From Clostridia bacterium (lineage in GTDB: Bacteria; Bacillota; Clostridia; UBA1381; UBA9506), in contig JAFYVH010000016.1 of assembly GCA_017549205.1 (NCBI GenBank), positions 1-64,000 on the forward strand: 64,000 nucleotides of DNA. Direction: 5' to 3'. Below, one piece after another: positions 1 through 64,000 of the stretch. How positions within the stretch are numbered: position 1 is the stretch's first letter; the number at the start of each line of letters is the position of its first letter. A model generated the notes under the pieces. That model saw only the letters and a list, made by a program, of their open reading frames with translations, was not told the origin of the DNA and did no database searches. The position numbers and the translations under genes are program-made.

Positions 1-8
1 AGCAAAAG

Positions 9-85
<77 letters not shown>

Positions 86-105
86 ATATCCAATGAACAA
101 AACCT

Positions 106-179
106 TGGAGCGGGTGATGGGAATCGAACCCACACAATCAGCTTGGAAGGCTGAGATTCTACCATTGAACTACACCCGC
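106..179 (-). tRNA. tRNA-Gly (anticodon TCC)
   Basis: A cloverleaf on the minus strand with acceptor GCGGGTG (179-173) pairing with CACCCGC (116-110), anticodon loop CTTCCAA (anticodon TCC), T-loop GGTTCGATTCC and an encoded CCA. It is the first gene of a two-tRNA unit with tRNA-Arg, 20 bases away. Confidence 0.96.
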
Positions 180-209
180 AAATAACGGCCTACACTTACT
201 GACTAAGAT

Positions 210-238
210 ATTGTAGCAGATTCTGGAGTTTTTGTCAA
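210..238 (-). promoter_or_regulatory. Promoter of the tRNA-Gly/tRNA-Arg unit
   Basis: On the minus strand TTGACA (238-233) and TACAAT (215-210) are separated by exactly 17 bases, a near-consensus sigma-A promoter. It points at the tRNA genes, about 30 bases upstream of tRNA-Gly. Confidence 0.85.
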
Positions 239-471
239 GAGATTTTTTTAAAATTATTTAAAATCAGTTGTTCTCTTGTTTTAACCAATTATGTTTTGAG
301 AGCAATTTTACTTAAAAATCTTCAAAAAGCAACGCCCGGTTGACAGAATTACAGGCAACTCTAAGGAGGAGGTCGGCTCAATTTTACAATTTTATGGGGA
401 ATTTTTGCATAAAAAACAGAAAAAAACAAGGTTTTTTTGTAAAAAGTATAGAAAATATGGAAAAAACAGCA
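239..471. other. AT-rich divergent intergenic region
   Basis: This stretch between the leftward tRNA promoter and the rightward hup promoter is very AT-rich. A strong Shine-Dalgarno-like run at about 364-372 is followed by an ATG at 393, but that frame runs through the hup promoter and shows no protein-like composition. I see no gene here. Confidence 0.5.
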
Positions 472-500
472 TTGACAAATGGATTTTATAAGAGTATAAT
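472..500 (+). promoter_or_regulatory. hup promoter
   Basis: TTGACA (472-477) and TATAAT (495-500) are both exact consensus hexamers with a 17-base spacer, 40 bases upstream of the HU start codon. Such strength suits an abundant nucleoid protein. Confidence 0.93.
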
Positions 501-539
501 AAAATGTAGGAACTAAAAAAAATTGGAGGTTGTGTACAA

Positions 540-815
540 ATGAATAAGGCAGAATTAGTTGCTGCAATTGCTTGCAAAGCAGAAGTATCCAAAAAGGATG
601 CTGAAAAAATGCTGGGTGCTTTCACCGCAGCTGTAACCGACGAACTGAAGAAGGGTGGCAAAATCTCCCTGATCGGCTTCGGTACATTCGAAACCAGAAA
701 GAGAGCAGCTCGCGAGGGTAAAAATCCTCAGACCGGCGCTGCTATCAAAATTCCGGCTTCAACCGTTCCTGCATTCAAAGCAGGTAAGGCATTAAAAGAT
801 GCCATTGCAAAATAA
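540..815 (+). CDS. hup: DNA-binding protein HU
   Basis: A 91-residue HU/IHF-family histone-like protein. It forms dimers that bind and bend DNA non-specifically in the nucleoid. The N-terminal helical dimerisation half is followed by the beta-arm half with the signature GKNPQTG (residues 60-66) and the intercalating proline at 63. The length is typical of bacterial HU. The ATG follows a good GGAGGT ribosome site by about ten bases and a perfect sigma-A promoter lies upstream. It is monocistronic, closed by a strong hairpin at 826-862. Confidence 0.97.
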   Translation: MNKAELVAAIACKAEVSKKDAEKMLGAFTAAVTDELKKGGKISLIGFGTFETRKRAAREGKNPQTGAAIKIPASTVPAFKAGKALKDAIAK

Positions 816-825
816 GTAATCTCTT

Positions 826-862
826 AAATGGGGCTGTCTTTTTTAAGACGGCCCCATTTTCT
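826..862 (+). terminator. Intrinsic terminator of hup
   Basis: A GC-rich stem (AATGGGGC... with ...GGCCCCATT) is followed by T residues. The A-rich left arm means it can also serve the convergent BofC-like gene on the other strand, so it is probably bidirectional. Confidence 0.85.
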
Positions 863-884
863 TTTTTGTCTGTGTGGGGTTACA

Positions 885-1328
885 TTATGATGAAAAATCT
901 TCAACAAGCGCTGCCAGTTCTTCTTTTGAATGCACAGTAATACCTTTTTCAAAGAGAATCTTGTCAGTTTCCCGCAGAGCGTCAAGCTCAATAGAGAGCT
1001 TGTGACTAAAGCGGTGGTCGCCGTTTTCCAGAACGATGAAAACACAAACGGTGCCATCCTGACTTTTTACAAAATAAGTGCTTTCCCCGGCTGATGTTTC
1101 CTCTTCTACCACTAAGGGCAGAGAGGCGGGCTTTCCTTGCGGTGTTGTTTCTTTGGGCGCTGTCGTGGATTCTTCTAAAGACAGGCTTCCCTCAGGTGCG
1201 GCAATTTTCGTCTGATTCTTTTTTGATTGAACATTGCCATATCCAACCCCAAGACCTATGGCAAAGGCACATAAAAACAAAAGCAAAATGAGGATGCCGG
1301 CTTTTCCTTTCTTTTGTACACGGTACAC
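885..1328 (-). CDS. Single-pass membrane protein with BofC-like C-terminal domain
   Basis: A 147-residue protein starting at GTG, preceded by an AGAAGGGAG ribosome site. A basic N-terminus and one hydrophobic segment (about residues 10-30) suggest a membrane anchor or uncleaved signal. A low-complexity Thr/Glu-rich linker follows. The last 60 residues resemble the C-terminal domain of BofC: a YFV...DGTVCVF strand pair, then D-x-L-x-x-x-D and a closing ...SKEELAALVEDF helix. In Bacillus, BofC is a forespore protein acting on SpoIVB signalling, and related domains occur in many Clostridia. The role here is inferred from the domain only. It converges on hup and is divergent from nothing nearby; the D,D-carboxypeptidase lies upstream on the same strand. 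Confidence 0.7.
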   Translation of the reverse strand: MYRVQKKGKAGILILLLFLCAFAIGLGVGYGNVQSKKNQTKIAAPEGSLSLEESTTAPKETTPQGKPASLPLVVEEETSAGESTYFVKSQDGTVCVFIVLENGDHRFSHKLSIELDALRETDKILFEKGITVHSKEELAALVEDFSS

Positions 1329-1399
1329 GGCGTTTGCTCCCTTCTAACCTTTTTCTTATTTTGTGCCTGCAGAAAAAGATTATGCAAAAAACGCCAATT

Positions 1400-2569
1400 T
1401 TATTGCCCTGTCGGTGGAATGTAGCGGTTTTGACTACCAAACAAAAGCTGCTTGGTCAATTTGCCAAACATGCCAAAGGGGCTGACTTTGGAAACATCTT
1501 CTTTTGCTATGATGTCAGTGCCACCAATGGGTTGCCCATCAATCATAAATTCCACGCTGCCCAGCTTATCCCCTGTGTGTACAGGCGCCGTGACGCTTTC
1601 GGGCAGTGTAATTTTCTTTTCAATGGCGCCCAGTTTTGACTTGCTGACGAGGACATGAAATCCCTCTTGGGTGCCGGTGCTCACCTGGGATGCCGTTCCT
1701 TTTGTTACCAAAACATCTAAAAGCTCTTCAGGTGAAAGCAGCGAATCAGCAATGGCAAAGTTTGCAAAGCCATAATCCAGTAAGCGTGTGGCGTCGCCAA
1801 ATCGGTCCTTTGAAGAGTCGGCGCCCATAATGACGGCGATTAAATTCATGCCGTTTCGCACGGCAGATGCGCTCAAACAATATTTAGCCACACTGGTTGA
1901 GCCGGTTTTAAGACCATTGGCGCCCTCATAAAAGCGAATCAGCTTGTTGGTGTTTACAAGACCAAAGGCACCATCACGCAAAGAGTCCATCCAAATGCCT
2001 GTAAACTCAAATATTAAAGGATGTTTCACAAGCTCCCGACTCATCAGGGCAATATCATAAGCACTGGTTAGGTGCTGGGGATCATCAAGGCCGTTACAGT
2101 TCACAAAATGAGTATCTTCCATGCCCAGCGCCGCTGCTCTTTCGTTCATCATGGCAACAAACCCCTCAGGGCTGCCGGCGATGTGCTCTGAAAGGGCCAC
2201 AGCCGCATCGTTGCCCGAGGCCACAGCAACCGCTTTTAACATATCACGAACGCTCATTTCTTCATTGGGCTCTAAATATACCTGAGAGCCGCCCATAGAA
2301 GCGGCATATTCAGAGCAGCGCACCATGTCATCAAGGGCAATCTGACCGCTATCGATGGCTTCTATGGTGAGCAGCATGGTCATAATCTTGGTAACAGAGG
2401 CAGGCGGACGCCGGTCGTGGCTGTTTTTTTCAAAGAGCACCTGCCCAGAGCCGGCCTCAATTAAAATGGCGCTGGGGGCGGATATGTTCAGCACGGGCTC
2501 TGTTTCAGCAAAGACGGTTCCTGTCAGTATGATAGATAAGATAAGTCCTGCAATTACAATTCGTTTCAT
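1400..2569 (-). CDS. D-alanyl-D-alanine carboxypeptidase (DacF/PBP5-type)
   Basis: A 389-residue low-molecular-weight penicillin-binding protein (peptidase family S11) that removes the terminal D-Ala of peptidoglycan pentapeptides outside the membrane. An N-terminal signal peptide is likely cleaved near residue 21. The catalytic triad of motifs is complete: SVTK (58-61, nucleophile Ser58), SGN (118-120) and KTGS (221-224). A C-terminal beta domain follows. The ATG at 2569 is preferred because an AAGGAAG site lies ten bases upstream; an earlier in-frame start at 2596 would put nine extra residues before the signal peptide. Clostridia carry several paralogues, some sporulation-specific, so I leave the exact gene name open. 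Confidence 0.93.
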   Translation of the reverse strand: MKRIVIAGLILSIILTGTVFAETEPVLNISAPSAILIEAGSGQVLFEKNSHDRRPPASVTKIMTMLLTIEAIDSGQIALDDMVRCSEYAASMGGSQVYLEPNEEMSVRDMLKAVAVASGNDAAVALSEHIAGSPEGFVAMMNERAAALGMEDTHFVNCNGLDDPQHLTSAYDIALMSRELVKHPLIFEFTGIWMDSLRDGAFGLVNTNKLIRFYEGANGLKTGSTSVAKYCLSASAVRNGMNLIAVIMGADSSKDRFGDATRLLDYGFANFAIADSLLSPEELLDVLVTKGTASQVSTGTQEGFHVLVSKSKLGAIEKKITLPESVTAPVHTGDKLGSVEFMIDGQPIGGTDIIAKEDVSKVSPFGMFGKLTKQLLFGSQNRYIPPTGQ

Positions 2570-2684
2570 GTGCAAAAAACTTCCTTTCAAACACATTGTT
2601 CTGTTTTCATCATATGTTTATTTTAAGTCGCTTATGACCAAGGACAAGAGCCTTAAAATTTTGCAGGCGTTTTTATTTACAAAA

Positions 2685-2720
2685 ATTGCACCCCAAAAGC
2701 TTTTGCTTTTGGGGTGCAAT
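2685..2720 (-). terminator. Intrinsic terminator after the tautomerase gene
   Basis: A perfect 16-bp inverted repeat (2685-2700 with 2705-2720) has a TTTT loop and is followed, on the minus strand, by a run of T. It closes the leftward Hsp33-Trk-tautomerase run. Confidence 0.9.
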
Positions 2721-2736
2721 CATATTGTCGTGATTT

Positions 2737-2967
2737 TTATAGTGGCTTATATTTAGGTTTTTTATAAAGATGCTTTTTATCTGCCATTATTTCTGGATAA
2801 AAAACCTGCTCACCCCATTCCTTGGGGTCATAATCATAAATAGAAACACTCACCTGGTCATCACTGCAACCTAGCGATTCTTTCAAAGCTGCAGTCAACG
2901 CCTCTACAGCAGCCATTTTTTGCTCTTCTGTTCGGCCTTGATACATTTTCAGTGTAATATGTGGCAT
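2737..2967 (-). CDS. Small tautomerase (4-oxalocrotonate tautomerase family)
   Basis: A 76-residue protein beginning Met-Pro-His, so processing exposes the catalytic N-terminal proline of the tautomerase superfamily. The beta-alpha-beta fold pattern is visible: strand PHITLKMY, a long helix from about residue 12 to 34, then strand QVSVSIYDYDP. Members isomerise keto/enol substrates as oligomers in the cytoplasm; the physiological substrate here is unknown. A TAGGAGG site precedes the ATG. It starts only 24 bases after trkH, so it is probably co-transcribed with it, although no functional link to potassium uptake is known to me. Confidence 0.85.
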   Translation of the reverse strand: MPHITLKMYQGRTEEQKMAAVEALTAALKESLGCSDDQVSVSIYDYDPKEWGEQVFYPEIMADKKHLYKKPKYKPL

Positions 2968-2991
2968 GTTTTTTTCCTCCTAAAAAATCAT

Positions 2992-4437
2992 TTAACGGCG
3001 ACGCCAGGTTGTCGGCGACAACAAGGCAATCATGGGGAATAACTCCAATCGACCTGCTAACATATCGAAAGATAAGATAATCTTAGAAAAAAGCGAAAAA
3101 TCTGAAAAATTATGCACAGGTCCAACGGCGTCCAGTCCCGGTCCCACATTGTTTAAGCAGGTTGCAACAGCTGTGAAATTGGTGGCGTATGAAAAGGCGT
3201 CTAAACTAAGTAACAAGTGCGACGCAACAAAGGTGAATGCATAAATGGACATATATGCCATCACCGTTGTTACCACGCCTGCTTCTAAGGGTTTCCCCTC
3301 TAAATGCAGTGCTGTTACAGAGCGGGGACGAATCTGCTGGCGCATTTGTGAAAAAGAAGCCTTAATTAAAATCAACACGCGGGACACCTTAAGTCCGCCA
3401 CCGGTTGAGCCGGCACAAGCACCAACAAACAAAAGAATCATTAGAATGGTTTGAGAAAATACCGGCCACTGTTCATAATCGGCCGTAATAAAGCCCGTGG
3501 TTGTGATGACAGAAACCACTTGAAAAACGGCATAGCGCAAGGCGTTTAAAAATCCTTTATATTGCGGCAAAATGTTAAGGGTAATCAGCAAGGTGGCAAC
3601 ACCGATCATGCCCAAATACCAATGCAGCTCCTCGCTTTTTAACGCCTGCAGAATGCTGCCGGAGAGCATCAAATAAAAAAGGCTGAAATTTATGCCAAAT
3701 AAAAACATAAACACAGTGATAATCATATCGACCACAGCGCTGTCATAGGCTGCGATGCTGGCGTTTTTAATGGCAAAACCGCCGGTTCCTGCTGTGGAAA
3801 AGGAATTTAAAAGACTGTCAAAAAACGGCAAGCCGGCAAAGCACAAACACGCCACTTCAAGCAGAGTGAGAGCGATGTAAATAGCATAAAGAATACGAGC
3901 CGTATTTTGTATACGCGAAACCAACTTACCAACTTGCGGCCCCGGAGCCTCAGCGCGCATAATATGCATAGACTGTGTGGCGTGTGATTTTGGCATGATA
4001 GCCAGCACAAAAACCAAAACGCCCATGCCGCCAATCCAATGTGTAAAGCTGCGCCAGAACAATGCGCTCATTGACAGGGACTCAATGTCATTTAGAATGG
4101 TGGCGCCCGTTGTGGTAAATCCGGATACGGTTTCAAAAAATGCATCAATAAAAGAGGGAATTTCTCCGCTTATATAAAAGGGCAACGCGCCAAACAAAGA
4201 GGTTAACAGCCAGCAACCGGCCACCACAACAAGACCCTCTTTTGCATAAATCTCGCTATTTTCCGGCTTTCTTTTGCACAAGAAAAATCCCAGCAAAAGC
4301 TGTGCCAAAACAGCCACAATAAAGCCGACGCAGGTATCCTCTTTCTGAACCAACGCTAAGATAAGGGGCAAGCACATCAGTACTGCCATAATAATAAAAA
4401 TACGGCCTAATAAATATGCCACCATTTTATAATTCAT
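2992..4437 (-). CDS. trkH: Trk/Ktr-type potassium uptake membrane subunit
   Basis: A 481-residue integral membrane protein of the TrkH/KtrB superfamily, the K+-translocating subunit. Four M1-P-M2-like repeats are expected, and glycine-rich selectivity-loop motifs can be seen: SGFTTTGA near residue 110, then STAGTGGF, TTTGF and NVGPGL. The ATG at 4437 follows a CGGAGG site by ten bases; an in-frame TTG at 4461 overlaps that site and is unlikely. It lies 47 bases downstream of trkA, the usual pairing of channel and regulatory ring subunit. Confidence 0.93.
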   Translation of the reverse strand: MNYKMVAYLLGRIFIIMAVLMCLPLILALVQKEDTCVGFIVAVLAQLLLGFFLCKRKPENSEIYAKEGLVVVAGCWLLTSLFGALPFYISGEIPSFIDAFFETVSGFTTTGATILNDIESLSMSALFWRSFTHWIGGMGVLVFVLAIMPKSHATQSMHIMRAEAPGPQVGKLVSRIQNTARILYAIYIALTLLEVACLCFAGLPFFDSLLNSFSTAGTGGFAIKNASIAAYDSAVVDMIITVFMFLFGINFSLFYLMLSGSILQALKSEELHWYLGMIGVATLLITLNILPQYKGFLNALRYAVFQVVSVITTTGFITADYEQWPVFSQTILMILLFVGACAGSTGGGLKVSRVLILIKASFSQMRQQIRPRSVTALHLEGKPLEAGVVTTVMAYMSIYAFTFVASHLLLSLDAFSYATNFTAVATCLNNVGPGLDAVGPVHNFSDFSLFSKIILSFDMLAGRLELFPMIALLSPTTWRRR

Positions 4438-4484
4438 GTTGCTATAACGCCTCCGATACAAAATGCAACGGTCATTTTGCCATG

Positions 4485-5843
4485 TTACATAAAAATATCT
4501 TCCAAATTCTTAATAAAATCCTCAGCAACGGCAATGACAATTACGCTGTCGCCGGCTTCTAAATGGTCATCACCACCGGGAATAATCACCCGACCCCGAC
4601 GGATAATGCTGGCAAAAAGTATGCCTTTGCGTGTGGGCAAATCTTTCAGGGGGATATTGGTATATGTGCAATCCTGCGGAATTAAAAATTCTAACGCTTC
4701 TGCCTGATTATTAACGATTTTATACAGGGTTTTCACGCTGTGTTCACCCGAAGCCTGCATGGCGCGAACATAGCGAATAATACGATTTGCCGTGATGGTT
4801 TTAGGAGAAACAAAGCTGTCAATACCCACACTTTCTACCATGTCGGTGAAAGAAATTCGGTCAATTTTTGTGATGACCTTGGCAATACCAAGAGATTGTG
4901 CATAAAGAGAAACAACAATGTTTTCTTCATCAATGCCGGTTAAAACCACACAAGCATCTGAAGAGGCAAGGCCCTCTTCAATCAAGGTGTCTTGGTCGGT
5001 GCCGTCACCGCAAATAACCGTTGCGCGCGGCAAGCGGTCTGAAAGCTCTAAGCAACGGGCCTCATCTTTTTCAATAATTTTAATATCAACACCAATATCC
5101 AGCATTTGATGCGCCAGATAATAAGAAATCTTGCCGCCGCCAATAATCATAACATGCTTTGATTTTTCCTTAAACATGCCAATGGCCTTAAAAAATGAAG
5201 CCAAAGCTGCGTGGGTGCCTGTAATGTGAATTTTATCCCCTGCTGCCAGAACAAAATTACCATCAGGAATGATAACCCGCTCTTCTCTTTGCACGGCACA
5301 AACCAGAATTTTTTCTTTACAAATTCGATAGAGCTCACAAAGGCGCTGTCCTGCAAGATGGCCTCTTTCAGGCAGTTTGATTTCTGCCAAGTCCACGCGG
5401 CCTTTAGAGAAGCAATCCAGCTTAATTGCGGTAGGAAAGCGAAGTATGCGTGAAATTTCGCGTGCAGCTTCAAGCTCGGGGTTAACAACCATGCTGAGTC
5501 CAAGCTCTTCCCGCAGAAAAACAAGCTGCTGTGCATATTCCGGATTACGAACACGGGCAATAGTATTTTTAGCCCCAATTTTTTTTGCCATGAGGCAGCT
5601 TAAAATGTTAAGTTCATCAGAGCTGGTGGCCGCAATCAAAAGATCGGCACGGGCAGCACCGGCTTCAACCAAAATATCATAGCTTGCGCCGTTACCGTTA
5701 ATGGCCATAACATCATAGGTGTTAATGACATGATTCACAACCTTGGGATTGTGGTCAATTACCGTAATATCATAGCCTTCCTGTGAAAGAAATTCAGTTA
5801 AGGTCATACCCACTTTTCCGTCGCCGACAATAATGATTTTCAT
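4485..5843 (-). CDS. trkA: Trk potassium uptake regulatory subunit TrkA
   Basis: A 452-residue cytosolic protein with two RCK repeats. Each has a Rossmann nucleotide-binding half (GDGKVG near the N-terminus; IGGGKISY near residue 230) followed by a TrkA-C domain, the second ending at the C-terminus. It gates TrkH in response to NAD(H) or ATP/ADP. The start is taken as the ATG at 5843, nine bases from AAAGGTG; the in-frame GTG at 5855 sits inside that ribosome site. It forms a unit with trkH and, 33 bases upstream, hslO. Confidence 0.94.
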   Translation of the reverse strand: MKIIIVGDGKVGMTLTEFLSQEGYDITVIDHNPKVVNHVINTYDVMAINGNGASYDILVEAGAARADLLIAATSSDELNILSCLMAKKIGAKNTIARVRNPEYAQQLVFLREELGLSMVVNPELEAAREISRILRFPTAIKLDCFSKGRVDLAEIKLPERGHLAGQRLCELYRICKEKILVCAVQREERVIIPDGNFVLAAGDKIHITGTHAALASFFKAIGMFKEKSKHVMIIGGGKISYYLAHQMLDIGVDIKIIEKDEARCLELSDRLPRATVICGDGTDQDTLIEEGLASSDACVVLTGIDEENIVVSLYAQSLGIAKVITKIDRISFTDMVESVGIDSFVSPKTITANRIIRYVRAMQASGEHSVKTLYKIVNNQAEALEFLIPQDCTYTNIPLKDLPTRKGILFASIIRRGRVIIPGGDDHLEAGDSVIVIAVAEDFIKNLEDIFM

Positions 5844-5876
5844 GGTTACATTCACCTTTCTTTTTTAACCAATCGT

Positions 5877-6749
5877 CTATTTGGCTGATTCATAAAGAGC
5901 CTTGAGCTCTTCCGTGCTCAACCGATATACCTTGGGGCAGAACTGACAAGTAATTTCTGCGCCTTCATCCTTTTCAATCATATCAGCCAGTTCTTCAGCA
6001 CCTAAACTGATTAAGGCACGGGAAATTTTTTCCATGCTGCAATCACAGCGATATTCATAATCTGCACCGTCTAAGTATTTAACAAAAAAACCTTCCAGAG
6101 CGGTTTCGATAATCATTTCAGGTGTTTGTCCTTCCTCCAGCAGCGAGGTGATGGGGGGCATGTTACGCAGATTGCTTTCAAGAATTTCTGCAGTTTTCTC
6201 ATCAGCACCCGGCATCAGCTGCACAATCAGGCCGCCTGCCTGCTTTGCCGATAAATCCGTGTCCACCAAAACACCTAAGGAGATAGCGGTTGGTGTCTGT
6301 TCAGACATGGCAAAATAATAGGTAAAATCTTCACCAATTTCGCCGGTCACAAGAGGCACCTTGCCCACATAAGGGTCTTTAAGACCTAAATCACGGGAGA
6401 TGGCCAAAGAGCCACGCCCAATGGCACCGCCCACATCCAGCTTGCCCTTTTTTAAAGGAAGGTCAACCAGTGGCTGATAGGCATAGCCTTTAACCATGCC
6501 GGCACCGTCTGCCGTTATCACCATGCCGCCCAAGGGACCGTCACCTTTTATATAGGCAGTGACATTATCAGTAGGCTCTTTAAGTAGAGCCCCCATCAGC
6601 GCCATAACGGTCAGACTGCGACCTAAAGCGGCTGTTACCACCGGAGAAGTGTTATGAATTTTTTGAGCGGTGTTAACAATGTCGCGGCTGTTAATAAAAC
6701 TAACCCGCACATTGCCGCCTGCATCCATTGCTTTTGTTATATGTCCCAT
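5877..6749 (-). CDS. hslO: Redox-regulated chaperone Hsp33
   Basis: A 290-residue cytosolic holdase chaperone activated by oxidation. The N-terminal substrate-binding domain is followed by the redox switch: the CDC pair (within YRCDCSMEK) and, about 30 residues on, CQFC. These four cysteines bind zinc in the reduced state. The ATG at 6749 follows GGAAGAGG by five bases; an upstream in-frame start at 6815 would add an unsupported 22-residue extension reaching into the promoter. It is probably the first gene of the hslO-trkA-trkH-tautomerase run. Confidence 0.95.
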   Translation of the reverse strand: MGHITKAMDAGGNVRVSFINSRDIVNTAQKIHNTSPVVTAALGRSLTVMALMGALLKEPTDNVTAYIKGDGPLGGMVITADGAGMVKGYAYQPLVDLPLKKGKLDVGGAIGRGSLAISRDLGLKDPYVGKVPLVTGEIGEDFTYYFAMSEQTPTAISLGVLVDTDLSAKQAGGLIVQLMPGADEKTAEILESNLRNMPPITSLLEEGQTPEMIIETALEGFFVKYLDGADYEYRCDCSMEKISRALISLGAEELADMIEKDEGAEITCQFCPKVYRLSTEELKALYESAK

Positions 6750-6803
6750 GTTAACCTCTTCCTTTATAGTATGCATAAAAATAATTGAAATATCACAGTA
6801 TAC

Positions 6804-6832
6804 ATTATAGTGCATCTATTTGCAAAAAGCAA
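6804..6832 (-). promoter_or_regulatory. Candidate hslO promoter
   Basis: On the minus strand TTGCTT (6832-6827) and TATAAT (6809-6804) are 17 bases apart, about 55 bases upstream of the Hsp33 start. The -35 box matches only partly. Confidence 0.6.
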
Positions 6833-6912
6833 TCAAAATTTTAAAAACCACATGAATACAACGGCATATTTTGAAGAATAAACTGCAGATGGGGAATTTT
6901 TATGGAGAATCC

Positions 6913-6941
6913 TTGACAAACGACATAAAAGGCGTTATAAT
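6913..6941 (+). promoter_or_regulatory. ssrA promoter
   Basis: TTGACA (6913-6918) and TATAAT (6936-6941) are consensus hexamers with a 17-base spacer, ending 15 bases before the mature 5' end of tmRNA. Confidence 0.93.
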
Positions 6942-6956
6942 ATATCTCTATCACTT

Positions 6957-7302
6957 GGGGACGCAACGGTTTCGACGGGGACAGTAAAGGTCCGGGAGCG
7001 AGTAGTGGTGCGGTGCCACTTTAAAAATCGCAATTTTTAAATTTAAACGCTAATACAGAATTAGCTGCTGCCTAATTAAGGCAGCTGTCCTGCCTTGAGG
7101 GACTGCGATCAGGGACAGGGCATCGATTAGCAGTGAACATGAGTCGGTTAAGCTTTGCACCGGCCAGGTATTAATGAAGCTACTGAAGCTGTCAGCCTGC
7201 TTGTGAGCTGACAGTGGGAGGAATCCCGATCACAAGCTGCACTCGGAGAGCCCGAACCGGCGGTGTTTTCGGACAGGAGTTCGATTCTCCTCGTCTCCAC
7301 CA
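6957..7302 (+). ncRNA. ssrA: tmRNA (ssrA)
   Basis: Transfer-messenger RNA of about 346 bases that rescues stalled ribosomes. The 5' GGGGACGCAACGGTTTCGAC start pairs its GGGGACG with CGTCTCC at 7292-7298, followed by A and an encoded CCA (7300-7302). The T arm GGAGTTCGATTCTCC is at 7276-7290. The tag-reading frame ends in codons for NANTELAAA followed by TAA at 7073-7075. The exact resume codon is not certain: AAC at 7046 or a few codons earlier. Confidence 0.96.
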
Positions 7303-7345
7303 CACACAAAAAGCACATCATTTATGATGTGCTTTTTGTGTGTCT
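7302..7345 (+). terminator. Intrinsic terminator of ssrA
   Basis: A long inverted repeat (7302-7321 with 7324-7343) with a very short loop begins at the last base of the tmRNA CCA. The right arm contains a TTTTT run. Confidence 0.85.
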
Positions 7346-7357
7346 ATAGAAAGATGA

Positions 7358-7371
7358 GAGAATCGAACTCC
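7358..7371 (-). repeat. Inverted copy of the tmRNA T-arm
   Basis: The 14 bases GGAGTTCGATTCTC of the tmRNA T arm (7276-7289) recur exactly on the minus strand here, 70 bases past the end of ssrA. A small dyad (GTTTG/CAAAC) sits just upstream on the same strand. It may be a relic of a tRNA-like or tmRNA 3' fragment left by integration. Confidence 0.5.
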
Positions 7372-7401
7372 GAAAGGTTTGCGCACAAACTTCACTGCAA
7401 C

Positions 7402-7433
7402 AAAATAGCCCACTCTTTTGAGTGGGCTATTTT
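7402..7433 (-). terminator. Terminator after the ribbon-helix-helix gene
   Basis: A 13-bp stem (7402-7414 with 7421-7433) is flanked by A-rich and T-rich arms. It lies 15 bases downstream of the ribbon-helix-helix gene and is usable in both directions. Confidence 0.8.
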
Positions 7434-7447
7434 CATATTCTTAATGT

Positions 7448-7621
7448 TTATACTTCGTTTTCCTTAAAGAAATCTTCGAGAATGCTTATGACAATATTAT
7501 TAAAGCTGGTGTCATGCTTTTTGGCGAGATTATTGACTTTTTCAGCCAGTTCGTCCTTAATATAAAGCGTTTTATATCCGGCTTTAATCTTCTTTTTGGT
7601 TTCTCTTGGCGTAAATGCCAT
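7448..7621 (-). CDS. Small ribbon-helix-helix (CopG/Arc-like) protein
   Basis: A 57-residue protein: a basic N-terminus (PRETKKKIKAG), one strand (YKTLYI), helix A (about residues 22-36) and helix B (FNNIVISILEDFFK). This is the strand-helix-helix layout of ribbon-helix-helix DNA-binding dimers such as CopG, which often regulate mobile elements or toxin-antitoxin pairs. The ATG at 7621 follows GAGGGTG by seven bases; a longer reading from 7675 adds an unsupported segment. No toxin gene is adjacent. Its position just downstream of ssrA, a common integration site, suggests horizontal origin, but this is inference. Confidence 0.7.
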   Translation of the reverse strand: MAFTPRETKKKIKAGYKTLYIKDELAEKVNNLAKKHDTSFNNIVISILEDFFKENEV

Positions 7622-7807
7622 GCTAATCACCCTCGTTTCATATCTTGTGTAATCTATTATACCATAAATTTTCATATTTAAGATTAATTAAGGAATTTTA
7701 TGGAGCAATGAACACAACCTATTAAAATCCATTAGTGTATGTATTAATTATAACATAAAATTAACCTTTATAATACAACAGGAAAACCTATGTTAAAACA
7801 GTTGCTT

Positions 7808-8722
7808 CTATGCCGAAACCAAATACATCAGCATAGGCAGGTTATCAAAAAAAATCTTATCAAACTGGCTGATAGGCAACGGATTTTCTCCCAGGCCTGC
7901 CTCAATGGTAAAGGCGGGGATTTGCATTTTTTGAATCACCCAGTCCTTGTAGCCGGAAAAACTGGCCATTCCCTCCGTCTGATCAAGTTCATAACCGCTG
8001 ATTTGCGCCATGGCTTCTGCCATTTCCTTGCCTCGCGCTGTGGTCATGCCGTTAAAATCATAATAAATCACTTCCCCCTGTGTGTGATAGGCAACGGCAA
8101 GATGGGGCTTAAATTGTCGGGTAAAGTCGGCAATGGCACGGCTTTCCGGCTCGCTTTCCGGCGCCGTGCCGCTATATCGGGTGGGGCCGGGACTATAAAT
8201 GCCCAGCCGGTGCTGATGAAAAACGCCCTTTTCAAAGTCAGCATCATAATTGTGATTTAAATCCACACCGTTAATGTTTGCCTGCCACTTTGAAAAATCG
8301 GTGCTGTCGCCGTTATATGACTTAAGCCGGGTTTTTGTTATGGGCGGCAGGTCAGAGGCAAGACCATTAACAGAAAGGGACACACCATCGGGATTCACCA
8401 TGGGGCAAACAACGAGATGAATGCTTTCATAAAGCTTTTGAAACTGCACATTGCCGATGGCGGTGCCATCTCTGTATTGTCGGCAAAATTCTTCCATTAT
8501 GCGCATTAAAAGCATAGAAGTAATCCATTCCATGCCGTGATGAGCTCCGTTTAAAAAAATTCGTTTTTCTCCCGTGCCCCAGCGCAGAGCCCAAAGAGAG
8601 CGCCCACAAACGGAGCGGCCCAAGGAAAATGACTCTAAAAAAGAATATTCTCGGCATAAATTTTTTAAATCCTCTTGCAGCACATCATAGGTATAGGGTT
8701 TATCCAAATGAACAATATACAA
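7808..8722 (-). CDS. M14-family zinc carboxypeptidase
   Basis: A zinc peptidase of about 304 residues of family M14, most like the gamma-D-glutamyl-diaminopimelate peptidases that trim cell-wall peptides. The zinc motif HxxE is in HHGMEW; the third ligand is the His of AVAYHTQGE; the substrate-binding region NGVDLNHNYD and the catalytic Glu in FTIEAGLG are present. The start is uncertain. A TTG at 8722 follows a GGGGTGGTG site and lies just after the rubredoxin terminator. A longer reading from TTG 8791 would translate through that hairpin and give a hydrophobic N-terminal segment that could be a membrane anchor. Confidence 0.83.
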   Translation of the reverse strand: MYIVHLDKPYTYDVLQEDLKNLCREYSFLESFSLGRSVCGRSLWALRWGTGEKRIFLNGAHHGMEWITSMLLMRIMEEFCRQYRDGTAIGNVQFQKLYESIHLVVCPMVNPDGVSLSVNGLASDLPPITKTRLKSYNGDSTDFSKWQANINGVDLNHNYDADFEKGVFHQHRLGIYSPGPTRYSGTAPESEPESRAIADFTRQFKPHLAVAYHTQGEVIYYDFNGMTTARGKEMAEAMAQISGYELDQTEGMASFSGYKDWVIQKMQIPAFTIEAGLGENPLPISQFDKIFFDNLPMLMYLVSA

Positions 8723-8727
8723 AAAAA

Positions 8728-8780
8728 CACCACCCCATATTATTGTTACTAATAGTATATGGGACTGGTGTTTTTTTAGA
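8728..8780 (-). terminator. Terminator between rubredoxin and the M14 peptidase
   Basis: The minus strand carries an imperfect inverted repeat (AAAAAACACCA...CCCATAT paired with ATATGGGG..TGGTGTTTTTT) ending in a T run. It follows the rubredoxin stop codon and precedes the likely M14 start. Confidence 0.75.
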
Positions 8781-8800
8781 ATTTGTACCAAGGCAAAACC

Positions 8801-8962
8801 TTATTCGGCAGGCTCAAAAACATCTTTGCCAAGACCACACAGGGGGCAAACCCAATCTTCAGGCAGGTCAGCAAAGGCTGTGCCCGGCTCAATACCGTTT
8901 TCAGGATCGCCAACTTCAGGATCGTAAATATATCCGCAGGCGGTGCATTCAAATTTTTCCAT
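8801..8962 (-). CDS. Rubredoxin
   Basis: A 53-residue iron protein that carries single electrons in the cytoplasm, often towards rubrerythrin or oxygen-detoxifying enzymes in anaerobes. Both cysteine knuckles are present: CTACGY at residues 6-11 and CPLCG near residue 40, with the usual YDPEVGDP and the hydrophobic DWVC. The ATG at 8962 follows GAGGAGG by seven bases. It is monocistronic or leads into the M14 gene through a terminator. A rubrerythrin with its own rubredoxin domain lies at 30.4 kb. Confidence 0.97.
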
Positions 8963-9154
8963 GATAAAACCTCCTCACGCTGTAATGTATTTTTATTATA
9001 TCAAGTCGCAATACAAAATGCAATAACAATCTTCATTTTTCAGTATGAGCAATAAGATTTTGGTTTATACAAAAAATTATCCAAAAATCTGCTGTTTGTG
9101 AATAATTTTCCAATCTTAAGCAAAAATAACAGTATGCAACAAAGAAGGGATTGA

Positions 9155-9898
9155 ATGCAAATGAAACAATCAAAAAACCAAAGAAAAAAACAAAAGCAAA
9201 ACAGCAAAGGCTCCTACATAAAAGTAGGGCTGGCGCTTTTTGCAGGCGGCGTGGCGCTGATTGCGCTGTTTCGCATGTCTACCATAACACAGAATATGAA
9301 AGAAGAATCTCCTCTTTCTCTGCCTGCGCCGGTGCCATATGAAACGGCATCGCCCAAAACCAAAAGGCCTCAGTCTGTGCCACCGGCAACGGTTTTACCC
9401 ACCCAAACCCCAAATGAAACCATTATGCCGGAAAAAATAGAAGAACCGGAACAGCCAACAGCTTTAATGGCATCAGCCCCGCAAACAACGCCACCGGAAC
9501 TGATTTGGCCCATTGAGAGTGACATCATCACGCCGTTTTCACAGGACAAGCTGATAAAATCAAAAACCATGGGCGATTGGCGGGTACACGAAGGTGTTGA
9601 CCTAAAGGCGGAGGGCGGCACAGAGGTTCGTGCAGCCGGCGACGGTGTTATAGAGCGTGCCTATCAGGATTCGCAAATGGGCTTTACCATCATCATTGAC
9701 CATGGCGGTGGCTACAAAAGTGTTTATCAGAATTTAGCCTCGGTTGAAATGGTGAAAGAGGGCGAGTGCGTCACAAAGGGGCGGGGCATTGCGGCCGTGG
9801 GCAACAGTGCTTCTGCCGAAATGCTTGATGCGGCGCATCTCCACTTTGCTGTTATGGCAGGAGAGGCTTATCAAAACCCCGAAGATTTGATTTCATAA
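9155..9898 (+). CDS. Membrane-anchored M23 (LytM) peptidase, SpoIIQ-like
   Basis: A 247-residue protein: a strongly basic N-terminus (1-22), one membrane segment (about 23-42), a Pro/Thr-rich linker (50-115) and a C-terminal LytM domain. The metal ligands are visible: HEGVD (first His and Asp) and HLHF near the end. Such enzymes cut peptidoglycan cross-links outside the membrane. The layout and the YQNL...V..G..V..G pattern resemble SpoIIQ, the forespore partner of SpoIIIAH in engulfment, but I see no spoIIIA or spoIID genes nearby, so that name is tentative. The ATG follows AAGGG by five bases. A terminator hairpin follows directly. Confidence 0.85.
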   Translation: MQMKQSKNQRKKQKQNSKGSYIKVGLALFAGGVALIALFRMSTITQNMKEESPLSLPAPVPYETASPKTKRPQSVPPATVLPTQTPNETIMPEKIEEPEQPTALMASAPQTTPPELIWPIESDIITPFSQDKLIKSKTMGDWRVHEGVDLKAEGGTEVRAAGDGVIERAYQDSQMGFTIIIDHGGGYKSVYQNLASVEMVKEGECVTKGRGIAAVGNSASAEMLDAAHLHFAVMAGEAYQNPEDLIS

Positions 9899-9904
9899 AA
9901 CAAA

Positions 9905-9937
9905 AAAACCATCTGCACAAACTGTGCAGGTGGATAT
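9905..9937. terminator. Bidirectional terminator between M23 peptidase and uppP
   Basis: A 10-bp stem (9909-9918 with 9924-9933) is flanked by A7 on the left and T-rich sequence on the right. It separates two convergent genes. Confidence 0.8.
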
Positions 9938-9950
9938 TTATTTTTAAGGC

Positions 9951-10757
9951 TTAACGAAAAATTGAGAAAAACAAAATAACCAAAAGGCCTAAAACAATGC
10001 GATACCAGCCAAAAACCTTAAAATCGTGGCGCTTAACATAGTCTGTCAAAAACTTCACCGCTGCCATGGAAACGAAATAGGCAACAGCCATGCCCAAAAG
10101 CAAAAGTCCCCATTCGGTGCCTGTCATGATGTAATCATTTGTGACAAGCTTTAAAAAGCTGACACCCACCATCACAGGAACAGCCAAAAAGAAGGAAAAC
10201 TCTGCGGCAAGCTCACGGGAGCAGCCCAAGAGAATGGCACCTAAAATTGTGGCACCGGAACGGGATGTACCCGGCACAATGGAAAGCACCTGAAACAAAC
10301 CGATAAAAAGGGCTGTGCGCCAAGAGAGTTGATTCATGGCGGTGGTGGTGGCTGTTTTGTTTTTTCGCTCAACCAAAATAAACGCCACACCATAGAGAAT
10401 CAAAGTTGCGCTGATAACCCATGGGTTTTCAAAATGCTCCATAAAATCATTGAGCAAAAGACCAATGACAGCGGCAGGGATGCATGCCACCAAAACCTTA
10501 AACCACATCACCCAGGTTGCATCTCGTTCTGCTTTTGTTTTTTTCAGCGAAAAGGGATTTAACTTGTGAAAATAAAGGGTTACAATGGCCAAAATGGCGC
10601 CCAGCTGAATGACATATAAAAAAACATCAGTCACCAGAAAACTGTCGGTGGTTTTCATAAATTCATTCACTAAAATCATATGTCCCGTGCTGCTGATAGG
10701 TAGCCATTCGGTGATACCCTCCACCAGTCCGAGAATCAGGGTTTTTATAAAATCCAA
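9951..10757 (-). CDS. uppP: Undecaprenyl-diphosphatase UppP (BacA)
   Basis: A 268-residue polytopic membrane enzyme that dephosphorylates undecaprenyl pyrophosphate to recycle the lipid carrier for wall synthesis; its loss or overproduction alters bacitracin sensitivity. The family motifs are the N-terminal GLVEGITEWLPISSTGH (residues 10-26, active-site Glu and Ser) and PGTSRSGATI near residue 162. The start is TTG at 10757, eight bases after CAGGAGG. It sits 87 bases downstream of the UPF0340 gene and may share its transcript. Confidence 0.96.
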   Translation of the reverse strand: MDFIKTLILGLVEGITEWLPISSTGHMILVNEFMKTTDSFLVTDVFLYVIQLGAILAIVTLYFHKLNPFSLKKTKAERDATWVMWFKVLVACIPAAVIGLLLNDFMEHFENPWVISATLILYGVAFILVERKNKTATTTAMNQLSWRTALFIGLFQVLSIVPGTSRSGATILGAILLGCSRELAAEFSFFLAVPVMVGVSFLKLVTNDYIMTGTEWGLLLLGMAVAYFVSMAAVKFLTDYVKRHDFKVFGWYRIVLGLLVILFFSIFR

Positions 10758-10844
10758 TGCGGTAACCTCCTGTTTTTAAAAAATTGTGCCATACAAAGAG
10801 CAAGATGCCTCACAAAACACCTTATGCACCGCCGTGGCAGTTCA

Positions 10845-11396
10845 TTACAACCGGCTTTCATCATAATGAGCACGGGTGCCGCCAATGAACTTGGGACGGG
10901 TGCGGGCACAGAGAATGTGTGCTTTGCCAATGGTGTCAATAGAAAGACGCACCGGCACAGCCACAGCCTTAAGCTGCATGCCGATTAAGGTGCCGCCAAT
11001 GTCAATACCGGCCTTTGCCTTTACATTTTCTACAGCAACGGGAGCATCCATCCGTTCATAAACAGTGGTAGCAAAAGAGCCGCCTGCCTTTGGCTGTGGC
11101 ACCACATTCACAGGCTCATAGCCAAACTTTGTAGCAGCAGCTTCTTCTAAAATTACGGCGCGATTTAAGTGTTCGCAGCATTGTGCGGCAAGATAAATAC
11201 CCTTTTCTTCCAAAAGGGGCGCAATGCCGTCCCACAGAGCATGGGCAATGTCAATGCTTGAGCCTTTGCCAATGCGCTCGCCACCAACCTCACTGGTGGA
11301 GCAGCCCACAACGAACAAATCACCGGAACAAAGTCCGGCAGCCTCGATTAATTCAGAAACAGCCTGTTTTGCCGCTTGTGTAATATCAGTATACAT
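10845..11396 (-). CDS. UPF0340 (TIGR01440) family protein
   Basis: A 183-residue protein of the conserved UPF0340 family (Bacillus YwlG), of unknown biochemical function. Family hallmarks are the GCSTSEV stretch near residue 31, AAQCCEHLNRA near residue 70, the GIDIGGTLIGMQLK stretch and a C-terminal RPKFIGGTRAHYD. The conserved cysteines and histidine look like a ligand or active site. The ATG follows CGGAGG by six bases. It lies 20 bases downstream of a small ECF-type membrane protein, probably in one operon. Confidence 0.93.
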   Translation of the reverse strand: MYTDITQAAKQAVSELIEAAGLCSGDLFVVGCSTSEVGGERIGKGSSIDIAHALWDGIAPLLEEKGIYLAAQCCEHLNRAVILEEAAATKFGYEPVNVVPQPKAGGSFATTVYERMDAPVAVENVKAKAGIDIGGTLIGMQLKAVAVPVRLSIDTIGKAHILCARTRPKFIGGTRAHYDESRL

Positions 11397-11416
11397 ATTT
11401 TTCCTCCGTAAAGATG

Positions 11417-11938
11417 TTATATAGACAGTTGTTTTTTAATGTTAATCCGATCCAGTGCAAATCCAATGGCAAGATATAAAACCGTGCTGGCACCTGCCTG
11501 CACAAGATTGCCGATGATGGAATAGACAGGGGCAATCCAGTTACCATAAAGGCAGCCCTCGGCCACATAATAACCACCAATGGATATCAGCGCGGCAAAC
11601 AGGACAGCAAGATAGTTCCGTTTATGTAAAAGGGTTGGCTGTTTTGCCGAAAAGCAAAGGGCAACCAAGGCTTTGATGATAAAAGTCCAGGGCGCCCACA
11701 AGGCAGCGCCGGATAAAAGGTCTGCAGCAGCACCGCCCAAAGCCCCTACCGCACAGGCATAGCCGGTGGGCAAGCAGCTTGCAGCCAAAAAAATAACAGC
11801 GTCTCCCACATGCACATAGCCCTGACCACCAAAAATCGCCATGGGTATGTGAAAAATGTAGGCGGTTGTGACGGCGGTTAGAGCGGCAAACATGGCACCA
11901 AGAGTTAACCTTTTTAATGTTTTTCTGTTTTCTTGCAT
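11417..11938 (-). CDS. ECF-type substrate-binding membrane protein (TIGR04002-like)
   Basis: A 173-residue hydrophobic protein with about five to six membrane segments, resembling S components of energy-coupling-factor vitamin transporters. The N-terminal LGAMFAALTAVTTA segment and the GGxGYVHVGDAVIFLAA pattern are typical. It may bind a vitamin or its precursor and use a shared ECF module encoded elsewhere; the substrate cannot be read from the sequence. The ATG at 11938 follows AAGGAG by eight bases; an in-frame ATG at 11965 is upstream of that site. It shares a promoter with the UPF0340 gene. Confidence 0.85.
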   Translation of the reverse strand: MQENRKTLKRLTLGAMFAALTAVTTAYIFHIPMAIFGGQGYVHVGDAVIFLAASCLPTGYACAVGALGGAAADLLSGAALWAPWTFIIKALVALCFSAKQPTLLHKRNYLAVLFAALISIGGYYVAEGCLYGNWIAPVYSIIGNLVQAGASTVLYLAIGFALDRINIKKQLSI

Positions 11939-12006
11939 GGTAAAGACTCCTTTTGTTAAAAACATGGCACAGTTTTGTGCTTAAAAAATAAAGAATTAAC
12001 AAGATT

Positions 12007-12035
12007 ATTTTACCATTTTACAAAGCAAGTGTCAA
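12007..12035 (-). promoter_or_regulatory. Promoter of the ECF/UPF0340 operon
   Basis: On the minus strand TTGACA (12035-12030) and TAAAAT (12012-12007) are 17 bases apart, 69 bases upstream of the start codon. I see no riboswitch fold in the short leader. Confidence 0.82.
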
Positions 12036-12069
12036 TGTTTTTCAAGCTTTAAAAGAGAGAAAAACGGCA

Positions 12070-12108
12070 AAAAATATCGCTTCCAAAGGCAAAAACCTAT
12101 GGAAGCGA
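12070..12108 (-). terminator. Terminator of the ferredoxin gene
   Basis: The arms TCGCTTCCA (12077-12085) and TGGAAGCGA (12100-12108) pair, and T-rich sequence follows on the minus strand. It ends the ferredoxin transcript. Confidence 0.85.
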
Positions 12109-12142
12109 CGGGCATTCTCTGCGCATTTTGCTTTTTGGTGCA

Positions 12143-12325
12143 TTATTCTGTTAAAATTACGCTGACGGGGCATCCTTCTGCCGCCTCTTTAACCACCGAT
12201 TCCTGTTCTTTTGTGGGCGCATTGCAAACCCGGGCGGTGCCGTCATCCTGCATGCAAAACACATCAGGGCAAGCACCCACACATAAGCCGCAACCAATGC
12301 AGCCTTCAATAATGGTAACTTTCAT
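12143..12325 (-). CDS. 4Fe-4S ferredoxin
   Basis: A 60-residue single-cluster ferredoxin, a cytoplasmic low-potential electron carrier. Cluster ligands are CIGCGLCVGACPD (three cysteines near residues 9-15) and the distal Cys in GCPVSVI. The fourth cysteine of the first motif and the N-terminal fragment of a second motif give it the compact look of Thermotoga/Desulfovibrio-type one-cluster ferredoxins. A TGGAGG site precedes the ATG. It could serve the ferredoxin-dependent IorAB enzyme encoded at 25-27 kb, but the link is only functional inference. Confidence 0.95.
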   Translation of the reverse strand: MKVTIIEGCIGCGLCVGACPDVFCMQDDGTARVCNAPTKEQESVVKEAAEGCPVSVILTE

Positions 12326-12461
12326 GTTTTTCCTCCAATTTGGTAATATGTCTTATAATGTGCAAATTTTTCTATTTTATGCATCTTAAAATGCCGATAT
12401 ATACCGACTTTTGCCCCTTGTCTTATTAATTTAATATAAAAATCCTTTAAATTTAATACTT

Positions 12462-12489
12462 TTGTAAAGATTTTTATTTATAATATAAT
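12462..12489 (+). promoter_or_regulatory. Candidate promoter of the PBP1A gene
   Basis: TTGTAA (12462-12467) and TATAAT (12484-12489) are 16 bases apart, about 60 bases upstream of the coding region. The -35 box is partial. Confidence 0.55.
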
Positions 12490-12550
12490 TAGATTTACAT
12501 ATCCCAATGGCCGATATCAAAAGATGCCGGCACAAAAAGGAAGTGAGAAA

Positions 12551-14908
12551 TTGCGAAGACAAGAGACAGATGAACAAACCCGTCGCATTCCGGTTCCCAC
12601 CGAAAAGAAAAAGGATAAAGTCGAAGAAAAAAGGGCAAAAGTTAAAGGCCTCATTAAAAAAGGTCTGTTAGCCTGCTGTGTTCTTTTTGTTTTGGGTGCA
12701 GCGGTTATAGGCGGTGCGACACTGGGTTTTATTGACAACAGCACAGACCTTATTGCACAGGAATATAATTTAGATTTTTCTTCGGTGGTATATTATATTG
12801 ACAAAGAAAGCGGTCAACCCATGGAATATGACCGGCTTTATGCCGAGCAAAACAGAATTTGGGTCGACCTTGAAGCCGCACCCGAAATGCTGAAAAAAGC
12901 TTTTATTGCCATTGAAGATGAGCGATTTGAAAAACATCACGGTGTGGACTGGAAGCGCACTTTTGGTGCCACAGTTAATTTTATGTTCAAGGGCAACCGT
13001 TCTTATGGTGGCTCCACCATCACCCAGCAGCTTATTAAAAACATTACAGGTGATGATAAGCGCTCTCCCATTCGTAAAATTCAGGAGATTGTGCGTGCTC
13101 TAAATTTAGAGCAGAAAATGACAAAAGACCAGATTATTGAGATGTATATGAACACCATTTATCTGGGTCAGGGCTGTCACGGCGTGCAAACGGCGGCCAA
13201 TGTTTACTTCAGCAAAGATGTTTCACAGCTCACGCTGGCTGAGTGTGCCTCCATTGCAGGCATCACGCAATATCCCAGCAAATATGACCCGCTGGTTAAT
13301 TTTGAAGCACACAAGGAAAAGCAAGAAACCGTTCTTGCCAAAATGCTTGAGCTGGGCTACATCACAGAAGAAGAGCATGATGCAGCGGTTTCTGAAGAAC
13401 TAAAACTGGTTAAAGGCACAGCCAAGGTACAAAATGCACAAATTCAATCCTATTATGTGGATCAAATTATTTTAGAGGTCATGAACGACCTGATGACACG
13501 GAATAAAATGTCCGAAAGTGCGGCAACAAAAGCTATTTTTAAAGGCGGTTTAAAAATTTACGCCAATGTTGACCCTGCCGTGCAAGAGGCCATGGAAACC
13601 GTTTTTGAAAATGACAAAAACTTCCCCGGCTCCGGCAACAACAAGCCCCAGTCGGCCATGGTTATCATCGACCCTCAAACCGGTCAGGTGAAAGGCATTG
13701 TGGGTGGTCGTGGCGAAAAAACCGATAACCGCGGCTTAAATCGTGCAACACAAACCCTGCGTCAGCCTGGTTCGTCCATTAAGCCTTTGGCGGTTTATGC
13801 CCCGGCTATTGAATATGGCATCATCACACCCGCCACCATTGTAGACGACACAGCACTCACCATTGGAGATTGGTCTCCCCGTAATGCCGATTATAAGTTT
13901 ATGGGTCCCATCACCGCGCAGGTGGCTTTGGAAAAATCGAGAAACATTCCGGCCGTTCGAATTTTAGACAAATTATCGGTTGAACGGTCATTCGACTTTA
14001 TGACAGACAAATTAGGCTTTACCTCACTGGTCAGCGCTGAAAAGCGTGAAGATGGCAAAACCTATTCGGATAAGTTCTTAAGTTCCTTAGGTTTAGGTGG
14101 GTTGACGGATGGTGTTTCTGTCATGGAAATGGCGGCAGCCTATGCAACTTTTGCAAACGGGGGCATATATACACAGCCCACGACATATACTAAGGTTATT
14201 GATGCAAACGGTCGTGTGATTTTAGAAAACAAGCCCTCAAGCCACCGTGCCATGAGTGAAGAAACAGCCTACACCATGTCCCGCATGCTGTCCGGTGTTG
14301 TCACCTACGGTACAGGTACTGCAGCCCGCCCGGCAAACGGCGTTTTTGCCGGCGGTAAAACCGGTACAACCACCGGCGATATTGACCGTTGGTTTGCAGG
14401 TTTCACACCCAATTATGCAGGTGTGGTCTGGTTTGGTTATGATACGCCAAGGGGCATGACAGGTCTGGGCAACCCCTGTGTTTCAGTTTGGAAAAAGGTT
14501 ATTGATTTGGCGCATAAAAACACCACAACCAAAACCATTTCCCGCCCGCCTAATGTGGTTGAGCGCGTGATTTGTCAGGTCAGCGGCAAAATTGCAACAG
14601 CGGATTGTGAAGATAATGTGCGCACACAATATTTTAAAGGCGGCACACAGCCCAACAGCTTCTGTGAATCACATCAGGAGCTTGAGCCTGAAGACAAGAT
14701 AGATGACAACATTCAAAACGAAGACCAGGGCTTAAACGATGTAGAGCCGGGCACCGGCGCTAACAATCCGCCGGCAGAGGGCGATGTGGTTACACCGCCA
14801 ACGGGTGATAATTCGCAGCCTGCCTCAACAGAACCACAGCCAACAGATACACAAACAGCGCCTCCCACCGATGATGAGTCGCAATATTGGTGGAGCGGCG
14901 AAGAATAA
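12551..14908 (+). CDS. Class A penicillin-binding protein (PBP1A-type)
   Basis: A bifunctional peptidoglycan synthase of about 785 residues. Order: a basic cytoplasmic tail, one membrane segment (about residues 33-58), a GT51 glycosyltransferase domain (EDERFEKHHGVD and GGSTITQQLIKN motifs), and a transpeptidase domain with SSIK (nucleophile Ser), SRN and KTGTT. A Pro/Thr-rich low-complexity tail ends in WWSGEE. The start is probably TTG at 12551, seven bases after AGGAAG; an in-frame ATG at 12524 has no ribosome site. A terminator follows immediately. Confidence 0.94.
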   Translation: MRRQETDEQTRRIPVPTEKKKDKVEEKRAKVKGLIKKGLLACCVLFVLGAAVIGGATLGFIDNSTDLIAQEYNLDFSSVVYYIDKESGQPMEYDRLYAEQNRIWVDLEAAPEMLKKAFIAIEDERFEKHHGVDWKRTFGATVNFMFKGNRSYGGSTITQQLIKNITGDDKRSPIRKIQEIVRALNLEQKMTKDQIIEMYMNTIYLGQGCHGVQTAANVYFSKDVSQLTLAECASIAGITQYPSKYDPLVNFEAHKEKQETVLAKMLELGYITEEEHDAAVSEELKLVKGTAKVQNAQIQSYYVDQIILEVMNDLMTRNKMSESAATKAIFKGGLKIYANVDPAVQEAMETVFENDKNFPGSGNNKPQSAMVIIDPQTGQVKGIVGGRGEKTDNRGLNRATQTLRQPGSSIKPLAVYAPAIEYGIITPATIVDDTALTIGDWSPRNADYKFMGPITAQVALEKSRNIPAVRILDKLSVERSFDFMTDKLGFTSLVSAEKREDGKTYSDKFLSSLGLGGLTDGVSVMEMAAAYATFANGGIYTQPTTYTKVIDANGRVILENKPSSHRAMSEETAYTMSRMLSGVVTYGTGTAARPANGVFAGGKTGTTTGDIDRWFAGFTPNYAGVVWFGYDTPRGMTGLGNPCVSVWKKVIDLAHKNTTTKTISRPPNVVERVICQVSGKIATADCEDNVRTQYFKGGTQPNSFCESHQELEPEDKIDDNIQNEDQGLNDVEPGTGANNPPAEGDVVTPPTGDNSQPASTEPQPTDTQTAPPTDDESQYWWSGEE

Positions 14909-14951
14909 AAGCCCTCGTGTAAAGAAAAGCTTTTACCAGGGCTTTTCTTTT
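14905..14951 (+). terminator. Terminator of the PBP1A gene
   Basis: AAAAGCCCT (14907-14915) pairs with AGGGCTTTT (14938-14946), with a second inner pairing, and T-rich sequence follows. Confidence 0.85.
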
Positions 14952-14986
14952 GCCTGACAACTACGGTTCAGCAAATAAGAGGAAGG

Positions 14987-16714
14987 ATGAGCAAAATGCA
15001 GGACTATAAACAGCAATATGAAATCTGGTGTCAAAAGGCCGATGAAGCCACAAAAGCAGAGCTTTTGGCCATAAAAAATGACGAAACAGAAATTAAGGAA
15101 CGGTTTTACAAAGAACTGGCCTTTGGAACGGCAGGCCTAAGGGGCATTTTAGGTGCCGGCACCAACCGCATGAACATGTACACCGTGCGCCGTGCCACAC
15201 AGGGTCTAGCGGTGTATATTTTGCAAAAAGGTGATGACAGCGCAAAACGAGGCGTTGCCATAGCGTACGACTGCCGCCATTTTTCAAAGGAATTTGCCTG
15301 GGCAGCGGGCAGTGTTTTGGCGGCCAACGGTATTCGTGTCTGGATTTATGACAGCCTGCAGCCAACCCCCGCTTTGTCCTTTGCAGTGCGGCACTTAAAA
15401 GCTGCGGCGGGTATTATGATTACAGCCAGCCACAACCCTGCCAACTACAACGGATACAAGGTTTACGGCGAGGATGGTGCGCAGCTGAATGTAGAGGCTT
15501 CATCCCTTGTTCTTAGTTTTATCAATCAAACAGATTTATTCACCGGCGTGTTGACCATGGACACCGATGAGTCAGAAAAGGCAGGTCTTATCACCGTTAT
15601 TGGTGAGGATGTGCTGGGACCCTATATTGAGGCGGTTAAAGCCTGTGTTCAAAATCCTGCTTTGGTAAAAGAAGCGGGGGGCGACTTAAAGATTGTTTAC
15701 ACGCCTTTCCACGGCGCCGGATTTAAACCGGTGATGCGGGTGCTTTCAGAGAGTGGTTTTACATCGGTTTACCCCGTTGAATCACAAACGGTGCCCGACC
15801 CCGATTTTTCAACGGTCAAGTCGCCAAACCCTGAAAACCCTGAAGGGTTTTATCTGGCAGAAAAACTTGCTAAAGAAAAAAATGCCGACATCATCATTGG
15901 CACCGACCCCGATTCAGACCGCATTGGTGTTCTTTGCCGGACAGAGTCAGGGTTTAAGGTGTTAAACGGTAACCAGACAGGCGTTTTGTTAATGGACTAT
16001 ATTTTATCTCAAAAGACAGACCTTTCGCCTGAGGACTATGTTGTCAGCACCATTGTTTCAACCAATATGGTGAGCAACATTGCCAAAGCCTATGAGGTGA
16101 AACTTTATCAGGTTTACACCGGTTTTAAATATATTGCCGGCATCATTAAAGACCACGAAGAAAACCCCGATGGAGGCTCATACCTTTTTGGCTTTGAAGA
16201 AAGCTATGGCTATCTGCCCGGCACCTATGCCCGTGATAAAGATGCCGTCAGCGCGGCGCTTTTGGTTTGCGAAATGGCCGCTTTTTATAAAAGAGAGGGC
16301 AAAACCCTGGCGGATGCCGTGGCACTGTTGCAGGAAAAATACGGTTATTTTCTGGAACAGACCGACTCGGTTTACATGGAGGGTATCGACGGCATGGAAC
16401 GCATGAAAAAGCTCCTTGCCACAGTTTCACAGCAGCCCTTTCACAAGCTGGGCGATGCTGAATGTGTTGCTTTTCGGAATTACAAGGAAAGCGTTCGCTA
16501 TGACTATAAAACAGGGGAAAAATCACCCCTACCCCTAAAACCTGACAATGTGCTCTATTTTGAGCTTGATAAGGGCGGATTTTTCATTTTGCGCCCCTCG
16601 GGTACAGAACCAAAAATTAAGCTCTATTTCTCGGTGGTAGGCGAAAGCCGCGAGGACGCCGAGGCAAAGCTTTTGCAGTTGCAAAAAGCGGCAACAGAGA
16701 GCTTAATGCAATAA
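14987..16714 (+). CDS. Phosphoglucomutase/phosphomannomutase (alpha-D-phosphohexomutase)
   Basis: A 575-residue cytoplasmic enzyme interconverting hexose 1- and 6-phosphates, feeding sugar nucleotides for wall and surface polymers. All four family signatures are present: the phosphoserine loop TASHNPANYNGYK near residue 150, the Mg2+ loop GTDPDSDR near 305, the sugar-binding GFEESYG near 400, and the phosphate-binding RPSGTEPKIK near 535. The length fits the PgcA/PGM2-like group. An AGAGGAAGG run abuts the ATG; ATG at 14996 gives better spacing, so three residues are uncertain. Confidence 0.95.
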   Translation: MSKMQDYKQQYEIWCQKADEATKAELLAIKNDETEIKERFYKELAFGTAGLRGILGAGTNRMNMYTVRRATQGLAVYILQKGDDSAKRGVAIAYDCRHFSKEFAWAAGSVLAANGIRVWIYDSLQPTPALSFAVRHLKAAAGIMITASHNPANYNGYKVYGEDGAQLNVEASSLVLSFINQTDLFTGVLTMDTDESEKAGLITVIGEDVLGPYIEAVKACVQNPALVKEAGGDLKIVYTPFHGAGFKPVMRVLSESGFTSVYPVESQTVPDPDFSTVKSPNPENPEGFYLAEKLAKEKNADIIIGTDPDSDRIGVLCRTESGFKVLNGNQTGVLLMDYILSQKTDLSPEDYVVSTIVSTNMVSNIAKAYEVKLYQVYTGFKYIAGIIKDHEENPDGGSYLFGFEESYGYLPGTYARDKDAVSAALLVCEMAAFYKREGKTLADAVALLQEKYGYFLEQTDSVYMEGIDGMERMKKLLATVSQQPFHKLGDAECVAFRNYKESVRYDYKTGEKSPLPLKPDNVLYFELDKGGFFILRPSGTEPKIKLYFSVVGESREDAEAKLLQLQKAATESLMQ

Positions 16715-16801
16715 CAGAGAAAAGATGCAAAATGAATGTGGCGCTATTCGCAGAATGTTAATTTCATCACTAAAAACGGTTAAATCCAAATAAGTAGCAT
16801 T

Positions 16802-16837
16802 AAGCCTGAAACGAAAAAATCGTTTCAGGCTTTTCTA
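16802..16837 (+). terminator. Terminator after the phosphohexomutase gene
   Basis: A 13-bp perfect stem (16802-16814 with 16820-16832) is followed by TTTTCT. It marks the left border of conserved genes before the accessory islet. Confidence 0.85.
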
Positions 16838-16862
16838 ATAAGGTTTTAGGATATCCTAAATT

Positions 16863-17015
16863 TTATTTGGAAGATGGTATACATTTACGCACATCTATTT
16901 CTACGCCATCGTGCCAGTAGACATCTCGTTCAACAACTATTTCCCTCTCGGTTTCTGCGAAATCATCAAAATCAGTCGTTGCAATCGTATTGAGAACATA
17001 CAAATCAAAATCCAT
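16863..17015 (-). CDS. Small acidic hypothetical protein (50 aa)
   Basis: A 50-residue open frame with a strong CGGAGG site six bases before its ATG. The product is acidic (D/E-rich, with the stretch ATTDFDDFAETE) and ends in ...DVRKCIPSSK. I do not recognise it. It starts 36 bases downstream of the nuclease-like remnant on the same strand and was probably co-transcribed with the intact ancestor of that gene. It could be a small partner or regulator, or a chance frame with a good ribosome site. Confidence 0.5.
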   Translation of the reverse strand: MDFDLYVLNTIATTDFDDFAETEREIVVERDVYWHDGVEIDVRKCIPSSK

Positions 17016-17050
17016 ATTATATCCTCCGTTCAACCTTTATGGGTTGCTTT

Positions 17051-17560
17051 TTACAGTCTTGAAAATGCTTTCTTGATAATCTGAGCCATGAGCGTTCTTC
17101 TCTTGCTCAAGAACTCCAAGTAGTCCATCGTTTCAAAATTTTCGGGCAGAGCATGATTTTCGCAATGGGTCTTATATTCTTCACCAAGAGTATCTTTGTA
17201 TCGACCGACATAAAGAGCAGGAGCATCATCAGAAATGTCGATGTTCGTTACATAGTCCAGATAAGTAAAGTTCGCCGCCTGATTTCTGTCACGGTCAGTA
17301 GTATAACCAATCTGAGTCAGGTAATTTTTCGGGAAGATATGGTGCTTATCAACTGCATTCTTTGTACCACTGACACCTGGCAGCAAGAATTTTGCCAGAC
17401 CACTGGTACTGAACAGCATAGGATTGTTCAACACAATCTGAGACGCAATATATCCATACCAAGCAGGAGAAATCGCAGAAGAAGTGTTCAACTCGTTCGG
17501 CAAGGTCAGCGCAAAGTAATCGTCTGTGAATCTATCATAAGGACTATAGTGTAAAGATGC
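17051..17560 (-). pseudogene. C-terminal remnant of a DUF262/DUF1524 (GmrSD-like) nuclease
   Basis: An open frame of about 170 codons that begins right after an in-frame TGA with no credible start or ribosome site, so the 5' part is missing. The remaining protein has the HNH-like core of DUF1524: KHHIFPKNYL followed by a strand region with RNQAANFTYL. In full-length relatives this follows a DUF262 ParB-like NTPase domain, and the pair forms GmrS/GmrD-type modification-dependent restriction enzymes. Here only the nuclease end survives, next to an unrelated fragment on the other strand at 17557. The assignment to DUF1524 rests on the HHIFPK and N..TYL pattern. Confidence 0.65.
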
Positions 17561-17664
17561 TCATGTTTGGACTTTGTAATTACGACATGGACGAACAAGA
17601 GGATATTCTATACGCAAATGCTACGCGGTATATGGATATATACAAAGACGAATATATGAATTGA
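17557..17664 (+). pseudogene. Short 3' gene fragment (35 codons), unassigned
   Basis: A plus-strand frame without ribosome site, open from about 17530, encodes a Met/Tyr/Asp-rich peptide (MLMFGLCNYD...). It ends in TGA at 17662-17664 and is followed at once by a strong terminator, as expected for the tail of a once longer gene. Its upstream end meets the broken end of the nuclease remnant near 17545-17560, which looks like a deletion or recombination joint. I cannot name the parent gene. Confidence 0.3.
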
Positions 17665-17688
17665 TGCTTATAATAAGCTTATAATAAA

Positions 17689-17719
17689 ATGCTCTGGCTA
17701 TTCTGCCAGAGCATTTTTG
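17689..17719 (+). terminator. Terminator after the 35-codon fragment
   Basis: A 10-bp stem (17689-17698 with 17705-17714), loop TATTCT, is followed by TTTTT. A canonical intrinsic terminator with no complete gene in front of it on this strand. Confidence 0.85.
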
Positions 17720-17746
17720 TCGATTGTTAAAATTGATGTTTAAGAG

Positions 17747-18166
17747 TTATCTGCATCCGAACATTTGGGGTTCTATAAGACTCTTGCCGTCCGCAATAAA
17801 CGAGCGAATGTGCTTTTCGATTTTCTTTCCGTTCGGTGGGTATTCAATCGTTCCACAAACTGTTTTGATTTTGTGCGAACTGTGCCACATACGAACTTTC
17901 CATTGGCTACCATCACACACTTCTACCGCATAGTCGTTTTCCCATTCATTATAGATTTTCTCTAAGAAATCAAAAAACTTCGCAGCCTTATCACTTTCGA
18001 TATGAACTATTTCGCACGAGCAGATAACGCCATACCCATTAAGTTCCTTAAAAACCAAGCGACTATCTTTGCGATAGATGGTCACTTCTTCTTGAACCAT
18101 AGAGTCAGCACAACACAATCCACAGTCATACCAATTCAGTTTGAAGCAAGTTATTTTGTCTTCCAT
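17747..18166 (-). CDS. Cysteine-containing hypothetical protein (139 aa)
   Basis: A 139-residue soluble protein I do not recognise. The N-terminal part holds a cysteine cluster (CFKLNWYDCGLCC) and a mixed alpha/beta pattern follows with Trp-rich strands (WKVRMWHSS) and a final basic helix (KKIEKHIRSFI). There is no signal peptide. The ATG at 18166 follows AAAGGAG by seven bases. It lies in the accessory islet beside guaA, so it is probably horizontally acquired; the size and composition would suit an immunity or accessory protein, but nothing in the sequence proves that. Confidence 0.65.
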   Translation of the reverse strand: MEDKITCFKLNWYDCGLCCADSMVQEEVTIYRKDSRLVFKELNGYGVICSCEIVHIESDKAAKFFDFLEKIYNEWENDYAVEVCDGSQWKVRMWHSSHKIKTVCGTIEYPPNGKKIEKHIRSFIADGKSLIEPQMFGCR

Positions 18167-18211
18167 CGGCAATCTCCTTTGTGGTAATAAACTTTATGCA
18201 TCGTAAAATAC

Positions 18212-18243
18212 AGAACCCACAGCAAGTAATTCTGCTGTGGGTT
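18212..18243 (-). terminator. Hairpin upstream of the 139-aa gene
   Basis: A perfect 12-bp stem (18212-18223 with 18232-18243) with T-rich sequence on its minus-strand side. It would end transcription arriving from guaA before the islet gene. Confidence 0.7.
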
Positions 18244-18306
18244 CATTGGTGTTATATTATTTTCAGCAGAGCATTTTCGCTTCTAATTCTGCGTTTTTTG
18301 AAGCAA

Positions 18307-18328
18307 TTTACGTCAGATTTACGTCAGA
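18307..18328. repeat. Tandem 11-bp direct repeat near the guaA 3' end
   Basis: TTTACGTCAGA occurs twice head to tail (18307-18317 and 18318-18328), 67 bases from the end of guaA. Short direct repeats beside an integration core are typical arm-type binding sites of tyrosine recombinases; no recombinase gene remains. Confidence 0.6.
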
Positions 18329-18394
18329 CGCTATTTTTGAGGGCTTCTAAAACTCAAAAACCCTTGAAATACAAGGCTTTTCGGGGTTTTGGGA

Positions 18395-19372
18395 TTATTC
18401 CCACTCAATCGTTCCAATCGGCTTTGGTGTTAAGTCATATAACACACGGTTGATGCCGTCGACTTCGTTTGTGATGCGGTCTGTAATTTTGTGCAGCACG
18501 CTGTAAGGGATTTCTTCAATGGTGGCAGACATGGCGTCAACGGTGTTGACGGCACGGATAATAGCCGGCCAACCCTCATAGCGCTTGCTGTTTTTAACGC
18601 CAACGCTCTTAAAGTCGGGCACAGCAATGAAATATTGCCATACATGCTGCGAAAGTCCGGCGTTGTCAAACTCTTCTCTTAAAATGGCATCGGCTTCACG
18701 GAGGGCGTGGAGTCTGTCACGGGTGATGGCACCCAGACAACGAACACCCAAGCCGGGGCCCGGGAAGGGCTGACGGTCAACCATGTTTGTAGGCAGACCC
18801 AAAGCTTTACCTACCACTCGAACCTCGTCCTTATAGAGAAGCTTAATGGGCTCAACCAGTTCAAACTGCATGTCTTCGGGCAGACCACCAACATTGTGAT
18901 GGGCTTTAACGCCATCACTCTCTAAAATGTCGGGGTAGATGGTGCCCTGTGCCAAAAAGTCAACATCGGTGAGCTTTTTAGCCTCTTCATCGAAAACAAC
19001 AATAAATTCATTACCAATGATTTTGCGCTTTTGCTCGGGATTATCGATGCCTGCCAGCTTGTCTAAAAAGCGGTCGGTGGCATCGATATAAACCAAGTTG
19101 GCATCAAGGCCGTCACGGAAGATTTTAATAACCTCTTCGCTCTCGCCCTTGCGCATTAAACCATGATTAACATGAACGCAAATCAGCTGTTTGCCAATGG
19201 CTTTAATCAAAAGCGCAGCCACAACAGAGCTGTCCACGCCGCCGGATAAGGCCAGCAAAACCTTCTTGTCACCAACTTGTTCTCTGACCAAAGCAACCTG
19301 CTCGGCTATAAATTGGTCTGCCAATTCTTTTGTCTCGATACGAGCCATTGATTCGGGCCGTACATTGCTCAT
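18395..19372 (-). CDS. guaA: GMP synthase, ATP-pyrophosphatase and dimerisation domains only
   Basis: A 325-residue protein matching the C-terminal two-thirds of GMP synthase, which amidates XMP to GMP. The PP-loop LSGGVDSS is near residue 44, the XMP-binding region (PFPGPGLGVR) near 207, and the dimerisation domain ends in PKPIGTIEWE. The class I glutamine amidotransferase domain that normally precedes it is absent: the ATG sits eight bases from a perfect AGGAGG and there is a promoter upstream. The protein must use free ammonia or a separate GATase subunit, as in archaeal two-subunit GMP synthases. The 3' end of guaA is a known integration site, and an islet abuts it here. Confidence 0.93.
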   Translation of the reverse strand: MSNVRPESMARIETKELADQFIAEQVALVREQVGDKKVLLALSGGVDSSVVAALLIKAIGKQLICVHVNHGLMRKGESEEVIKIFRDGLDANLVYIDATDRFLDKLAGIDNPEQKRKIIGNEFIVVFDEEAKKLTDVDFLAQGTIYPDILESDGVKAHHNVGGLPEDMQFELVEPIKLLYKDEVRVVGKALGLPTNMVDRQPFPGPGLGVRCLGAITRDRLHALREADAILREEFDNAGLSQHVWQYFIAVPDFKSVGVKNSKRYEGWPAIIRAVNTVDAMSATIEEIPYSVLHKITDRITNEVDGINRVLYDLTPKPIGTIEWE

Positions 19373-19423
19373 GTTAATTCCTCCTAAAATACTTTTTCAT
19401 TCTACAAAATTTGTATGTTTCTA

Positions 19424-19452
19424 TTTTATCATGTTTATCGCGGTTTTACAAT
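19424..19452 (-). promoter_or_regulatory. guaA promoter
   Basis: On the minus strand TTGTAA (19452-19447) and TAAAAT (19429-19424) are separated by 17 bases, about 50 bases before the guaA start. This independent promoter supports guaA being complete as it stands. Confidence 0.65.
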
Positions 19453-19523
19453 AAAAAATTACAATAAAATCAAAGACATAAAAACAAATTTTTTTGGTTG
19501 TTTTGATTGGGCAGGCTCTTGCC

Positions 19524-20597
19524 TTATAGGATTTGCTTGCCTTTATAAAAAACATGGCGCAGGGATAAGTCTTCATTTAAAACAACAATGTCGGCATCTT
19601 TGCCCTCATCAAGGCTGCCGATTGCGTTTTCCATGCCGATGGCCCGTGCCGGCGTTAAGGTCGCCATTTTAACGGCATCGGCCAAAGGAATGCCAAAGCC
19701 TACAGCACGGCGCACCGCATCATATAAGGTGATGGTGCTGCCGGCCAAGCGTCCGTCAGCCAAGCGTGCCTGACTGTTTTTAACAAAAACATCCAAACCG
19801 CCTAAAGTATATTCGCCATCATCTAAGCCGGTGGGGCTGATGGCATCGCTGATGAGGATCATTCTGTCCGTGCCCAAAAGATGATACAGCATGCGAACAA
19901 TGGCAGGATGCAAATGAATGCCATCGCAAATCACTTCACAGAAAACACTTTCGTTATCCAGTGCCGCGCCCACAAGACCGGGCTCTCTGTGCTCTAAAGG
20001 CGGGCAACCATTAAAAATGTGGGTAATCTGGGTGGCGCCAGCCGCAAAGCCTTTGCTTGCGGTTTCATAATCGGCGGTGCTGTGACCTAAAGAAACTTTA
20101 ATGCCCATGTCACAAACAGCAGAAATGGCATCCAGGTTTTGGTCAACCTCCGGGGCAATGGTGGTCATCACAACCCGGTCTTTCACCTGTTTTAAAAAGG
20201 CAAGGTCAACGCCACGGATTTTTTCAGCCACATGGGCCCCGCGCTTGGGAATGGAAATGTAAGGACCCTCTAAATTTAAGCCCACAGCCTTTTTAAGCTT
20301 GTCCATAGCATATAAAATGCGGTCATGGGTATCAGTAACGGTGGTGGGGATAAAGGTGGTAACACCCTTTTCCAATAAAAACTGCTGCCAACGGTCAAAA
20401 TCCACATCGTCGCTATTGGCCTCAAAACCCAAAACACCATGAGTATGTATATCAATAAATCCGGGGACAACATAAGCGCCGCCTGCGTCAATCACTTCGC
20501 CGCCTACAGCTGTTTTTTGAATGTGCTCGTCAAAAAACAGAGAGCCTTCAGAAAATGAAAAATCCGGACCTAAGATTTTTGCGTTTTTTAATTCCAT
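19524..20597 (-). CDS. nagA: N-acetylglucosamine-6-phosphate deacetylase
   Basis: A 357-residue amidohydrolase that deacetylates GlcNAc-6-phosphate to glucosamine-6-phosphate in amino-sugar recycling. Motifs: FIDIHTHG (metal His pair) near residue 47, NLEGPY near 110 (metal Glu), GHSTADY and THIFNG in the middle, and the catalytic Asp in ISDAISPTG near 258. The ATG at 20597 follows AAAGGAGATG by seven bases; a start at 20627 lies upstream of that site. nagB is not adjacent in this window. Confidence 0.95.
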   Translation of the reverse strand: MELKNAKILGPDFSFSEGSLFFDEHIQKTAVGGEVIDAGGAYVVPGFIDIHTHGVLGFEANSDDVDFDRWQQFLLEKGVTTFIPTTVTDTHDRILYAMDKLKKAVGLNLEGPYISIPKRGAHVAEKIRGVDLAFLKQVKDRVVMTTIAPEVDQNLDAISAVCDMGIKVSLGHSTADYETASKGFAAGATQITHIFNGCPPLEHREPGLVGAALDNESVFCEVICDGIHLHPAIVRMLYHLLGTDRMILISDAISPTGLDDGEYTLGGLDVFVKNSQARLADGRLAGSTITLYDAVRRAVGFGIPLADAVKMATLTPARAIGMENAIGSLDEGKDADIVVLNEDLSLRHVFYKGKQIL

Positions 20598-20709
20598 AAA
20601 AAAGCATCTCCTTTCACTTTTTTTCAATTATATTGTATCACAAAGTCAGTAAAAAAGCAAACGGTTTTGCCGCCTTAAATAAATTAATTAATTAAATCCT
20701 TGAAAGTGG

Positions 20710-20738
20710 TTGCTTTTCATAATTAACTATTGTATAAT
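20710..20738 (+). promoter_or_regulatory. Promoter of the MFS transporter gene
   Basis: TTGCTT (20710-20715) and TATAAT (20733-20738) are 17 bases apart, about 50 bases upstream of the start codon. Confidence 0.65.
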
Positions 20739-20786
20739 TAAAGCGAAATTTTTGAAAAGCAGGGGAACTTTTAAGGGGAGAGCGCC

Positions 20787-22031
20787 ATGTCAAAGCTACA
20801 TCAAGAGGAAAAAGATAATATTTTACTGTTTGTGGCCGCCTGGCTGGTTTACATGCTGACCAGCGTGACCAAAAGCAACTATACCGCTTCCGTTGCTTAC
20901 ATTGTCAGCCGTGGCTTGTTCACTAAGGCCGAATCCGGTGCTGTTGCCGCTGCGTTTTATATTTTTTATGGTATCGGGCAGATGTTTGGCGGACGCATGG
21001 TTGACCGCTATTCACCCTATGGGCTCATGACCTTAGGCGTTGCCAGTGCCCTTGTGACCAATTTGGTGCTGTGCTTCACGACATATTATCCCGTTGTGAT
21101 TGTGGTCTGGAGCCTTAGCGGCATTATGCAGTTTGGACTCTGGCCCGGCGTTTGTCGGATTATGGCCACTGATGTTTTTCCTGAATTCAGGCAAAAGGCA
21201 AACCTTTATTTGCAGTATGCAATACCGGTGAGTCAGCTTGTCAGCTATTTGGCTGCCATGTTTATTTTAGAAAACTTTGGCTGGAGTGCCATGTTTGGTC
21301 TTTCCACAGGCTTAATGGTGGCACTTTTGGTTTTGTGGTTGTGTGTACAAAAAAGAAGACCGACAGAGGCGACAGATATTGGCAGAATAAGCAAAAAAGC
21401 GCCCGAGGCAAAAAGCCCAAAAGGGTTTTTGCCCCTGCTTCTTTCCAGCGGCATGCTGCTTCTTGCCATAACAGCCTTTGGCACAACGGTGCTCACCATT
21501 GGTGCGTCGGTGTGGATTCCCACTATGCTTATGGAAAGCTATTCCGTTTCATCCGCCTGGGCCAGCCTGCAATCTGTTTTTCTCATCCTTGTGCAAATGG
21601 TGGGGCTTGCAGGTATATATCATTTTGCCAAAAGGGTTAAAAATCCCGCTCTTGCCATGATGGCTTTGTTTATTGTTAGTCTTGTTCCTTTATTCGTTTT
21701 ACGATTCATCGGCACAATTCCTTTGTTTGTTGCCGTTGCCATGCTAGCCTTTATGATGATGCTCATTAAGATTAGCAACTATTTTGATGTGCAGGTCACC
21801 CTTTATTTTGCGCGCTATGGCTATAGCGGCACCTTTGCGGGACTGAAAAACGCCCTGTCTTCTTTAGGTGTTGTAGCGGCCAGCGGCGGTTTTGGCATTT
21901 TAGCCGAAAAATTTGGATGGGGCGCCATCACATTGAGTTGGCTCATTATAGGATTTGTTTTAATTATGTGTTGCATTCAACCCATTTTGCAATGGAAAAA
22001 GTATTTTGGTGCGGCAGAAGTCAATAAATAA
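20787..22031 (+). CDS. Major facilitator superfamily transporter
   Basis: A 414-residue membrane protein with about twelve predicted segments and a central basic loop (near residues 190-215), the layout of MFS carriers. The GQMFGGRMVDRYSPYG loop after segment 2 matches the MFS G-x-x-x-D-R-x-G/S motif. Sequence character (YTASVAYIV, WPGVCRIM) is reminiscent of the organophosphate:phosphate antiporter branch (GlpT/UhpT), but the substrate is not determinable. GGGGAGAG precedes the ATG. It is monocistronic between its own promoter and a strong terminator. Confidence 0.85.
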   Translation: MSKLHQEEKDNILLFVAAWLVYMLTSVTKSNYTASVAYIVSRGLFTKAESGAVAAAFYIFYGIGQMFGGRMVDRYSPYGLMTLGVASALVTNLVLCFTTYYPVVIVVWSLSGIMQFGLWPGVCRIMATDVFPEFRQKANLYLQYAIPVSQLVSYLAAMFILENFGWSAMFGLSTGLMVALLVLWLCVQKRRPTEATDIGRISKKAPEAKSPKGFLPLLLSSGMLLLAITAFGTTVLTIGASVWIPTMLMESYSVSSAWASLQSVFLILVQMVGLAGIYHFAKRVKNPALAMMALFIVSLVPLFVLRFIGTIPLFVAVAMLAFMMMLIKISNYFDVQVTLYFARYGYSGTFAGLKNALSSLGVVAASGGFGILAEKFGWGAITLSWLIIGFVLIMCCIQPILQWKKYFGAAEVNK

Positions 22032-22050
22032 AAATTGATTACATAGAAAG

Positions 22051-22086
22051 AAAACGGCTCCCTTAAATAAAGGGAGCCGTTTTGCA
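22051..22086. terminator. Bidirectional terminator between MFS gene and pdaB-like gene
   Basis: A perfect 14-bp stem (22051-22064 with 22070-22083) with A4 at its left end and T4 at its right end serves two convergent genes. Confidence 0.9.
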
Positions 22087-22938
22087 TTAAGAGACGGGAC
22101 TGTCCTCCGGTGCTTGCAAAGGTTCCTCCGGCGGGGTATTTTCCATTGTCGCATCTTCCGGCGTTTTGGTTTTTGCCGCTATTTGTGTGCCCTGGCTGTT
22201 AATGGAGGTTGGCTCCGGCAGCAAAAGCTCGGTTGCTGTTACAAAGCGATAGCCCTCCTCCTGCAGCTTTTTAATAATTTGGGGCAGGGCGGCAGGGGTG
22301 TTTTTGGCGCCGTTGTGAAAAAGCATGACAGACCCGGGCTTTACCCGTTTTAAAACCCTTGTTACAATGTCTTGTGTGTCTAAATCTTTCCAATCAAGGC
22401 TATCCACATCCCACTGCAGTGTTTTGTGCCCAAGCTCTTGGGCAGCACGGATGACGGTGTTGTTATATTCGCCGTAAGGCCCACGAAAAAGAGTTGGTCG
22501 CACACCGGTGACGGCCTCAATCTTGTCAGCACAGCCAGCAATTTCTTCTTTAACTTTTTGGGTAGAAAGCTGATTGATGTGAGGGTGTGTGTCAGAGTGG
22601 TTCATAATCTCGTGACCCTTGTCGGCAAACTTTTTCACAGAATTTGGGTATTTTTCAACCCAACTGCCCACCATAAAAAAGGTAGCTTTCACCTGATAGG
22701 TATCTAAAATTTCAATCAGCTGGTCGGTGTCGGCATCGTCCCAGGCAGCATCAAAGGTCAGAGCGCAAACCTTTTCGTCGCCCCGGTCAACATTGTAAAT
22801 AGGCAACAAGCGCTCGGTCATCTCTTCATTAAAAACCGATGTTGCAGCATTTGAACTGAAAAAAAAAGTCAAAACAGCACAGAGGAGCAAGGCGCCATAA
22901 GCAAATAGCATTTTCTTGTTAACAACCAGAATTCTCAT
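22087..22938 (-). CDS. Polysaccharide deacetylase, PdaB-like
   Basis: A 283-residue protein: an N-terminal membrane segment (about residues 9-30), then a NodB-homology domain of family CE4 that removes acetyl groups from peptidoglycan or other GlcNAc polymers outside the membrane. Motifs: TFDAAWDD (metal and base Asp), NHSDTHPH (metal His pair), RGPYGEYN and the late FHNG. The ALTFDAAWDD form is typical of the sporulation protein PdaB group. The tail after the domain is acidic, Pro-rich and disordered. ATG at 22938 follows AGAAAGG; an upstream GTG at 22962 is less likely. Confidence 0.88.
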   Translation of the reverse strand: MRILVVNKKMLFAYGALLLCAVLTFFFSSNAATSVFNEEMTERLLPIYNVDRGDEKVCALTFDAAWDDADTDQLIEILDTYQVKATFFMVGSWVEKYPNSVKKFADKGHEIMNHSDTHPHINQLSTQKVKEEIAGCADKIEAVTGVRPTLFRGPYGEYNNTVIRAAQELGHKTLQWDVDSLDWKDLDTQDIVTRVLKRVKPGSVMLFHNGAKNTPAALPQIIKKLQEEGYRFVTATELLLPEPTSINSQGTQIAAKTKTPEDATMENTPPEEPLQAPEDSPVS

Positions 22939-22964
22939 GATTTCATAGCCTTTCTGGCTCACAA

Positions 22965-23110
22965 AAATAAAAGCCGGCAGAACGAAAGATGCGTTGCATT
23001 TTTATCCGACGGCATAACGCTCTCGCCGTGAGCCCGGCGGGGCATCTGTTACCATGTATATGCTGCAAGGGAAAGGAGTATGCTCTTAGAGAGGAGCGAC
23101 TCTGTCCGCT
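22965..23110 (-). other. Candidate structured RNA or leader upstream of the pdaB-like gene
   Basis: No protein-coding frame is convincing here. On the minus strand several nested stems can be drawn: GAGCG/CGCTC (23111-23094), AGATGC (23047-23042)/GCATCT (22994-22989), GCCC/GGGC inside it, ACGGC/GCCGT, and then CCGGC followed by TTTTATTTTT. It lies after a terminator and before pdaB, so it may be a long 5' leader or a small RNA. I do not match it to a known riboswitch class. Confidence 0.35.
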
Positions 23111-23114
23111 CGAT

Positions 23115-23157
23115 AAAAAAACACGCTTTTTCCCTTATGGAAAAAGCGTGTTTTTTA
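23115..23157 (-). terminator. Terminator of the PaaK-IorAB-lyase operon
   Basis: An 18-bp near-perfect stem (AAAAAACACGC... with ...GCGTGTTTTTT), loop CTTAT, lies 22 bases after the last gene of the operon. T and A runs at both ends make it bidirectional. Confidence 0.9.
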
Positions 23158-23178
23158 TTGTTTGATTTATTCCGTAGT

Positions 23179-24447
23179 TTACTGCGCTAAAACCTTGTCC
23201 AAGGCGCAGAGCAGGGCCACTTTTGCACTTTCATAGGTCAGGCCGCCTTGCAGATAAACCGCAAAAGGCTCACGGATGGGTGCATCGGCCGAGATTTCAA
23301 TGCTGGCGCCTGAAACAAAGGTACCGGCAGCCATAATAACCGGGCTTTCATAGCCGGGCATATCCCAGGGCTCAGGGCAAACCTGACTGTCAATGGGGGA
23401 GCCTTTTTGAATGCCCTGGCAAAAAGCACAAACCTTTTCGGCACTACCTAACCGAATGGCCTGAATAATGTCGGTGCGCAGACTATCGGCTGTGGGGCAA
23501 ACATCATAGCCGGCAAGTTCAAAAACCCGGGCTGCCAAAGCAGCGGATTTTAAGCTTTGCATAACCGTGTGAGGCGCTAAAAACAACCCCTGGAAAAAGA
23601 GACGATTCACCCCTAAGGTTGCACCCACCTCACCGCCAATGCCGGGGGAGGTTAAACGGGCGGCTGCCATCTCCACCAAGTCGCGGCGACCGGCAATATA
23701 GCCACCCGTAGGTGCCAGGCCGCCACCGGGATTTTTAATGAGCGAGCCGGCCATTAAGTCGGCACCAACAGCAGTTGGCTCTTTTTCTTCAACAAATTCG
23801 CCATAGCAATTATCCACCATGCAAATCACATCGGGACGAATATTTTTAATAAAGTCAATGAGCTCTTTAAGGTCACAAATGGAAAGGGATTTGCGCCAAG
23901 CATAGCCTTTTGATCGCTGCATGGCCACCATTTTAACAGAGGGGTCAAGGGCGGCTTTAATGGCATCATAATCCGGCGAGCCGTCAAAAAGCAGAGGCAC
24001 AACCTTGCTTTTCACACCCCAATCTGCCAAAGAGCCACTCCCTGCCTCTCCCCGCAGACCCACAACCTCTTCTAAGGTGTCATAGGGTGTGTCGGTGGCA
24101 AAGAGCACCGTGTCGCCCGGGCGCAAAACGCCAAAAAAGCAGGCGGCAAGGGCATGGGTTCCCGAAACAATCTGCTGACGGACCAAAGCGGCCTCAGCGC
24201 CAAAAACCGAGGCATAAATCCGATCTAAAGCGTCACGGCCGGCATCATCATAGCCATAGCCGGTGGTACCTAACAGGTGTCGCTCGCTAACGCCCTCTTC
24301 ATGAAAGGCAGCAAGCACCTTTGCCTGATTGGCCTCAGCCAGCGCTTCAAATCGACGAAAAGGCTCAGTCATATCCTCTTCAGCCCGCCGCAAAAGAGCA
24401 ATGGCTTGGTCGCTGATGCCGTAGGCATTTTTCATAATCTGATTCAT
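23179..24447 (-). CDS. PLP-dependent methionine gamma-lyase-like enzyme (aluminium-resistance/YnbB family)
   Basis: A 422-residue protein of the family annotated as aluminium resistance protein or methionine gamma-lyase family, a fold-type I PLP enzyme related to Cys/Met metabolism lyases. The cofactor-binding lysine is in AGSLIKNPGGG (near residue 240) and GTTGYGYDD and DNCYGEF are further family markers. Its true substrate is not established. The start ATG overlaps the stop codon of the ACT-domain gene (TGATG), so the two are translationally coupled. It is the last gene of an operon with PaaK and IorAB, which suggests a role in amino-acid catabolism. Confidence 0.88.
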   Translation of the reverse strand: MNQIMKNAYGISDQAIALLRRAEEDMTEPFRRFEALAEANQAKVLAAFHEEGVSERHLLGTTGYGYDDAGRDALDRIYASVFGAEAALVRQQIVSGTHALAACFFGVLRPGDTVLFATDTPYDTLEEVVGLRGEAGSGSLADWGVKSKVVPLLFDGSPDYDAIKAALDPSVKMVAMQRSKGYAWRKSLSICDLKELIDFIKNIRPDVICMVDNCYGEFVEEKEPTAVGADLMAGSLIKNPGGGLAPTGGYIAGRRDLVEMAAARLTSPGIGGEVGATLGVNRLFFQGLFLAPHTVMQSLKSAALAARVFELAGYDVCPTADSLRTDIIQAIRLGSAEKVCAFCQGIQKGSPIDSQVCPEPWDMPGYESPVIMAAGTFVSGASIEISADAPIREPFAVYLQGGLTYESAKVALLCALDKVLAQ

Positions 24448-24881
24448 CAAAGTGTATATACTTCCTTTGCTGACAAAACGCGAACGCCGCCATTTGTGAA
24501 AGCTTTTTCAGCAGCGTCAGCATTGTCTGTTTTCATAATAACATAGGCTTCGTTTTCTTTTTTGCTAACGAAGGCATAGAGATACTCAAGGGCAACATCG
24601 TTATCTCTTAAAAGACACAGAGCCTTATTGAGTCCCGAGGGTTCATCATTAATTTCTACAACGATGACCTCGGTTGATTTAACCATAATGTCTTGTTTTT
24701 CTAAAATTGCAACTGCTTTTTCCGGGTCCTGCACAATCATTCTGAGAATGCCGAAATCGGTGGTGTCGGCAATAGACAGCGCACGAATGTTAATGCCGCC
24801 TTCTGCCAGTGCAGTGGTAATCTTAGAGAGCTTACCTCTGGCATTTTCTACAAATACAGAAATTTGTTTAACTCGTTCCAT
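24447..24881 (-). CDS. Tandem ACT-domain protein
   Basis: A 144-residue protein made of two ACT domains (about 4-70 and 72-140) with no catalytic domain. ACT domains bind amino acids as allosteric ligands; the first has the usual L..I...L.....NI.....AD pattern. Stand-alone ACT pairs are frequently found beside phenylacetate-CoA ligase and indolepyruvate oxidoreductase genes, as here. It may sense an aromatic or branched amino acid for the pathway. The ATG follows AAAGGACGG, and the stop overlaps the next start. Confidence 0.92.
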   Translation of the reverse strand: MERVKQISVFVENARGKLSKITTALAEGGINIRALSIADTTDFGILRMIVQDPEKAVAILEKQDIMVKSTEVIVVEINDEPSGLNKALCLLRDNDVALEYLYAFVSKKENEAYVIMKTDNADAAEKAFTNGGVRVLSAKEVYTL

Positions 24882-24929
24882 AATGATTCCGTCCTTTCTT
24901 ATATTAAAAATAAAAGAGAAATCTACATT

Positions 24930-25493
24930 TTATTGCTCATATCCCAATGCAAAGGCCTTTTGGTTTAACTCCAAAAACTTTGCGGGAACAGCGTCCACAA
25001 GAGCACCCTCCCAGATTTCTTTAGAAAGGGGAGAGTTTTTTGCCATAACGCCGATTAAAGCCACATTCACAGCCTTAATGTTGCCGGCTTGCTTCGCAAG
25101 TTCCAAGGCATCGCAGGTAATGATGTTAATGCCTTTTTCTTCAATAGTTTTGGTTATGTTCTCAGGATATGACATAGCACCTGTAATAACCGGCATGGGA
25201 TTGGTTTTTTGGGTGTTCACAATCATCACGCCGTCTTTTTTCAAATAGGGCAGGCTGCGATAAGCCTCAAGCTCTTCAAAGGCAATAATCATGTCGGCTT
25301 CGCCTTTTTCAATGACGGGAGAATCCACACGGTCACCATATTTAACATAGGTTACCACGCTGCCGCCCCGCTGGCTCATGCCGTGAACCTCAGATAATTT
25401 AACTTGTTTACCGGCGCGCATAGCAGCGGCACCTAAAATGCGACTGGCAAGGAGTGTACCCTGTCCGCCAACGCCTACAATCATAATATTCAT
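24930..25493 (-). CDS. iorB: Indolepyruvate:ferredoxin oxidoreductase, beta (gamma-domain) subunit
   Basis: A 187-residue subunit of the 2-oxoacid:ferredoxin oxidoreductase family. The GVGGQGTLLASRIL N-terminus is the Rossmann-like signature of the gamma domain, followed by VHGMSQRGGSV. Together with IorA it oxidatively decarboxylates aryl pyruvates to aryl acyl-CoA with ferredoxin reduction. The ATG at 25493 lies five bases after TGGAGG; an in-frame start at 25514 is upstream of that site. It follows iorA by 51 bases. Confidence 0.95.
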   Translation of the reverse strand: MNIMIVGVGGQGTLLASRILGAAAMRAGKQVKLSEVHGMSQRGGSVVTYVKYGDRVDSPVIEKGEADMIIAFEELEAYRSLPYLKKDGVMIVNTQKTNPMPVITGAMSYPENITKTIEEKGINIITCDALELAKQAGNIKAVNVALIGVMAKNSPLSKEIWEGALVDAVPAKFLELNQKAFALGYEQ

Positions 25494-25544
25494 AAAAACC
25501 TCCATCCGCCCCAAAGGGAGCGCTGTGTTATTTTAAGCAAAGCT

Positions 25545-27272
25545 TTATTTTTGAACAATAGCGCCGAATTTGCAAACATTAACGCAAAGACCGCAACCAT
25601 TGCACAAGGTGTCATCAATCACCGGGCCGTTTTCTGTCATAGAAATGGCGGGACAACCCAGCTTCATGCACATTTTGCAGTTTTTGCAGGCGTCGGTAAT
25701 GGTGCAGCAACCGGTGTAGCCGGCCTTTTTCAGCAATGCGCAGGGACGCTGTGCAATAATAACAGAGGGCGCTTCTGTTGCCAAATGCTCACGCAGAACC
25801 TTTTCAAAATTATCCACATCAAAGGGATCCGCCACGGTGACCAGGTCAACGCCCAGGGCAAGACAAAGCTTTTCTAAATCCACCTGGCGAGTGGGCTCAC
25901 CTTTAATAGTAAAGCCGGTTGAGGGGTTATCCTGATGACCGGTCATGCCGGTAATGGAATTATCCAGAATAATTACAGTTGAAGTGCCTTTGTTGTAGAC
26001 CATGTCCATAAGGCCGGTAACGCCGGAATGGAGGAAGGTGGAATCGCCCAAAACGGCAACTGACTTTTGCGCAAATTCGCGGCCACGCGCTTTTTCCATG
26101 CCATGCAGACCGGAAATGCTGGCGCCCATGCAAATGATGGTATCAATGCTGTCTAGGGGTTTGGCACAACCTAAGGAATAACAACCAATGTCGCCACTTG
26201 CGGCAATCTTTAGTTTATTCAAAACATAAAATACGCCACGGTGGGAGCAGCCGGGGCACATAACAGGCGGACGAACGGGGATTTCTTCGTCTACCGAATA
26301 GGTTTCGGCAGCTTTTTCGCCGGCTATTTTTTCCCGGAGCAGTGAAGCGGAATATTCACCTAACAGTGTGAGCTCGTCTTTGCCCCTGACAGAAAGACCC
26401 ATGGCCCTAATCTGCCGTTCTAAAACGGGGTCTAATTCTTCAATCACATAGCAAACATCCACCTTGCTGACAAAATCAGCAATCAGGTTTTTGGGCAAGG
26501 GGTTTACCATACCCAGTTTCAAGAAGGAAGCATCGGGGAATGCTTCACGAGCATATTGATAGGCAATACCAGCGGTAATGATACCAATTTTTGTGTCCTG
26601 CATTTCCACACGGTTTAAAGCGGAGCTTTCACCAAATTCTGAGAGGGCTTCCATGCGTTTTTCCACAACGATGTGTCGGGGTCTTGCATTGGCGGGTACC
26701 ATAACATTTTTAGAGGCATCCTTCTGATAGTCCCGAACCGGTACATCTTCACGGGGAAAGAGCTCAACCTCGCTCTGTGAGTGGGCCACACGGGTGGTCA
26801 GACGAATCATAACCGGGGTGTCAAACTTTTCGCTGATGGCATATGCCTCTTTTACAAAGTCACGGCACTCGGCACTGTCGGCAGGCTCTAACATCGGCAC
26901 TTTGGCAGCGATGGCATAGTTGCGGCTGTCCTGCTCGTTTTGTGAGCTATGCATGCCTGGGTCGTCGGCAACACAAAGGACCAAACCTGCATTAACGCCA
27001 ATGTAGCTCATGGTAAAGAGAGGGTCTGCTGCCACATTCACGCCAACATGCTTCATGGCAGAAAGAGAGCGGGCGCCGGCAATAGCAGCACCGGAAGCCA
27101 CCTCAACAGCCACCTTTTCATTGGGTGCCCATTCGGCGTATATTTCATCATATTTAGCAATAAACTCTGTAATTTCGGTACTGGGAGTACCCGGATAAGA
27201 GGAAGCAACCCGCACGCCTGCTTCATAGGCGCCTCGTGCAATCGCTTCGTTGCCAAGCATTAATTTTTTCAT
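25545..27272 (-). CDS. iorA: Indolepyruvate:ferredoxin oxidoreductase, alpha subunit
   Basis: A 575-residue catalytic subunit. Order: a pyrimidine-binding domain (GNEAIARGAYEAG, SYPGTPSTEI), a middle domain, a thiamine-diphosphate domain (GDIGCYSLG; GDSTFLHSG; ILDNSITGMTGHQ) and two C-terminal 4Fe-4S motifs (CKNCKMCMKLGCP and CNGCGLCVNVC). It oxidises indolepyruvate, phenylpyruvate and similar 2-oxoacids. The ATG at 27272 follows AGAAAGG; the reading from 27320 adds 16 unsupported residues. It is flanked by paaK and iorB in the same transcript. Confidence 0.96.
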   Translation of the reverse strand: MKKLMLGNEAIARGAYEAGVRVASSYPGTPSTEITEFIAKYDEIYAEWAPNEKVAVEVASGAAIAGARSLSAMKHVGVNVAADPLFTMSYIGVNAGLVLCVADDPGMHSSQNEQDSRNYAIAAKVPMLEPADSAECRDFVKEAYAISEKFDTPVMIRLTTRVAHSQSEVELFPREDVPVRDYQKDASKNVMVPANARPRHIVVEKRMEALSEFGESSALNRVEMQDTKIGIITAGIAYQYAREAFPDASFLKLGMVNPLPKNLIADFVSKVDVCYVIEELDPVLERQIRAMGLSVRGKDELTLLGEYSASLLREKIAGEKAAETYSVDEEIPVRPPVMCPGCSHRGVFYVLNKLKIAASGDIGCYSLGCAKPLDSIDTIICMGASISGLHGMEKARGREFAQKSVAVLGDSTFLHSGVTGLMDMVYNKGTSTVIILDNSITGMTGHQDNPSTGFTIKGEPTRQVDLEKLCLALGVDLVTVADPFDVDNFEKVLREHLATEAPSVIIAQRPCALLKKAGYTGCCTITDACKNCKMCMKLGCPAISMTENGPVIDDTLCNGCGLCVNVCKFGAIVQK

Positions 27273-27365
27273 AGTTTCAAAGCCTTTCTGCCCGAAGAAA
27301 TTGGGTGCGGCTGTTTGCATCGGGCTGGCAAAACAGCAGGGATTTATCTGTTAGCGGCAAGGATG

Positions 27366-28661
27366 CTATCTCTGGTCGATGACGCGCTTAGCCTTGCCTG
27401 CAGTACGCGGGATGCTCTTGGGTGCCATCAGCTTAACCTTAGCAGAAAGGCCCAGCACCACCTGCAATTTGTGCTTAATGTTCTTTTCCACCATTTCAAG
27501 CTGTGTAAAGCTTTCCAAGAGAGTGGCATCGGCCAATTCAACCTGAACTTCCAACTGGTCGGTATAGCCTTTTTTGGTGACAATTAACTGATAGTGAGGG
27601 GCAATGTGCTCCATACCCACCAAAACGCTTTCAATCTGCGAGGGGAAAACATTAACGCCACGAATGATGAGCATGTCGTCGGTACGACCCTGAATTTTTG
27701 CCATACGGCGATTGGTACGACCGCACTGGCAACGCTCATCGATTAAATATGAAATATCCTTTGTGCGATAACGCAGCATAGGAATGCCTTCTTTGTTAAT
27801 GGTGGTAATAACCACCTCGCCGGTTTCTCCGTCGGGGAGAACTTCACCGGTTTTGGGGTCAATAATTTCATAAATAAAGCAATCTTCAGCAATGTGCTGA
27901 CCGTTTTTATAAATACATTCGCCGGCAACACCGGGACCCATAACCTCTGAAAGACCATAGTTCTCTGTTGCCAAAACCCCCAGCTTGTCTTCCAAAACAG
28001 CTCGCATCTCTTCGGTGTGACCCTCTGACCCCAGCATGGCAAGACGCAGCTTAAAGTCTTCTTTTTTATAGCCCATTTCCTCCATCACTTCAGATAAATG
28101 GAGAGCATAAGAGGGTGTTGCGACCAAGAGGGTTGTGCCAAAGTCTTTCATGAGCATAACCTGTTTTTCAGAATTGCCGCTTGAAATGGGAATGATGGTA
28201 GAGCCCAAACGCTCCAAACCATAGTGAAGACCCAAAGCACCGGTGAACAGGCCATAACCAAAGGCAATCTGCGCAATGTCTTCGTCGCTGCCGCCGGCCT
28301 GCACCACAAGACGAGCAATCAAATCAGACCATACATCTAAGTCCCGCTTTGTATAGCCCACAACGGTAGGTTTGCCGGTGGTACCGCTGGAAGCGTGCAC
28401 GCGCACGATTTTTTTCATGGGAACAGCAAAAAGCCCAAAAGGATAGTTATCCCGCAGGTCGCTCTTTACGGTAAAAGGGATTTTCTGCAAATCAGAAAGA
28501 GTCTGAATATGAGATGGCTTCAGACCAATTTCGTCAAATCTCTTTTTATACATGGGAACATTTTCATATGTGTAGGCAACGGTCTCTTTCAGCCGTTCAA
28601 GCTGCAGAGCGTTCATCTCCTGGCGTGTCATACATTCCAGATGTTCTTGATAAAATTGCAT
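27366..28661 (-). CDS. paaK: Phenylacetate-CoA ligase
   Basis: A 431-residue AMP-forming adenylating enzyme that converts aryl acids such as phenylacetate to CoA thioesters. The ATP-binding P-loop-like SSGTTGKPT is near residue 92, the A5-type YGLSE near 233, and the C-terminal AMP-binding domain carries GRTDDMLIIRGVNVFPSQIE. The last helix carries PRTAGKAKRV with the catalytic Lys. A GAGGAG site precedes the ATG. In this operon it may run in reverse for ATP gain, or activate acids for IorAB-linked metabolism; direction is inference. Confidence 0.95.
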   Translation of the reverse strand: MQFYQEHLECMTRQEMNALQLERLKETVAYTYENVPMYKKRFDEIGLKPSHIQTLSDLQKIPFTVKSDLRDNYPFGLFAVPMKKIVRVHASSGTTGKPTVVGYTKRDLDVWSDLIARLVVQAGGSDEDIAQIAFGYGLFTGALGLHYGLERLGSTIIPISSGNSEKQVMLMKDFGTTLLVATPSYALHLSEVMEEMGYKKEDFKLRLAMLGSEGHTEEMRAVLEDKLGVLATENYGLSEVMGPGVAGECIYKNGQHIAEDCFIYEIIDPKTGEVLPDGETGEVVITTINKEGIPMLRYRTKDISYLIDERCQCGRTNRRMAKIQGRTDDMLIIRGVNVFPSQIESVLVGMEHIAPHYQLIVTKKGYTDQLEVQVELADATLLESFTQLEMVEKNIKHKLQVVLGLSAKVKLMAPKSIPRTAGKAKRVIDQR

Positions 28662-28695
28662 AATACAGACTCCTCACATGTTGAAATTAGAAAAA

Positions 28696-30207
28696 TTACA
28701 GACCTTCAAAAGCCGTATCCAAAGCGGCGGGGTCATACTTTTTAGTGAAAAGACTCACCAAAGGCGTTACCAGAACTGAAACAGCCATAGCACAAACGCC
28801 AAAGTTTTGTGATAAATTACTTGCCGCTAAAAAGCTGTCGGTTATGGTGTAATACAGGGTGCAACCGCCAACGACCAAAAGGCCGGATAAAAGTCCCCAC
28901 CAAACGCCTGCACGGGTAATTCTTTTTGAATATAAACCCCAGAAATATGGCCCGATAAAGCAACCGGCAACCACACCCCAGGAAAAAGACATGAGCTGCA
29001 TGATAAAGGCAATTTTAAAGCTTGCAAAAACAAAGGATGCAGCCACAAATAAAAAGCAGAGAAAACGCATGAGTACCATTTGTTTCTTTTTATCATAATC
29101 GGGCTTTACCACCGGCAATAAGTCAACGGCAATGGCAGAGCTTGAGGTCAACACAATAGATGAAAGGGTTGACATTGAGGCAGAAAGCACCAAAAGTAAA
29201 ATCAGGCTTAAAATCATGTTTGTCCACAAATTGCCCGAAAGTGCATTCATAAGCATTTGTGGGACAACGGCATCATAATTGTTGCCGACGGGGAGCGTGT
29301 TGTTTAAATATAAACGACCAAAGGTGCCCATAATATAAGCGCCGACACCAATAACAAGGGCAAAGGTTGTCGAAACAATGGCAGCTTTTCCAATGTGTTT
29401 TTCATCACTGATGGCATAGTATTTATGAATCATCTGGGGCAGACCCAAAGTGCCAAAACTTGTAAGCAAAACATTCATCAGCAAAAAGGACCATTTAGAG
29501 CCGCCCGTAATGCTGATTAAGGAGGGGTCAATAGCAGCAAGCCTTGAAAAACCCTCGGCAAATCCGCCAACCACGGGATTTGATACAATAACCGCCACCA
29601 TGGCAATAACGCCAACCAGCATGATGATACCCTGAATAAAGTCAGTAATAACAGTGGCAACATAGCCGCCTAAAACCAAATAAATACCGGTTAACAGGGC
29701 AATGATGAACATGCAGACAACATCACCATGAGCACCAAAGACGGGGAAAATTTGTGAAAATAAATACCCCAGACCTTTATAAACCGTGGCGCAGTAAGGC
29801 ACCAGAAAAACAAAAATGATAAGAGCGGCATAAACTTTCATGCTGGGGGAAAGAAATCGTTTTTCAAAAAACTCAGGCATGGTAGAGGCGTTTAGATTGT
29901 GGGTCATACGCCGGGTACGGCGAGCTAGCAAAAACCAGGCCAGCAGGCAACCAATTAAAGCGTTGCCAATACCAATCCAAATACCGCCAATGCCAACCGT
30001 CCAGCCGGTGCGACCGGCATAACCGATAAAAATAACGGCGGAAAAATATGAGGTGCCATAAGCAAAAGCGCTAATCCAGGGGCCAATGTTGCGTCCGCCC
30101 AGCAAAAAGCCCTCCATGGTTTTTGACTGCTTAGAGCTTTTGATGCCTATGAAAACCATCAATAAAACAAACAAGCATAAAAAAATGCAGGCTACAATTT
30201 GTGTCAT
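28696..30207 (-). CDS. Sodium:solute symporter (SSS family)
   Basis: A 503-residue polytopic membrane protein with about thirteen segments and the SSS signature region (GGYVATVITDFIQGIIM near residue 190). The N-terminal DFLLGGR-type motif appears as EGFLLGGRNIGPW. It carries an organic solute, possibly an organic or amino acid, with Na+. The ATG at 30207 follows CGGAG by six bases; a longer frame to 30264 overlaps the promoter. It is the first gene of the PaaK-IorAB operon, so its substrate may be a precursor of that pathway. Confidence 0.9.
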   Translation of the reverse strand: MTQIVACIFLCLFVLLMVFIGIKSSKQSKTMEGFLLGGRNIGPWISAFAYGTSYFSAVIFIGYAGRTGWTVGIGGIWIGIGNALIGCLLAWFLLARRTRRMTHNLNASTMPEFFEKRFLSPSMKVYAALIIFVFLVPYCATVYKGLGYLFSQIFPVFGAHGDVVCMFIIALLTGIYLVLGGYVATVITDFIQGIIMLVGVIAMVAVIVSNPVVGGFAEGFSRLAAIDPSLISITGGSKWSFLLMNVLLTSFGTLGLPQMIHKYYAISDEKHIGKAAIVSTTFALVIGVGAYIMGTFGRLYLNNTLPVGNNYDAVVPQMLMNALSGNLWTNMILSLILLLVLSASMSTLSSIVLTSSSAIAVDLLPVVKPDYDKKKQMVLMRFLCFLFVAASFVFASFKIAFIMQLMSFSWGVVAGCFIGPYFWGLYSKRITRAGVWWGLLSGLLVVGGCTLYYTITDSFLAASNLSQNFGVCAMAVSVLVTPLVSLFTKKYDPAALDTAFEGL

Positions 30208-30269
30208 AGTTAACTCCGTTCCTAAACTTCTGTGTGATTGTAAAAGGTTCAATATAGCGTACATAGTCT

Positions 30270-30298
30270 ATTGTATATTTTTTGGCGGAAAAAGTCAA
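30270..30298 (-). promoter_or_regulatory. Promoter of the symporter-paaK-iorAB operon
   Basis: On the minus strand TTGACT (30298-30293) and TACAAT (30275-30270) are separated by 17 bases, 62 bases before the symporter start. Confidence 0.85.
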
Positions 30299-30401
30299 TA
30301 GAAAATCCTTATTTTAACGGATAAACACAGAGAAACTGTATAACAAAAAGTAAAAAAGGGAACAAATAATGGTAACAATAATCGCAAAGGAGTTTTTTTG
30401 T

Positions 30402-30935
30402 ATGCAATTAGCAGGAACGCAAACTGAACAAAACTTAAGAACGGCATTTGCCGGAGAATCCCAGGCGCGAAACAAGTATACCTATTATGCTTCTGCAGCA
30501 GCAAAAGAGGGCTATGAACAAATAGCCGAAATTTTTGCAGAGACAGCCAAAAATGAAATGGCTCATGCAAAAATTTGGTTCAAGCTGTTAGGCGGCATCA
30601 CCAACACAAAAGATAATTTGAAAGAAAGTGCAGCGGCTGAAAACAGCGAATGGACAGAAATGTATGCCGAATTTGCCAAAACGGCAAAGGAAGAAGGGTT
30701 TGACTCCGTTGCCAGACTGTTTACTGCGGTGGGAGAAATTGAAAAAGAGCACGAAGAAAGATACAAAGCCCTGATTGAAAATTTAGAGAAAAACCAAGTG
30801 TTTTCCCGCCAAGAAGAAGCGGTATGGATTTGTCGGAACTGCGGACATATCCACAAAGGAAAAGAAGCACCGGAGGCTTGCCCGGTTTGTGCCCATCCCA
30901 AAGCATATTTTGAAATCAGAGCAAAGAATTATTAA
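30402..30935 (+). CDS. Rubrerythrin
   Basis: A 177-residue non-haem iron peroxidase that reduces hydrogen peroxide in anaerobes. The N-terminal four-helix ferritin-like domain carries the di-iron ligands in ExxxR (GESQARNKY), ENEMAHAK-type NEMAHAK and EKEHEERY. The C-terminal rubredoxin domain has CRNCGH and CPVCAHP. The ATG at 30402 follows AAAGGAG by nine bases; an upstream reading from 30369 lacks a site. It is monocistronic with a strong terminator. The separate rubredoxin at 8.8 kb is a possible electron donor. Confidence 0.96.
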
Positions 30936-30947
30936 AAACAGGCAGAA

Positions 30948-30982
30948 AAAACCACCCGTGCTCGTAGCACGGGTGGATATTT
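30948..30982. terminator. Bidirectional terminator between rubrerythrin and feo operon
   Basis: A perfect 11-bp GC-rich stem (30952-30962 with 30966-30976), loop CGT, is flanked by A-rich and T-rich sequence between convergent genes. Confidence 0.9.
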
Positions 30983-31004
30983 ATTAGCTATTTTATGCAA
31001 AGCT

Positions 31005-31358
31005 TTACCAGATTTCAACCACGGCAAAGCCTGCCTCTTCAATTTTGTTTTTAATGAGGGCATCTTCCACGGGTTTCTCGTAAGTAACCAAAGCAACGCC
31101 TTTTTCTAAGTCAACCGTGCCGGAGAGACCGCCAATTTCCCCAATTATTTCTTCAACACGGGCTTTGCAGTGCTCACAATGCATGCCTTCAATTTTAAAG
31201 GTCTTTTGCAGGATGGCGGCTTGCGAATCACAGCCGTTACAGGTGTCAGCGTGGGGGCAACCAATACATTTGACGCCTTTTTTCTTGGCCTTAACAATGT
31301 AAGAAAGTGCTGCCCCTGCGAGAATGATTAAAAGAATGATAGCAACTGCCGTTTTCAT
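31005..31358 (-). CDS. FeoB-associated Cys-rich membrane protein fused to an HMA domain
   Basis: A 117-residue protein with an unusual two-part build. Residues 1-45 are a FeoB-associated small membrane protein: one membrane segment followed by a Lys run and CIGCPHADTCNGC. Residues 50-117 form a heavy-metal-associated (HMA) domain with the metal site GMHCEHC and the usual beta-alpha-beta-beta-alpha-beta pattern. It may pass a metal or serve as a redox or assembly partner of the ferrous iron transporter. Start ATG lies nine bases after AAGGAG; the gene begins four bases after feoB. Confidence 0.87.
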   Translation of the reverse strand: MKTAVAIILLIILAGAALSYIVKAKKKGVKCIGCPHADTCNGCDSQAAILQKTFKIEGMHCEHCKARVEEIIGEIGGLSGTVDLEKGVALVTYEKPVEDALIKNKIEEAGFAVVEIW

Positions 31359-31362
31359 GTCT

Positions 31363-33393
31363 TTACATCTCCTTGCCTGTAAGGCTTGTTTTTACAGCTT
31401 TATTGGCATGCATCCCCATGACGATAATTGCGGCGGTGATACAAAGAACGGCAATCAGTCCACCGATTACACCAACCATATTAAGCCTGTCGCCAACAAT
31501 GAAAGAGCCAATGGTATAAACAAGATAGGCCGCTGTGTAACCGACACCAAGCTGAAGACCAATGCCGCCCCAGAACCATTTTGCGCTTTTCATTTCGGCA
31601 TTCATGGCACCTATGGCCGCAAAACATGGCGGTGAATAGAGATTGAACACTAAATAGGCAAGGGCAGCCACCTTTGTAATTGCCATAATGCCGGCAACCT
31701 CGCCGCCTGCACCCTCCATAAGCGCCAGTTCTTCCGTATTAATGAGATTTTCAAGACCAACAAAGCAAACGGCTAAAGTGCCCACAACATTTTCTTTGGC
31801 AATAAAGCCTGTGATGGCTGCTGCTGCCAACTGCCAGGAGAGAACGCCAACGACAGGAAAGAGCAGATAGGCAAAAGGAGATGCCAAAGAAGCGAGGATG
31901 GATTGGTCGGCCGATTCGGCAACCGAAAAGCTCCAGGTAAAAGATTGCATCAGCTGCACAGCCATGTTGCAGAGAAGAATGATGGTAGCGGCTTTTACAA
32001 TGTAAGCCCAACCACGACTGCACATAGACTTGAATGCACCCCACAGTGATGGCGCCCTATAGTCGGGAAGTTCAATGATAAAAAAGTTCTTTCTTGCCTT
32101 ATATCCTGTTACAAAGTTAATGAGCAGAGCACCCAAAAAAATAAGTGCAATGCCGGCAAAATACATGAGTGCGCTAAGCCACCAGGCGTCCCCGAAAAAG
32201 GCGCCGGCAAAAAGGGCAATAACCGGAATTTTGGCACCGCAAGGCATAAAGGGGGCAAGCATGGCAGAGGCTCTGCGTTCCCGCTCATTGCGAATGGTAC
32301 GGCTTGCCATAACTCCGGGAACAGCACAGCCAATGGCGATTACAAAGGGAATCACTGATTTGCCGGAAAGACCAACTTTTTTAAAGATGGGGTCAAGCAC
32401 AACAGCGGCACGGGACATATATCCGCAGTCCTCTAAGAGAGCAATGAGGAAATACATGACCATAACAAGAGGAAGAAAACCAACAACGGCAACCAAACCG
32501 CCAATAACACCATCAACCAAAATGGCAGGAATCAGAGGATTTGCATTTTCAAAGAATCCGCCGACCCAGCCCTGAAAACTTTCAAGAATGGGAACAAGTC
32601 CGGGAATGAATGTTCCGTTTTCAAACTCGTAACCGTCGGCAATCCAGGTGCCAAGCGTGGTTTGGGAAATGTAGAACACAAGGAACATAACAGCGGCAAA
32701 AATCGGAATACCCAGCCACTTATTTGTAAGAACAGCATCAATCTTATCGCCAATGTTCTTATCCTTAGTAAAAACTTTGCGGGTTTCAACATCCCCTACA
32801 ATTTTATTGACAAAGTCAAAGCGCTTACGGTCGGCCATGTTGACAGCCATCTTATCCGTCAGGTCAACATAAGTTTGTATGTAAGGAGCGCTTTGGCTTT
32901 TGCCTACCTGTGCAACAGCTGTTCCAATGAGCATTTTTAATCCGTCTGCCGAAGTAGAAATGGTTTTAACAACAGGACAGTGCAGTTTTGCCGAAAGTGC
33001 ATCGGCATCAATTTCGTTACCCTTTTTTTCATTAATATCACTTTTGTTTAAAGCAACAACAACAGGGATGCCAAGCTCTAAAAGCTGTGTAGTAAAAAAG
33101 AGGCTGCGACTTAAATTATCAGCATCCACAATGTTAATGATAACATCGGGGTTTTCGCTCTTAACATAAGTGCTTGCGATGCTTTCTTCACTGGTGAAAG
33201 GGGACATGGAGTAAGCACCGGGGAGGTCAACAGCAACAAGCTGTTCGTTTTCTGCATATGCTTTCTTTATAAGGTGTTCCTTTTTATCTACCGTAACGCC
33301 CGCCCAGTTACCAACCTTTTCGTTGCGACCTGTTAAAGCGTTATACATGGTGGTTTTGCCTGAATTTGGATTGCCTGCCAAAGCAATTCTCAT
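31363..33393 (-). CDS. feoB: Ferrous iron transport protein B
   Basis: A 676-residue inner-membrane Fe2+ transporter. The N-terminal GTPase domain has G1 GNPNSGKT (residues 7-14), G3 DLPGAYS, G4 NKSD, followed by a helical GDI-like domain and then the polytopic gate region with two inverted GATE motifs, including the conserved CAVPG. The ATG follows AAGGAGG by seven bases. It lies between feoA and the FeoB-associated protein; a GTTAGC/GCTAAC dyad sits just upstream of its ribosome site. Confidence 0.97.
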   Translation of the reverse strand: MRIALAGNPNSGKTTMYNALTGRNEKVGNWAGVTVDKKEHLIKKAYAENEQLVAVDLPGAYSMSPFTSEESIASTYVKSENPDVIINIVDADNLSRSLFFTTQLLELGIPVVVALNKSDINEKKGNEIDADALSAKLHCPVVKTISTSADGLKMLIGTAVAQVGKSQSAPYIQTYVDLTDKMAVNMADRKRFDFVNKIVGDVETRKVFTKDKNIGDKIDAVLTNKWLGIPIFAAVMFLVFYISQTTLGTWIADGYEFENGTFIPGLVPILESFQGWVGGFFENANPLIPAILVDGVIGGLVAVVGFLPLVMVMYFLIALLEDCGYMSRAAVVLDPIFKKVGLSGKSVIPFVIAIGCAVPGVMASRTIRNERERRASAMLAPFMPCGAKIPVIALFAGAFFGDAWWLSALMYFAGIALIFLGALLINFVTGYKARKNFFIIELPDYRAPSLWGAFKSMCSRGWAYIVKAATIILLCNMAVQLMQSFTWSFSVAESADQSILASLASPFAYLLFPVVGVLSWQLAAAAITGFIAKENVVGTLAVCFVGLENLINTEELALMEGAGGEVAGIMAITKVAALAYLVFNLYSPPCFAAIGAMNAEMKSAKWFWGGIGLQLGVGYTAAYLVYTIGSFIVGDRLNMVGVIGGLIAVLCITAAIIVMGMHANKAVKTSLTGKEM

Positions 33394-33438
33394 GTGTGTT
33401 CCTCCTTGTTTCTATGTTTTCTTATTGAACAAGCACGA

Positions 33439-33454
33439 GTTAGCGGTTGCTAAC
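33439..33454. promoter_or_regulatory. Operator-like dyad upstream of feoB
   Basis: GTTAGC-N4-GCTAAC. The same dyad with matching outer bases occurs upstream of feoA at 33771-33786. The half-site resembles those of DtxR/IdeR-type metal repressors, but the regulator is not identified here. It could also form a short mRNA hairpin. Confidence 0.55.
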
Positions 33455-33488
33455 TTTGGTGCAAAAATAAAAAACTTTAAAAAGACAA

Positions 33489-33701
33489 TTAAACTAAAAT
33501 GGCTTCTGCAAGCTGCCGGTCAATGCTGTAACGACCATCTTTGATAGACACAACACAACTGTTTTTGCGGCGAGAGACAACAGAGATGGTTTCACCGCTG
33601 TAGCATCCCAGAGAAAATAAAAAAGAATTTAATTCTTCATCATCGGTTGCAATAGCAGAAATAATGTAATCTTTTCCCATTGTTGCTTCCATAAGATTCA
33701 T
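33489..33701 (-). CDS. feoA: Ferrous iron transport protein A
   Basis: A 70-residue SH3-like cytoplasmic protein that assists FeoB. The pattern fits the family: a hydrophobic strand, LFSLGCYSGETISVV turn (normally LxxLGLxxGxxVxVV) and a terminal LAEAILV strand. Start ATG is preceded by AGAGG at ten bases. It is the first gene of the feo operon, downstream of a consensus promoter and two dyad elements, so it is probably repressed when iron is sufficient. Confidence 0.92.
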   Translation of the reverse strand: MNLMEATMGKDYIISAIATDDEELNSFLFSLGCYSGETISVVSRRKNSCVVSIKDGRYSIDRQLAEAILV

Positions 33702-33744
33702 AGTGAATGCGCCTCTTCTTTCCAGTCATCTAAAACAGATTTTA

Positions 33745-33763
33745 TGTACATAGCCTATGTACA
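33745..33763. promoter_or_regulatory. 19-bp palindrome in the feoA leader
   Basis: TGTACATAG-C-CTATGTACA is a perfect 9-bp palindrome with a one-base centre, between the promoter and the feoA start. It may be a second regulator site, unlike the GTTAGC dyad in sequence. Confidence 0.55.
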
Positions 33764-33770
33764 CCTATTA

Positions 33771-33786
33771 GTTAGCCTCTGCTAAC
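33771..33786. promoter_or_regulatory. Operator-like dyad at the feo promoter
   Basis: GTTAGC-N4-GCTAAC begins about nine bases past the -10 box of the feo promoter, overlapping the expected transcription start. It matches the feoB-proximal dyad at 33439-33454. Confidence 0.7.
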
Positions 33787-33794
33787 CATGGGGT

Positions 33795-33823
33795 ATTATA
33801 TCACGAGAAACAAGCTGTGTCAA
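33795..33823 (-). promoter_or_regulatory. feo operon promoter
   Basis: On the minus strand TTGACA (33823-33818) and TATAAT (33800-33795) are exact consensus hexamers with a 17-base spacer. Confidence 0.93.
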
Positions 33824-33893
33824 GTGCTTTTTGAAAATTTTGTTAATGAGCATAAAGAGAGCGACAACATCTTTTAAAAAAGGCAAAATAATG

Positions 33894-33930
33894 ACAAAAA
33901 ACAAGGCCGCTTGTGTATGACAAACGGCCA
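33894..33930 (-). terminator. Terminator of the ClC channel gene
   Basis: GGCCG..TTGT pairs with ACAA..CGGCC (33905-33929), and the minus strand continues TTGTTTTTTG. It lies ten bases after the ClC stop codon. Confidence 0.85.
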
Positions 33931-33939
33931 TTTTAAATG

Positions 33940-35196
33940 CTATTTTGTATCTTGGTCAATAAAAGTTGCTTCAAGCTTTGAATATAAAATCTTTTGGCTG
34001 GTGTAAAGACCTGTATAGCCCGACATAACATAACTGATGGCACAAGCCAGAGCAAAAAGCAAAATACCGTTTGCGCCAAACACCTCGATTGACAAAATGA
34101 AAGAGGCAATGGGACAATTCACAACGCCACAGAAAAGACAAACAAAACCAATGGCGGCAGCAAAACCGGGGTCGAGCCCCAATAGGGGACCTATTACACA
34201 ACCAAAGGTTGAGCCCACAAAAAAGACGGGCACAATTTCGCCGCCTTTAAAACCAGCCGAAAGGGTAATGGCGGTGAAGAGAATTTTCAATAAAAATGCC
34301 TCATAGTTTGCATTTCCCCGCAAAGCTTCGCTAATCACATGCATGCCTGCGCCGTTATAATCGGTGGTGCCTAAAACCAAAGTTAATAAAACGATTAAGG
34401 CGGAGCCGACCAGGGTACGCAGGTAGGCGTTGGGGATATAAACTTTTACATAATGCTCACCTTTTTTGATGGTCTGACAAAACAGAATGCTCACCAGGGC
34501 GCACAAAACAGCCAAAATCACAACCTTCAGCACAATCCCTGCCGACAAGGCAGGAAAAATGATGGCCGAAAAGCGAACAGGCTCAACGGAAAATGAAGAC
34601 GCCACCGAAAAAGCAATGATGGAAGAGAACAGGCAGGGCACCAAAGCAGCATAGTGCATCATGCCCACCGTGACAACCTCAAGGGCGAAAACAACGGCGG
34701 TCAGCGGTGTGCCAAAAAGCGCAGAAAAAGCACCACTCATGCCCGCCATAACCACAATGTGCATATCTTTTTTATTTAGGCGAAGCATTTTGCCCACAGA
34801 GTTACCAATGCTGCCGCCCAGTTGAAGAGCAGCCCCCTCGCGACCGGCCGAGCCACCCAACAGATGGGTGATGATGGTGCTGACAAAAATCAAGGGCGCC
34901 ATAATAAGAGGCACCTGATTTTCTGTTTTCACCGATTCTATAACTCTGTTTGTATCCAATTTTCCAAATTTTTTGCAAAGTTTGTATAAAAATGTAATAA
35001 GCAAACCACCCAAAGGCAGCAAATAAATTAATTGGGGAAGGTGAAAGCGCAGTTCGGTTACATGCTCGATGCCAATGTGAAAAACGCTTCCGATTAAGCC
35101 GGCAGCCATGCCGACAATCACAGAAACACCCAGCCATTTAAAGAGTGCCAGGGGATATTGCCCAATGCTTTTTATCAATGATTTTGTCTTTTCCAT
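33940..35196 (-). CDS. ClC-family chloride channel/antiporter
   Basis: A 418-residue membrane protein with about ten to twelve segments and the ClC signature GSAGREGAALQ near residue 115 (usually GxxGREGP). A matching C-terminal helix region with GGEIVPVFFVG and GPLLG follows. There are no C-terminal CBS domains. It moves Cl- or exchanges it for H+. An AAGGAG site precedes the ATG. A terminator hairpin ends only a few bases before this ribosome site, so expression may depend on read-through of the antiporter transcript or on an unseen promoter. Confidence 0.92.
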   Translation of the reverse strand: MEKTKSLIKSIGQYPLALFKWLGVSVIVGMAAGLIGSVFHIGIEHVTELRFHLPQLIYLLPLGGLLITFLYKLCKKFGKLDTNRVIESVKTENQVPLIMAPLIFVSTIITHLLGGSAGREGAALQLGGSIGNSVGKMLRLNKKDMHIVVMAGMSGAFSALFGTPLTAVVFALEVVTVGMMHYAALVPCLFSSIIAFSVASSFSVEPVRFSAIIFPALSAGIVLKVVILAVLCALVSILFCQTIKKGEHYVKVYIPNAYLRTLVGSALIVLLTLVLGTTDYNGAGMHVISEALRGNANYEAFLLKILFTAITLSAGFKGGEIVPVFFVGSTFGCVIGPLLGLDPGFAAAIGFVCLFCGVVNCPIASFILSIEVFGANGILLFALACAISYVMSGYTGLYTSQKILYSKLEATFIDQDTK

Positions 35197-35210
35197 TATT
35201 TTTTCTCCTT

Positions 35211-35243
35211 AAAAAAGGGATGTAAAACGAGTTACATCCCTTT
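35211..35243 (-). terminator. Terminator between the antiporter and ClC genes
   Basis: A 12-bp perfect stem (35214-35225 with 35232-35243) with a T run on the minus strand. It ends three bases before the AAGGAG of the ClC gene. Confidence 0.85.
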
Positions 35244-35256
35244 CAAAGTCTTTTTA

Positions 35257-36558
35257 TTATTTCTCTTCGGTGTTAAGCTTTGCTAACTCTAATTTTGTCT
35301 GTCTTCTGTTTTTAACCTCATCGGCCATGGGTTTAATATCACCGGCTGCAGTCAATGCCATTCGGGTGAATACAGGACCAAATAACTCATAAATGAGCAC
35401 GGCAAACAGTGTGATGTTTCGAATTAAGTTGCCTTCAGCACCCAATGCCATAGCGGTTGTGCACATGCCCAGAGCAACGCCGGCCTGGGGCAACAGAGTG
35501 ATACCTAAATATTTATAAGTAGAGGGCGCGCAGTCTGTTGCTTTTGCGCTGGCGTATGCGCCAAAGTATTTGCCGAGGGAACGGAAAACGATGTAAACAA
35601 CGCCAACAATAACAATGGCATAATCTGCAAACACATTCAGCTCAAGCTCAGCGCCGCTGATGACAAAGAACAGAGCAAAAAGCGGAGAAGTCCACTTATC
35701 AGCCCGCTCCATCAGGTCTTTAGAAAGGTCACAGGTATTGCAGAAGATGGTGCCAAGCATCATGCACACCAAAAGAGAAGAGAAGCTGATGTGCACCGCG
35801 CCAATGTGGAAATCGAGCATGGAAAGTGACACAGTTAGCAATACAAAAGCAATGGATAAATTCAGGCGGTTTGTGTTTGAGTTAAAGAGCTTTTCAAGCC
35901 ATGTTAAAACAAAGCCCATTAAAGCGCCTAAGCCCAAAGAACAAACAATTTCAACCAAGGGATTAACGAAAATGGAAACAGTATCAACCGCACCCACAAT
36001 CAAAGACTTTGTAATGCCGAAAGAAACAGCAAAAACAATCAGACCAACCGCGTCATCCAAAGCAACGATGGGAAGAAGCAGGCTGGTGAGAGGGCCCTTT
36101 GCCTTATACTGACGAACAACCATCAAGGTCGCAGCAGGTGCTGTTGCCGTGGCGATAGCACCCAAGGTAATAAGCTGAGGCACAGAGAGTTTATCGGGCA
36201 TTAAAAGATGCAGACCATAAAGTGCCAAATCAACAAAGAGCGTGGCCACAAGTGCCTGCACAATGCCGATAATCAAGGCTTGTCGTCCTGTCTTTTTCAG
36301 GTCGCTTGCGCGAAATTCATTACCAATGGAAAAAGCAATAAAGCCTAAAGCAACATCGGCAATTAAACCAAGCTTTTCCATAGATTCGGCAGAGTTAAAA
36401 CCTAAGCCTTCTATTTTTAAAGCACCCAGACAATAAGGACCAACCAGCACGCCTGCCACCAGATAAGCCGTTACAGCAGGCAGCTTTAAGCGCTTAAAAA
36501 CTCTTGTCATTAAAAGCCCTGCAAACAGGGCGATGGATACAGAAAGTAATGTACTCAT
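35257..36558 (-). CDS. Cation:proton antiporter (CPA2/KefB-NapA type)
   Basis: A 433-residue polytopic protein of the monovalent cation:proton antiporter-2 family, about twelve segments. The unwound-helix motif TATAPAAT, the buried VALDDAVGL (Asp pair for ion exchange) and GxELxL are visible. There is no C-terminal TrkA-N domain, so it is not full-length KefB/C. Start ATG 36558 is chosen because the promoter's expected transcription start (about 36603) leaves almost no leader for the alternative ATG at 36597, although the AGAGG spacing for 36558 is long. Confidence 0.9.
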   Translation of the reverse strand: MSTLLSVSIALFAGLLMTRVFKRLKLPAVTAYLVAGVLVGPYCLGALKIEGLGFNSAESMEKLGLIADVALGFIAFSIGNEFRASDLKKTGRQALIIGIVQALVATLFVDLALYGLHLLMPDKLSVPQLITLGAIATATAPAATLMVVRQYKAKGPLTSLLLPIVALDDAVGLIVFAVSFGITKSLIVGAVDTVSIFVNPLVEIVCSLGLGALMGFVLTWLEKLFNSNTNRLNLSIAFVLLTVSLSMLDFHIGAVHISFSSLLVCMMLGTIFCNTCDLSKDLMERADKWTSPLFALFFVISGAELELNVFADYAIVIVGVVYIVFRSLGKYFGAYASAKATDCAPSTYKYLGITLLPQAGVALGMCTTAMALGAEGNLIRNITLFAVLIYELFGPVFTRMALTAAGDIKPMADEVKNRRQTKLELAKLNTEEK

Positions 36559-36609
36559 TTTGAATATGTAACCTCTTTTCTTTAATTGGATAAACATTTA
36601 ACCTCAACC

Positions 36610-36638
36610 ATTATAGCAGATTGAATTATCAAAGTCAA
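36610..36638 (-). promoter_or_regulatory. Antiporter promoter
   Basis: On the minus strand TTGACT (36638-36633) and TATAAT (36615-36610) are 17 bases apart. Confidence 0.87.
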
Positions 36639-36778
36639 ACAATTTAATATGTTTAACTGTCATAAAAAAAGAGAATTCGACATTCTTTTTTTTGAACATA
36701 ATCATACTATGCAATGTTTTAAAAGAGTGTGAAAAAACTCATAAATTGCAGAACATGTTAAAGAGAGCAATAAAAATC
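36639..36778. other. AT-rich divergent spacer
   Basis: Between the leftward antiporter promoter and the rightward purC promoter there is only AT-rich sequence. I see no gene, repeat or structured element in it. Confidence 0.5.
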
Positions 36779-36807
36779 TTGACAAAAAACAAGAATTTGT
36801 ATACAAT
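36779..36807 (+). promoter_or_regulatory. purC promoter
   Basis: TTGACA (36779-36784) and TACAAT (36802-36807) are 17 bases apart. The leader of about 95 bases that follows lacks the conserved core of a purine riboswitch. Confidence 0.87.
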
Positions 36808-36908
36808 ATTTTGAGGGGAACGGGTGAAGCGACAAGGCGTTGCTTTAACCTTTTTGCAGTTATTAATGCCTCTGGCAATTAACCAATAAATTTTAGGAGG
36901 ACACCGTG

Positions 36909-37592
36909 ATGAAAAAGATTTACGAAGGAAAAACAAAAGATGTATTTAGTCTTGACAATGGCAATGTTTTGCTGAAATTTAAAGACGATTGCACCGGCAA
37001 AGACGGTGTGTTTGACCCGGGTGAAAACACTGTTGGTCTGCAGATTGAGGGCATTGGCAAGGCAAATCTTAAGACCTCTGTTTATTATTTTGATTTGTTG
37101 AAAAAGGCAGGCATCAAAACTCACTATGTAAGCGCTAATGTAGACGATGCTACCATGGAAGTGCTTCCCGGCAAGGTGTTTGGTCACGGTCTTGAAGTTA
37201 TTTGCCGCCTTGTTGCAACCGGCAGCTTCATCCGCCGTTATGGTGAATATATTGAAGACGGCACAGTTTTAGAGGGCGGCTATGTTGAATGCACCTTTAA
37301 AAACGACGAAAAGGGTGATCCGCTGGTAACAGCCGAGGGTCTGGCAGCTTTAGGCGTTATGAGTGAAGACATGTTTAAGAGCATGAAGGAACAAACCTTA
37401 AAAATCACCAAAATTGTGGCAGACGATTTAAAAACCATCGGTCTCGACCTGTGGGATATTAAATTTGAATTTGGCTACAACGGCGACGAGGTTATTTTAA
37501 TTGACGAAATTGCCTCCGGCAACATGCGCGTTTATAAAGGCGATGAGATTGTAAATCCCGTTGACTTGACAGAAATGATTCTGAATCGGTAA
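36909..37592 (+). CDS. purC: Phosphoribosylaminoimidazole-succinocarboxamide synthase
   Basis: A 227-residue purine-biosynthesis enzyme that joins aspartate to CAIR using ATP. Family marks: YEGKTKDVF at the N-terminus (ATP loop), [16 protein letters not shown] in the middle and [11 protein letters not shown] (IDEISP-type) near the end. AGGAGG lies eight bases before the ATG; a GTG three bases upstream is an alternative. The other pur genes are not in this window, so it stands alone beside fumC. Confidence 0.96.
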
Positions 37593-37607
37593 TCAAGAAG
37601 ATATTAG

Positions 37608-37640
37608 CAGGCAGCTCGTGTTACATGGGTTGCCTGTTTT
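37608..37640 (+). terminator. Possible weak terminator after purC
   Basis: CAGGCA and TGCCTG (about 37609-37637) can pair, followed by TTTTT. The loop is large, so read-through into fumC is possible. Confidence 0.5.
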
Positions 37641-37690
37641 TGCAAAAGCCCAGTTGCAAAAGGTGTGCAAAATGGAAAGGGAGAATGTTT

Positions 37691-39067
37691 GTGAAATACA
37701 GAATTGAACACGACTCCATGGGCGATGTCCGGGTTCCTGCCGACAAGCTGTGGGGCGCACAAACCCAGAGAAGCCTTGAAAATTTTGAAATTGGTACGGG
37801 AATTGAAACCATGCCTGCCGAAATCATTTATGCCTTTGGCGTTTTAAAAAAGGCGGCAGCTCTTGCAAACCATGCGCTTCGTCCCGAAAAAATGAGCGGG
37901 AGCAAGAAAGATGCCATTGTAAAGGTTTGCCACGAGGTGATGGCAGGGGCACTTTGTGACCATTTTCCTTTGGTGGTGTGGCAAACCGGTTCGGGCACCC
38001 AGTCCAACATGAATGTCAATGAGGTGATTGCCAATCGTGGCAACGAAATTTTAAAAGAAAAGTTTTTGCATCCCAATGACGATGTGAACATGAGCCAATC
38101 CTCAAACGATACTTTTCCCACGGCTATGCACATTGCGGCTGTTTTAGCTTTGGAAGAAAAGCTTTTGCCTGCAGTTTCTGAATTGATCGAAACCCTCCGG
38201 CGTCTTGAAAAAGAAAACGAAGGCATTGTGAAGAGTGGTCGCACACATCTGCAAGATGCGACGCCCATCACATTCAGTCAGGAAATCAGCGGGTGGCGGG
38301 CAAGCCTTGAAAAAGATGTTGAACTTATAAAGCGCGCCTTAGAGCCTTTATATGAACTGGCTTTGGGTGGCACAGCAGTGGGCACAGGCTTAAATGCGCC
38401 CAAAGAATTTGGCTCTATGGTTGCAGCATGCGTTGCAGACATTACCGGCAAACCCTTTGTGACGGCTGAAAACAAATTCCACGCCCTGACCTCAAAGGAC
38501 GAGCTTGTGTTTGCACATGGCGCCATGAAAGCGTTGGCTTGCGACATGATGAAAATTGCCAATGATATCCGCTGGCTTGCTTCAGGTCCACGAGATGGTC
38601 TGGGGGAAATATTCATTCCCGAAAATGAGCCCGGCTCATCCATTATGCCCGGTAAGGTTAACCCCACACAATGCGAGGCGGTGACTATGGTTTGTGTGCA
38701 GGTTATGGGTAATGATGTGGCTGTGGGCATGGCGGCATCGCAGGGCAATTTTGAGTTGAATGTTTTTATGCCGGTTTGTGCCTATAATTTTTTGCAGTCG
38801 GCAAGATTGATGGCCGAGGCGATTACTTCTTTTAACAAAAATTGTGCGGTGGGCATTTGTGCCAATCGGGAAAAAATGCACCACAACCTGCATAACTCTT
38901 TAATGCTTGTAACGGCTTTAAATCCCTACATTGGCTATGAAAATGCGGCAAAAACCGCAAAAAAAGCCTATCAGGAAAACATCTCTTTAAAAGAAGCCTG
39001 CATTGCCCTTGGTTTTTTGACAGAGGAAAAATTTGACGAGGTTTTCCGACCCGAAGAGATGGTATAA
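37691..39067 (+). CDS. fumC: Class II fumarate hydratase
   Basis: A 458-residue homotetrameric enzyme interconverting fumarate and malate. Substrate and catalytic motifs are SGTQSNMN near residue 100, [11 protein letters not shown] near 137, [14 protein letters not shown] and the family signature [13 protein letters not shown] near 316. The start is GTG at 37691 (reading MKYRIEHD...), seven bases after AAAGGGAG; the in-frame ATG at 37685 lies only one base from that site. Length agrees with FumC. Confidence 0.95.
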
Positions 39068-39126
39068 TTCTGAAAGCCGTGCAATAAAGATAGTAAATAT
39101 CTGCTAAAATCACATAAAAAAGTATA

Positions 39127-39168
39127 CGCCCGAAGCAAAAAGATGAAAGGTCTTTGCTTCGGGTCTTT
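39127..39168 (+). terminator. Terminator of fumC
   Basis: CCCGAAGCAAA (39129-39139) pairs with TTTGCTTCGGG (39153-39163), followed by TCTTT. Confidence 0.8.
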
Positions 39169-39202
39169 AATTTAATATATATGAAAAAAATGGTTAAAAG
39201 TA

Positions 39203-39231
39203 TTGATTTAAATGTGCATTTGTGATACAAT
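39203..39231 (+). promoter_or_regulatory. alaS promoter
   Basis: TTGATT (39203-39208) and TACAAT (39226-39231) are 17 bases apart. Only about 30 bases separate the start of transcription from the GTG, so there is no room for a T-box. Confidence 0.82.
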
Positions 39232-39266
39232 ATTGTCCTAAGTATACATTTGAGAGGAAGATTATC

Positions 39267-41912
39267 GTGCAAAAGCTGGGACTCAACGAAATCAGAGAGA
39301 AATATTTATCATTTTTTGAAAGCAAAGAGCATTACAGAATGCCGAGCTTTTCACTAGTGCCTGAAAACGACCCCAGTCTGCTTTTGATTAATGCCGGCAT
39401 GGCGCCCTTAAAGCCATATTTCACCGGTCGTCAAAAGCCGCCTAAAAGTCGTGTTACCACCTGCCAGAAGTGCATCCGCACACCTGACATTGAGCGCGTG
39501 GGTAAAACCGCCCGCCACGGCACATTCTTTGAAATGCTGGGCAACTTTTCTTTTGGTGATTACTTCAAGCGTGAAGCCATTAACTGGGGTTGGGAGTTTG
39601 CAACAAAGGTGCTTGAAATTCCTGTAGACCACCTGTATGTTACCGTATATCAGGACGACGATGAAGCTCATGATATCTGGACACAGGAAATCGGCGTTGC
39701 CCCTGACCATGTGGTGCGCATGGGCAAAGAAGATAACTTCTGGGAAATCGGCACAGGTCCTTGTGGCCCCTGTTCAGAGCTCTACTATGACCGTGGACCC
39801 GAAAAGGGCTGCGGCTCACCGGATTGTACTGTGGGTTGCGAATGTGACCGCTTTGTTGAATTCTGGAATTTGGTTTTCACACAGTTTGACCGTCAGGAAG
39901 ACGGTACCTATCTGCCTTTAGACCATCCTAACATTGATACGGGTATGGGTCTTGAGCGTATTGCCTGCATCATGCAGGATGTTGACTCTCTCTTTGATGT
40001 TGACACGATTTATAAAATATCCGAAAAAATTTGCGAAATGGCCAAGGTGGAATATAAGAAAGACGAAAAAACCGACATTTCTGTCCGTGTTGTAACAGAC
40101 CACATCCGCAGCACCGTCTTTTTGGTTTCTGACGGCGTTCGTCCTTCTAACGAAGGTCGCGGCTATGTGCTGCGCCGTCTGCTGCGTCGTGCGGCTCGTC
40201 ATGGTAAGCTGCTGGGTATTAACCATGCCTTTTTGGCAGAGCTGGCCGATACAGTTATCGAAGAGTCCAAGGGGGCATATCCCGCACTGGCTGAAAACCG
40301 CGATATGATTAAAAAGGTTATCAGCTTGGAAGAAGAACGGTTTATGCAGACCATTGACGCAGGTTTTCAGATTTTAACCGGCTTTATGGAAAGTCGCAAG
40401 CCCGAGGAAGAGGGCGCGCTGTTCTCCGGCGAGCAGGCCTTTAAGCTTTATGATACTTATGGATTCCCCATTGACCTGACCAGAGAAATTCTGGCAGAAA
40501 AAGGCATCAGCGTTGACGAAGAAGGCTTTAACCGTGAAATGCAGCAGCAAAGAGAGCGGGCAAGAGCCGCAACACGCGCTCATGTGGGCGATGCCGGTTG
40601 GGACGATAAGGTTGCCGATTTGTTAGCGCCTTTAGCTCCCACAAATTTTGTTGGCTATGAAAGCCTCACAGCAAAAGGCGAGGTTCTTTTGTTAATCAAC
40701 GGCGACAGTGCGGCAGAGAGCCTCTGTGCCGGTGAAGAAGGCATTGTTGTTTTAGACCAGACACCGTTTTATGGTGAGGGTGGAGGTCAGGTAGGCGACA
40801 TTGGTTACCTTACCGATGCTTTGTGTCGTGTAGAGGTGCTTGACACCAAAAAGACCGCAGATGGTAAGTACTATCACATTGTTAAAGTTTGCGAAGGTGA
40901 GCTGCAAAAGGGTGCCCAAGTGGAAGCGGCGGTTGATGCAGACTTTCGCGGTGCGGTTTCACGCAACCACAGCGTGACGCATCTCTTACAAAAGGCTTTG
41001 CGGAATCGCTTTGGCGCAGAAGTTGGTCAGGCAGGCTCTTTAGTGGAAAAAGACAGAATGCGTTTTGACTTTACCTTAACCCAGTCCATCACAGCAGAAG
41101 ATTTAAAGGCTGTTGAGCTTGAAGTAAACCAGGCCATCTTAAAAGCTATGCCTGTTAGATGGGAAAACATGCCCATTGCCGATGCAAAAGCCCTGGGTGC
41201 TATGGCTATGTTTGGTGATAAGTATGGCGATGTTGTCCGCGTTGTGACCATGGGTGACTATTCCTTAGAGCTTTGCGGTGGTTGCCATGTAACAAACACT
41301 GCTCAAATCGGATTGTTTAAAATTTTATCCGAAAGCGGCGTTGCAGCCGGCGTTCGTCGAATTGAAGGCACAACCGGCTTGGGCGTTATGCAAGAGCTCT
41401 ACGGCGTAGAGAACGAATTGCAAAATGCAGCAGCTGTTTTAAAATGCAACCTGCGTGATGTGGCACAAAAGGCAAAGAATCTGCAGGAAGAGTTAAAAGC
41501 TGCCAATGCGCAAATTGAATCCATGACAGCAAAAATGGCACAAAGTGCTGCCGGTGACCTGCTGGATAACGCTGTTGAAATTAACGGTGTGTCCGTTGTA
41601 ACAGGCAAGCTTGAAAATGCAGGTCTTGATGCCCTTCGTGCCCTGGGTGACTCGATTAAAGAAAAATTACCTTGCTCATTTATTGCTTTGGCCGATGTTT
41701 CTGGCGGCAAGGTGACCTTTGTGACCATGGCCACAAAAGATGCTGTGGCTAAAGGTGTTCATGCAGGCAATATCATTCGTGAAATTGCCAAGGTTGCCGG
41801 TGGCGGCGGCGGCGGTCGCCCTGATTCTGCTCAGGCCGGCGGCAAGGATGCAAGCCGTGCAGACGAAGCTTTAGCACAAGCAGAACGCCTGGTTAAAGAA
41901 TCGGTTCAGTGA
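39267..41912 (+). CDS. alaS: Alanyl-tRNA synthetase
   Basis: An 881-residue class II synthetase. The N-terminal catalytic core has motif 2-like RHGTFFEMLGNFSFGDY; the editing domain carries zinc ligands HSVTH and CGGCH; the C-terminal C-Ala domain ends with GGGGGGRPDSAQAGG. The start is GTG at 39267, six bases after AGAGGAAG. A longer frame begins inside the promoter and is rejected. It starts a rightward cluster ending near mgtC. Confidence 0.97.
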   Translation: MQKLGLNEIREKYLSFFESKEHYRMPSFSLVPENDPSLLLINAGMAPLKPYFTGRQKPPKSRVTTCQKCIRTPDIERVGKTARHGTFFEMLGNFSFGDYFKREAINWGWEFATKVLEIPVDHLYVTVYQDDDEAHDIWTQEIGVAPDHVVRMGKEDNFWEIGTGPCGPCSELYYDRGPEKGCGSPDCTVGCECDRFVEFWNLVFTQFDRQEDGTYLPLDHPNIDTGMGLERIACIMQDVDSLFDVDTIYKISEKICEMAKVEYKKDEKTDISVRVVTDHIRSTVFLVSDGVRPSNEGRGYVLRRLLRRAARHGKLLGINHAFLAELADTVIEESKGAYPALAENRDMIKKVISLEEERFMQTIDAGFQILTGFMESRKPEEEGALFSGEQAFKLYDTYGFPIDLTREILAEKGISVDEEGFNREMQQQRERARAATRAHVGDAGWDDKVADLLAPLAPTNFVGYESLTAKGEVLLLINGDSAAESLCAGEEGIVVLDQTPFYGEGGGQVGDIGYLTDALCRVEVLDTKKTADGKYYHIVKVCEGELQKGAQVEAAVDADFRGAVSRNHSVTHLLQKALRNRFGAEVGQAGSLVEKDRMRFDFTLTQSITAEDLKAVELEVNQAILKAMPVRWENMPIADAKALGAMAMFGDKYGDVVRVVTMGDYSLELCGGCHVTNTAQIGLFKILSESGVAAGVRRIEGTTGLGVMQELYGVENELQNAAAVLKCNLRDVAQKAKNLQEELKAANAQIESMTAKMAQSAAGDLLDNAVEINGVSVVTGKLENAGLDALRALGDSIKEKLPCSFIALADVSGGKVTFVTMATKDAVAKGVHAGNIIREIAKVAGGGGGGRPDSAQAGGKDASRADEALAQAERLVKESVQ

Positions 41913-41959
41913 GCCCGTTTTAGACAGTAAAAGTTTTGCAGAAAGAAGGTAGCGGTGCA

Positions 41960-42529
41960 TTGAAGGTGAACATTCCAAACATACTAACACTGTTTCGACT
42001 CTTGTTAGTGCCTTTGTTTATCATTGTGTTTCACAGTGAGCAAAACATGCACCTGCTTGCCGCAATCATTTTTATTGTGGCAAGCCTTACAGATGTGGCA
42101 GATGGCTATATAGCCCGAAAGTATAATATGACCAGCCGATGGGGACAGCTCATGGACCCCTTGGCCGATAAGTGCATGCAGCTGGCGGTTATTATTTCTC
42201 TGTTCACCGCGGGGCAAGTGCCGGGATGGTTCATTCTTTTGCTGGTTGTTAAAGAAGTGACCATGATTACGGGCGGCGTGTTCTTATACAGCAAAAAAAC
42301 ATATGTGAAAGCCAACGCCGTTGGCAAGCTTAACACGGTTTTTCTGTTTTTGGTTATGTCGCTATTACTTTTCCTGCCCGATATGAACGGGGTGGTTAAA
42401 GAAATTCTGCTTGGTGTTTCAGCCATGCTTATGCTGCTGGCAGCTGCTACTTATTTGTATTTATATTTTGTGCATGATAAACAATTTAAGCAATATACAT
42501 CCGGGGGCAGAAAGGAAGAACAGCTATGA
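41960..42529 (+). CDS. pgsA: CDP-diacylglycerol-glycerol-3-phosphate 3-phosphatidyltransferase
   Basis: A 189-residue membrane enzyme making phosphatidylglycerol phosphate. The CDP-alcohol phosphatidyltransferase signature DGxxARxxxxxxxxGxxxDxxxD is complete in the stretch from DGYIAR to PLADK near residues 54-77. Several membrane segments follow. A TTG at 41960 after GAAGG is the likely start; 41936 is an alternative. The stop codon overlaps the start of the next gene by four bases (ATGA). Confidence 0.92.
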   Translation: MKVNIPNILTLFRLLLVPLFIIVFHSEQNMHLLAAIIFIVASLTDVADGYIARKYNMTSRWGQLMDPLADKCMQLAVIISLFTAGQVPGWFILLLVVKEVTMITGGVFLYSKKTYVKANAVGKLNTVFLFLVMSLLLFLPDMNGVVKEILLGVSAMLMLLAAATYLYLYFVHDKQFKQYTSGGRKEEQL

Positions 42530-42729
42530 CAGTTTTAGGCTGGATTTTATTAGTAGCCGGTGCACTGGTCAACTTTTTAGCCAAGCCGATTTTGAAAAAG
42601 AAAACATCGGCAGAGGCAAACGAAAAAACACTACTCATTATTAAAACAATTGGACTGTGGCTGGTGATTATCGGCGCGGTTATGATTTTCATCGCAGGGG
42701 GTAAAGTGAATGTCGGAACAATTAGATAA
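42526..42729 (+). CDS. Small two-segment membrane protein
   Basis: A 67-residue protein with two membrane helices (about 3-20 and 38-58) joined by a basic loop (KPILKKK). I do not recognise a family. It overlaps pgsA by four bases at its start and valS by 20 bases at its end, so it is translationally coupled to both. That tight packing argues for a real gene. Confidence 0.7.
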
Positions 42730-45340
42730 AGTATATAATCCTAAAGAGGTTGAAGACAGACTGTATGCAGGCTGGGTGGATGCAGGCTATTTCACGCCAA
42801 CGGCTGATCCGGATAAAAAGCCGTTTACCATCGTGATTCCGCCACCCAATGTAACCGGTCAGTTGCACATGGGTCATGCCATGGACGAAACCTTGCAGGA
42901 CATTTTAATTCGCTATAAGCGTATGGCAGGTTTTTCAACCCTGTGGGTTCCCGGCACAGACCATGCCGGCATTGCCACACAGATTAAGGTTGAAGAAACC
43001 CTGCGCAAAGAAGAGGGTCTCACGCGTTATGATTTAGGTCGTGAAGCCTTCACAGAGCGGGTTTGGGACTGGAAAAACAAATTTGGTACACGCATCATTA
43101 ACCAGCTGAAAAAACTGGGCAGCTCTTGCGACTGGACTCGTGAGCGCTTCACTATGGATGAAAACCTTTCCAAAGCCGTTAAAGAAGTGTTTGTCACCCT
43201 GTATGAAAAGGGTTTGATTTATCAGGGCGAAAGAATTATCAACTGGTGCCCGAGATGTATCACCGCATTGTCTGACGCCGAGGTAGAATATGCAGAACAG
43301 CAGGGTGCATTCTGGCACATTCGCTACCCGGTTAAAGACAGCGATGAGTCTTTTGTGATTGCCACAACTCGTCCCGAAACCCTTTTGGGCGATACCGCTG
43401 TGGCTGTTCACCCTGAAGATGAACGCTATGCGCATTTGGTGGGCAAAACCTTAATTCTGCCTTTGGTTGGCCGTGAAATTCCTGTTATTGCCGATGAATA
43501 TGTTGATAAAGAGTTTGGTACCGGTGCTGTTAAAATTACACCAGCACACGACCCCAACGACTTTGAGGTTGGTGCTCGTCACAACCTGCCCATCATCAAG
43601 GTGCTTGACGACAGTGCTAAAATCAACGAAAACGGCGGCAAATACCAGGGTCTTGACCGCTATGAAGCCCGCAAGCAAATGCTTCATGACTTAGAAGAGC
43701 AGGGCTTTTTGGTTAAGACCGAAGAGCATGTTCACAATGTTGGTCAGTGCTATCGTTGCAGCACAACCGTTGAGCCCATCACATCACGCCAATGGTTTGT
43801 AAAGATGGGTCCTTTAGCAGAAAAAGCTTTAGAGGTCGTTAAAGACGGCACCATTCAGTTTGTGCCGGAACGCTTCTCAAAAACCTATATTAACTGGATG
43901 GAAAATGTGCACGATTGGTGCATTTCCAGACAGCTCTGGTGGGGACATCGCATTCCCGCTTATTATTGTGACGCTTGTGGCGAAACAGTTGTCAGCCGTG
44001 ACCATGTTGAAACCTGCCCTAAGTGTGGTGCACCTGTCCGTCAGGATGAAGATGTGCTGGATACCTGGTTCAGCTCAGCTCTGTGGCCGTTCTCCACGCT
44101 GGGTTGGCCTGACAAAACTGAAGATTTGGATTATTTCTATCCCACCAGCGTTTTGGTTACGGGTTATGATATCATCTTCTTCTGGGTTGCCCGCATGATT
44201 TTCTCGGCTATGGAGCACATGGGCAAAGAGCCCTTCAGCCATGTTTTAATTCATGGTCTGGTTCGCGACTCACAGGGCCGGAAAATGTCGAAGTCACTTG
44301 GCAACGGCGTTGACCCTCTGGAAGTTATTGATAAATACGGTGCTGATGCCTTAAGATTTACCTTGGCAACCGGTAATTCACCGGGTAATGACATGCGTTA
44401 TTCCGATGAGCGTGTTGAAGCCAGCCGTAACTTTGCCAATAAAATCTGGAACGCATCCCGCTTTGTACTCATGAACCTGACGGTTTCAGAGCGCAAGCTG
44501 CCCGATGCATCAGAAATGACTTTAGAAGATAAATGGATTTTGCATCAATATAACAGCTTGGTGAAAGAAGTAACCGACAACTTAGACCGCTTTGAGCTGG
44601 GTATTGCTGTTAACAAACTGTATGACTTTATCTGGGATGAGTTCTGCGATTGGTACATCGAATTAATCAAGCCTCGTCTGTATGATGAAGATTGCCCCAC
44701 CAACAAAGCCGCACAATACACCTTGTCTTATGTGCTGTCCGGTGCTTTGGAACTTCTGCATCCCTTTATGCCCTTTATTACAGAAGAAATCTGGCAAAAA
44801 CTGCCCCATGAGGGTGAAAGCATTGTCATTGCATCCTGGCCCACCTACAAAAGCAGCTTAGACTTTAAAGAAGAGGCCAAGAACATGGAACTGATTATGA
44901 GTGCTTTAAAGGCCATTCGTAATCAGCGTGCCGAAATGAACATTCCGCCTTCTAAAAAAGCTACTGTATATATTAAGACAGAAAAGCCCGAAGTATTTAG
45001 TCAGGGCACACTGTTCTTTGAAAAGCTGGCAAGTGCCTCCGAGGCCGTTGTTGTAGGTGAAGATTTTGTGGCACCGGCCAACGCTGTTTCCTGTGTTGTT
45101 GAAGGTGCACAGCTCTTCATGCCTTTAGACGATTTGGTGGACAAAGAGAAAGAACTGGCTCGCCTTTCTAAAGAAAAAGAACGCTTGATGGGCGAAATCA
45201 AGCGTGTTGAAGGCAAGTTAAACAACCAGGGCTTTATGGCAAAAGCCCCCGAAAAGGTTGTTGAAGAGGAACGCCAGAAAGAAGCAAAATATCGTGAAAT
45301 GCTGGAAAAAGTTTTAGAGAGCATGAAGCTTTACAGCTAA
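42710..45340 (+). CDS. valS: Valyl-tRNA synthetase
   Basis: An 876-residue class I synthetase. HIGH motif is [14 protein letters not shown] near residue 45, KMSKS is [11 protein letters not shown] near 525, a CP1 editing insertion lies between them, and zinc-type CDAC/CPKC cysteines appear near residue 420. A C-terminal coiled coil (about 805-876, [15 protein letters not shown]) binds tRNA. Start ATG overlaps the small membrane protein gene; the upstream GGGGG run is the ribosome site. Confidence 0.97.
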
Positions 45341-45362
45341 AAACAATGAAAGGAGCAAAGCA

Positions 45363-45680
45363 ATGAGCGAATTTGAAAAGGATTTTTCAGAAGCCCAGGA
45401 CACAGAACCTACCATTGTGACCATGATGGATGAAGATGGAAACGAGCATGCTTTTGAGCATATTGACTCTTTTCCCTTTAACGGCGAAACCTATGTGGTT
45501 TTAGTGCCCACAGAGGAAGAAGTAGAAAATGGCGAAGCCGATGAAGTGTTGATTTTCACCCTTGAGGTAGACGAAGAAGGCAACGAGGCGCTTTACCTGG
45601 TAGAAGATGAGGCAGAGCTTGACATGGCCTTTGAAGAATTTAAAACTCGCATGCAGGATGAGTTTGATTTTGAGGAGTAG
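45363..45680 (+). CDS. DUF1292 family protein
   Basis: A 105-residue very acidic protein of the DUF1292 family, common in Firmicutes and of unknown function. The pattern (DEDGNEHAFEHIDSFPFNGETYVVLVP and a closing DEAELDMAFEEF) is typical. AAAGGAG precedes the ATG. In many Firmicutes it is near yrrK and mtaB genes; here it follows valS by 22 bases and precedes a hemolysin III gene by three bases, in one run. Confidence 0.93.
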   Translation: MSEFEKDFSEAQDTEPTIVTMMDEDGNEHAFEHIDSFPFNGETYVVLVPTEEEVENGEADEVLIFTLEVDEEGNEALYLVEDEAELDMAFEEFKTRMQDEFDFEE

Positions 45681-45683
45681 TCT

Positions 45684-46328
45684 ATGGCCTTATCTCTTAA
45701 ATTAAAAGAAGAGTTGTTTAACTCTATCTCCCATGGTGTAGGGGCTGTTTTGGGTGTAGTCGGCACTGCGATTGCTATTGTTTGTGCAGCACTTTATAGT
45801 GATGTATATAGCGTGGTTTCAGCATCTATTTATGGCGTCATGCTGATTATTTTATACACCATGTCCACCCTGTATCATGCTTTTACAAACAAGACCGTCA
45901 AAAAAGTGTTTCGCATTTTTGACCATTGTTCAATTTTTCTGCTGATTGCAGGAACATACACACCCTTTACATTGGTTACCCTGCGGGGTCCCTTTGGCTG
46001 GACCATATTTGGCATCATTTGGGCCTTGACGATTTTAGGGGTTGTGCTTAATGCCATCAGTCTTGAAAAATTTAAGGTCTTTTCCATGGTGTGCTATATT
46101 GTTATGGGGTGGCTGATTGTTATCGCCTTTGGTCCCATGATGCGCGCCTTGGGCTTTATTCCGGCCATGCTATATTTGCTTTTAGGCGGCGTTGCGTACA
46201 CTTTGGGCGTCATCTTTTTTGCTATGAAAAATGTGCCTTTCATGCATGGTATTTGGCACTTGTTTGTTTTAGCAGGCAGCATTTTGCATTATTTCTGCAT
46301 TTTGCTTTATGTGCTGCCAATCCGCTGA
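45684..46328 (+). CDS. Hemolysin III family protein (TrhA/PAQR-like)
   Basis: A 214-residue membrane protein with about seven segments of the YqfA/hemolysin III family, related to PAQR receptors. The marks are NSISHGVGA near the start, STLYHAF (metal His) near residue 63, and HGIWHLFVLAGSILHYF near the end. Its physiological role in bacteria is not settled; some members affect membrane homeostasis. Start ATG lies seven bases after GAGGAG, which overlaps the previous stop region. Confidence 0.92.
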   Translation: MALSLKLKEELFNSISHGVGAVLGVVGTAIAIVCAALYSDVYSVVSASIYGVMLIILYTMSTLYHAFTNKTVKKVFRIFDHCSIFLLIAGTYTPFTLVTLRGPFGWTIFGIIWALTILGVVLNAISLEKFKVFSMVCYIVMGWLIVIAFGPMMRALGFIPAMLYLLLGGVAYTLGVIFFAMKNVPFMHGIWHLFVLAGSILHYFCILLYVLPIR

Positions 46329-46374
46329 ATGTTTTCAGCATTCTATTATTTAATCCGAAAGGAGAATTTGCAAA

Positions 46375-47052
46375 ATGGAATGGATTGTGCAATATGATCT
46401 GCATTTTATTTTTCGTTTGCTGGTAGCCAGCATTTGTGGTTTTTTAATTGGTTTAGAGCGTAAGAGTCGTGCTAAAGAAGCCGGTGTGAGAACACACTGT
46501 CTGGTAGCCTGTGCTTCAGCGCTTTTGATGATTATTTCAAAATATGCCTATGACGACCTGGCAAACTCTGTCATTGCTGCAGGCTTAGACCCGTCTCGTG
46601 TGGCTTCTACAGTTGTGTCCGGTATTGGTTTTTTAGGCGCCGGCATGATTTTCGTACATAAAAGAACCATCACAGGTTTAACAACAGCCGCAGGCATCTG
46701 GGCAACAGCCGGCATTGGTCTTTGCATTGGCTCCGGCATGTATATTGTGGGTGCCGCTGCGACGATTATCATTTTATTGGTGCAGGTACTTCTGCATGGT
46801 AATGTGAAATGGCTGCAAAAGCCGAAACTTAAGCTGTTGCGCTTGCAATGTGGCGATGAGCCTGAAATGCAGCAATATGCCTGCAAGGTGCTTCGTGAGT
46901 TTGGCATTACCGTTAACGATGTGAGCATTAAGAAAGACATGAAGAACAAGCGAATGGAATTTCGTTTCCAAATTGAATTGCCCGGTCATGTTAAAGAAAG
47001 CGAGTTGCTTTCTAAGTTTAATTGTGACTGCAGTTTGATGCTGAGTGAATAA
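46375..47052 (+). CDS. MgtC/SapB family membrane protein
   Basis: A 225-residue protein: an N-terminal half with about four to five membrane segments carrying FLIGLERKSRAKEAGVRTH and GIGFLGAGMIF, and a C-terminal cytosolic ACT-like half from about residue 145. MgtC family members influence Mg2+ adaptation and F-type ATPase activity in some pathogens; the role here is unknown. AAAGGAG precedes the ATG. A terminator follows. Confidence 0.92.
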   Translation: MEWIVQYDLHFIFRLLVASICGFLIGLERKSRAKEAGVRTHCLVACASALLMIISKYAYDDLANSVIAAGLDPSRVASTVVSGIGFLGAGMIFVHKRTITGLTTAAGIWATAGIGLCIGSGMYIVGAAATIIILLVQVLLHGNVKWLQKPKLKLLRLQCGDEPEMQQYACKVLREFGITVNDVSIKKDMKNKRMEFRFQIELPGHVKESELLSKFNCDCSLMLSE

Positions 47053-47063
47053 TTGGATTACAT

Positions 47064-47098
47064 AAAAACCGGTCCCGCAAAAGCGGGAGCCGGTTTTT
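47064..47098 (+). terminator. Terminator of the alaS-to-mgtC run
   Basis: AAAAACCGG.CCCGC pairs with GCGGG.CCGGTTTTT, loop AAAA. Confidence 0.9.
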
Positions 47099-47137
47099 GC
47101 ATTTGATTTTTTACCATTAAAAAGAGGGTAATGTATT

Positions 47138-48511
47138 ATGGCGAAAATGAAAGTGAACATGCTGGAAGGTTCTCTGGCAAAAAACTTAATATTGTTTTGT
47201 GTGCCAGTTATTTTAACCGGCATTTTACAGCTTTTGTTTAATGCCTGCGACATGGTTGTTGTGGGGCGTTTTTCAGGGAGTGAGGCCTTAGCCGCCGTAG
47301 GCTCAACCGCTGCACTCGCCAACCTGCTTGTGAATGCCTTTATGGGTCTTTCCGTTGGCGTGAATGTTTTGGCAGCACAGTTTTTTGGTGCCCGTGATTA
47401 TGATAACATTCAGTCAACGGTTCACACGGCTGTTACCCTTGGTTTTGTTTGTGGCTCTGTTTTGGCGGTTTTGGGCATTATGGTTTGCCGCCCCTGCCTT
47501 GAGGCCATGGGCACGCCGGCAGATGTAATTGATTTATCCGTGACATATATGCGCTTTTATTTTTTGGGCATGCCCTTTTCCCTTGTTTATAACTTTGGTG
47601 CCGCTATTTTGCGTGCACAGGGCAACACCCGGCAACCCCTTATTTTCCTTATTATTGCCGGTGTTGTTAATGTGATTCTTAATTTGATTTTTGTCATTTT
47701 GCTTCACATGTCTGTTGCCGGTGTTGCCATAGCAACGGCAGCGTCCCAGGTGGTGTCGGCGGCTTTGATTATTCACTATTTAAGAGATCCCGGTAGCGTT
47801 TATCATTTAGACTACAAAAAGCTATGGATTCATGGCAAGCTCTTTAAAAAAATTTTGCGCATTGGTGTGCCTGCTAGCATGAACAGCATGCTTTTTTCTT
47901 TTGCCAACATACAAATTCAGTCTTCTATTAATTTGTTTGGCTCAGCCGCCATGGCAGGGAGCTCGGCAGCAGCTAACATTGAAGGTTTTATTTATATAGC
48001 CATGAACGCCATGCATCAGGCAGCCATTAACTTTACTGGGCAAAATGTGGGAGCAAAGTGTCCCGACAGAGTGCCTAAGGTGGTGCGGTGGTGTTTGCTT
48101 TATGTCACGATTGTAGGCTTGGGCATTGGTGGATTGTGCTTTTTATTTGGCAAAAACCTGATTTCTCTTTACACCCAGGACCTGCAGGCTATTGAACAAG
48201 GGCTGATTCGAAACGGTATTATCACGCTGACCTATTTCATGTGCGGGTACATGGAGGTATTCACAGGTGCCATTCGTGGCATGGGCTATTCCTTTAGCCC
48301 CATGGTTATTTCTCTCTTGGGAGCCTGTGGATTGCGTATTGTGTGGATTTATACAATTTTTCAAATGTATCAAACCTTGCAAGTGCTTTACATCAGTTGG
48401 CCGGTTTCCTGGGCTCTTACAACACTTGCGTTGATTGTTTGCTATGCCGTTGTCATGGGAAAAACCCTCAAAAAGTACCGTGTTTCACAGGAAGAGACAG
48501 AATTGTGTTGA
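47138..48511 (+). CDS. MATE family multidrug exporter (copy 1)
   Basis: A 457-residue, twelve-segment exporter of the MATE superfamily (NorM/DinF-like) that expels cations or drugs in exchange for Na+ or H+. Both halves of the repeat are visible; typical features are SVGVNVLAAQFFGARD near residue 70 and NFTGQNVGAKCPDRV near 300. The ATG follows AGAGGG. It is strongly similar along its length to the next gene. Confidence 0.93.
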   Translation: MAKMKVNMLEGSLAKNLILFCVPVILTGILQLLFNACDMVVVGRFSGSEALAAVGSTAALANLLVNAFMGLSVGVNVLAAQFFGARDYDNIQSTVHTAVTLGFVCGSVLAVLGIMVCRPCLEAMGTPADVIDLSVTYMRFYFLGMPFSLVYNFGAAILRAQGNTRQPLIFLIIAGVVNVILNLIFVILLHMSVAGVAIATAASQVVSAALIIHYLRDPGSVYHLDYKKLWIHGKLFKKILRIGVPASMNSMLFSFANIQIQSSINLFGSAAMAGSSAAANIEGFIYIAMNAMHQAAINFTGQNVGAKCPDRVPKVVRWCLLYVTIVGLGIGGLCFLFGKNLISLYTQDLQAIEQGLIRNGIITLTYFMCGYMEVFTGAIRGMGYSFSPMVISLLGACGLRIVWIYTIFQMYQTLQVLYISWPVSWALTTLALIVCYAVVMGKTLKKYRVSQEETELC

Positions 48512-48569
48512 TGTGAAAACCATGACATCGTCCGATTTTTGGTAATGAGCCAAAGAGGTGAAACTTAAT

Positions 48570-49928
48570 ATGAGCAAAATAAAGGTTAATATGTTAGAGG
48601 GTTCTCTGGCAAAAAACTTAATATTGTTTTGTGTTCCGGTTATTCTAACCGGCGTATTGCAGCTTATGTTCAATGCTTGCGACATGATTGTTGTGGGTCG
48701 CTTTTCAGGCAGCGCAGCTTTAGGGGCAGTGGGTGCGACGGGTTCGCTTGTCAATCTCATGGTAAATCTGTTTATGGGTCTTTCGGTTGGTGTCAATGTG
48801 CTGGCGGCACAGTTTTTTGGAGCCCGTGACCATGAAAACATTGAATCAACAGTTCACACAGCCATCACCCTTGGCGCCATTTGCGGCTTTCTTTTGACTT
48901 TGATTGGTGTTGTTCTCTGCAAGCCATGTTTAAAGGCCATGGGCACACCGGAGGACATCGTTGACTTATCGGTTATCTATATGCGCATTTATTTTTTGGG
49001 CATGCCTTTTTCGCTGGTGTATAACTTTGGTGCTGCGATCCTGCGGGCCCAGGGCAACACCAGACACCCCCTTATTTTTCTTATTATTGCCGGTGTTGTT
49101 AATGTGATTCTTAACTTGATATTTGTCATTGTCTTTCACATGTCTGTTGTGGGTGTTGCCACAGCAACCGTCATATCGCAGGTCGTGTCAGCGGCTTTGA
49201 TTATTCATTATTTAAGAGACCCGGGCAGTATTTACCGTCTGGAGTATAAGAAACTGCGCGTTAATGTTAGGCTCTTAAGGAGAATTTTGCGCATTGGTGT
49301 GCCCGCCAGCATCAGCAGCATGATGTTTGCATTTTCAAATATGTTGATTCAATCTTCCATTAACCTTTTTGGTTCGGCGGCCGTGGCAGGATGCTCCGCA
49401 TCCGGTAATCTCGACAGCCTTACCTATCTTGCTATGAATTCCATGCACCATGCATGCGTTAATTTTGTGGGGCAAAATGTGGGTGCCGGCACCCCCGAAA
49501 GAGTGCCAAAAATTGTACGATGGTGCTTGCTTTATGTTGTGATAGTGAGCACAATCATTGGCGTGGTGTTTTGGTTTTTTGGCGAAAACCTGCTTGCGCT
49601 TTATGTGCAGGATGCAAAGGCTATTGCCTATGGCATGATAGAAATTTACATCGTTTCCTTCACCTATTTTCTGTGTGGTTTCATGGAGGTGTTCACAGGC
49701 GCCATTCGTGGTATGGGTTATTCCCTTGCCCCTACAGTTGTGTCTATTTTGGGCATTTGCGGTTTTCGTGCGACATGGATTTACACAGTTTTTCGGGCAC
49801 ATCAAACCCTTAATGTGCTGTTTTGGAGCTGGCCGCTATCCTGGTTTGTCACGCTTTTGGCACTCATGATTTGCTATGGGATTGTGATGCGCAAAAAACG
49901 CAAAGAGCAAGTGAAGGCCACGGCATAA
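48570..49928 (+). CDS. MATE family multidrug exporter (copy 2)
   Basis: A 452-residue paralogue of the preceding exporter, 58 bases downstream, with the same twelve-segment plan and nearly the same N-terminus. Segments SVGVNVLAAQFFGARD and NFVGQNVGAGTPERV correspond. Start is ATG 48570, nine bases after AGAGGTG; a GTG within that site begins a longer frame. The pair arose by tandem duplication; the two may form a heteromer or have different substrates. Confidence 0.93.
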   Translation: MSKIKVNMLEGSLAKNLILFCVPVILTGVLQLMFNACDMIVVGRFSGSAALGAVGATGSLVNLMVNLFMGLSVGVNVLAAQFFGARDHENIESTVHTAITLGAICGFLLTLIGVVLCKPCLKAMGTPEDIVDLSVIYMRIYFLGMPFSLVYNFGAAILRAQGNTRHPLIFLIIAGVVNVILNLIFVIVFHMSVVGVATATVISQVVSAALIIHYLRDPGSIYRLEYKKLRVNVRLLRRILRIGVPASISSMMFAFSNMLIQSSINLFGSAAVAGCSASGNLDSLTYLAMNSMHHACVNFVGQNVGAGTPERVPKIVRWCLLYVVIVSTIIGVVFWFFGENLLALYVQDAKAIAYGMIEIYIVSFTYFLCGFMEVFTGAIRGMGYSLAPTVVSILGICGFRATWIYTVFRAHQTLNVLFWSWPLSWFVTLLALMICYGIVMRKKRKEQVKATA

Positions 49929-49950
49929 CCTGTGCGATGAATAGAAAATT

Positions 49951-49987
49951 AAAGGAGCAAGCACAAAAAGTACTTTCTCCTTTTTAT
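49951..49987 (+). terminator. Terminator after the MATE pair
   Basis: AAAGGAG.AAG pairs with CTT.CTCCTTT, followed by TTTTT-rich sequence. Confidence 0.8.
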
Positions 49988-50004
49988 ATTTAAACAGAGC
50001 AAAT

Positions 50005-50037
50005 AAAAAAGGCATACCGCGATGGTATGCCTTTTTA
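50005..50037 (-). terminator. Terminator of gltX
   Basis: AAAAAAGGCATACC pairs with GGTATGCCTTTTT around loop GCGAT, ten bases past the gltX stop codon. Confidence 0.88.
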
Positions 50038-50046
50038 TTATGTGCA

Positions 50047-51495
50047 TTATTTCAGCAATTCAATGCCTTTCTTCACACGGTTAATGGTTTCTTCTTTGCC
50101 GAGAATTTCAGCCAGTTCAAAACCACCGCCAGGGGTGAAAGCCTTGCCGGAAACCGCCACGCGCAAGGGCCAGAGAATGAGACCGTTCTTAACCTCGAGG
50201 CGTTCAATTAAAGCAAACAGAGCCTCGTGCAGAGCGTCATAACTCCAATCCTCAATCTCTTCCAGCACCGGCAGAATGGCTTCCAGTGAGGTGAGAGAAT
50301 TTTCGGGAGTGGTCTTCATTTTCTTATGGCAATAAAGCTCAGGCTCGTAGATGGGTAACTCGTCTAAAAAGTCGATTTGCTCAGGGATATCAGAAAGCTT
50401 TTCGCAACGGTCGTGGAGGAGCTTTGCCACCTTTTTGGTGTCAATGGCGTCACTCTTTACCCCTTGCTTAATATAGGGCAGGGCTTTTTCATAAAACTCT
50501 TCAAAGGACAGTTTGCGAATGTATTCGCCGTTGAGCCAGTCTAATTTTTTGGGGTCAAAAATGGCGGGAGATTTACTGATACCTTTAATATCAAAGGCCT
50601 CAATCATTTCCTGCAGGTTAAAAATTTCTTGCTCGCCGCCCGGGCTCCAACCTAAAAGGGCAATGTAATTGAGCACAGCTTCTTTTAAATAACCCTTGTT
50701 GATAAAGTCCTCATAAGATGCGTCGCCCTCACGCTTGCTCAACTTTTTGTGAGCGTCGCGCATAACGGGAGAAACATGAATGTAAGTGGGGATTTCCCAA
50801 CCAAAAGCCTCATACAAGAGGTTATATTTCGGTGTTGAAGAAAGATATTCACTGCCACGAATGATATGAGTGATATTCATTAAATGGTCGTCGATAACAT
50901 TGGCAAAATTATAGGTGGGATAGCCGTCGGATTTCAGCAGAATATTATCATCTAAAGTTGCATTATCCACGGTGATTTTGCCATAAATTTCATCAAAAAA
51001 GCTGGTGTTACCATGGCGGGGGATTTTTTGGCGGATAACATAGGGCACGCCGCTTGCCAGTTTTTCTTCAATTTCTTCTTTGGAAAGACGGGCGCAGTGA
51101 CCGTCATATTTGGGCATCAGTTTTGCTGCCTCCTGCTGTGCCCGCAGACCATCAAGACGCTCTTTGTCGCAGAAGCAATAATATGCGCCGCCCAGTTCTA
51201 CCAGTTTTTTGGCATATTCCTGATACAGTCCCAAACGCTCACTTTGAATGTAAGGACCATAGTCACCGCCAATATCGGGACCTTCATCGTGGATAAGGCC
51301 TGTTTCTGCCATGGTTCTGTAAATTAAATCCACAGCACCATCAACATAGCGCTCCTGATCGGTATCTTCAATTCTAAGGATAAAATCGCCGCCTGCGTGC
51401 TTGGCAATTAAATAAGCATATAATGCGGTTCGCAGATTTCCGATGTGCATATAGCCGGTGGGGCTGGGTGCAAATCTTGTTCTGACTTTACTCAT
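50047..51495 (-). CDS. gltX: Glutamyl-tRNA synthetase
   Basis: A 482-residue class I synthetase. HIGH-like motif [12 protein letters not shown] near residue 11 and the KMSKS-like KLSKREGD near 250 are present. It charges tRNA-Glu (and tRNA-Gln where GatCAB is used). The ATG at 51495 lies nine bases after AGGAGG. An in-frame upstream extension to 51642 would run through the promoter and is rejected. Transcribed leftwards, divergent from secA. Confidence 0.97.
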
Positions 51496-51643
51496 GGTTT
51501 GTGTCCTCCTTCGTTGTATGCTAAATGGCACATGAAAAACACACAAATGGTGAATACTGTAGCAAAGAGGCACAGTTTGTTTTGCGCATTTTTCATCTGT
51601 TTTATATAAAATCGCATTTGTGACGCTCGGGTCACATATCATT

Positions 51644-51672
51644 AGTATATCTTATTTTTTATTGAAAATCAA
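51644..51672 (-). promoter_or_regulatory. gltX promoter
   Basis: On the minus strand TTGATT (51672-51667) and TATACT (51649-51644) are 17 bases apart. No T-box core is evident in the roughly 140-base leader. Confidence 0.78.
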
Positions 51673-51692
51673 GGATTTTGTAAGAAAATACC

Positions 51693-51721
51693 TTTACCTT
51701 AAAGGTTTTTTGTGGTATACT
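51693..51721 (+). promoter_or_regulatory. secA promoter (extended -10)
   Basis: TTTACC (51693-51698) and TATACT (51716-51721) are 17 bases apart, with a TG at 51713-51714 giving an extended -10. Confidence 0.65.
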
Positions 51722-51770
51722 ATATAATAGTGAGTTTTGTGTAACTGACTGTTGAAAGGAATGAACATAA

Positions 51771-54500
51771 ATGAGAAAACTGTTAGAGCGTATGCTGGGC
51801 AATTACAGCGACAGAGAGCTAAAAAGAATTCGCCCCATTGCCGATAAAGTCATGGCATTGGAGTCAGATTTTGAAGAGCTGACCGATGCAGAGCTTAAAA
51901 ATAAAACCGTTGAATTTAAAGAGCGTCTTAAAAATGGCGAAACCTTAGATGCCCTTTTGCCCGAGGCCTTTGCCACCGTTCGCGAGGCAGCATGGCGTGT
52001 TTTGGGCATGAAGCATTTTTATGTGCAGGTTTTGGGCGGCATTGTGTTGCATCAGGGTCGCATTTCCGAAATGAAAACCGGTGAAGGTAAAACCCTGGTA
52101 TCCACCCTGCCGGCTTATTTAAATGCCTTAGAGGGCAAGGGTGTGCACATTGTCACCGTGAATGACTATCTGGCCAAGCGTGACAGTGAATGGATGGGAA
52201 AAGTCTTTAAGTTTTTGGGTCTTTCCGTGGGCTTAATCATTCACGACATTCCGGCAGAAGCCAGAAAGGCCAATTACGAAGCTGATATCACCTATGGCAC
52301 CAATAACGAATTTGGTTTTGACTATCTGCGTGACAACATGGTCATTTATAAAGAGCAAATGGTGCAAAGAGGGCAGCATTACGCCATTGTGGACGAGGTT
52401 GACTCCATTTTGATTGACGAGGCAAGAACGCCTCTCATCATTTCCGGCGCAGGCGACAAATCCACCGAGCTTTATCATGTTGCCGACCGTTTTGCAAGGG
52501 GTCTGACCTGTCACCGTGTGGCAGAATCGGACGATAAGAGCTTAGACGATGAAATTCAGGCAGATTACATTGTTGATGAAAAGGCACACACTGCAACCCT
52601 GACCAAACAGGGCATTTTAAAAGCGGAAAAGGCCTTTAGTCTTGAAAACTTTTCAGACCCTGAGAACATGACCCTGCAGCACCACATCAATCAGGCCATC
52701 CGTGCTCATGGCGTTATGCATCGGGACATCGACTATGTGAATAAAGACGGCGAAATTATTATTGTTGACGAATTCACAGGTCGTTTGATGTTGGGTCGTC
52801 GGTATTCTGACGGCTTGCATCAGGCCATTGAGGCAAAAGAGGGCGTCAAGGTGGAGCGTGAAAGCAAGACGCTGGCCACCATCACCTTTCAGAACTACTT
52901 CCGTTTATACAAAAAGCTGTCCGGTATGACAGGTACCGCCCAGACGGAAGAAGAGGAATTTCAGGATATTTACAAGCTGGATGTTATTGTGATTCCCACA
53001 AATCGTGAGATGGTCCGTGTTGATATGCCCGATTCCGTTTATAAAAATGAACGGGGTAAGCTGCATGCAGTGATTGAGAAGGTTGCTGCCTGCCACGAAA
53101 AAGGCCAGCCTGTTTTGGTGGGCACCATCACCATTGAAAAATCAGAGATGTTATCGGGCATGTTAAAGCGCCGCGGTATTAAGCACGAGGTGTTAAATGC
53201 CAAGTATCACGAAAAAGAAGCCGAAATCATTGCCCAGGCAGGCAAATTGGGTGCGGTTACCATTGCCACCAACATGGCTGGTCGTGGTACTGACATTATG
53301 CTGGGTGGCAACGCCGAATTCATGGCCAAGCACGAAATGAAACGCCAGGGACTTTCCGACGAATTGATTTCTGAAGCCATGGGCTTTTCTGACACAGACG
53401 ACCCAGAAATTCAGGAAGCTCGCGCTTTGTTCTCTGAACTTTTGAAAAAATATAAAGAAGAAATCGCCCCCGAAGCAGAGGCGGTAAGAAATGCAGGCGG
53501 CCTCTTTATCATCGGTACAGAGCGTCACGAATCCCGTCGTATTGACAATCAGCTCCGCGGTCGTGCTGGCCGTCAAGGTGACCCGGGCACATCCCGGTTC
53601 TTCATCTCTTTAGAGGACGACTTGATGCGCCTCTTTGGCTCTGACCGTATGACAGGCATGGTGAATGCATTGGGTATGGAAGAAGACCAGCCCATTGAGC
53701 ACAAGCTCTTATCAGGCGCCATTGAAAATGCGCAAAAACGGGTTGAGGGTCGCAACTTCCAAATCAGAAAACATGTGCTGCAATATGACGATGTGATGAA
53801 TCAGCAGCGTGAAATCATTTATGGTCAGCGTCAGCAGGTGCTAAATGGCGACAGCATGAAGCAAAGCATTTTGAATATGTTTGAAAGCTTTTTAAATGAA
53901 ACCATTGACCGTTTTGTCGGGCTTGAGGAGAATCCTGAAAACTGGAATCTTACCGGACTGATGGATTATCTTGCCACCATTTATCTGCCTGAGGGCATGG
54001 TGACCTTCAGCCGTGATGACATGGAGTTTATGACCAAGGAAGAGCTTAAAGAGCGACTCCATGATGCAGGTATGAAGCTTTATGAAATAAAAGAAGCGGA
54101 ATTTGGTCCCGAGAACATGCGTGAGCTTGAGCGGGTGGTTCTTTTAAAAACCGTTGACAGCAAGTGGATGGACCACATTGATGATATGGATCAGCTCAGA
54201 AACGGCATCAACCTGCGGGCATATGCACAGCGGGATCCGGTCATTGAATATAAATACGAAGGTTTTAACATGTTTGAAGAAATGGTTGCTGCCATTCATG
54301 AAGATACCATTAAATATCTGTTCCACGCTCGTTTAGAAGCACCACTGGAGAGAAAGATGGTAGCGCAGCCTGTTCAGGCAGGCTTTAGCGGAGATGTGGA
54401 GAAAAAGCCTGCCCAAAAGGCGGAAAAAGTAGGTCGAAATGACCCCTGCCCCTGTGGTTCGGGTAAGAAATATAAAAAATGCTGCGGTGCTGAGGAATAA
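51771..54500 (+). CDS. secA: Preprotein translocase ATPase SecA
   Basis: A 909-residue motor that drives proteins through SecYEG. Nucleotide-binding: Walker A MKTGEGKT near residue 102, and [15 protein letters not shown] (Walker B, DEAD-like) near 207. The pre-protein cross-linking, helical scaffold and wing domains follow, and the C-terminus has the zinc-binding SEC-C motif ([13 protein letters not shown]) that binds SecB or ribosome. AAAGGA precedes the ATG. prfB follows, the common secA-prfB order. Confidence 0.98.
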
Positions 54501-54573
54501 GAGTGCTGCAGGGAAAAAATATAAGTGAAAAATTTAATGTTTTGATTTTTAACCAGGAAGGGACTGAGAAAAC

Positions 54574-55696
54574 ATGATAGAGTACGATCAATATCGTCTT
54601 GACCTTCACGCCATGGAGGATGTTATTTTAGAATTGAGGGATTCACTTTGACGTGGCAGGGCAAGAAGAAGAGATAAAAGCCTTAGAGGCACAGTCGGCG
54701 GATGAAAACTTTTGGAACGACATGGAAGCTTCGCAAAAAGTTTTGCAAAAACTAAAGCAGTTAAAGGCCAAGGTTGAGCGCTATTTTAACCTGTATAACA
54801 GTTGGGAAGATGCCGTAACCTTGTGCGAGCTTGCCATTGAAGAAAATGATGAAAGCCTGCTGCCTGAAATTGAAGAGGCTTATAAAAAGCTTTCAGAAGA
54901 CATGGAGTCTTTGCGGCTTGACACCCTGCTTTCAGGCAAATATGATGCCAACAACGCCATTATTTCGCTGCACCCCGGCGCCGGCGGCACAGAGGCGCAG
55001 GACTGGGCAGAGATGCTTTTGCGCATGTATCAGCATTGGGCAGAGCGTCGTGGCTTTTCGGTTGAAACCCTTGATTATCTGCCCGGCGATGAAGCCGGCA
55101 TAAAAAGTGTTACCATTCAGATTAACGGCGAAAATGCCTATGGCTATGCCAAATGTGAAAAAGGCGTGCATCGTCTGGTGCGATGTTCACCCTTTGATGC
55201 TTCCGGTCGCCGTCACACTTCTTTTGCATCGGTGGATGTTATGCCCGAAATCAGTGATGACATTGATGTGCAGATTAACCCCGACGATTTGAAAATTGAC
55301 ACCTTCCGTTCCGGTGGTGCCGGCGGACAGCATGTTAACAAGACAGACTCTGCCATCCGCATCACTCACATTCCCACTGGTGTTGTGGTTGCCTGCCAGA
55401 ACGAGCGTTCACAGCATCAGAACAAAGATACGGCGATGAAAATGCTTAAGGCAAAACTGGTGGAAATTGCCGAGCGTGAGCACAAAGAAAAAATTGACGA
55501 CTTAAAGGGCGACATGAAAGACATTGCCTGGGGCAGCCAGATTCGTTCCTATGTTTTCCACCCTTACAGCATGGTGAAAGACCATCGCACAAGTTGGGAA
55601 ACGGGTAACATCGGTGCTGTTATGGATGGCGATTTAGACCCCTTTATCAATGCCTATTTAAAGGGCGCAAGCCTGGGTACACTGCAGCTTAAATAG
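54574..55696 (+). CDS. prfB: Peptide chain release factor 2 with programmed +1 frameshift
   Basis: The reading begins at ATG 54574 (25 codons to CTT 54646-54648), meets in-frame TGA at 54649-54651, and continues in the +1 frame from GAC at 54650 to 55696, about 373 residues in all. The slip site CTT-TGA-C and the internal GAGGG Shine-Dalgarno-like element upstream (54636-54640) are those of classical RF2 autoregulation. Further marks are the SPF anticodon-like motif (CSPFDASGR) and the GGQ catalytic loop (GGAGGQHVNK). It lies downstream of secA. Confidence 0.95.
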
Positions 55697-55796
55697 TTCT
55701 ACAGAAAATGCATAAATTATGGCATAAAGTTGTACATGTTCTCATAGGATATATTGCAATTTGTAATTTTGTTATGGGTGCCGAGGAGGTTTTTCT

Positions 55797-56960
55797 ATGA
55801 TTAAAAAAATTGTATTTCTTGTGGCGGTCACAGCCCTGTTTTTAATGACACAGACAGGCGCCGTGCGACCAAAAACAATAGAATTTACCGATGTGACCGA
55901 TGACTATGCCTGGGCGCAGGAAGCCATTAGCGAACTGGTGGCAGAGGGCATTTTAGACGGAATGGGCGAGGGTCTTTATGCCCCCGATGAGCAGGTGACA
56001 AAGGAGCAATTTGCCAAAATGATGGCACTTGCCTTATCAACGGAACTGGGCGATGAGGGCATTCAGACCTACACCGATGTGCCCGGCGACCGCTGGTCTT
56101 TTCCTTACATAGAGGCGGTGCGCAATTACTTTCCTTTAGAAGAAGAGGGCCCCATTAACACCTTTGCGCCGGAGAGACCGTTCCTGCGGCAAGAGGTGGC
56201 AGCCACTATGGTCAGCGGCTTGGGACTTTCCGCATCTTCCAATGTGTTTAACAAGCAGGTTCTAGAGGAACTGTTTGCGGATTCTGATGAAGTTCGCCAG
56301 TCCATTAAAACACAGGTGACGGTTGCCGTTGAGCGTGGTATTCTTCGGGGTTCTGACGGTCTTTTAAGACCCAACGATCCGGTGACCCGTGCCGAAGCGG
56401 CGGTGTTTATTCACCGCATGATGCTTATTCGTGAGGGCAAGGGCGAGATTTCATTTGTAACAAACACACCCATTGTGGGTGAAAGCCAGGTCACTTTAGA
56501 GCAGGCGAAAGCCTGGGCAACCAAGCGGGGCGCTCATCAGCGGTTTATTGATGCGGCGGATATTTATTGGAAATATGGTGAAATCACCGGTATTCGTCCT
56601 GAAATCCTATATGCGCAGGCTGCCAAAGAAACTGGCTATGGCAAATATGGCGGCAGGGTGCTGCCCGAGCAGAACAACTGGGCAGGTATTAAAACCGCAA
56701 CAGCTAACGGCGACGGCACCTATGACCACGAATGTTTTGAAACCCCCGATGACGGCATCCGGGCGCATTTTAATCACATGTCGGCCTATTTAGGTCTTGA
56801 GCCTGTGGGTGAGCCTCACGGACGCTATTACACAGCTTGCCGCACGGCCTGGGCAGGCACCGTTAAAACCGTCGAAGAGCTGGGAAACAAATGGGCGCCG
56901 GAGCACACCTATGGCTATAGCTTGGTGGTTAAGTTCTTAATGCCCATGATGAGTGAATAA
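55797..56960 (+). CDS. SLH-domain glucosaminidase-type surface protein
   Basis: A 387-residue secreted protein: a signal peptide (about 1-22), three S-layer-homology repeats (about 28-215; FTDV..D.WAQEAISELVAEGILDG, then TYTDV and FADSDEVR) and a C-terminal mannosyl-glycoprotein endo-beta-N-acetylglucosaminidase-like domain (about 235-385) with the catalytic Glu in AAKETGYGKYGG. SLH repeats bind pyruvylated cell-wall polymers, so it is a wall-bound peptidoglycan hydrolase. GAGGAGG precedes the ATG. Confidence 0.92.
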   Translation: MIKKIVFLVAVTALFLMTQTGAVRPKTIEFTDVTDDYAWAQEAISELVAEGILDGMGEGLYAPDEQVTKEQFAKMMALALSTELGDEGIQTYTDVPGDRWSFPYIEAVRNYFPLEEEGPINTFAPERPFLRQEVAATMVSGLGLSASSNVFNKQVLEELFADSDEVRQSIKTQVTVAVERGILRGSDGLLRPNDPVTRAEAAVFIHRMMLIREGKGEISFVTNTPIVGESQVTLEQAKAWATKRGAHQRFIDAADIYWKYGEITGIRPEILYAQAAKETGYGKYGGRVLPEQNNWAGIKTATANGDGTYDHECFETPDDGIRAHFNHMSAYLGLEPVGEPHGRYYTACRTAWAGTVKTVEELGNKWAPEHTYGYSLVVKFLMPMMSE

Positions 56961-56986
56961 AAATTTTAAAAATGGAAAAAAATATC

Positions 56987-57015
56987 TTGACAAACAAAAA
57001 CATATGTTGTATACT
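56987..57015 (+). promoter_or_regulatory. infC operon promoter
   Basis: TTGACA (56987-56992) and TATACT (57010-57015) are 17 bases apart, upstream of the leader of infC-rpmI-rplT. Confidence 0.88.
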
Positions 57016-57019
57016 ATGA

Positions 57020-57173
57020 AAGTACGAGTAAGCGGAAACATTGGTTTTCCACCATCAGGCTAAGCCGATATGGTCAATATGCTTTTTGTGAGTATATTTG
57101 CGGATAGGCTATGCCTGTCCGCTTTTTTGTCCTCAGGAACGATCCTGAAAAACTGAGTGGAGGTGCTTTTAAC
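57020..57173 (+). promoter_or_regulatory. L20-type autoregulatory leader of infC-rpmI-rplT
   Basis: The leader of about 150 bases contains an internal terminator: GCGGATAGGC (57100-57109) pairs with GCCTGTCCGC (57113-57122), then TTTTTT (57123-57128). In Firmicutes ribosomal protein L20 represses this operon through such an attenuator. The upstream part should hold the antiterminator and the L20 site; I only identify the terminator with confidence. Confidence 0.7.
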
Positions 57174-57689
57174 ATTAGTAAGCAGGAAATGAAGATTAAT
57201 GAAGAGATCAGAGTTAACGAGGTTCGTCTTGTAGGTCCCGATGGTGAACAGTTGGGCATTATGGACACCAACGCAGCCCTTGATCTTGCGTATCAGAAAA
57301 ATTTAGATTTGGTTTTAATTGCCCCCAAGGCAGAGCCGCCGGTTTGTAAAGTGATGGATTATGGTAAATACAAATTTGAGCTGGCCAAGCGTGATAAGGA
57401 AGCACGGAAAAATCAAAAAGTCGTTAATATTAAAGAAATTCGCATTTCTTCTTCTATTGACGAGCATGATTTTGATACGAAAGTTAATCATGCCAAAAAG
57501 TTTTTGCAGGATGGCGACAAGGTTAAGGTTTCGATTCGTTTTAGAGGCAGAGAGATTCATCACTCTGCGCTGGGTGCAAAAAGCTTAGAGCGTTTTCGTG
57601 ATGCTCTGGCCGATTTCGGCACAGCCGACAAGGCACCCAAGCTTGAAGGTCGAAGCATGAGCATGATGATTTCGCCTAAAAAAGACTGA
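57174..57689 (+). CDS. infC: Translation initiation factor IF-3
   Basis: A 171-residue factor that prevents 50S joining and checks start-codon selection. The N-domain begins NEEIRVNEVRLVGPDGEQLG, the linker is Lys-rich, and the C-domain has EIRISSSIDEHDFDTKV and KVKVSIRFRGRE. The start codon is ATT at 57174, eight bases after a perfect GGAGGTG; infC commonly uses ATT-type starts so that IF-3 represses its own initiation. An ATG frame from 57111 lies inside the terminator hairpin and is rejected. Confidence 0.95.
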   Translation: MSKQEMKINEEIRVNEVRLVGPDGEQLGIMDTNAALDLAYQKNLDLVLIAPKAEPPVCKVMDYGKYKFELAKRDKEARKNQKVVNIKEIRISSSIDEHDFDTKVNHAKKFLQDGDKVKVSIRFRGREIHHSALGAKSLERFRDALADFGTADKAPKLEGRSMSMMISPKKD

Positions 57690-57741
57690 GACATTTTCGT
57701 TAGTACATTATTAATTATAGAGTGGAAGGGAGTACCAAACT

Positions 57742-57939
57742 ATGCCTAAGATTAAAACACACAGGGCTTCAGCAAAACGGTTCAAGGTAACCAAAAACGG
57801 TAAAATCAAGATGAAACACGCGTACAAAAGTCACATTCTGAACAAGAAGTCGACTAAGAGAAAACGTCAGTTGCGTAAGGGCGCCTATGCTTGTGATGCA
57901 AACGCCAAGGTAATCAAGAAACTGATTCCCTACAAATAA
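57742..57939 (+). CDS. rpmI: Ribosomal protein L35
   Basis: A 65-residue, very basic protein of the 50S subunit with the usual [14 protein letters not shown] start and [17 protein letters not shown] stretch. GGAAGGGAG precedes the ATG. It lies between infC and rplT in the conserved order. Confidence 0.98.
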
Positions 57940-57975
57940 TAACCACGATTTGAGAAAATTCAGGAGGTAAGAAAA

Positions 57976-58329
57976 ATGGCAAGAGTAAAAGGCGCAATCA
58001 ATACGCGCAAAAGACATAAACGAATCTTAAAGCTGGCCAAAGGTTACAGAGGCGGCAAGAGCAAGCTGTTCAGAACAGCTAAGCAGGCGGTTATGAAATC
58101 TCTGTCCTATGCTTATGTAGGCAGAAAGCAGAAAAAACGCGATTTCCGTCGTCTGTGGATTGCCAGAATCAGCGCACAGGCAAAGGCATGCGGCATGAAC
58201 TATTCAACCTTTATGAACGGCCTGAAAAAAGCTGGCATCGAGATGAACAGAAAAATGCTGGCTGAAATCGCTGTTAGCGATAAAGAAGGCTTTGCTGCTT
58301 TAGTTGAAAAAGCAAAAGCCAGCCTGTAA
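57976..58329 (+). CDS. rplT: Ribosomal protein L20
   Basis: A 117-residue basic protein of the 50S subunit, needed for early assembly and the repressor of this operon. It shows the family form [23 protein letters not shown], the [15 protein letters not shown] stretch and the conserved [23 protein letters not shown] precedes the ATG. A terminator lies 25 bases downstream. Confidence 0.98.
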
Positions 58330-58352
58330 AAAAACAATATTGATTATAAAGA

Positions 58353-58392
58353 GTGGGCTTTTACTACTTAGTTAGTGAAAGCCCCTTTTTGC
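58353..58392 (+). terminator. Terminator of infC-rpmI-rplT
   Basis: GGGCTTTTACTA (58355-58366) pairs with TAGTGAAAGCCC (58373-58384), followed by CTTTTT. Confidence 0.88.
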
Positions 58393-58426
58393 AAAAGAAA
58401 TGCTTTTAAAAAAGGCAGGGATGATT

Positions 58427-59074
58427 GTGAAAACAAAATTGATTTTTGTCCGCCATGGAGAAGCAACCGGCAACATTGACCGCATTTTTCACGGCTTTAC
58501 CAATTCAGAACTCACAAAAAACGGACGCATGCAGGCAGAGCGGGTGGCAGAGCGACTATCAAAAGAAAAAATTGATTATATCTGCTCCAGCGACTTAAAG
58601 CGTGCCTATGAAACCGCCTGCACCATTGCAAAGCATCATGGTCTGTCAGTAGACATCCGCCCTGCTTTTCGCGAAATTAACGGCGGTCTGTGGGAAAACA
58701 ACCCCTGGGATGATTTGCCAAACCTGTTCCCTGAAAGTTATGACCTGTGGATTAACGAGCCACACGCTCTGCAAATGCCCGAGGGCGAGAGCATGGTGGG
58801 CTTTTTTGAACGGCTGCGCAAAGAAACCGAGGCGGTGATGAGAGAACATGCCGGCAAAACGGTTTGCATTGTTGCTCATGGCACAGTTGTGCGGGTGCTG
58901 AATTGCTACTGCGTGGGTAAACCCTTAACCCAGCTCAATGACATCCGTTGGTGCGACAACGCCGCCATTACAGTGGCAGAGCATGGCGAAGAGGGTTTTC
59001 AGCTGCTCGTTGACGGAGACAATTCCCACCTTTCAGACATTTCCACCATTGCCAATCAAAGCTGGTGGAAATAA
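58427..59074 (+). CDS. Histidine phosphatase superfamily protein
   Basis: A 215-residue cytoplasmic phosphatase with the RHG catalytic motif (FVRHGEATGN, His near residue 10), a second catalytic His in VAHGTVVR, and Arg/Glu residues in SSDLKRAYET and REINGG. It may act on phosphoglycerate, cobalamin-type or other phosphorylated metabolites; the substrate cannot be read. The start is taken as GTG 58427, six bases after AGGG; in-frame ATGs at 58400 and 58421 are alternatives with less suitable spacing. A terminator follows. Confidence 0.9.
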   Translation: MKTKLIFVRHGEATGNIDRIFHGFTNSELTKNGRMQAERVAERLSKEKIDYICSSDLKRAYETACTIAKHHGLSVDIRPAFREINGGLWENNPWDDLPNLFPESYDLWINEPHALQMPEGESMVGFFERLRKETEAVMREHAGKTVCIVAHGTVVRVLNCYCVGKPLTQLNDIRWCDNAAITVAEHGEEGFQLLVDGDNSHLSDISTIANQSWWK

Positions 59075-59098
59075 TTACAGAGTTATAAAAAGAAACAT

Positions 59099-59137
59099 AA
59101 AAAAGCCGCAGAGACAGAGTCTTGCGGTTTTTTTATG
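59099..59137 (+). terminator. Terminator of the histidine phosphatase gene
   Basis: CCGCA.AGAC pairs with GTCT.TGCGG, followed by TTTTTTT. Confidence 0.85.
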
Positions 59138-59180
59138 TTTAAAGAAAGACAGATAGTGCTATGAATGGCAGATTGTGCTA

Positions 59181-59209
59181 TTGTGTGGGTTGCTTTTTTA
59201 TGTTATACT
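59181..59209 (+). promoter_or_regulatory. Candidate promoter of the hypothetical gene at 59.3 kb
   Basis: TTGTGT (59181-59186) and TATACT (59204-59209) are 17 bases apart, with a TG before the -10 box. Confidence 0.6.
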
Positions 59210-59306
59210 GAATATGTAATGAAAAAGAAAATCTAAAGAAACAAACGCACCACCCGCAAAATAGAAAATTGTCAAGGGATTTTAAGGTGGAATTTGTGGA
59301 AAAGAG

Positions 59307-59762
59307 ATGGCATACATGGGGAAAAAGATATTTTTAATTATGATTGTTTTGGCGCTGGTTTTTCTAATTGGTGGCGTTTCATGTTATAAGATATTAAATC
59401 CAAACGATGCCCCTGCGACAAATCGAGATATTGCAGTTAGTGAAATGAAACCTGACAGTGATATTGTTGAAATACCACTTGACAGCGTTAAAGGCATAAC
59501 ACAACAAGAAGCAGAAGAGCTATGCCATTTGATTTTGGGGGAGAAAGACGAAGAAACTGGATTTATATTTTCCTTTGGTACTTCGGGCGCTGTTGAAACA
59601 CAAGGAAAGCAATATTATGTAATACGAGCCTCATGGCTGGTGGATAACAGCCACTTGTCCTACATTGGAGATTTTTTTGTCTCGGCAGATGGCAAAGAGA
59701 TGTATGACGGAACAGCTTTTCAGGGTGAATACATAATGGAAAAGGTAATTTGGAGAGAATGA
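59307..59762 (+). CDS. Hypothetical single-pass exported protein
   Basis: A 151-residue protein: an N-terminal hydrophobic segment (about 7-27, ending GGVSC) that could be a signal anchor or a poor lipobox, then an acidic region and a C-terminal alpha/beta domain (about 60-151: QQEAEELCHLILGE..., YYVIRASWLVDN, GDFFVSADGKEMYDG). The pattern resembles small PepSY-like or lipoprotein domains of Clostridia, but I do not assign a family. ATG 59307 and ATG 59316 are both possible starts; GGAAAAGAG abuts the first. It precedes the GH3 gene by 85 bases. Confidence 0.72.
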   Translation: MAYMGKKIFLIMIVLALVFLIGGVSCYKILNPNDAPATNRDIAVSEMKPDSDIVEIPLDSVKGITQQEAEELCHLILGEKDEETGFIFSFGTSGAVETQGKQYYVIRASWLVDNSHLSYIGDFFVSADGKEMYDGTAFQGEYIMEKVIWRE

Positions 59763-59847
59763 TTTATCTTTAAACAAAATGACGCATGGATTACAATGGC
59801 CATAAAAGAGATCCTGTCAAAGAAGCGAAATATTAGGAGGAGATTTT

Positions 59848-61974
59848 GTGGAAAGAAAAATTGAGAAGCTTATATCTGAGATGACCCTTGACGAAAAGCT
59901 GGGACAGTTGACACAGGAGGTCACAAATGTCTCGAGCATTGATAAACTTTCAAAGCTTGCGGAACAAGGCATGTTGGGTTCGTGTCTTTTAACGGACACC
60001 CCTTGGGCAGGCAGCGTGACAATGGAGGGCATTTCCGTTTCTTATTTGAATAAAATTCAAAGGGCAGCTGTGGAGAAAAGCCGTTTGGGCATTCCTGTTA
60101 TGTATGGCTGCGATATTATCCACGGGTCAAAAACCATTTTCCCCATTCCGCTGGCGCAGGCTGCCACATGGGATTATGACCTGATTCGTGATGCTGCATC
60201 TGTCATGTCAGAAGAAGCAAGCTATGACTCTATTCATTGGACCTTTGCACCCATGCTTGATATCTGCTGCGACCCCAGATGGGGCAGAATTATTGAAACA
60301 CCCGGCGAAGACCCTCTCATTGGTCAGATGTTTGCAAAGGCATCTGTTGAGGGCATTCAGGGCAAGGACATGTCTGAAAAGGGCAAACTTGCTGCATGTG
60401 CCAAGCACTATATTGGCTATGGCGCGTCCTCCGGCGGCAGAGATAAAGACGGAACAGAATGGTCGGACTATTCATTGAGAAACCGCGCTCTTCCGGCATT
60501 TAAAGCGGCGATTGACGAAAATGTTGCCACGGTTATGAGTGCCTTTAATGAAATCAGCGGACAGCCGGCAACCTCAAGCAAATACCATCTCACCGACCTT
60601 TTAAAAGGTGAGCTTGGATTTGACGGATTTGTTGTAAGCGATTTTGATGCGGTGAAGAGACTTACCTGTCAGGGCGTTTCAGACAACGATGAAACCTCTG
60701 CTGTTTTAGCTATCAATGCCGGTGTGGACATGGACATGGCAGACGGCCTTTATAAAAATAATCTAAAAAGTGCGGTGGAAAAAGGTCTGGTTTCCATGTC
60801 TGTCATTGACGAAGCCGTGCGCCGTGTGCTCAGAATTAAATTCAGAATGGGTCTTTTTGATAACCCCTATGCCGATGAGAATGTTTCCCCTGAAGAATAT
60901 ATGAAAAAGGAATATCTTGAAAAAGCAAAGCAGGTAAGTATGCATGCCATGGTGCTTTTGCAAAATAACGGCGTCCTGCCCCTTGCAAAAGGCACCAAGG
61001 TTAGCGTGAAAGGTCCTATGGCTGAGGAAAAACCGGCACTTTTAGGCAGCTGGCATGCAGAGGGACAGGCAGATGATGTTGTTTCTCTTGGTGAAGGCAT
61101 TCAAAAGATTAACGGAGAAGAAAATACTTTTGTGCACCCGTGTACGCAAGAGGATATGTACTGTAATGATGATTTTTCCAATGTCTATATTGTTGCTGTC
61201 GGCGAATCTGAAAAAGTCACGGGAGAAGGCTGCACCATTTCCAACATTGAGCTTTCCGGCAGACAGGTTGATTGCATAAGGGCAGCAAAAGAGCTTGGAA
61301 AAAAGGTGGTTGCCGTTATATTTGCGGGTCGTCCCCTTGCCATCACCTCCATTGTGCCCTATTGTGATGCCATCTTGTGGGCGTGGCACGGCGGAACCAT
61401 GTGTGGCGAGGCTGCGGCAGAAATTATTTTTGGCGACTTTAATCCCTCGGGCAAGCTGCCTGTGACAATCCCGCGCTCAACAGGGCAGATACCCATTTGC
61501 TACAATCATCAAAGAAATGAATATGTAAAGGCATGGTATTCAACCCATCATCGTTATGTTTCAAAAGACTCGTTAAGCACGCCGCTTTTTGAGTTCGGCT
61601 TTGGATTATCCTATTCAGATTACCAATACAGCAATTTTGAATATCGCTTTAATTCTGCTTGTCAGCAGGCAGAAATCAGCTTTGATGTTACCAATTCAGG
61701 CGACCATGAGGGCTATGAGATTGCACAATGCTACATTTGCGATATTGTTGCAAGCATGTCAAGACCTGTCAAAGAATTAAAAGCATTTGAAAAAATTCAC
61801 CTTAAAAAAGGCGAAACGAAAAAAGTCACCTTAACACTCAGTAAGGACGATTTATCCTTCTATGACGGAAGAGGTAATTTTGTTTTTGAAGAGGGCGAAT
61901 TCAGAATAGAGATTGGCAAAAGCAGCAGCAATATTTGTTTTGAAACCACAGAGTATATATCATTTGAATCGTAA
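59848..61974 (+). CDS. Glycoside hydrolase family 3 beta-glycosidase
   Basis: A 708-residue enzyme with the full GH3 layout: a TIM barrel (about 1-330), a second alpha/beta sandwich (about 365-555) and a C-terminal fibronectin type III-like domain (about 615-700). The nucleophile Asp is in VVSDFDAV near residue 273, with substrate marks KHYIGYG and RWGR. No signal peptide, so it acts in the cytoplasm on imported beta-glucosides or xylosides. The start is GTG after AGGAGGAG. Confidence 0.93.
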   Translation: MERKIEKLISEMTLDEKLGQLTQEVTNVSSIDKLSKLAEQGMLGSCLLTDTPWAGSVTMEGISVSYLNKIQRAAVEKSRLGIPVMYGCDIIHGSKTIFPIPLAQAATWDYDLIRDAASVMSEEASYDSIHWTFAPMLDICCDPRWGRIIETPGEDPLIGQMFAKASVEGIQGKDMSEKGKLAACAKHYIGYGASSGGRDKDGTEWSDYSLRNRALPAFKAAIDENVATVMSAFNEISGQPATSSKYHLTDLLKGELGFDGFVVSDFDAVKRLTCQGVSDNDETSAVLAINAGVDMDMADGLYKNNLKSAVEKGLVSMSVIDEAVRRVLRIKFRMGLFDNPYADENVSPEEYMKKEYLEKAKQVSMHAMVLLQNNGVLPLAKGTKVSVKGPMAEEKPALLGSWHAEGQADDVVSLGEGIQKINGEENTFVHPCTQEDMYCNDDFSNVYIVAVGESEKVTGEGCTISNIELSGRQVDCIRAAKELGKKVVAVIFAGRPLAITSIVPYCDAILWAWHGGTMCGEAAAEIIFGDFNPSGKLPVTIPRSTGQIPICYNHQRNEYVKAWYSTHHRYVSKDSLSTPLFEFGFGLSYSDYQYSNFEYRFNSACQQAEISFDVTNSGDHEGYEIAQCYICDIVASMSRPVKELKAFEKIHLKKGETKKVTLTLSKDDLSFYDGRGNFVFEEGEFRIEIGKSSSNICFETTEYISFES

Positions 61975-61993
61975 AAAAGGGATAGGTGAGTTT

Positions 61994-62980
61994 ATGAAAA
62001 AACTTTTATCCATTTTGCTTGTTGTGGTGCTTGGTGCCGGCGTGACCTGTGCCTTTGCCACAAACTCTGCATCAGAGTGGGCCAAAGAAGAGATTGAAAA
62101 GGCAACCCGGTTGGGTTTTGTTTCAGAAGAGCTGCAAAATAGCTATCGGGAGAACATCACCCGTGCCGAATTTGCCAAAACGGCGGTGCTCTTTGCTGTT
62201 ATGAAATTTAACATGGACTTTGAAGATGCCTTAAGCACCTATTTGCAGGTGCATGTTGACCAGGGAGAGCCCCTTTCTTTTAAAGCAGACACCTTCTCTG
62301 ATGTTAAGGATACACCCAACGCGTATTATGTCGACTGGGCGTATACTCTTGGCATTGTAGAAGGCCGCGGTGACGGTATTTTTGATCCCGATGCACCCAT
62401 CACAAGAGAAGAGGCAGCCACCATGCTGCTCCGGGTTTATTTCTGCTATGGCAGCGGTGTTAAGCTTGGCCCCAAAAGTGAGGGTGTGGACAGCTTTTCA
62501 GACGTAAGCGCCATTTCAAGCTGGGCCGATACGGCGGTGCGGTATATGTACCAATGGGATGTGATGCATGGCGTTTCAGATACAGAGTTCGACCCCAAGG
62601 GAACCTACACCCGTGAGCAATGCCTTGCTACATTTTTGCGGCTTAATGAGGTGTATAGCCATCCCGTTCTTTTGCAGTATGGTGAAATGGTGAGCCAGGT
62701 AGAAGCGCTGCCCGGTTACACAGAGATTTATAGAGGCGAAAGTGAGCGGTACACGATTATGTATGGCACTTACAAGGCTGAGCAGAAAACAGAGACATGT
62801 CTGTGGATTATCAATAAGAATTCCTGTGGCAGACGAAATGTTATCAGCCAGATTCCCAAAGAGGCAGCCCTTGGCGACTTTATCTTAAATGACGGCGACG
62901 AGCTGCACTGTGAAGACACAAAAACCGGTATTTTTTATGTAATCGACTTGGCCGCAGCCGAGGTGGCTGTTCTTTCATAA
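61994..62980 (+). CDS. SLH-domain surface protein
   Basis: A 328-residue exported protein: a signal peptide (about 1-24), then S-layer-homology repeats (about 25-220) with the pattern FSDVKDTPNAYYVDWAYTLGIVEG and FSDVSAISSWADTAVRYM. The remaining C-terminal 100 residues (YTEIYRGESERYTIMYGTYK...) form an unassigned domain. It is expected on the cell wall. ATG 61994 follows AGGTGAG; a longer frame from 61913 overlaps the GH3 end and is rejected. It follows the GH3 gene by 19 bases. Confidence 0.9.
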   Translation: MKKLLSILLVVVLGAGVTCAFATNSASEWAKEEIEKATRLGFVSEELQNSYRENITRAEFAKTAVLFAVMKFNMDFEDALSTYLQVHVDQGEPLSFKADTFSDVKDTPNAYYVDWAYTLGIVEGRGDGIFDPDAPITREEAATMLLRVYFCYGSGVKLGPKSEGVDSFSDVSAISSWADTAVRYMYQWDVMHGVSDTEFDPKGTYTREQCLATFLRLNEVYSHPVLLQYGEMVSQVEALPGYTEIYRGESERYTIMYGTYKAEQKTETCLWIINKNSCGRRNVISQIPKEAALGDFILNDGDELHCEDTKTGIFYVIDLAAAEVAVLS

Positions 62981-63045
62981 ATAAGATAGCGGCCGCACAA
63001 CAAACAAAAAAGAGAAAATTCTTTCTGGTTTAGTATGCTTTATTG

Positions 63046-63074
63046 TTGCAAAAACCCTGTATTTGTTGTATAAT
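63046..63074 (+). promoter_or_regulatory. ychF promoter
   Basis: TTGCAA (63046-63051) and TATAAT (63069-63074) are 17 bases apart, 37 bases before the ychF start. Confidence 0.8.
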
Positions 63075-63110
63075 AATACCACTGCTAATAAGAAAGGTTT
63101 TTGATAGATC

Positions 63111-64000
63111 ATGAAATTAGGTATAGTAGGTCTCCCCAATGTGGGCAAGTCAACACTGTTTAACGCCATCACCCAGGCCGGTGCTGAATCGGCGAACTAT
63201 CCTTTTTGCACCATTGAGCCTAATGTGGGTGTTGTTCCCGTGCCGGATGAGCGCTTAGATGTGCTTGCCGACATGTATCATCCTCAAAAGGTGACCCATG
63301 CGGTGATTGAATTTGTGGATATTGCCGGTCTTGTTAAGGGCGCCAGCCGTGGCGAAGGTCTTGGTAATAAATTTTTGTCACACATTCGTGAGGTGGATGC
63401 CATTGTTCATGTGGTGCGCTGCTTTGAAGATGATAACATTGTTCATGTAGAGGGTTCTGTATCACCCCTGCGCGATGTTGAAACCATTCAGCTTGAGCTG
63501 ATTTTTGCCGATATGGAAATGCTTGATAAGCGCATTGACAGAACAAAGAAAATGATGAAATCCGGTGAGAAGAAATATCAGCAGGAGCTCAATTTGTTAG
63601 AAGAATTAAAAGCGCTCCTAGAGGCAGGCAAGCCCGCCCGTGCCAAGGCTTTTTCTGAAGAAGAGGCAGAGATTTTAAAAGATTTGCCCTTGCTCACCTT
63701 AAAACCCGTTCTCTATGCAGCCAATGTTTCAGAAGATGATTTCGTGGGCGGCATTGAAAACAACCACATGGTGAAAGAACTGACAGAAATGGCAGAGGCA
63801 GAGGGTTCAGAGGTAATGCCCATTTCGGCTAAAATAGAAGAAGATGTTTCGGCGCTGGAGCCTGAAGAAAAATTGGAATTTTTAAAGGAGCTGGGCATAG
63901 CCGAATCCGGTCTTGACCGCTTGGTGAAAAAAAGCTATAAGCTTTTGGGTCTTATCAGCTATTTAACAGCGGGCGAGCCTGAGGTGCGTGCCTGGACCAT
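63111..64000 (+). CDS. ychF: Redox-regulated ATPase YchF (partial, cut by window edge)
   Basis: The 5' 296 codons of YchF/Ola1, a TRAFAC GTPase-family protein that prefers ATP. The P-loop is [13 protein letters not shown] near residue 7, switch II is [17 protein letters not shown] near 66, and the NVSEDD stretch near 204 occupies the G4 position. The end reads ...EVRAWT, the start of the C-terminal TGS region. AGAAAGG lies 13 bases before the ATG. The family is about 365 residues, so roughly 70 residues lie beyond the window. Confidence 0.97.

Follow-up and report, generated by a model that had tools for sequence, protein, structure and literature searches.

The two perfect palindromes found at the feoA and feoB genes of the DNA analysed here are very probably operators of a short, metal-dependent repressor of the DtxR family that lacks the SH3-like domain, as judged from sequence comparison. 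One of them lies at the predicted transcription start of feoA and the other in the gap between feoA and feoB (Table 1). Coordinates refer to the window, that is, the whole stretch of 64,000 nucleotides that was analysed; the genome assembly to which it belongs (G000) has 1,393,360 bases in 21 contigs and is 91.88% complete. According to the proposed mechanism, at sufficient ferrous iron a repressor dimer would bind TTAGC-N4-GCTAA, one dimer per dyad. The repressor bound at 33771-33786 would cover the feoA transcription start and block initiation, and that bound at 33439-33454, just past a T-tract, would most likely be a roadblock keeping RNA polymerase on a terminator, with feoB staying off even if some transcripts clear the first gate. 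Iron scarcity would open both gates.

Table 1. Features of the feo locus in the window.
Feature	Position	Strand	Remarks
Promoter dyad GTTAGCCTCTGCTAAC	33771-33786	none	Perfect palindrome; predicted operator at the feoA transcription start
Internal dyad GTTAGCGGTTGCTAAC	33439-33454	none	Perfect palindrome in the feoA-feoB gap; proposed roadblock operator
feoA promoter, TTGACA-17-TATAAT with TG ahead of the -10	33795-33823	minus	12/12 match to consensus
T-tract TTTTTTATTTTT (minus-strand reading)	33463-33474	minus	Ends 8 nt ahead of the internal dyad
feoA, 70 aa	33489-33701	minus	Pfam PF04023 FeoA, E 8e-13
feoB, 676 aa, ferrous iron transporter	31363-33393	minus	TIGR00437 above cut-off; PF02421, PF07670, PF07664
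FeoB-associated-like N-terminus fused to a heavy-metal-associated (HMA) domain	31005-31358	minus	PF00403 above cut-off; PF12669 FeoB_associated below its cut-off

The original prediction, made from the letters of the window, had described two matching perfect dyads, and both are present as described. GTTAGC-N4-GCTAAC occurs exactly twice in the 64-kb window, with a mean of 0.01 matches in 100 dinucleotide shuffles of it, none of which (0/100) contained two or more. A scan of the genome for clustering at iron genes had also been suggested; G000 contains two exact matches and both are at feo. A chance origin of the window dyads was rejected on these two results. One further G000 match with a single mismatch lies within a gene of the phage integrase family, so that exact and one-mismatch matches reveal no wider dyad regulon in G000 beyond feo. 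With up to two mismatches, G000 gives 41 matches and the reversed control 28, which indicates that the weak matches are mostly due to chance. The dyads had further been said to share the flanks AG before and TGG two bases after. An A does precede each dyad and TGG does stand two bases past both, although the G of AG already belongs to the dyad, as its opening base. In the 144 sites of relatives described below (best 80 of 558 relatives), notable information (0.61 bit) is confined to the base directly adjoining the dyad (A/G). The TGG flank is therefore not conserved, and it was discarded as a component of the site.

Conservation was followed in a sample of 20 genomes of the same family, each of which has a FeoB match, in some cases to distant relatives only. 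The strict dyad GTTAGC-N4-GCTAAC is found at 14 sites in 7 of these 20 genomes (control, 1), 13 of them at feoA, feoB or feoA-regulator loci and one inside a phage-like gene (named by eye). The shorter pattern GTTAG-N6-CTAAC has 41 sites in the 20 genomes, 34 of them at feo or regulator loci, and the reversed control has 32 in total; the enrichment of this pattern is visible by location, not by raw counts. The remaining seven sites comprise one ahead of an orphan feoA, two ahead of a DUF3793-flavodoxin gene pair, one ahead of an HMA P-type ATPase and three inside genes, namely an integrase, an rRNA dimethylase and the phage-like gene mentioned above. In two family genomes (G006 and G007; loci L023 and L031), the feoA promoter dyad appears by eye to be wider or altered, with a TTAG-CTAA gap beyond N6.

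A second sample (the named loci) was drawn from named genomes and comprised 80 regulator loci, the best of 558 relatives found. Since the search used four regulator queries of the Arg type (see below), this sample is biased towards the Arg subtype; nearly all of its members are titled as Clostridia-type metagenome assemblies, mostly from animal guts. Among these best 80 of 558, spacing 6 accounts for 144 TTAG-N-CTAA pairs and no other spacing between 0 and 20 for more than 10. TTAG ranks first of all 256 half-sites at spacing 6, followed by the simple sequences TTTT (110) and AAAA (97). All 44 loci with divergent feo genes have a dyad no more than 700 bp from the regulator, as do 5 of the 36 loci without them. 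Seven of these 36 have less than 1.5 kb of upstream sequence, and the five that carry a dyad correspond to divergent genes of another kind, a locus with flavodoxin or the end of a contig. Of the 144 sites, 90 lie in the interval from regulator to feo, 24 immediately precede feoB, 11 precede a regulator for which no feo was found, and 19 are elsewhere.

The same dyads precede DUF3793 and flavodoxin genes in relatives (L104 4456-5273; L144 4467-5136, by eye; L082 1501-3016; L165 2818-3394), and this placement suggests that DUF3793 could be part of the response to iron limitation. Another locus (L108 5302-5382) shows three dyads ahead of a ZIP-family metal transporter.

The candidate regulator is a DtxR-family protein of 123 aa encoded on another contig (C18:45903-46271), unlinked to feo. 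No other protein in G000 scores above the Pfam cut-off for DNA-binding domains of the DtxR type; a second match, below cut-off, looks by eye like a GntR protein encoded next to an ABC transporter. Both PF01325 and PF02742, corresponding to the N-terminal HTH and the metal-binding/dimerisation domains, score above cut-off in the C18 protein, and the chain stops past the dimerisation domain, leaving no C-terminal SH3-like domain. It aligns to DtxR with an E value of 5e-14, the recognition helix included. Relatives of this regulator are present in 19 of the 20 family genomes; nine of these 20 have the regulator gene in divergent orientation beside the feo genes, with dyads between them. For instance, in G013 feoA and the regulator gene stand back to back with a single perfect dyad between. 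No dyad was detected at the gene of the C18 regulator itself, and autoregulation in G000 was discarded on this basis. The absence of a dyad at this gene and its lack of linkage to feo count against the operator assignment. Of the DtxR- or Fur-family regulators initially envisaged, the first kind has thus a candidate; the Fur family is considered below.

The resemblance of the half-site to DtxR/IdeR-type metal sites, which had been pointed out before, holds as kinship, but the spacing is that of a half site for a single dimer and not that of the 19-bp DtxR box, and a C follows TTAG. In the case of IdeR, the half site TTAGG-N4-CCTAA is taken up by a single dimer (PMC8464063). Both window dyads share with it the TTAG-N6-CTAA spacing, and the regulator belongs to the same family. 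However, the base after TTAG is C in all four window half-sites, not G, and in relatives it is mostly C (regulators with Arg) or T (regulators with Val). Sites are single or in tandem at 29-36 bp, and the regulator has no SH3 domain. Unlike the full DtxR/IdeR operator (19-bp TTAGGTTAGSCTAACCTAA, two dimers), neither window dyad holds a second, overlapping TTAG-N6-CTAA.

The identity of the base adjoining TTAG varies with the regulator subtype. In the alignment with DtxR, regulator residue 40 corresponds to Gln43 of IdeR/DtxR; of 126 regulator loci, 85 carry Arg and 41 carry Val at this residue (duplicates included; the named loci being the best 80 of 558 relatives). With duplicates removed and the same named loci, the base adjoining TTAG is C in 216 of the 268 half-sites of the 53 Arg loci; the 44 half-sites of the 11 Val loci show T in 34 cases and C in 2. 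The regulator tree separates Arg from Val only once. Mapped on the feoB tree, the regulator shows 5 changes of type. Operator and regulator types match in 24 of 26 loci, the exceptions being G016 and L108, and there are three supported independent pairs and none contrary. Because these pairs are only three, co-variation on the feoB tree is not significant alone, and with one split on the regulator tree it was rejected as independent evidence. In IdeR, Gln43 contacts the first C of CCTAA through the sole direct hydrogen bond to a base, and it is also reported to be dispensable for correct binding (PMC8464063). For this reason, residue 40 is proposed here only tentatively as the determinant of the base.

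With respect to the metal, residues M7, C98, E101 and H102 of the Arg subtype occupy the positions of M10, C102, E105 and H106 of DtxR; three of these primary-site residues are kept in the Val subtype, with N in place of the Met. The ancillary site of DtxR is composed of H79, E83 and H98. The alignment shows that the regulator keeps H76 and has T and D at the positions of E83 and H98. Met10, Cys102, Glu105 and His106 are the primary ligands of DtxR (PMC4805248, PMC10317159), and the presence of Met and Cys is said to raise selectivity for Fe2+ over Mn2+ (PMC10317159). The DtxR-type ligands, together with the target genes, point to iron sensing, and iron is likely to be the signal. Against this reading stand the only partly kept ancillary site and a review in which the known SH3-less members of the family are described as not responding to Fe2+ in vivo (PMC7762939).

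Two other regulatory circuits were considered. The regulator could be manganese-responsive and MntR-like, feo being one target of a manganese circuit. Its top-scoring NCBIfam models are indeed those of MntR, its short two-domain architecture without SH3 is that of MntR from Bacillus and E. coli, and low-GC Gram-positives are reported in a review to employ DtxR proteins for manganese (PMC10317159). However, these scores are far below cut-off (MntR models NF003025 and NF008273; scores of 87.7 vs 153 bits and 70.1 vs 138 bits), the best solved relatives of the regulator are DtxR proteins, the primary-site residues of the Arg subtype are DtxR-type, with the Met and Cys pair said to favour Fe2+ (PMC10317159), and the dyads are placed at feo, orphan feoA and flavodoxin genes, all of which makes a manganese circuit unlikely. 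Control of feo through the dyads by a PerR-like protein, the only Fur-family member found in G000, can be given almost no credit. Fur usually controls feo elsewhere, and the Fur/PerR box is a 7-1-7 inverted repeat, TTATAATNATTATAA. Nevertheless, the best match to this consensus at feo is 10/14, at 33841, away from the dyads, the promoter of the PerR-like gene itself carries a Fur-type box of 11/14, and the protein scores best against PerR. Fur/PerR control of feo was rejected, no good box being present at the dyads. An iron-responsive DtxR-family repressor is the reading preferred here.

The placement of the second dyad at the start site of a consensus promoter, and its repressor-type position there, are both supported: 8 bases separate the -10 from the promoter dyad. 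This arrangement is general in relatives. A promoter scoring at least 10/12 lies within 45 nt upstream of the dyad in 43 of 44 named loci, compared to 1 of 44 random positions, and its -10 ends 7-10 nt ahead of the dyad in 43 of 44 loci, 7 or 8 nt in 35 of these 43 (best 80 of 558 relatives). Tandem dyads, common in relatives, either bracket TATAAT (spacing 29-30) or put the second dyad deeper in the leader (spacing 33-36); the window has the promoter-proximal dyad only, with no tandem partner there. At spacing 33-36, a T-tract lies between the 5' dyads on the sense strand in 20 of 31 relatives' pairs and on the other strand in 4 of 31. Below 33, it is present in none of 11 pairs, which have TATAAT or TATACT in between. 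Since the T-tract is less general at these positions, no terminator is claimed for all tandem 5' dyads.

The internal dyad was analysed in 95 loci, 15 from the family and the best 80 of 558 relatives, using the first dyad of each gap. In this sample, the 110 bp upstream of the feoB start contain a dyad in 39 of 60 cases and none in the other 21. A T-tract on the feo-sense strand ends 6-11 nt ahead of the internal dyad in 35 of the 39, and the mirrored arrangement is found in 2 of 39, so that the T-tract goes with the direction in which feo is transcribed and does not reflect a symmetric property of the binding site. Under a stricter rule, 28 of 39 have the T-tract, all of them ending 6-10 nt ahead of the dyad. 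Hairpins ahead of these T-tracts are stronger than in dinucleotide shuffles (mean -7.8 vs -5.2 kcal/mol; better in 24 of 35; Wilcoxon 7e-5) and, less clearly, than those preceding the remaining T-tracts in these loci (p 0.018), these comparisons also including the best 80 of 558 relatives. The hairpin of the window itself is weak (-1.3 vs -3.0 kcal/mol in shuffles). The geometry of T-tract and dyad suggests that a bound repressor could hold the polymerase on the terminator, and roadblock-assisted termination is the function that we favour, by a modest margin over doubt, for the internal dyad.

Separate control of feoB by the internal copy, as initially proposed, is upheld insofar as this dyad would have a role of its own. 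It is rather improbable, though, that the role consists in repressing a separate feoB promoter with no roadblock involved. Promoter dyads stand 7-10 nt past a -10 and the internal T-tract is at a similar distance, making a degenerate -10 imaginable, and the YtgR repressor of Chlamydia does both at trpRBA (PMC6504234). Against this, the best promoter scores in the 45 nt ahead of the internal dyads are 5-8/12 in 38 of 39 cases and 9/12 in one (best 80 of 558 relatives included), like those of random positions. A second promoter ahead of feoB was discarded on these background scores, and hairpins precede the internal T-tracts, which also argues against it. A very improbable alternative is that the dyads act as RNA hairpins, either stabilising the mRNA or forming a terminator stem. 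The dyad transcript would have a 6-bp stem and a 4-nt loop, a terminator scanner marks the internal dyad as terminator-like, and in some relatives the T-tract of tandem pairs at spacing 33-36 comes after the first dyad, which may double as a terminator stem there. However, in the 144 sites (best 80 of 558 relatives) the outer pair is broken in 44 and the inner pair in 41, positions 2-5 being fixed by the search pattern, and the choice of base tracks the regulator subtype.

Roadblock-assisted termination by a DNA-bound repressor has partial parallels. Repressor roadblocks are well known (PMC10310618), and YtgR, an iron-dependent repressor, raises termination of the upstream transcript at an intergenic operator of trpRBA (PMC6504234). 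Both systems share an intergenic site for an iron-dependent repressor, putative in our case. However, the YtgR operator also controls an internal promoter and belongs to a different pathway, whereas the arrangement described here concerns feoA-feoB of Clostridia, where the T-tract keeps a fixed distance from the dyad and no promoter was found. Pol I termination combines a similar set of elements (hairpin, roadblock protein and T-rich sequence; PMC12366685), but it is eukaryotic and not metal-regulated.

Sequence comparison shows the sites, their placement, the link to the regulator family and the geometry of the T-tract. A broader proposal, in which we place somewhat less than even confidence, is that in a large group of gut Clostridia ferrous-iron uptake might be under an SH3-less, iron-sensing DtxR protein that uses single-dimer half sites only, with one gate at the promoter and another 6-11 nt past a terminator T-tract tuning feoA-feoB termination, and with the residue at the Gln43 position setting the base next to TTAG. 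Reviews state that iron control in low-GC Gram-positives relies on Fur, DtxR proteins being restricted to manganese, and that the role of half sites is an open question (PMC10317159, PMC7762939). A half-site regulon at ferrous-iron genes of many gut Clostridia would offer a direct test of the division between Fur and DtxR, of the iron response of SH3-less proteins and of the role of half sites. The internal site would be a natural case of a metal sensor acting through transcription termination at fixed geometry. No earlier description of a DtxR-type half-site regulon at feo was found in open-licence PMC papers.

Some other elements of these loci deserve mention. The leader of feoA contains a perfect 19-bp palindrome, TGTACATAGCCTATGTACA (33745-33763), just downstream of the promoter dyad. 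Among 204 loci it is present only in the three copies of the window's own locus, and it was discarded as part of the system on this account. It could make an RNA hairpin or serve as a site for another regulator. A strong terminator-like hairpin (33905-33929) lies past a chloride-channel-like gene located upstream of feoA. In G000, the PerR-like gene (C21:86853-87197; L018 1471-1851) adjoins rubrerythrin- and ferritin-like genes (named by eye). The next gene past feoB, on the same strand, is the fused ORF of Table 1, whose N-terminus is cysteine-rich, and similar ORFs joining FeoB-associated-like and HMA regions were noticed by eye in loci L108 and L133.
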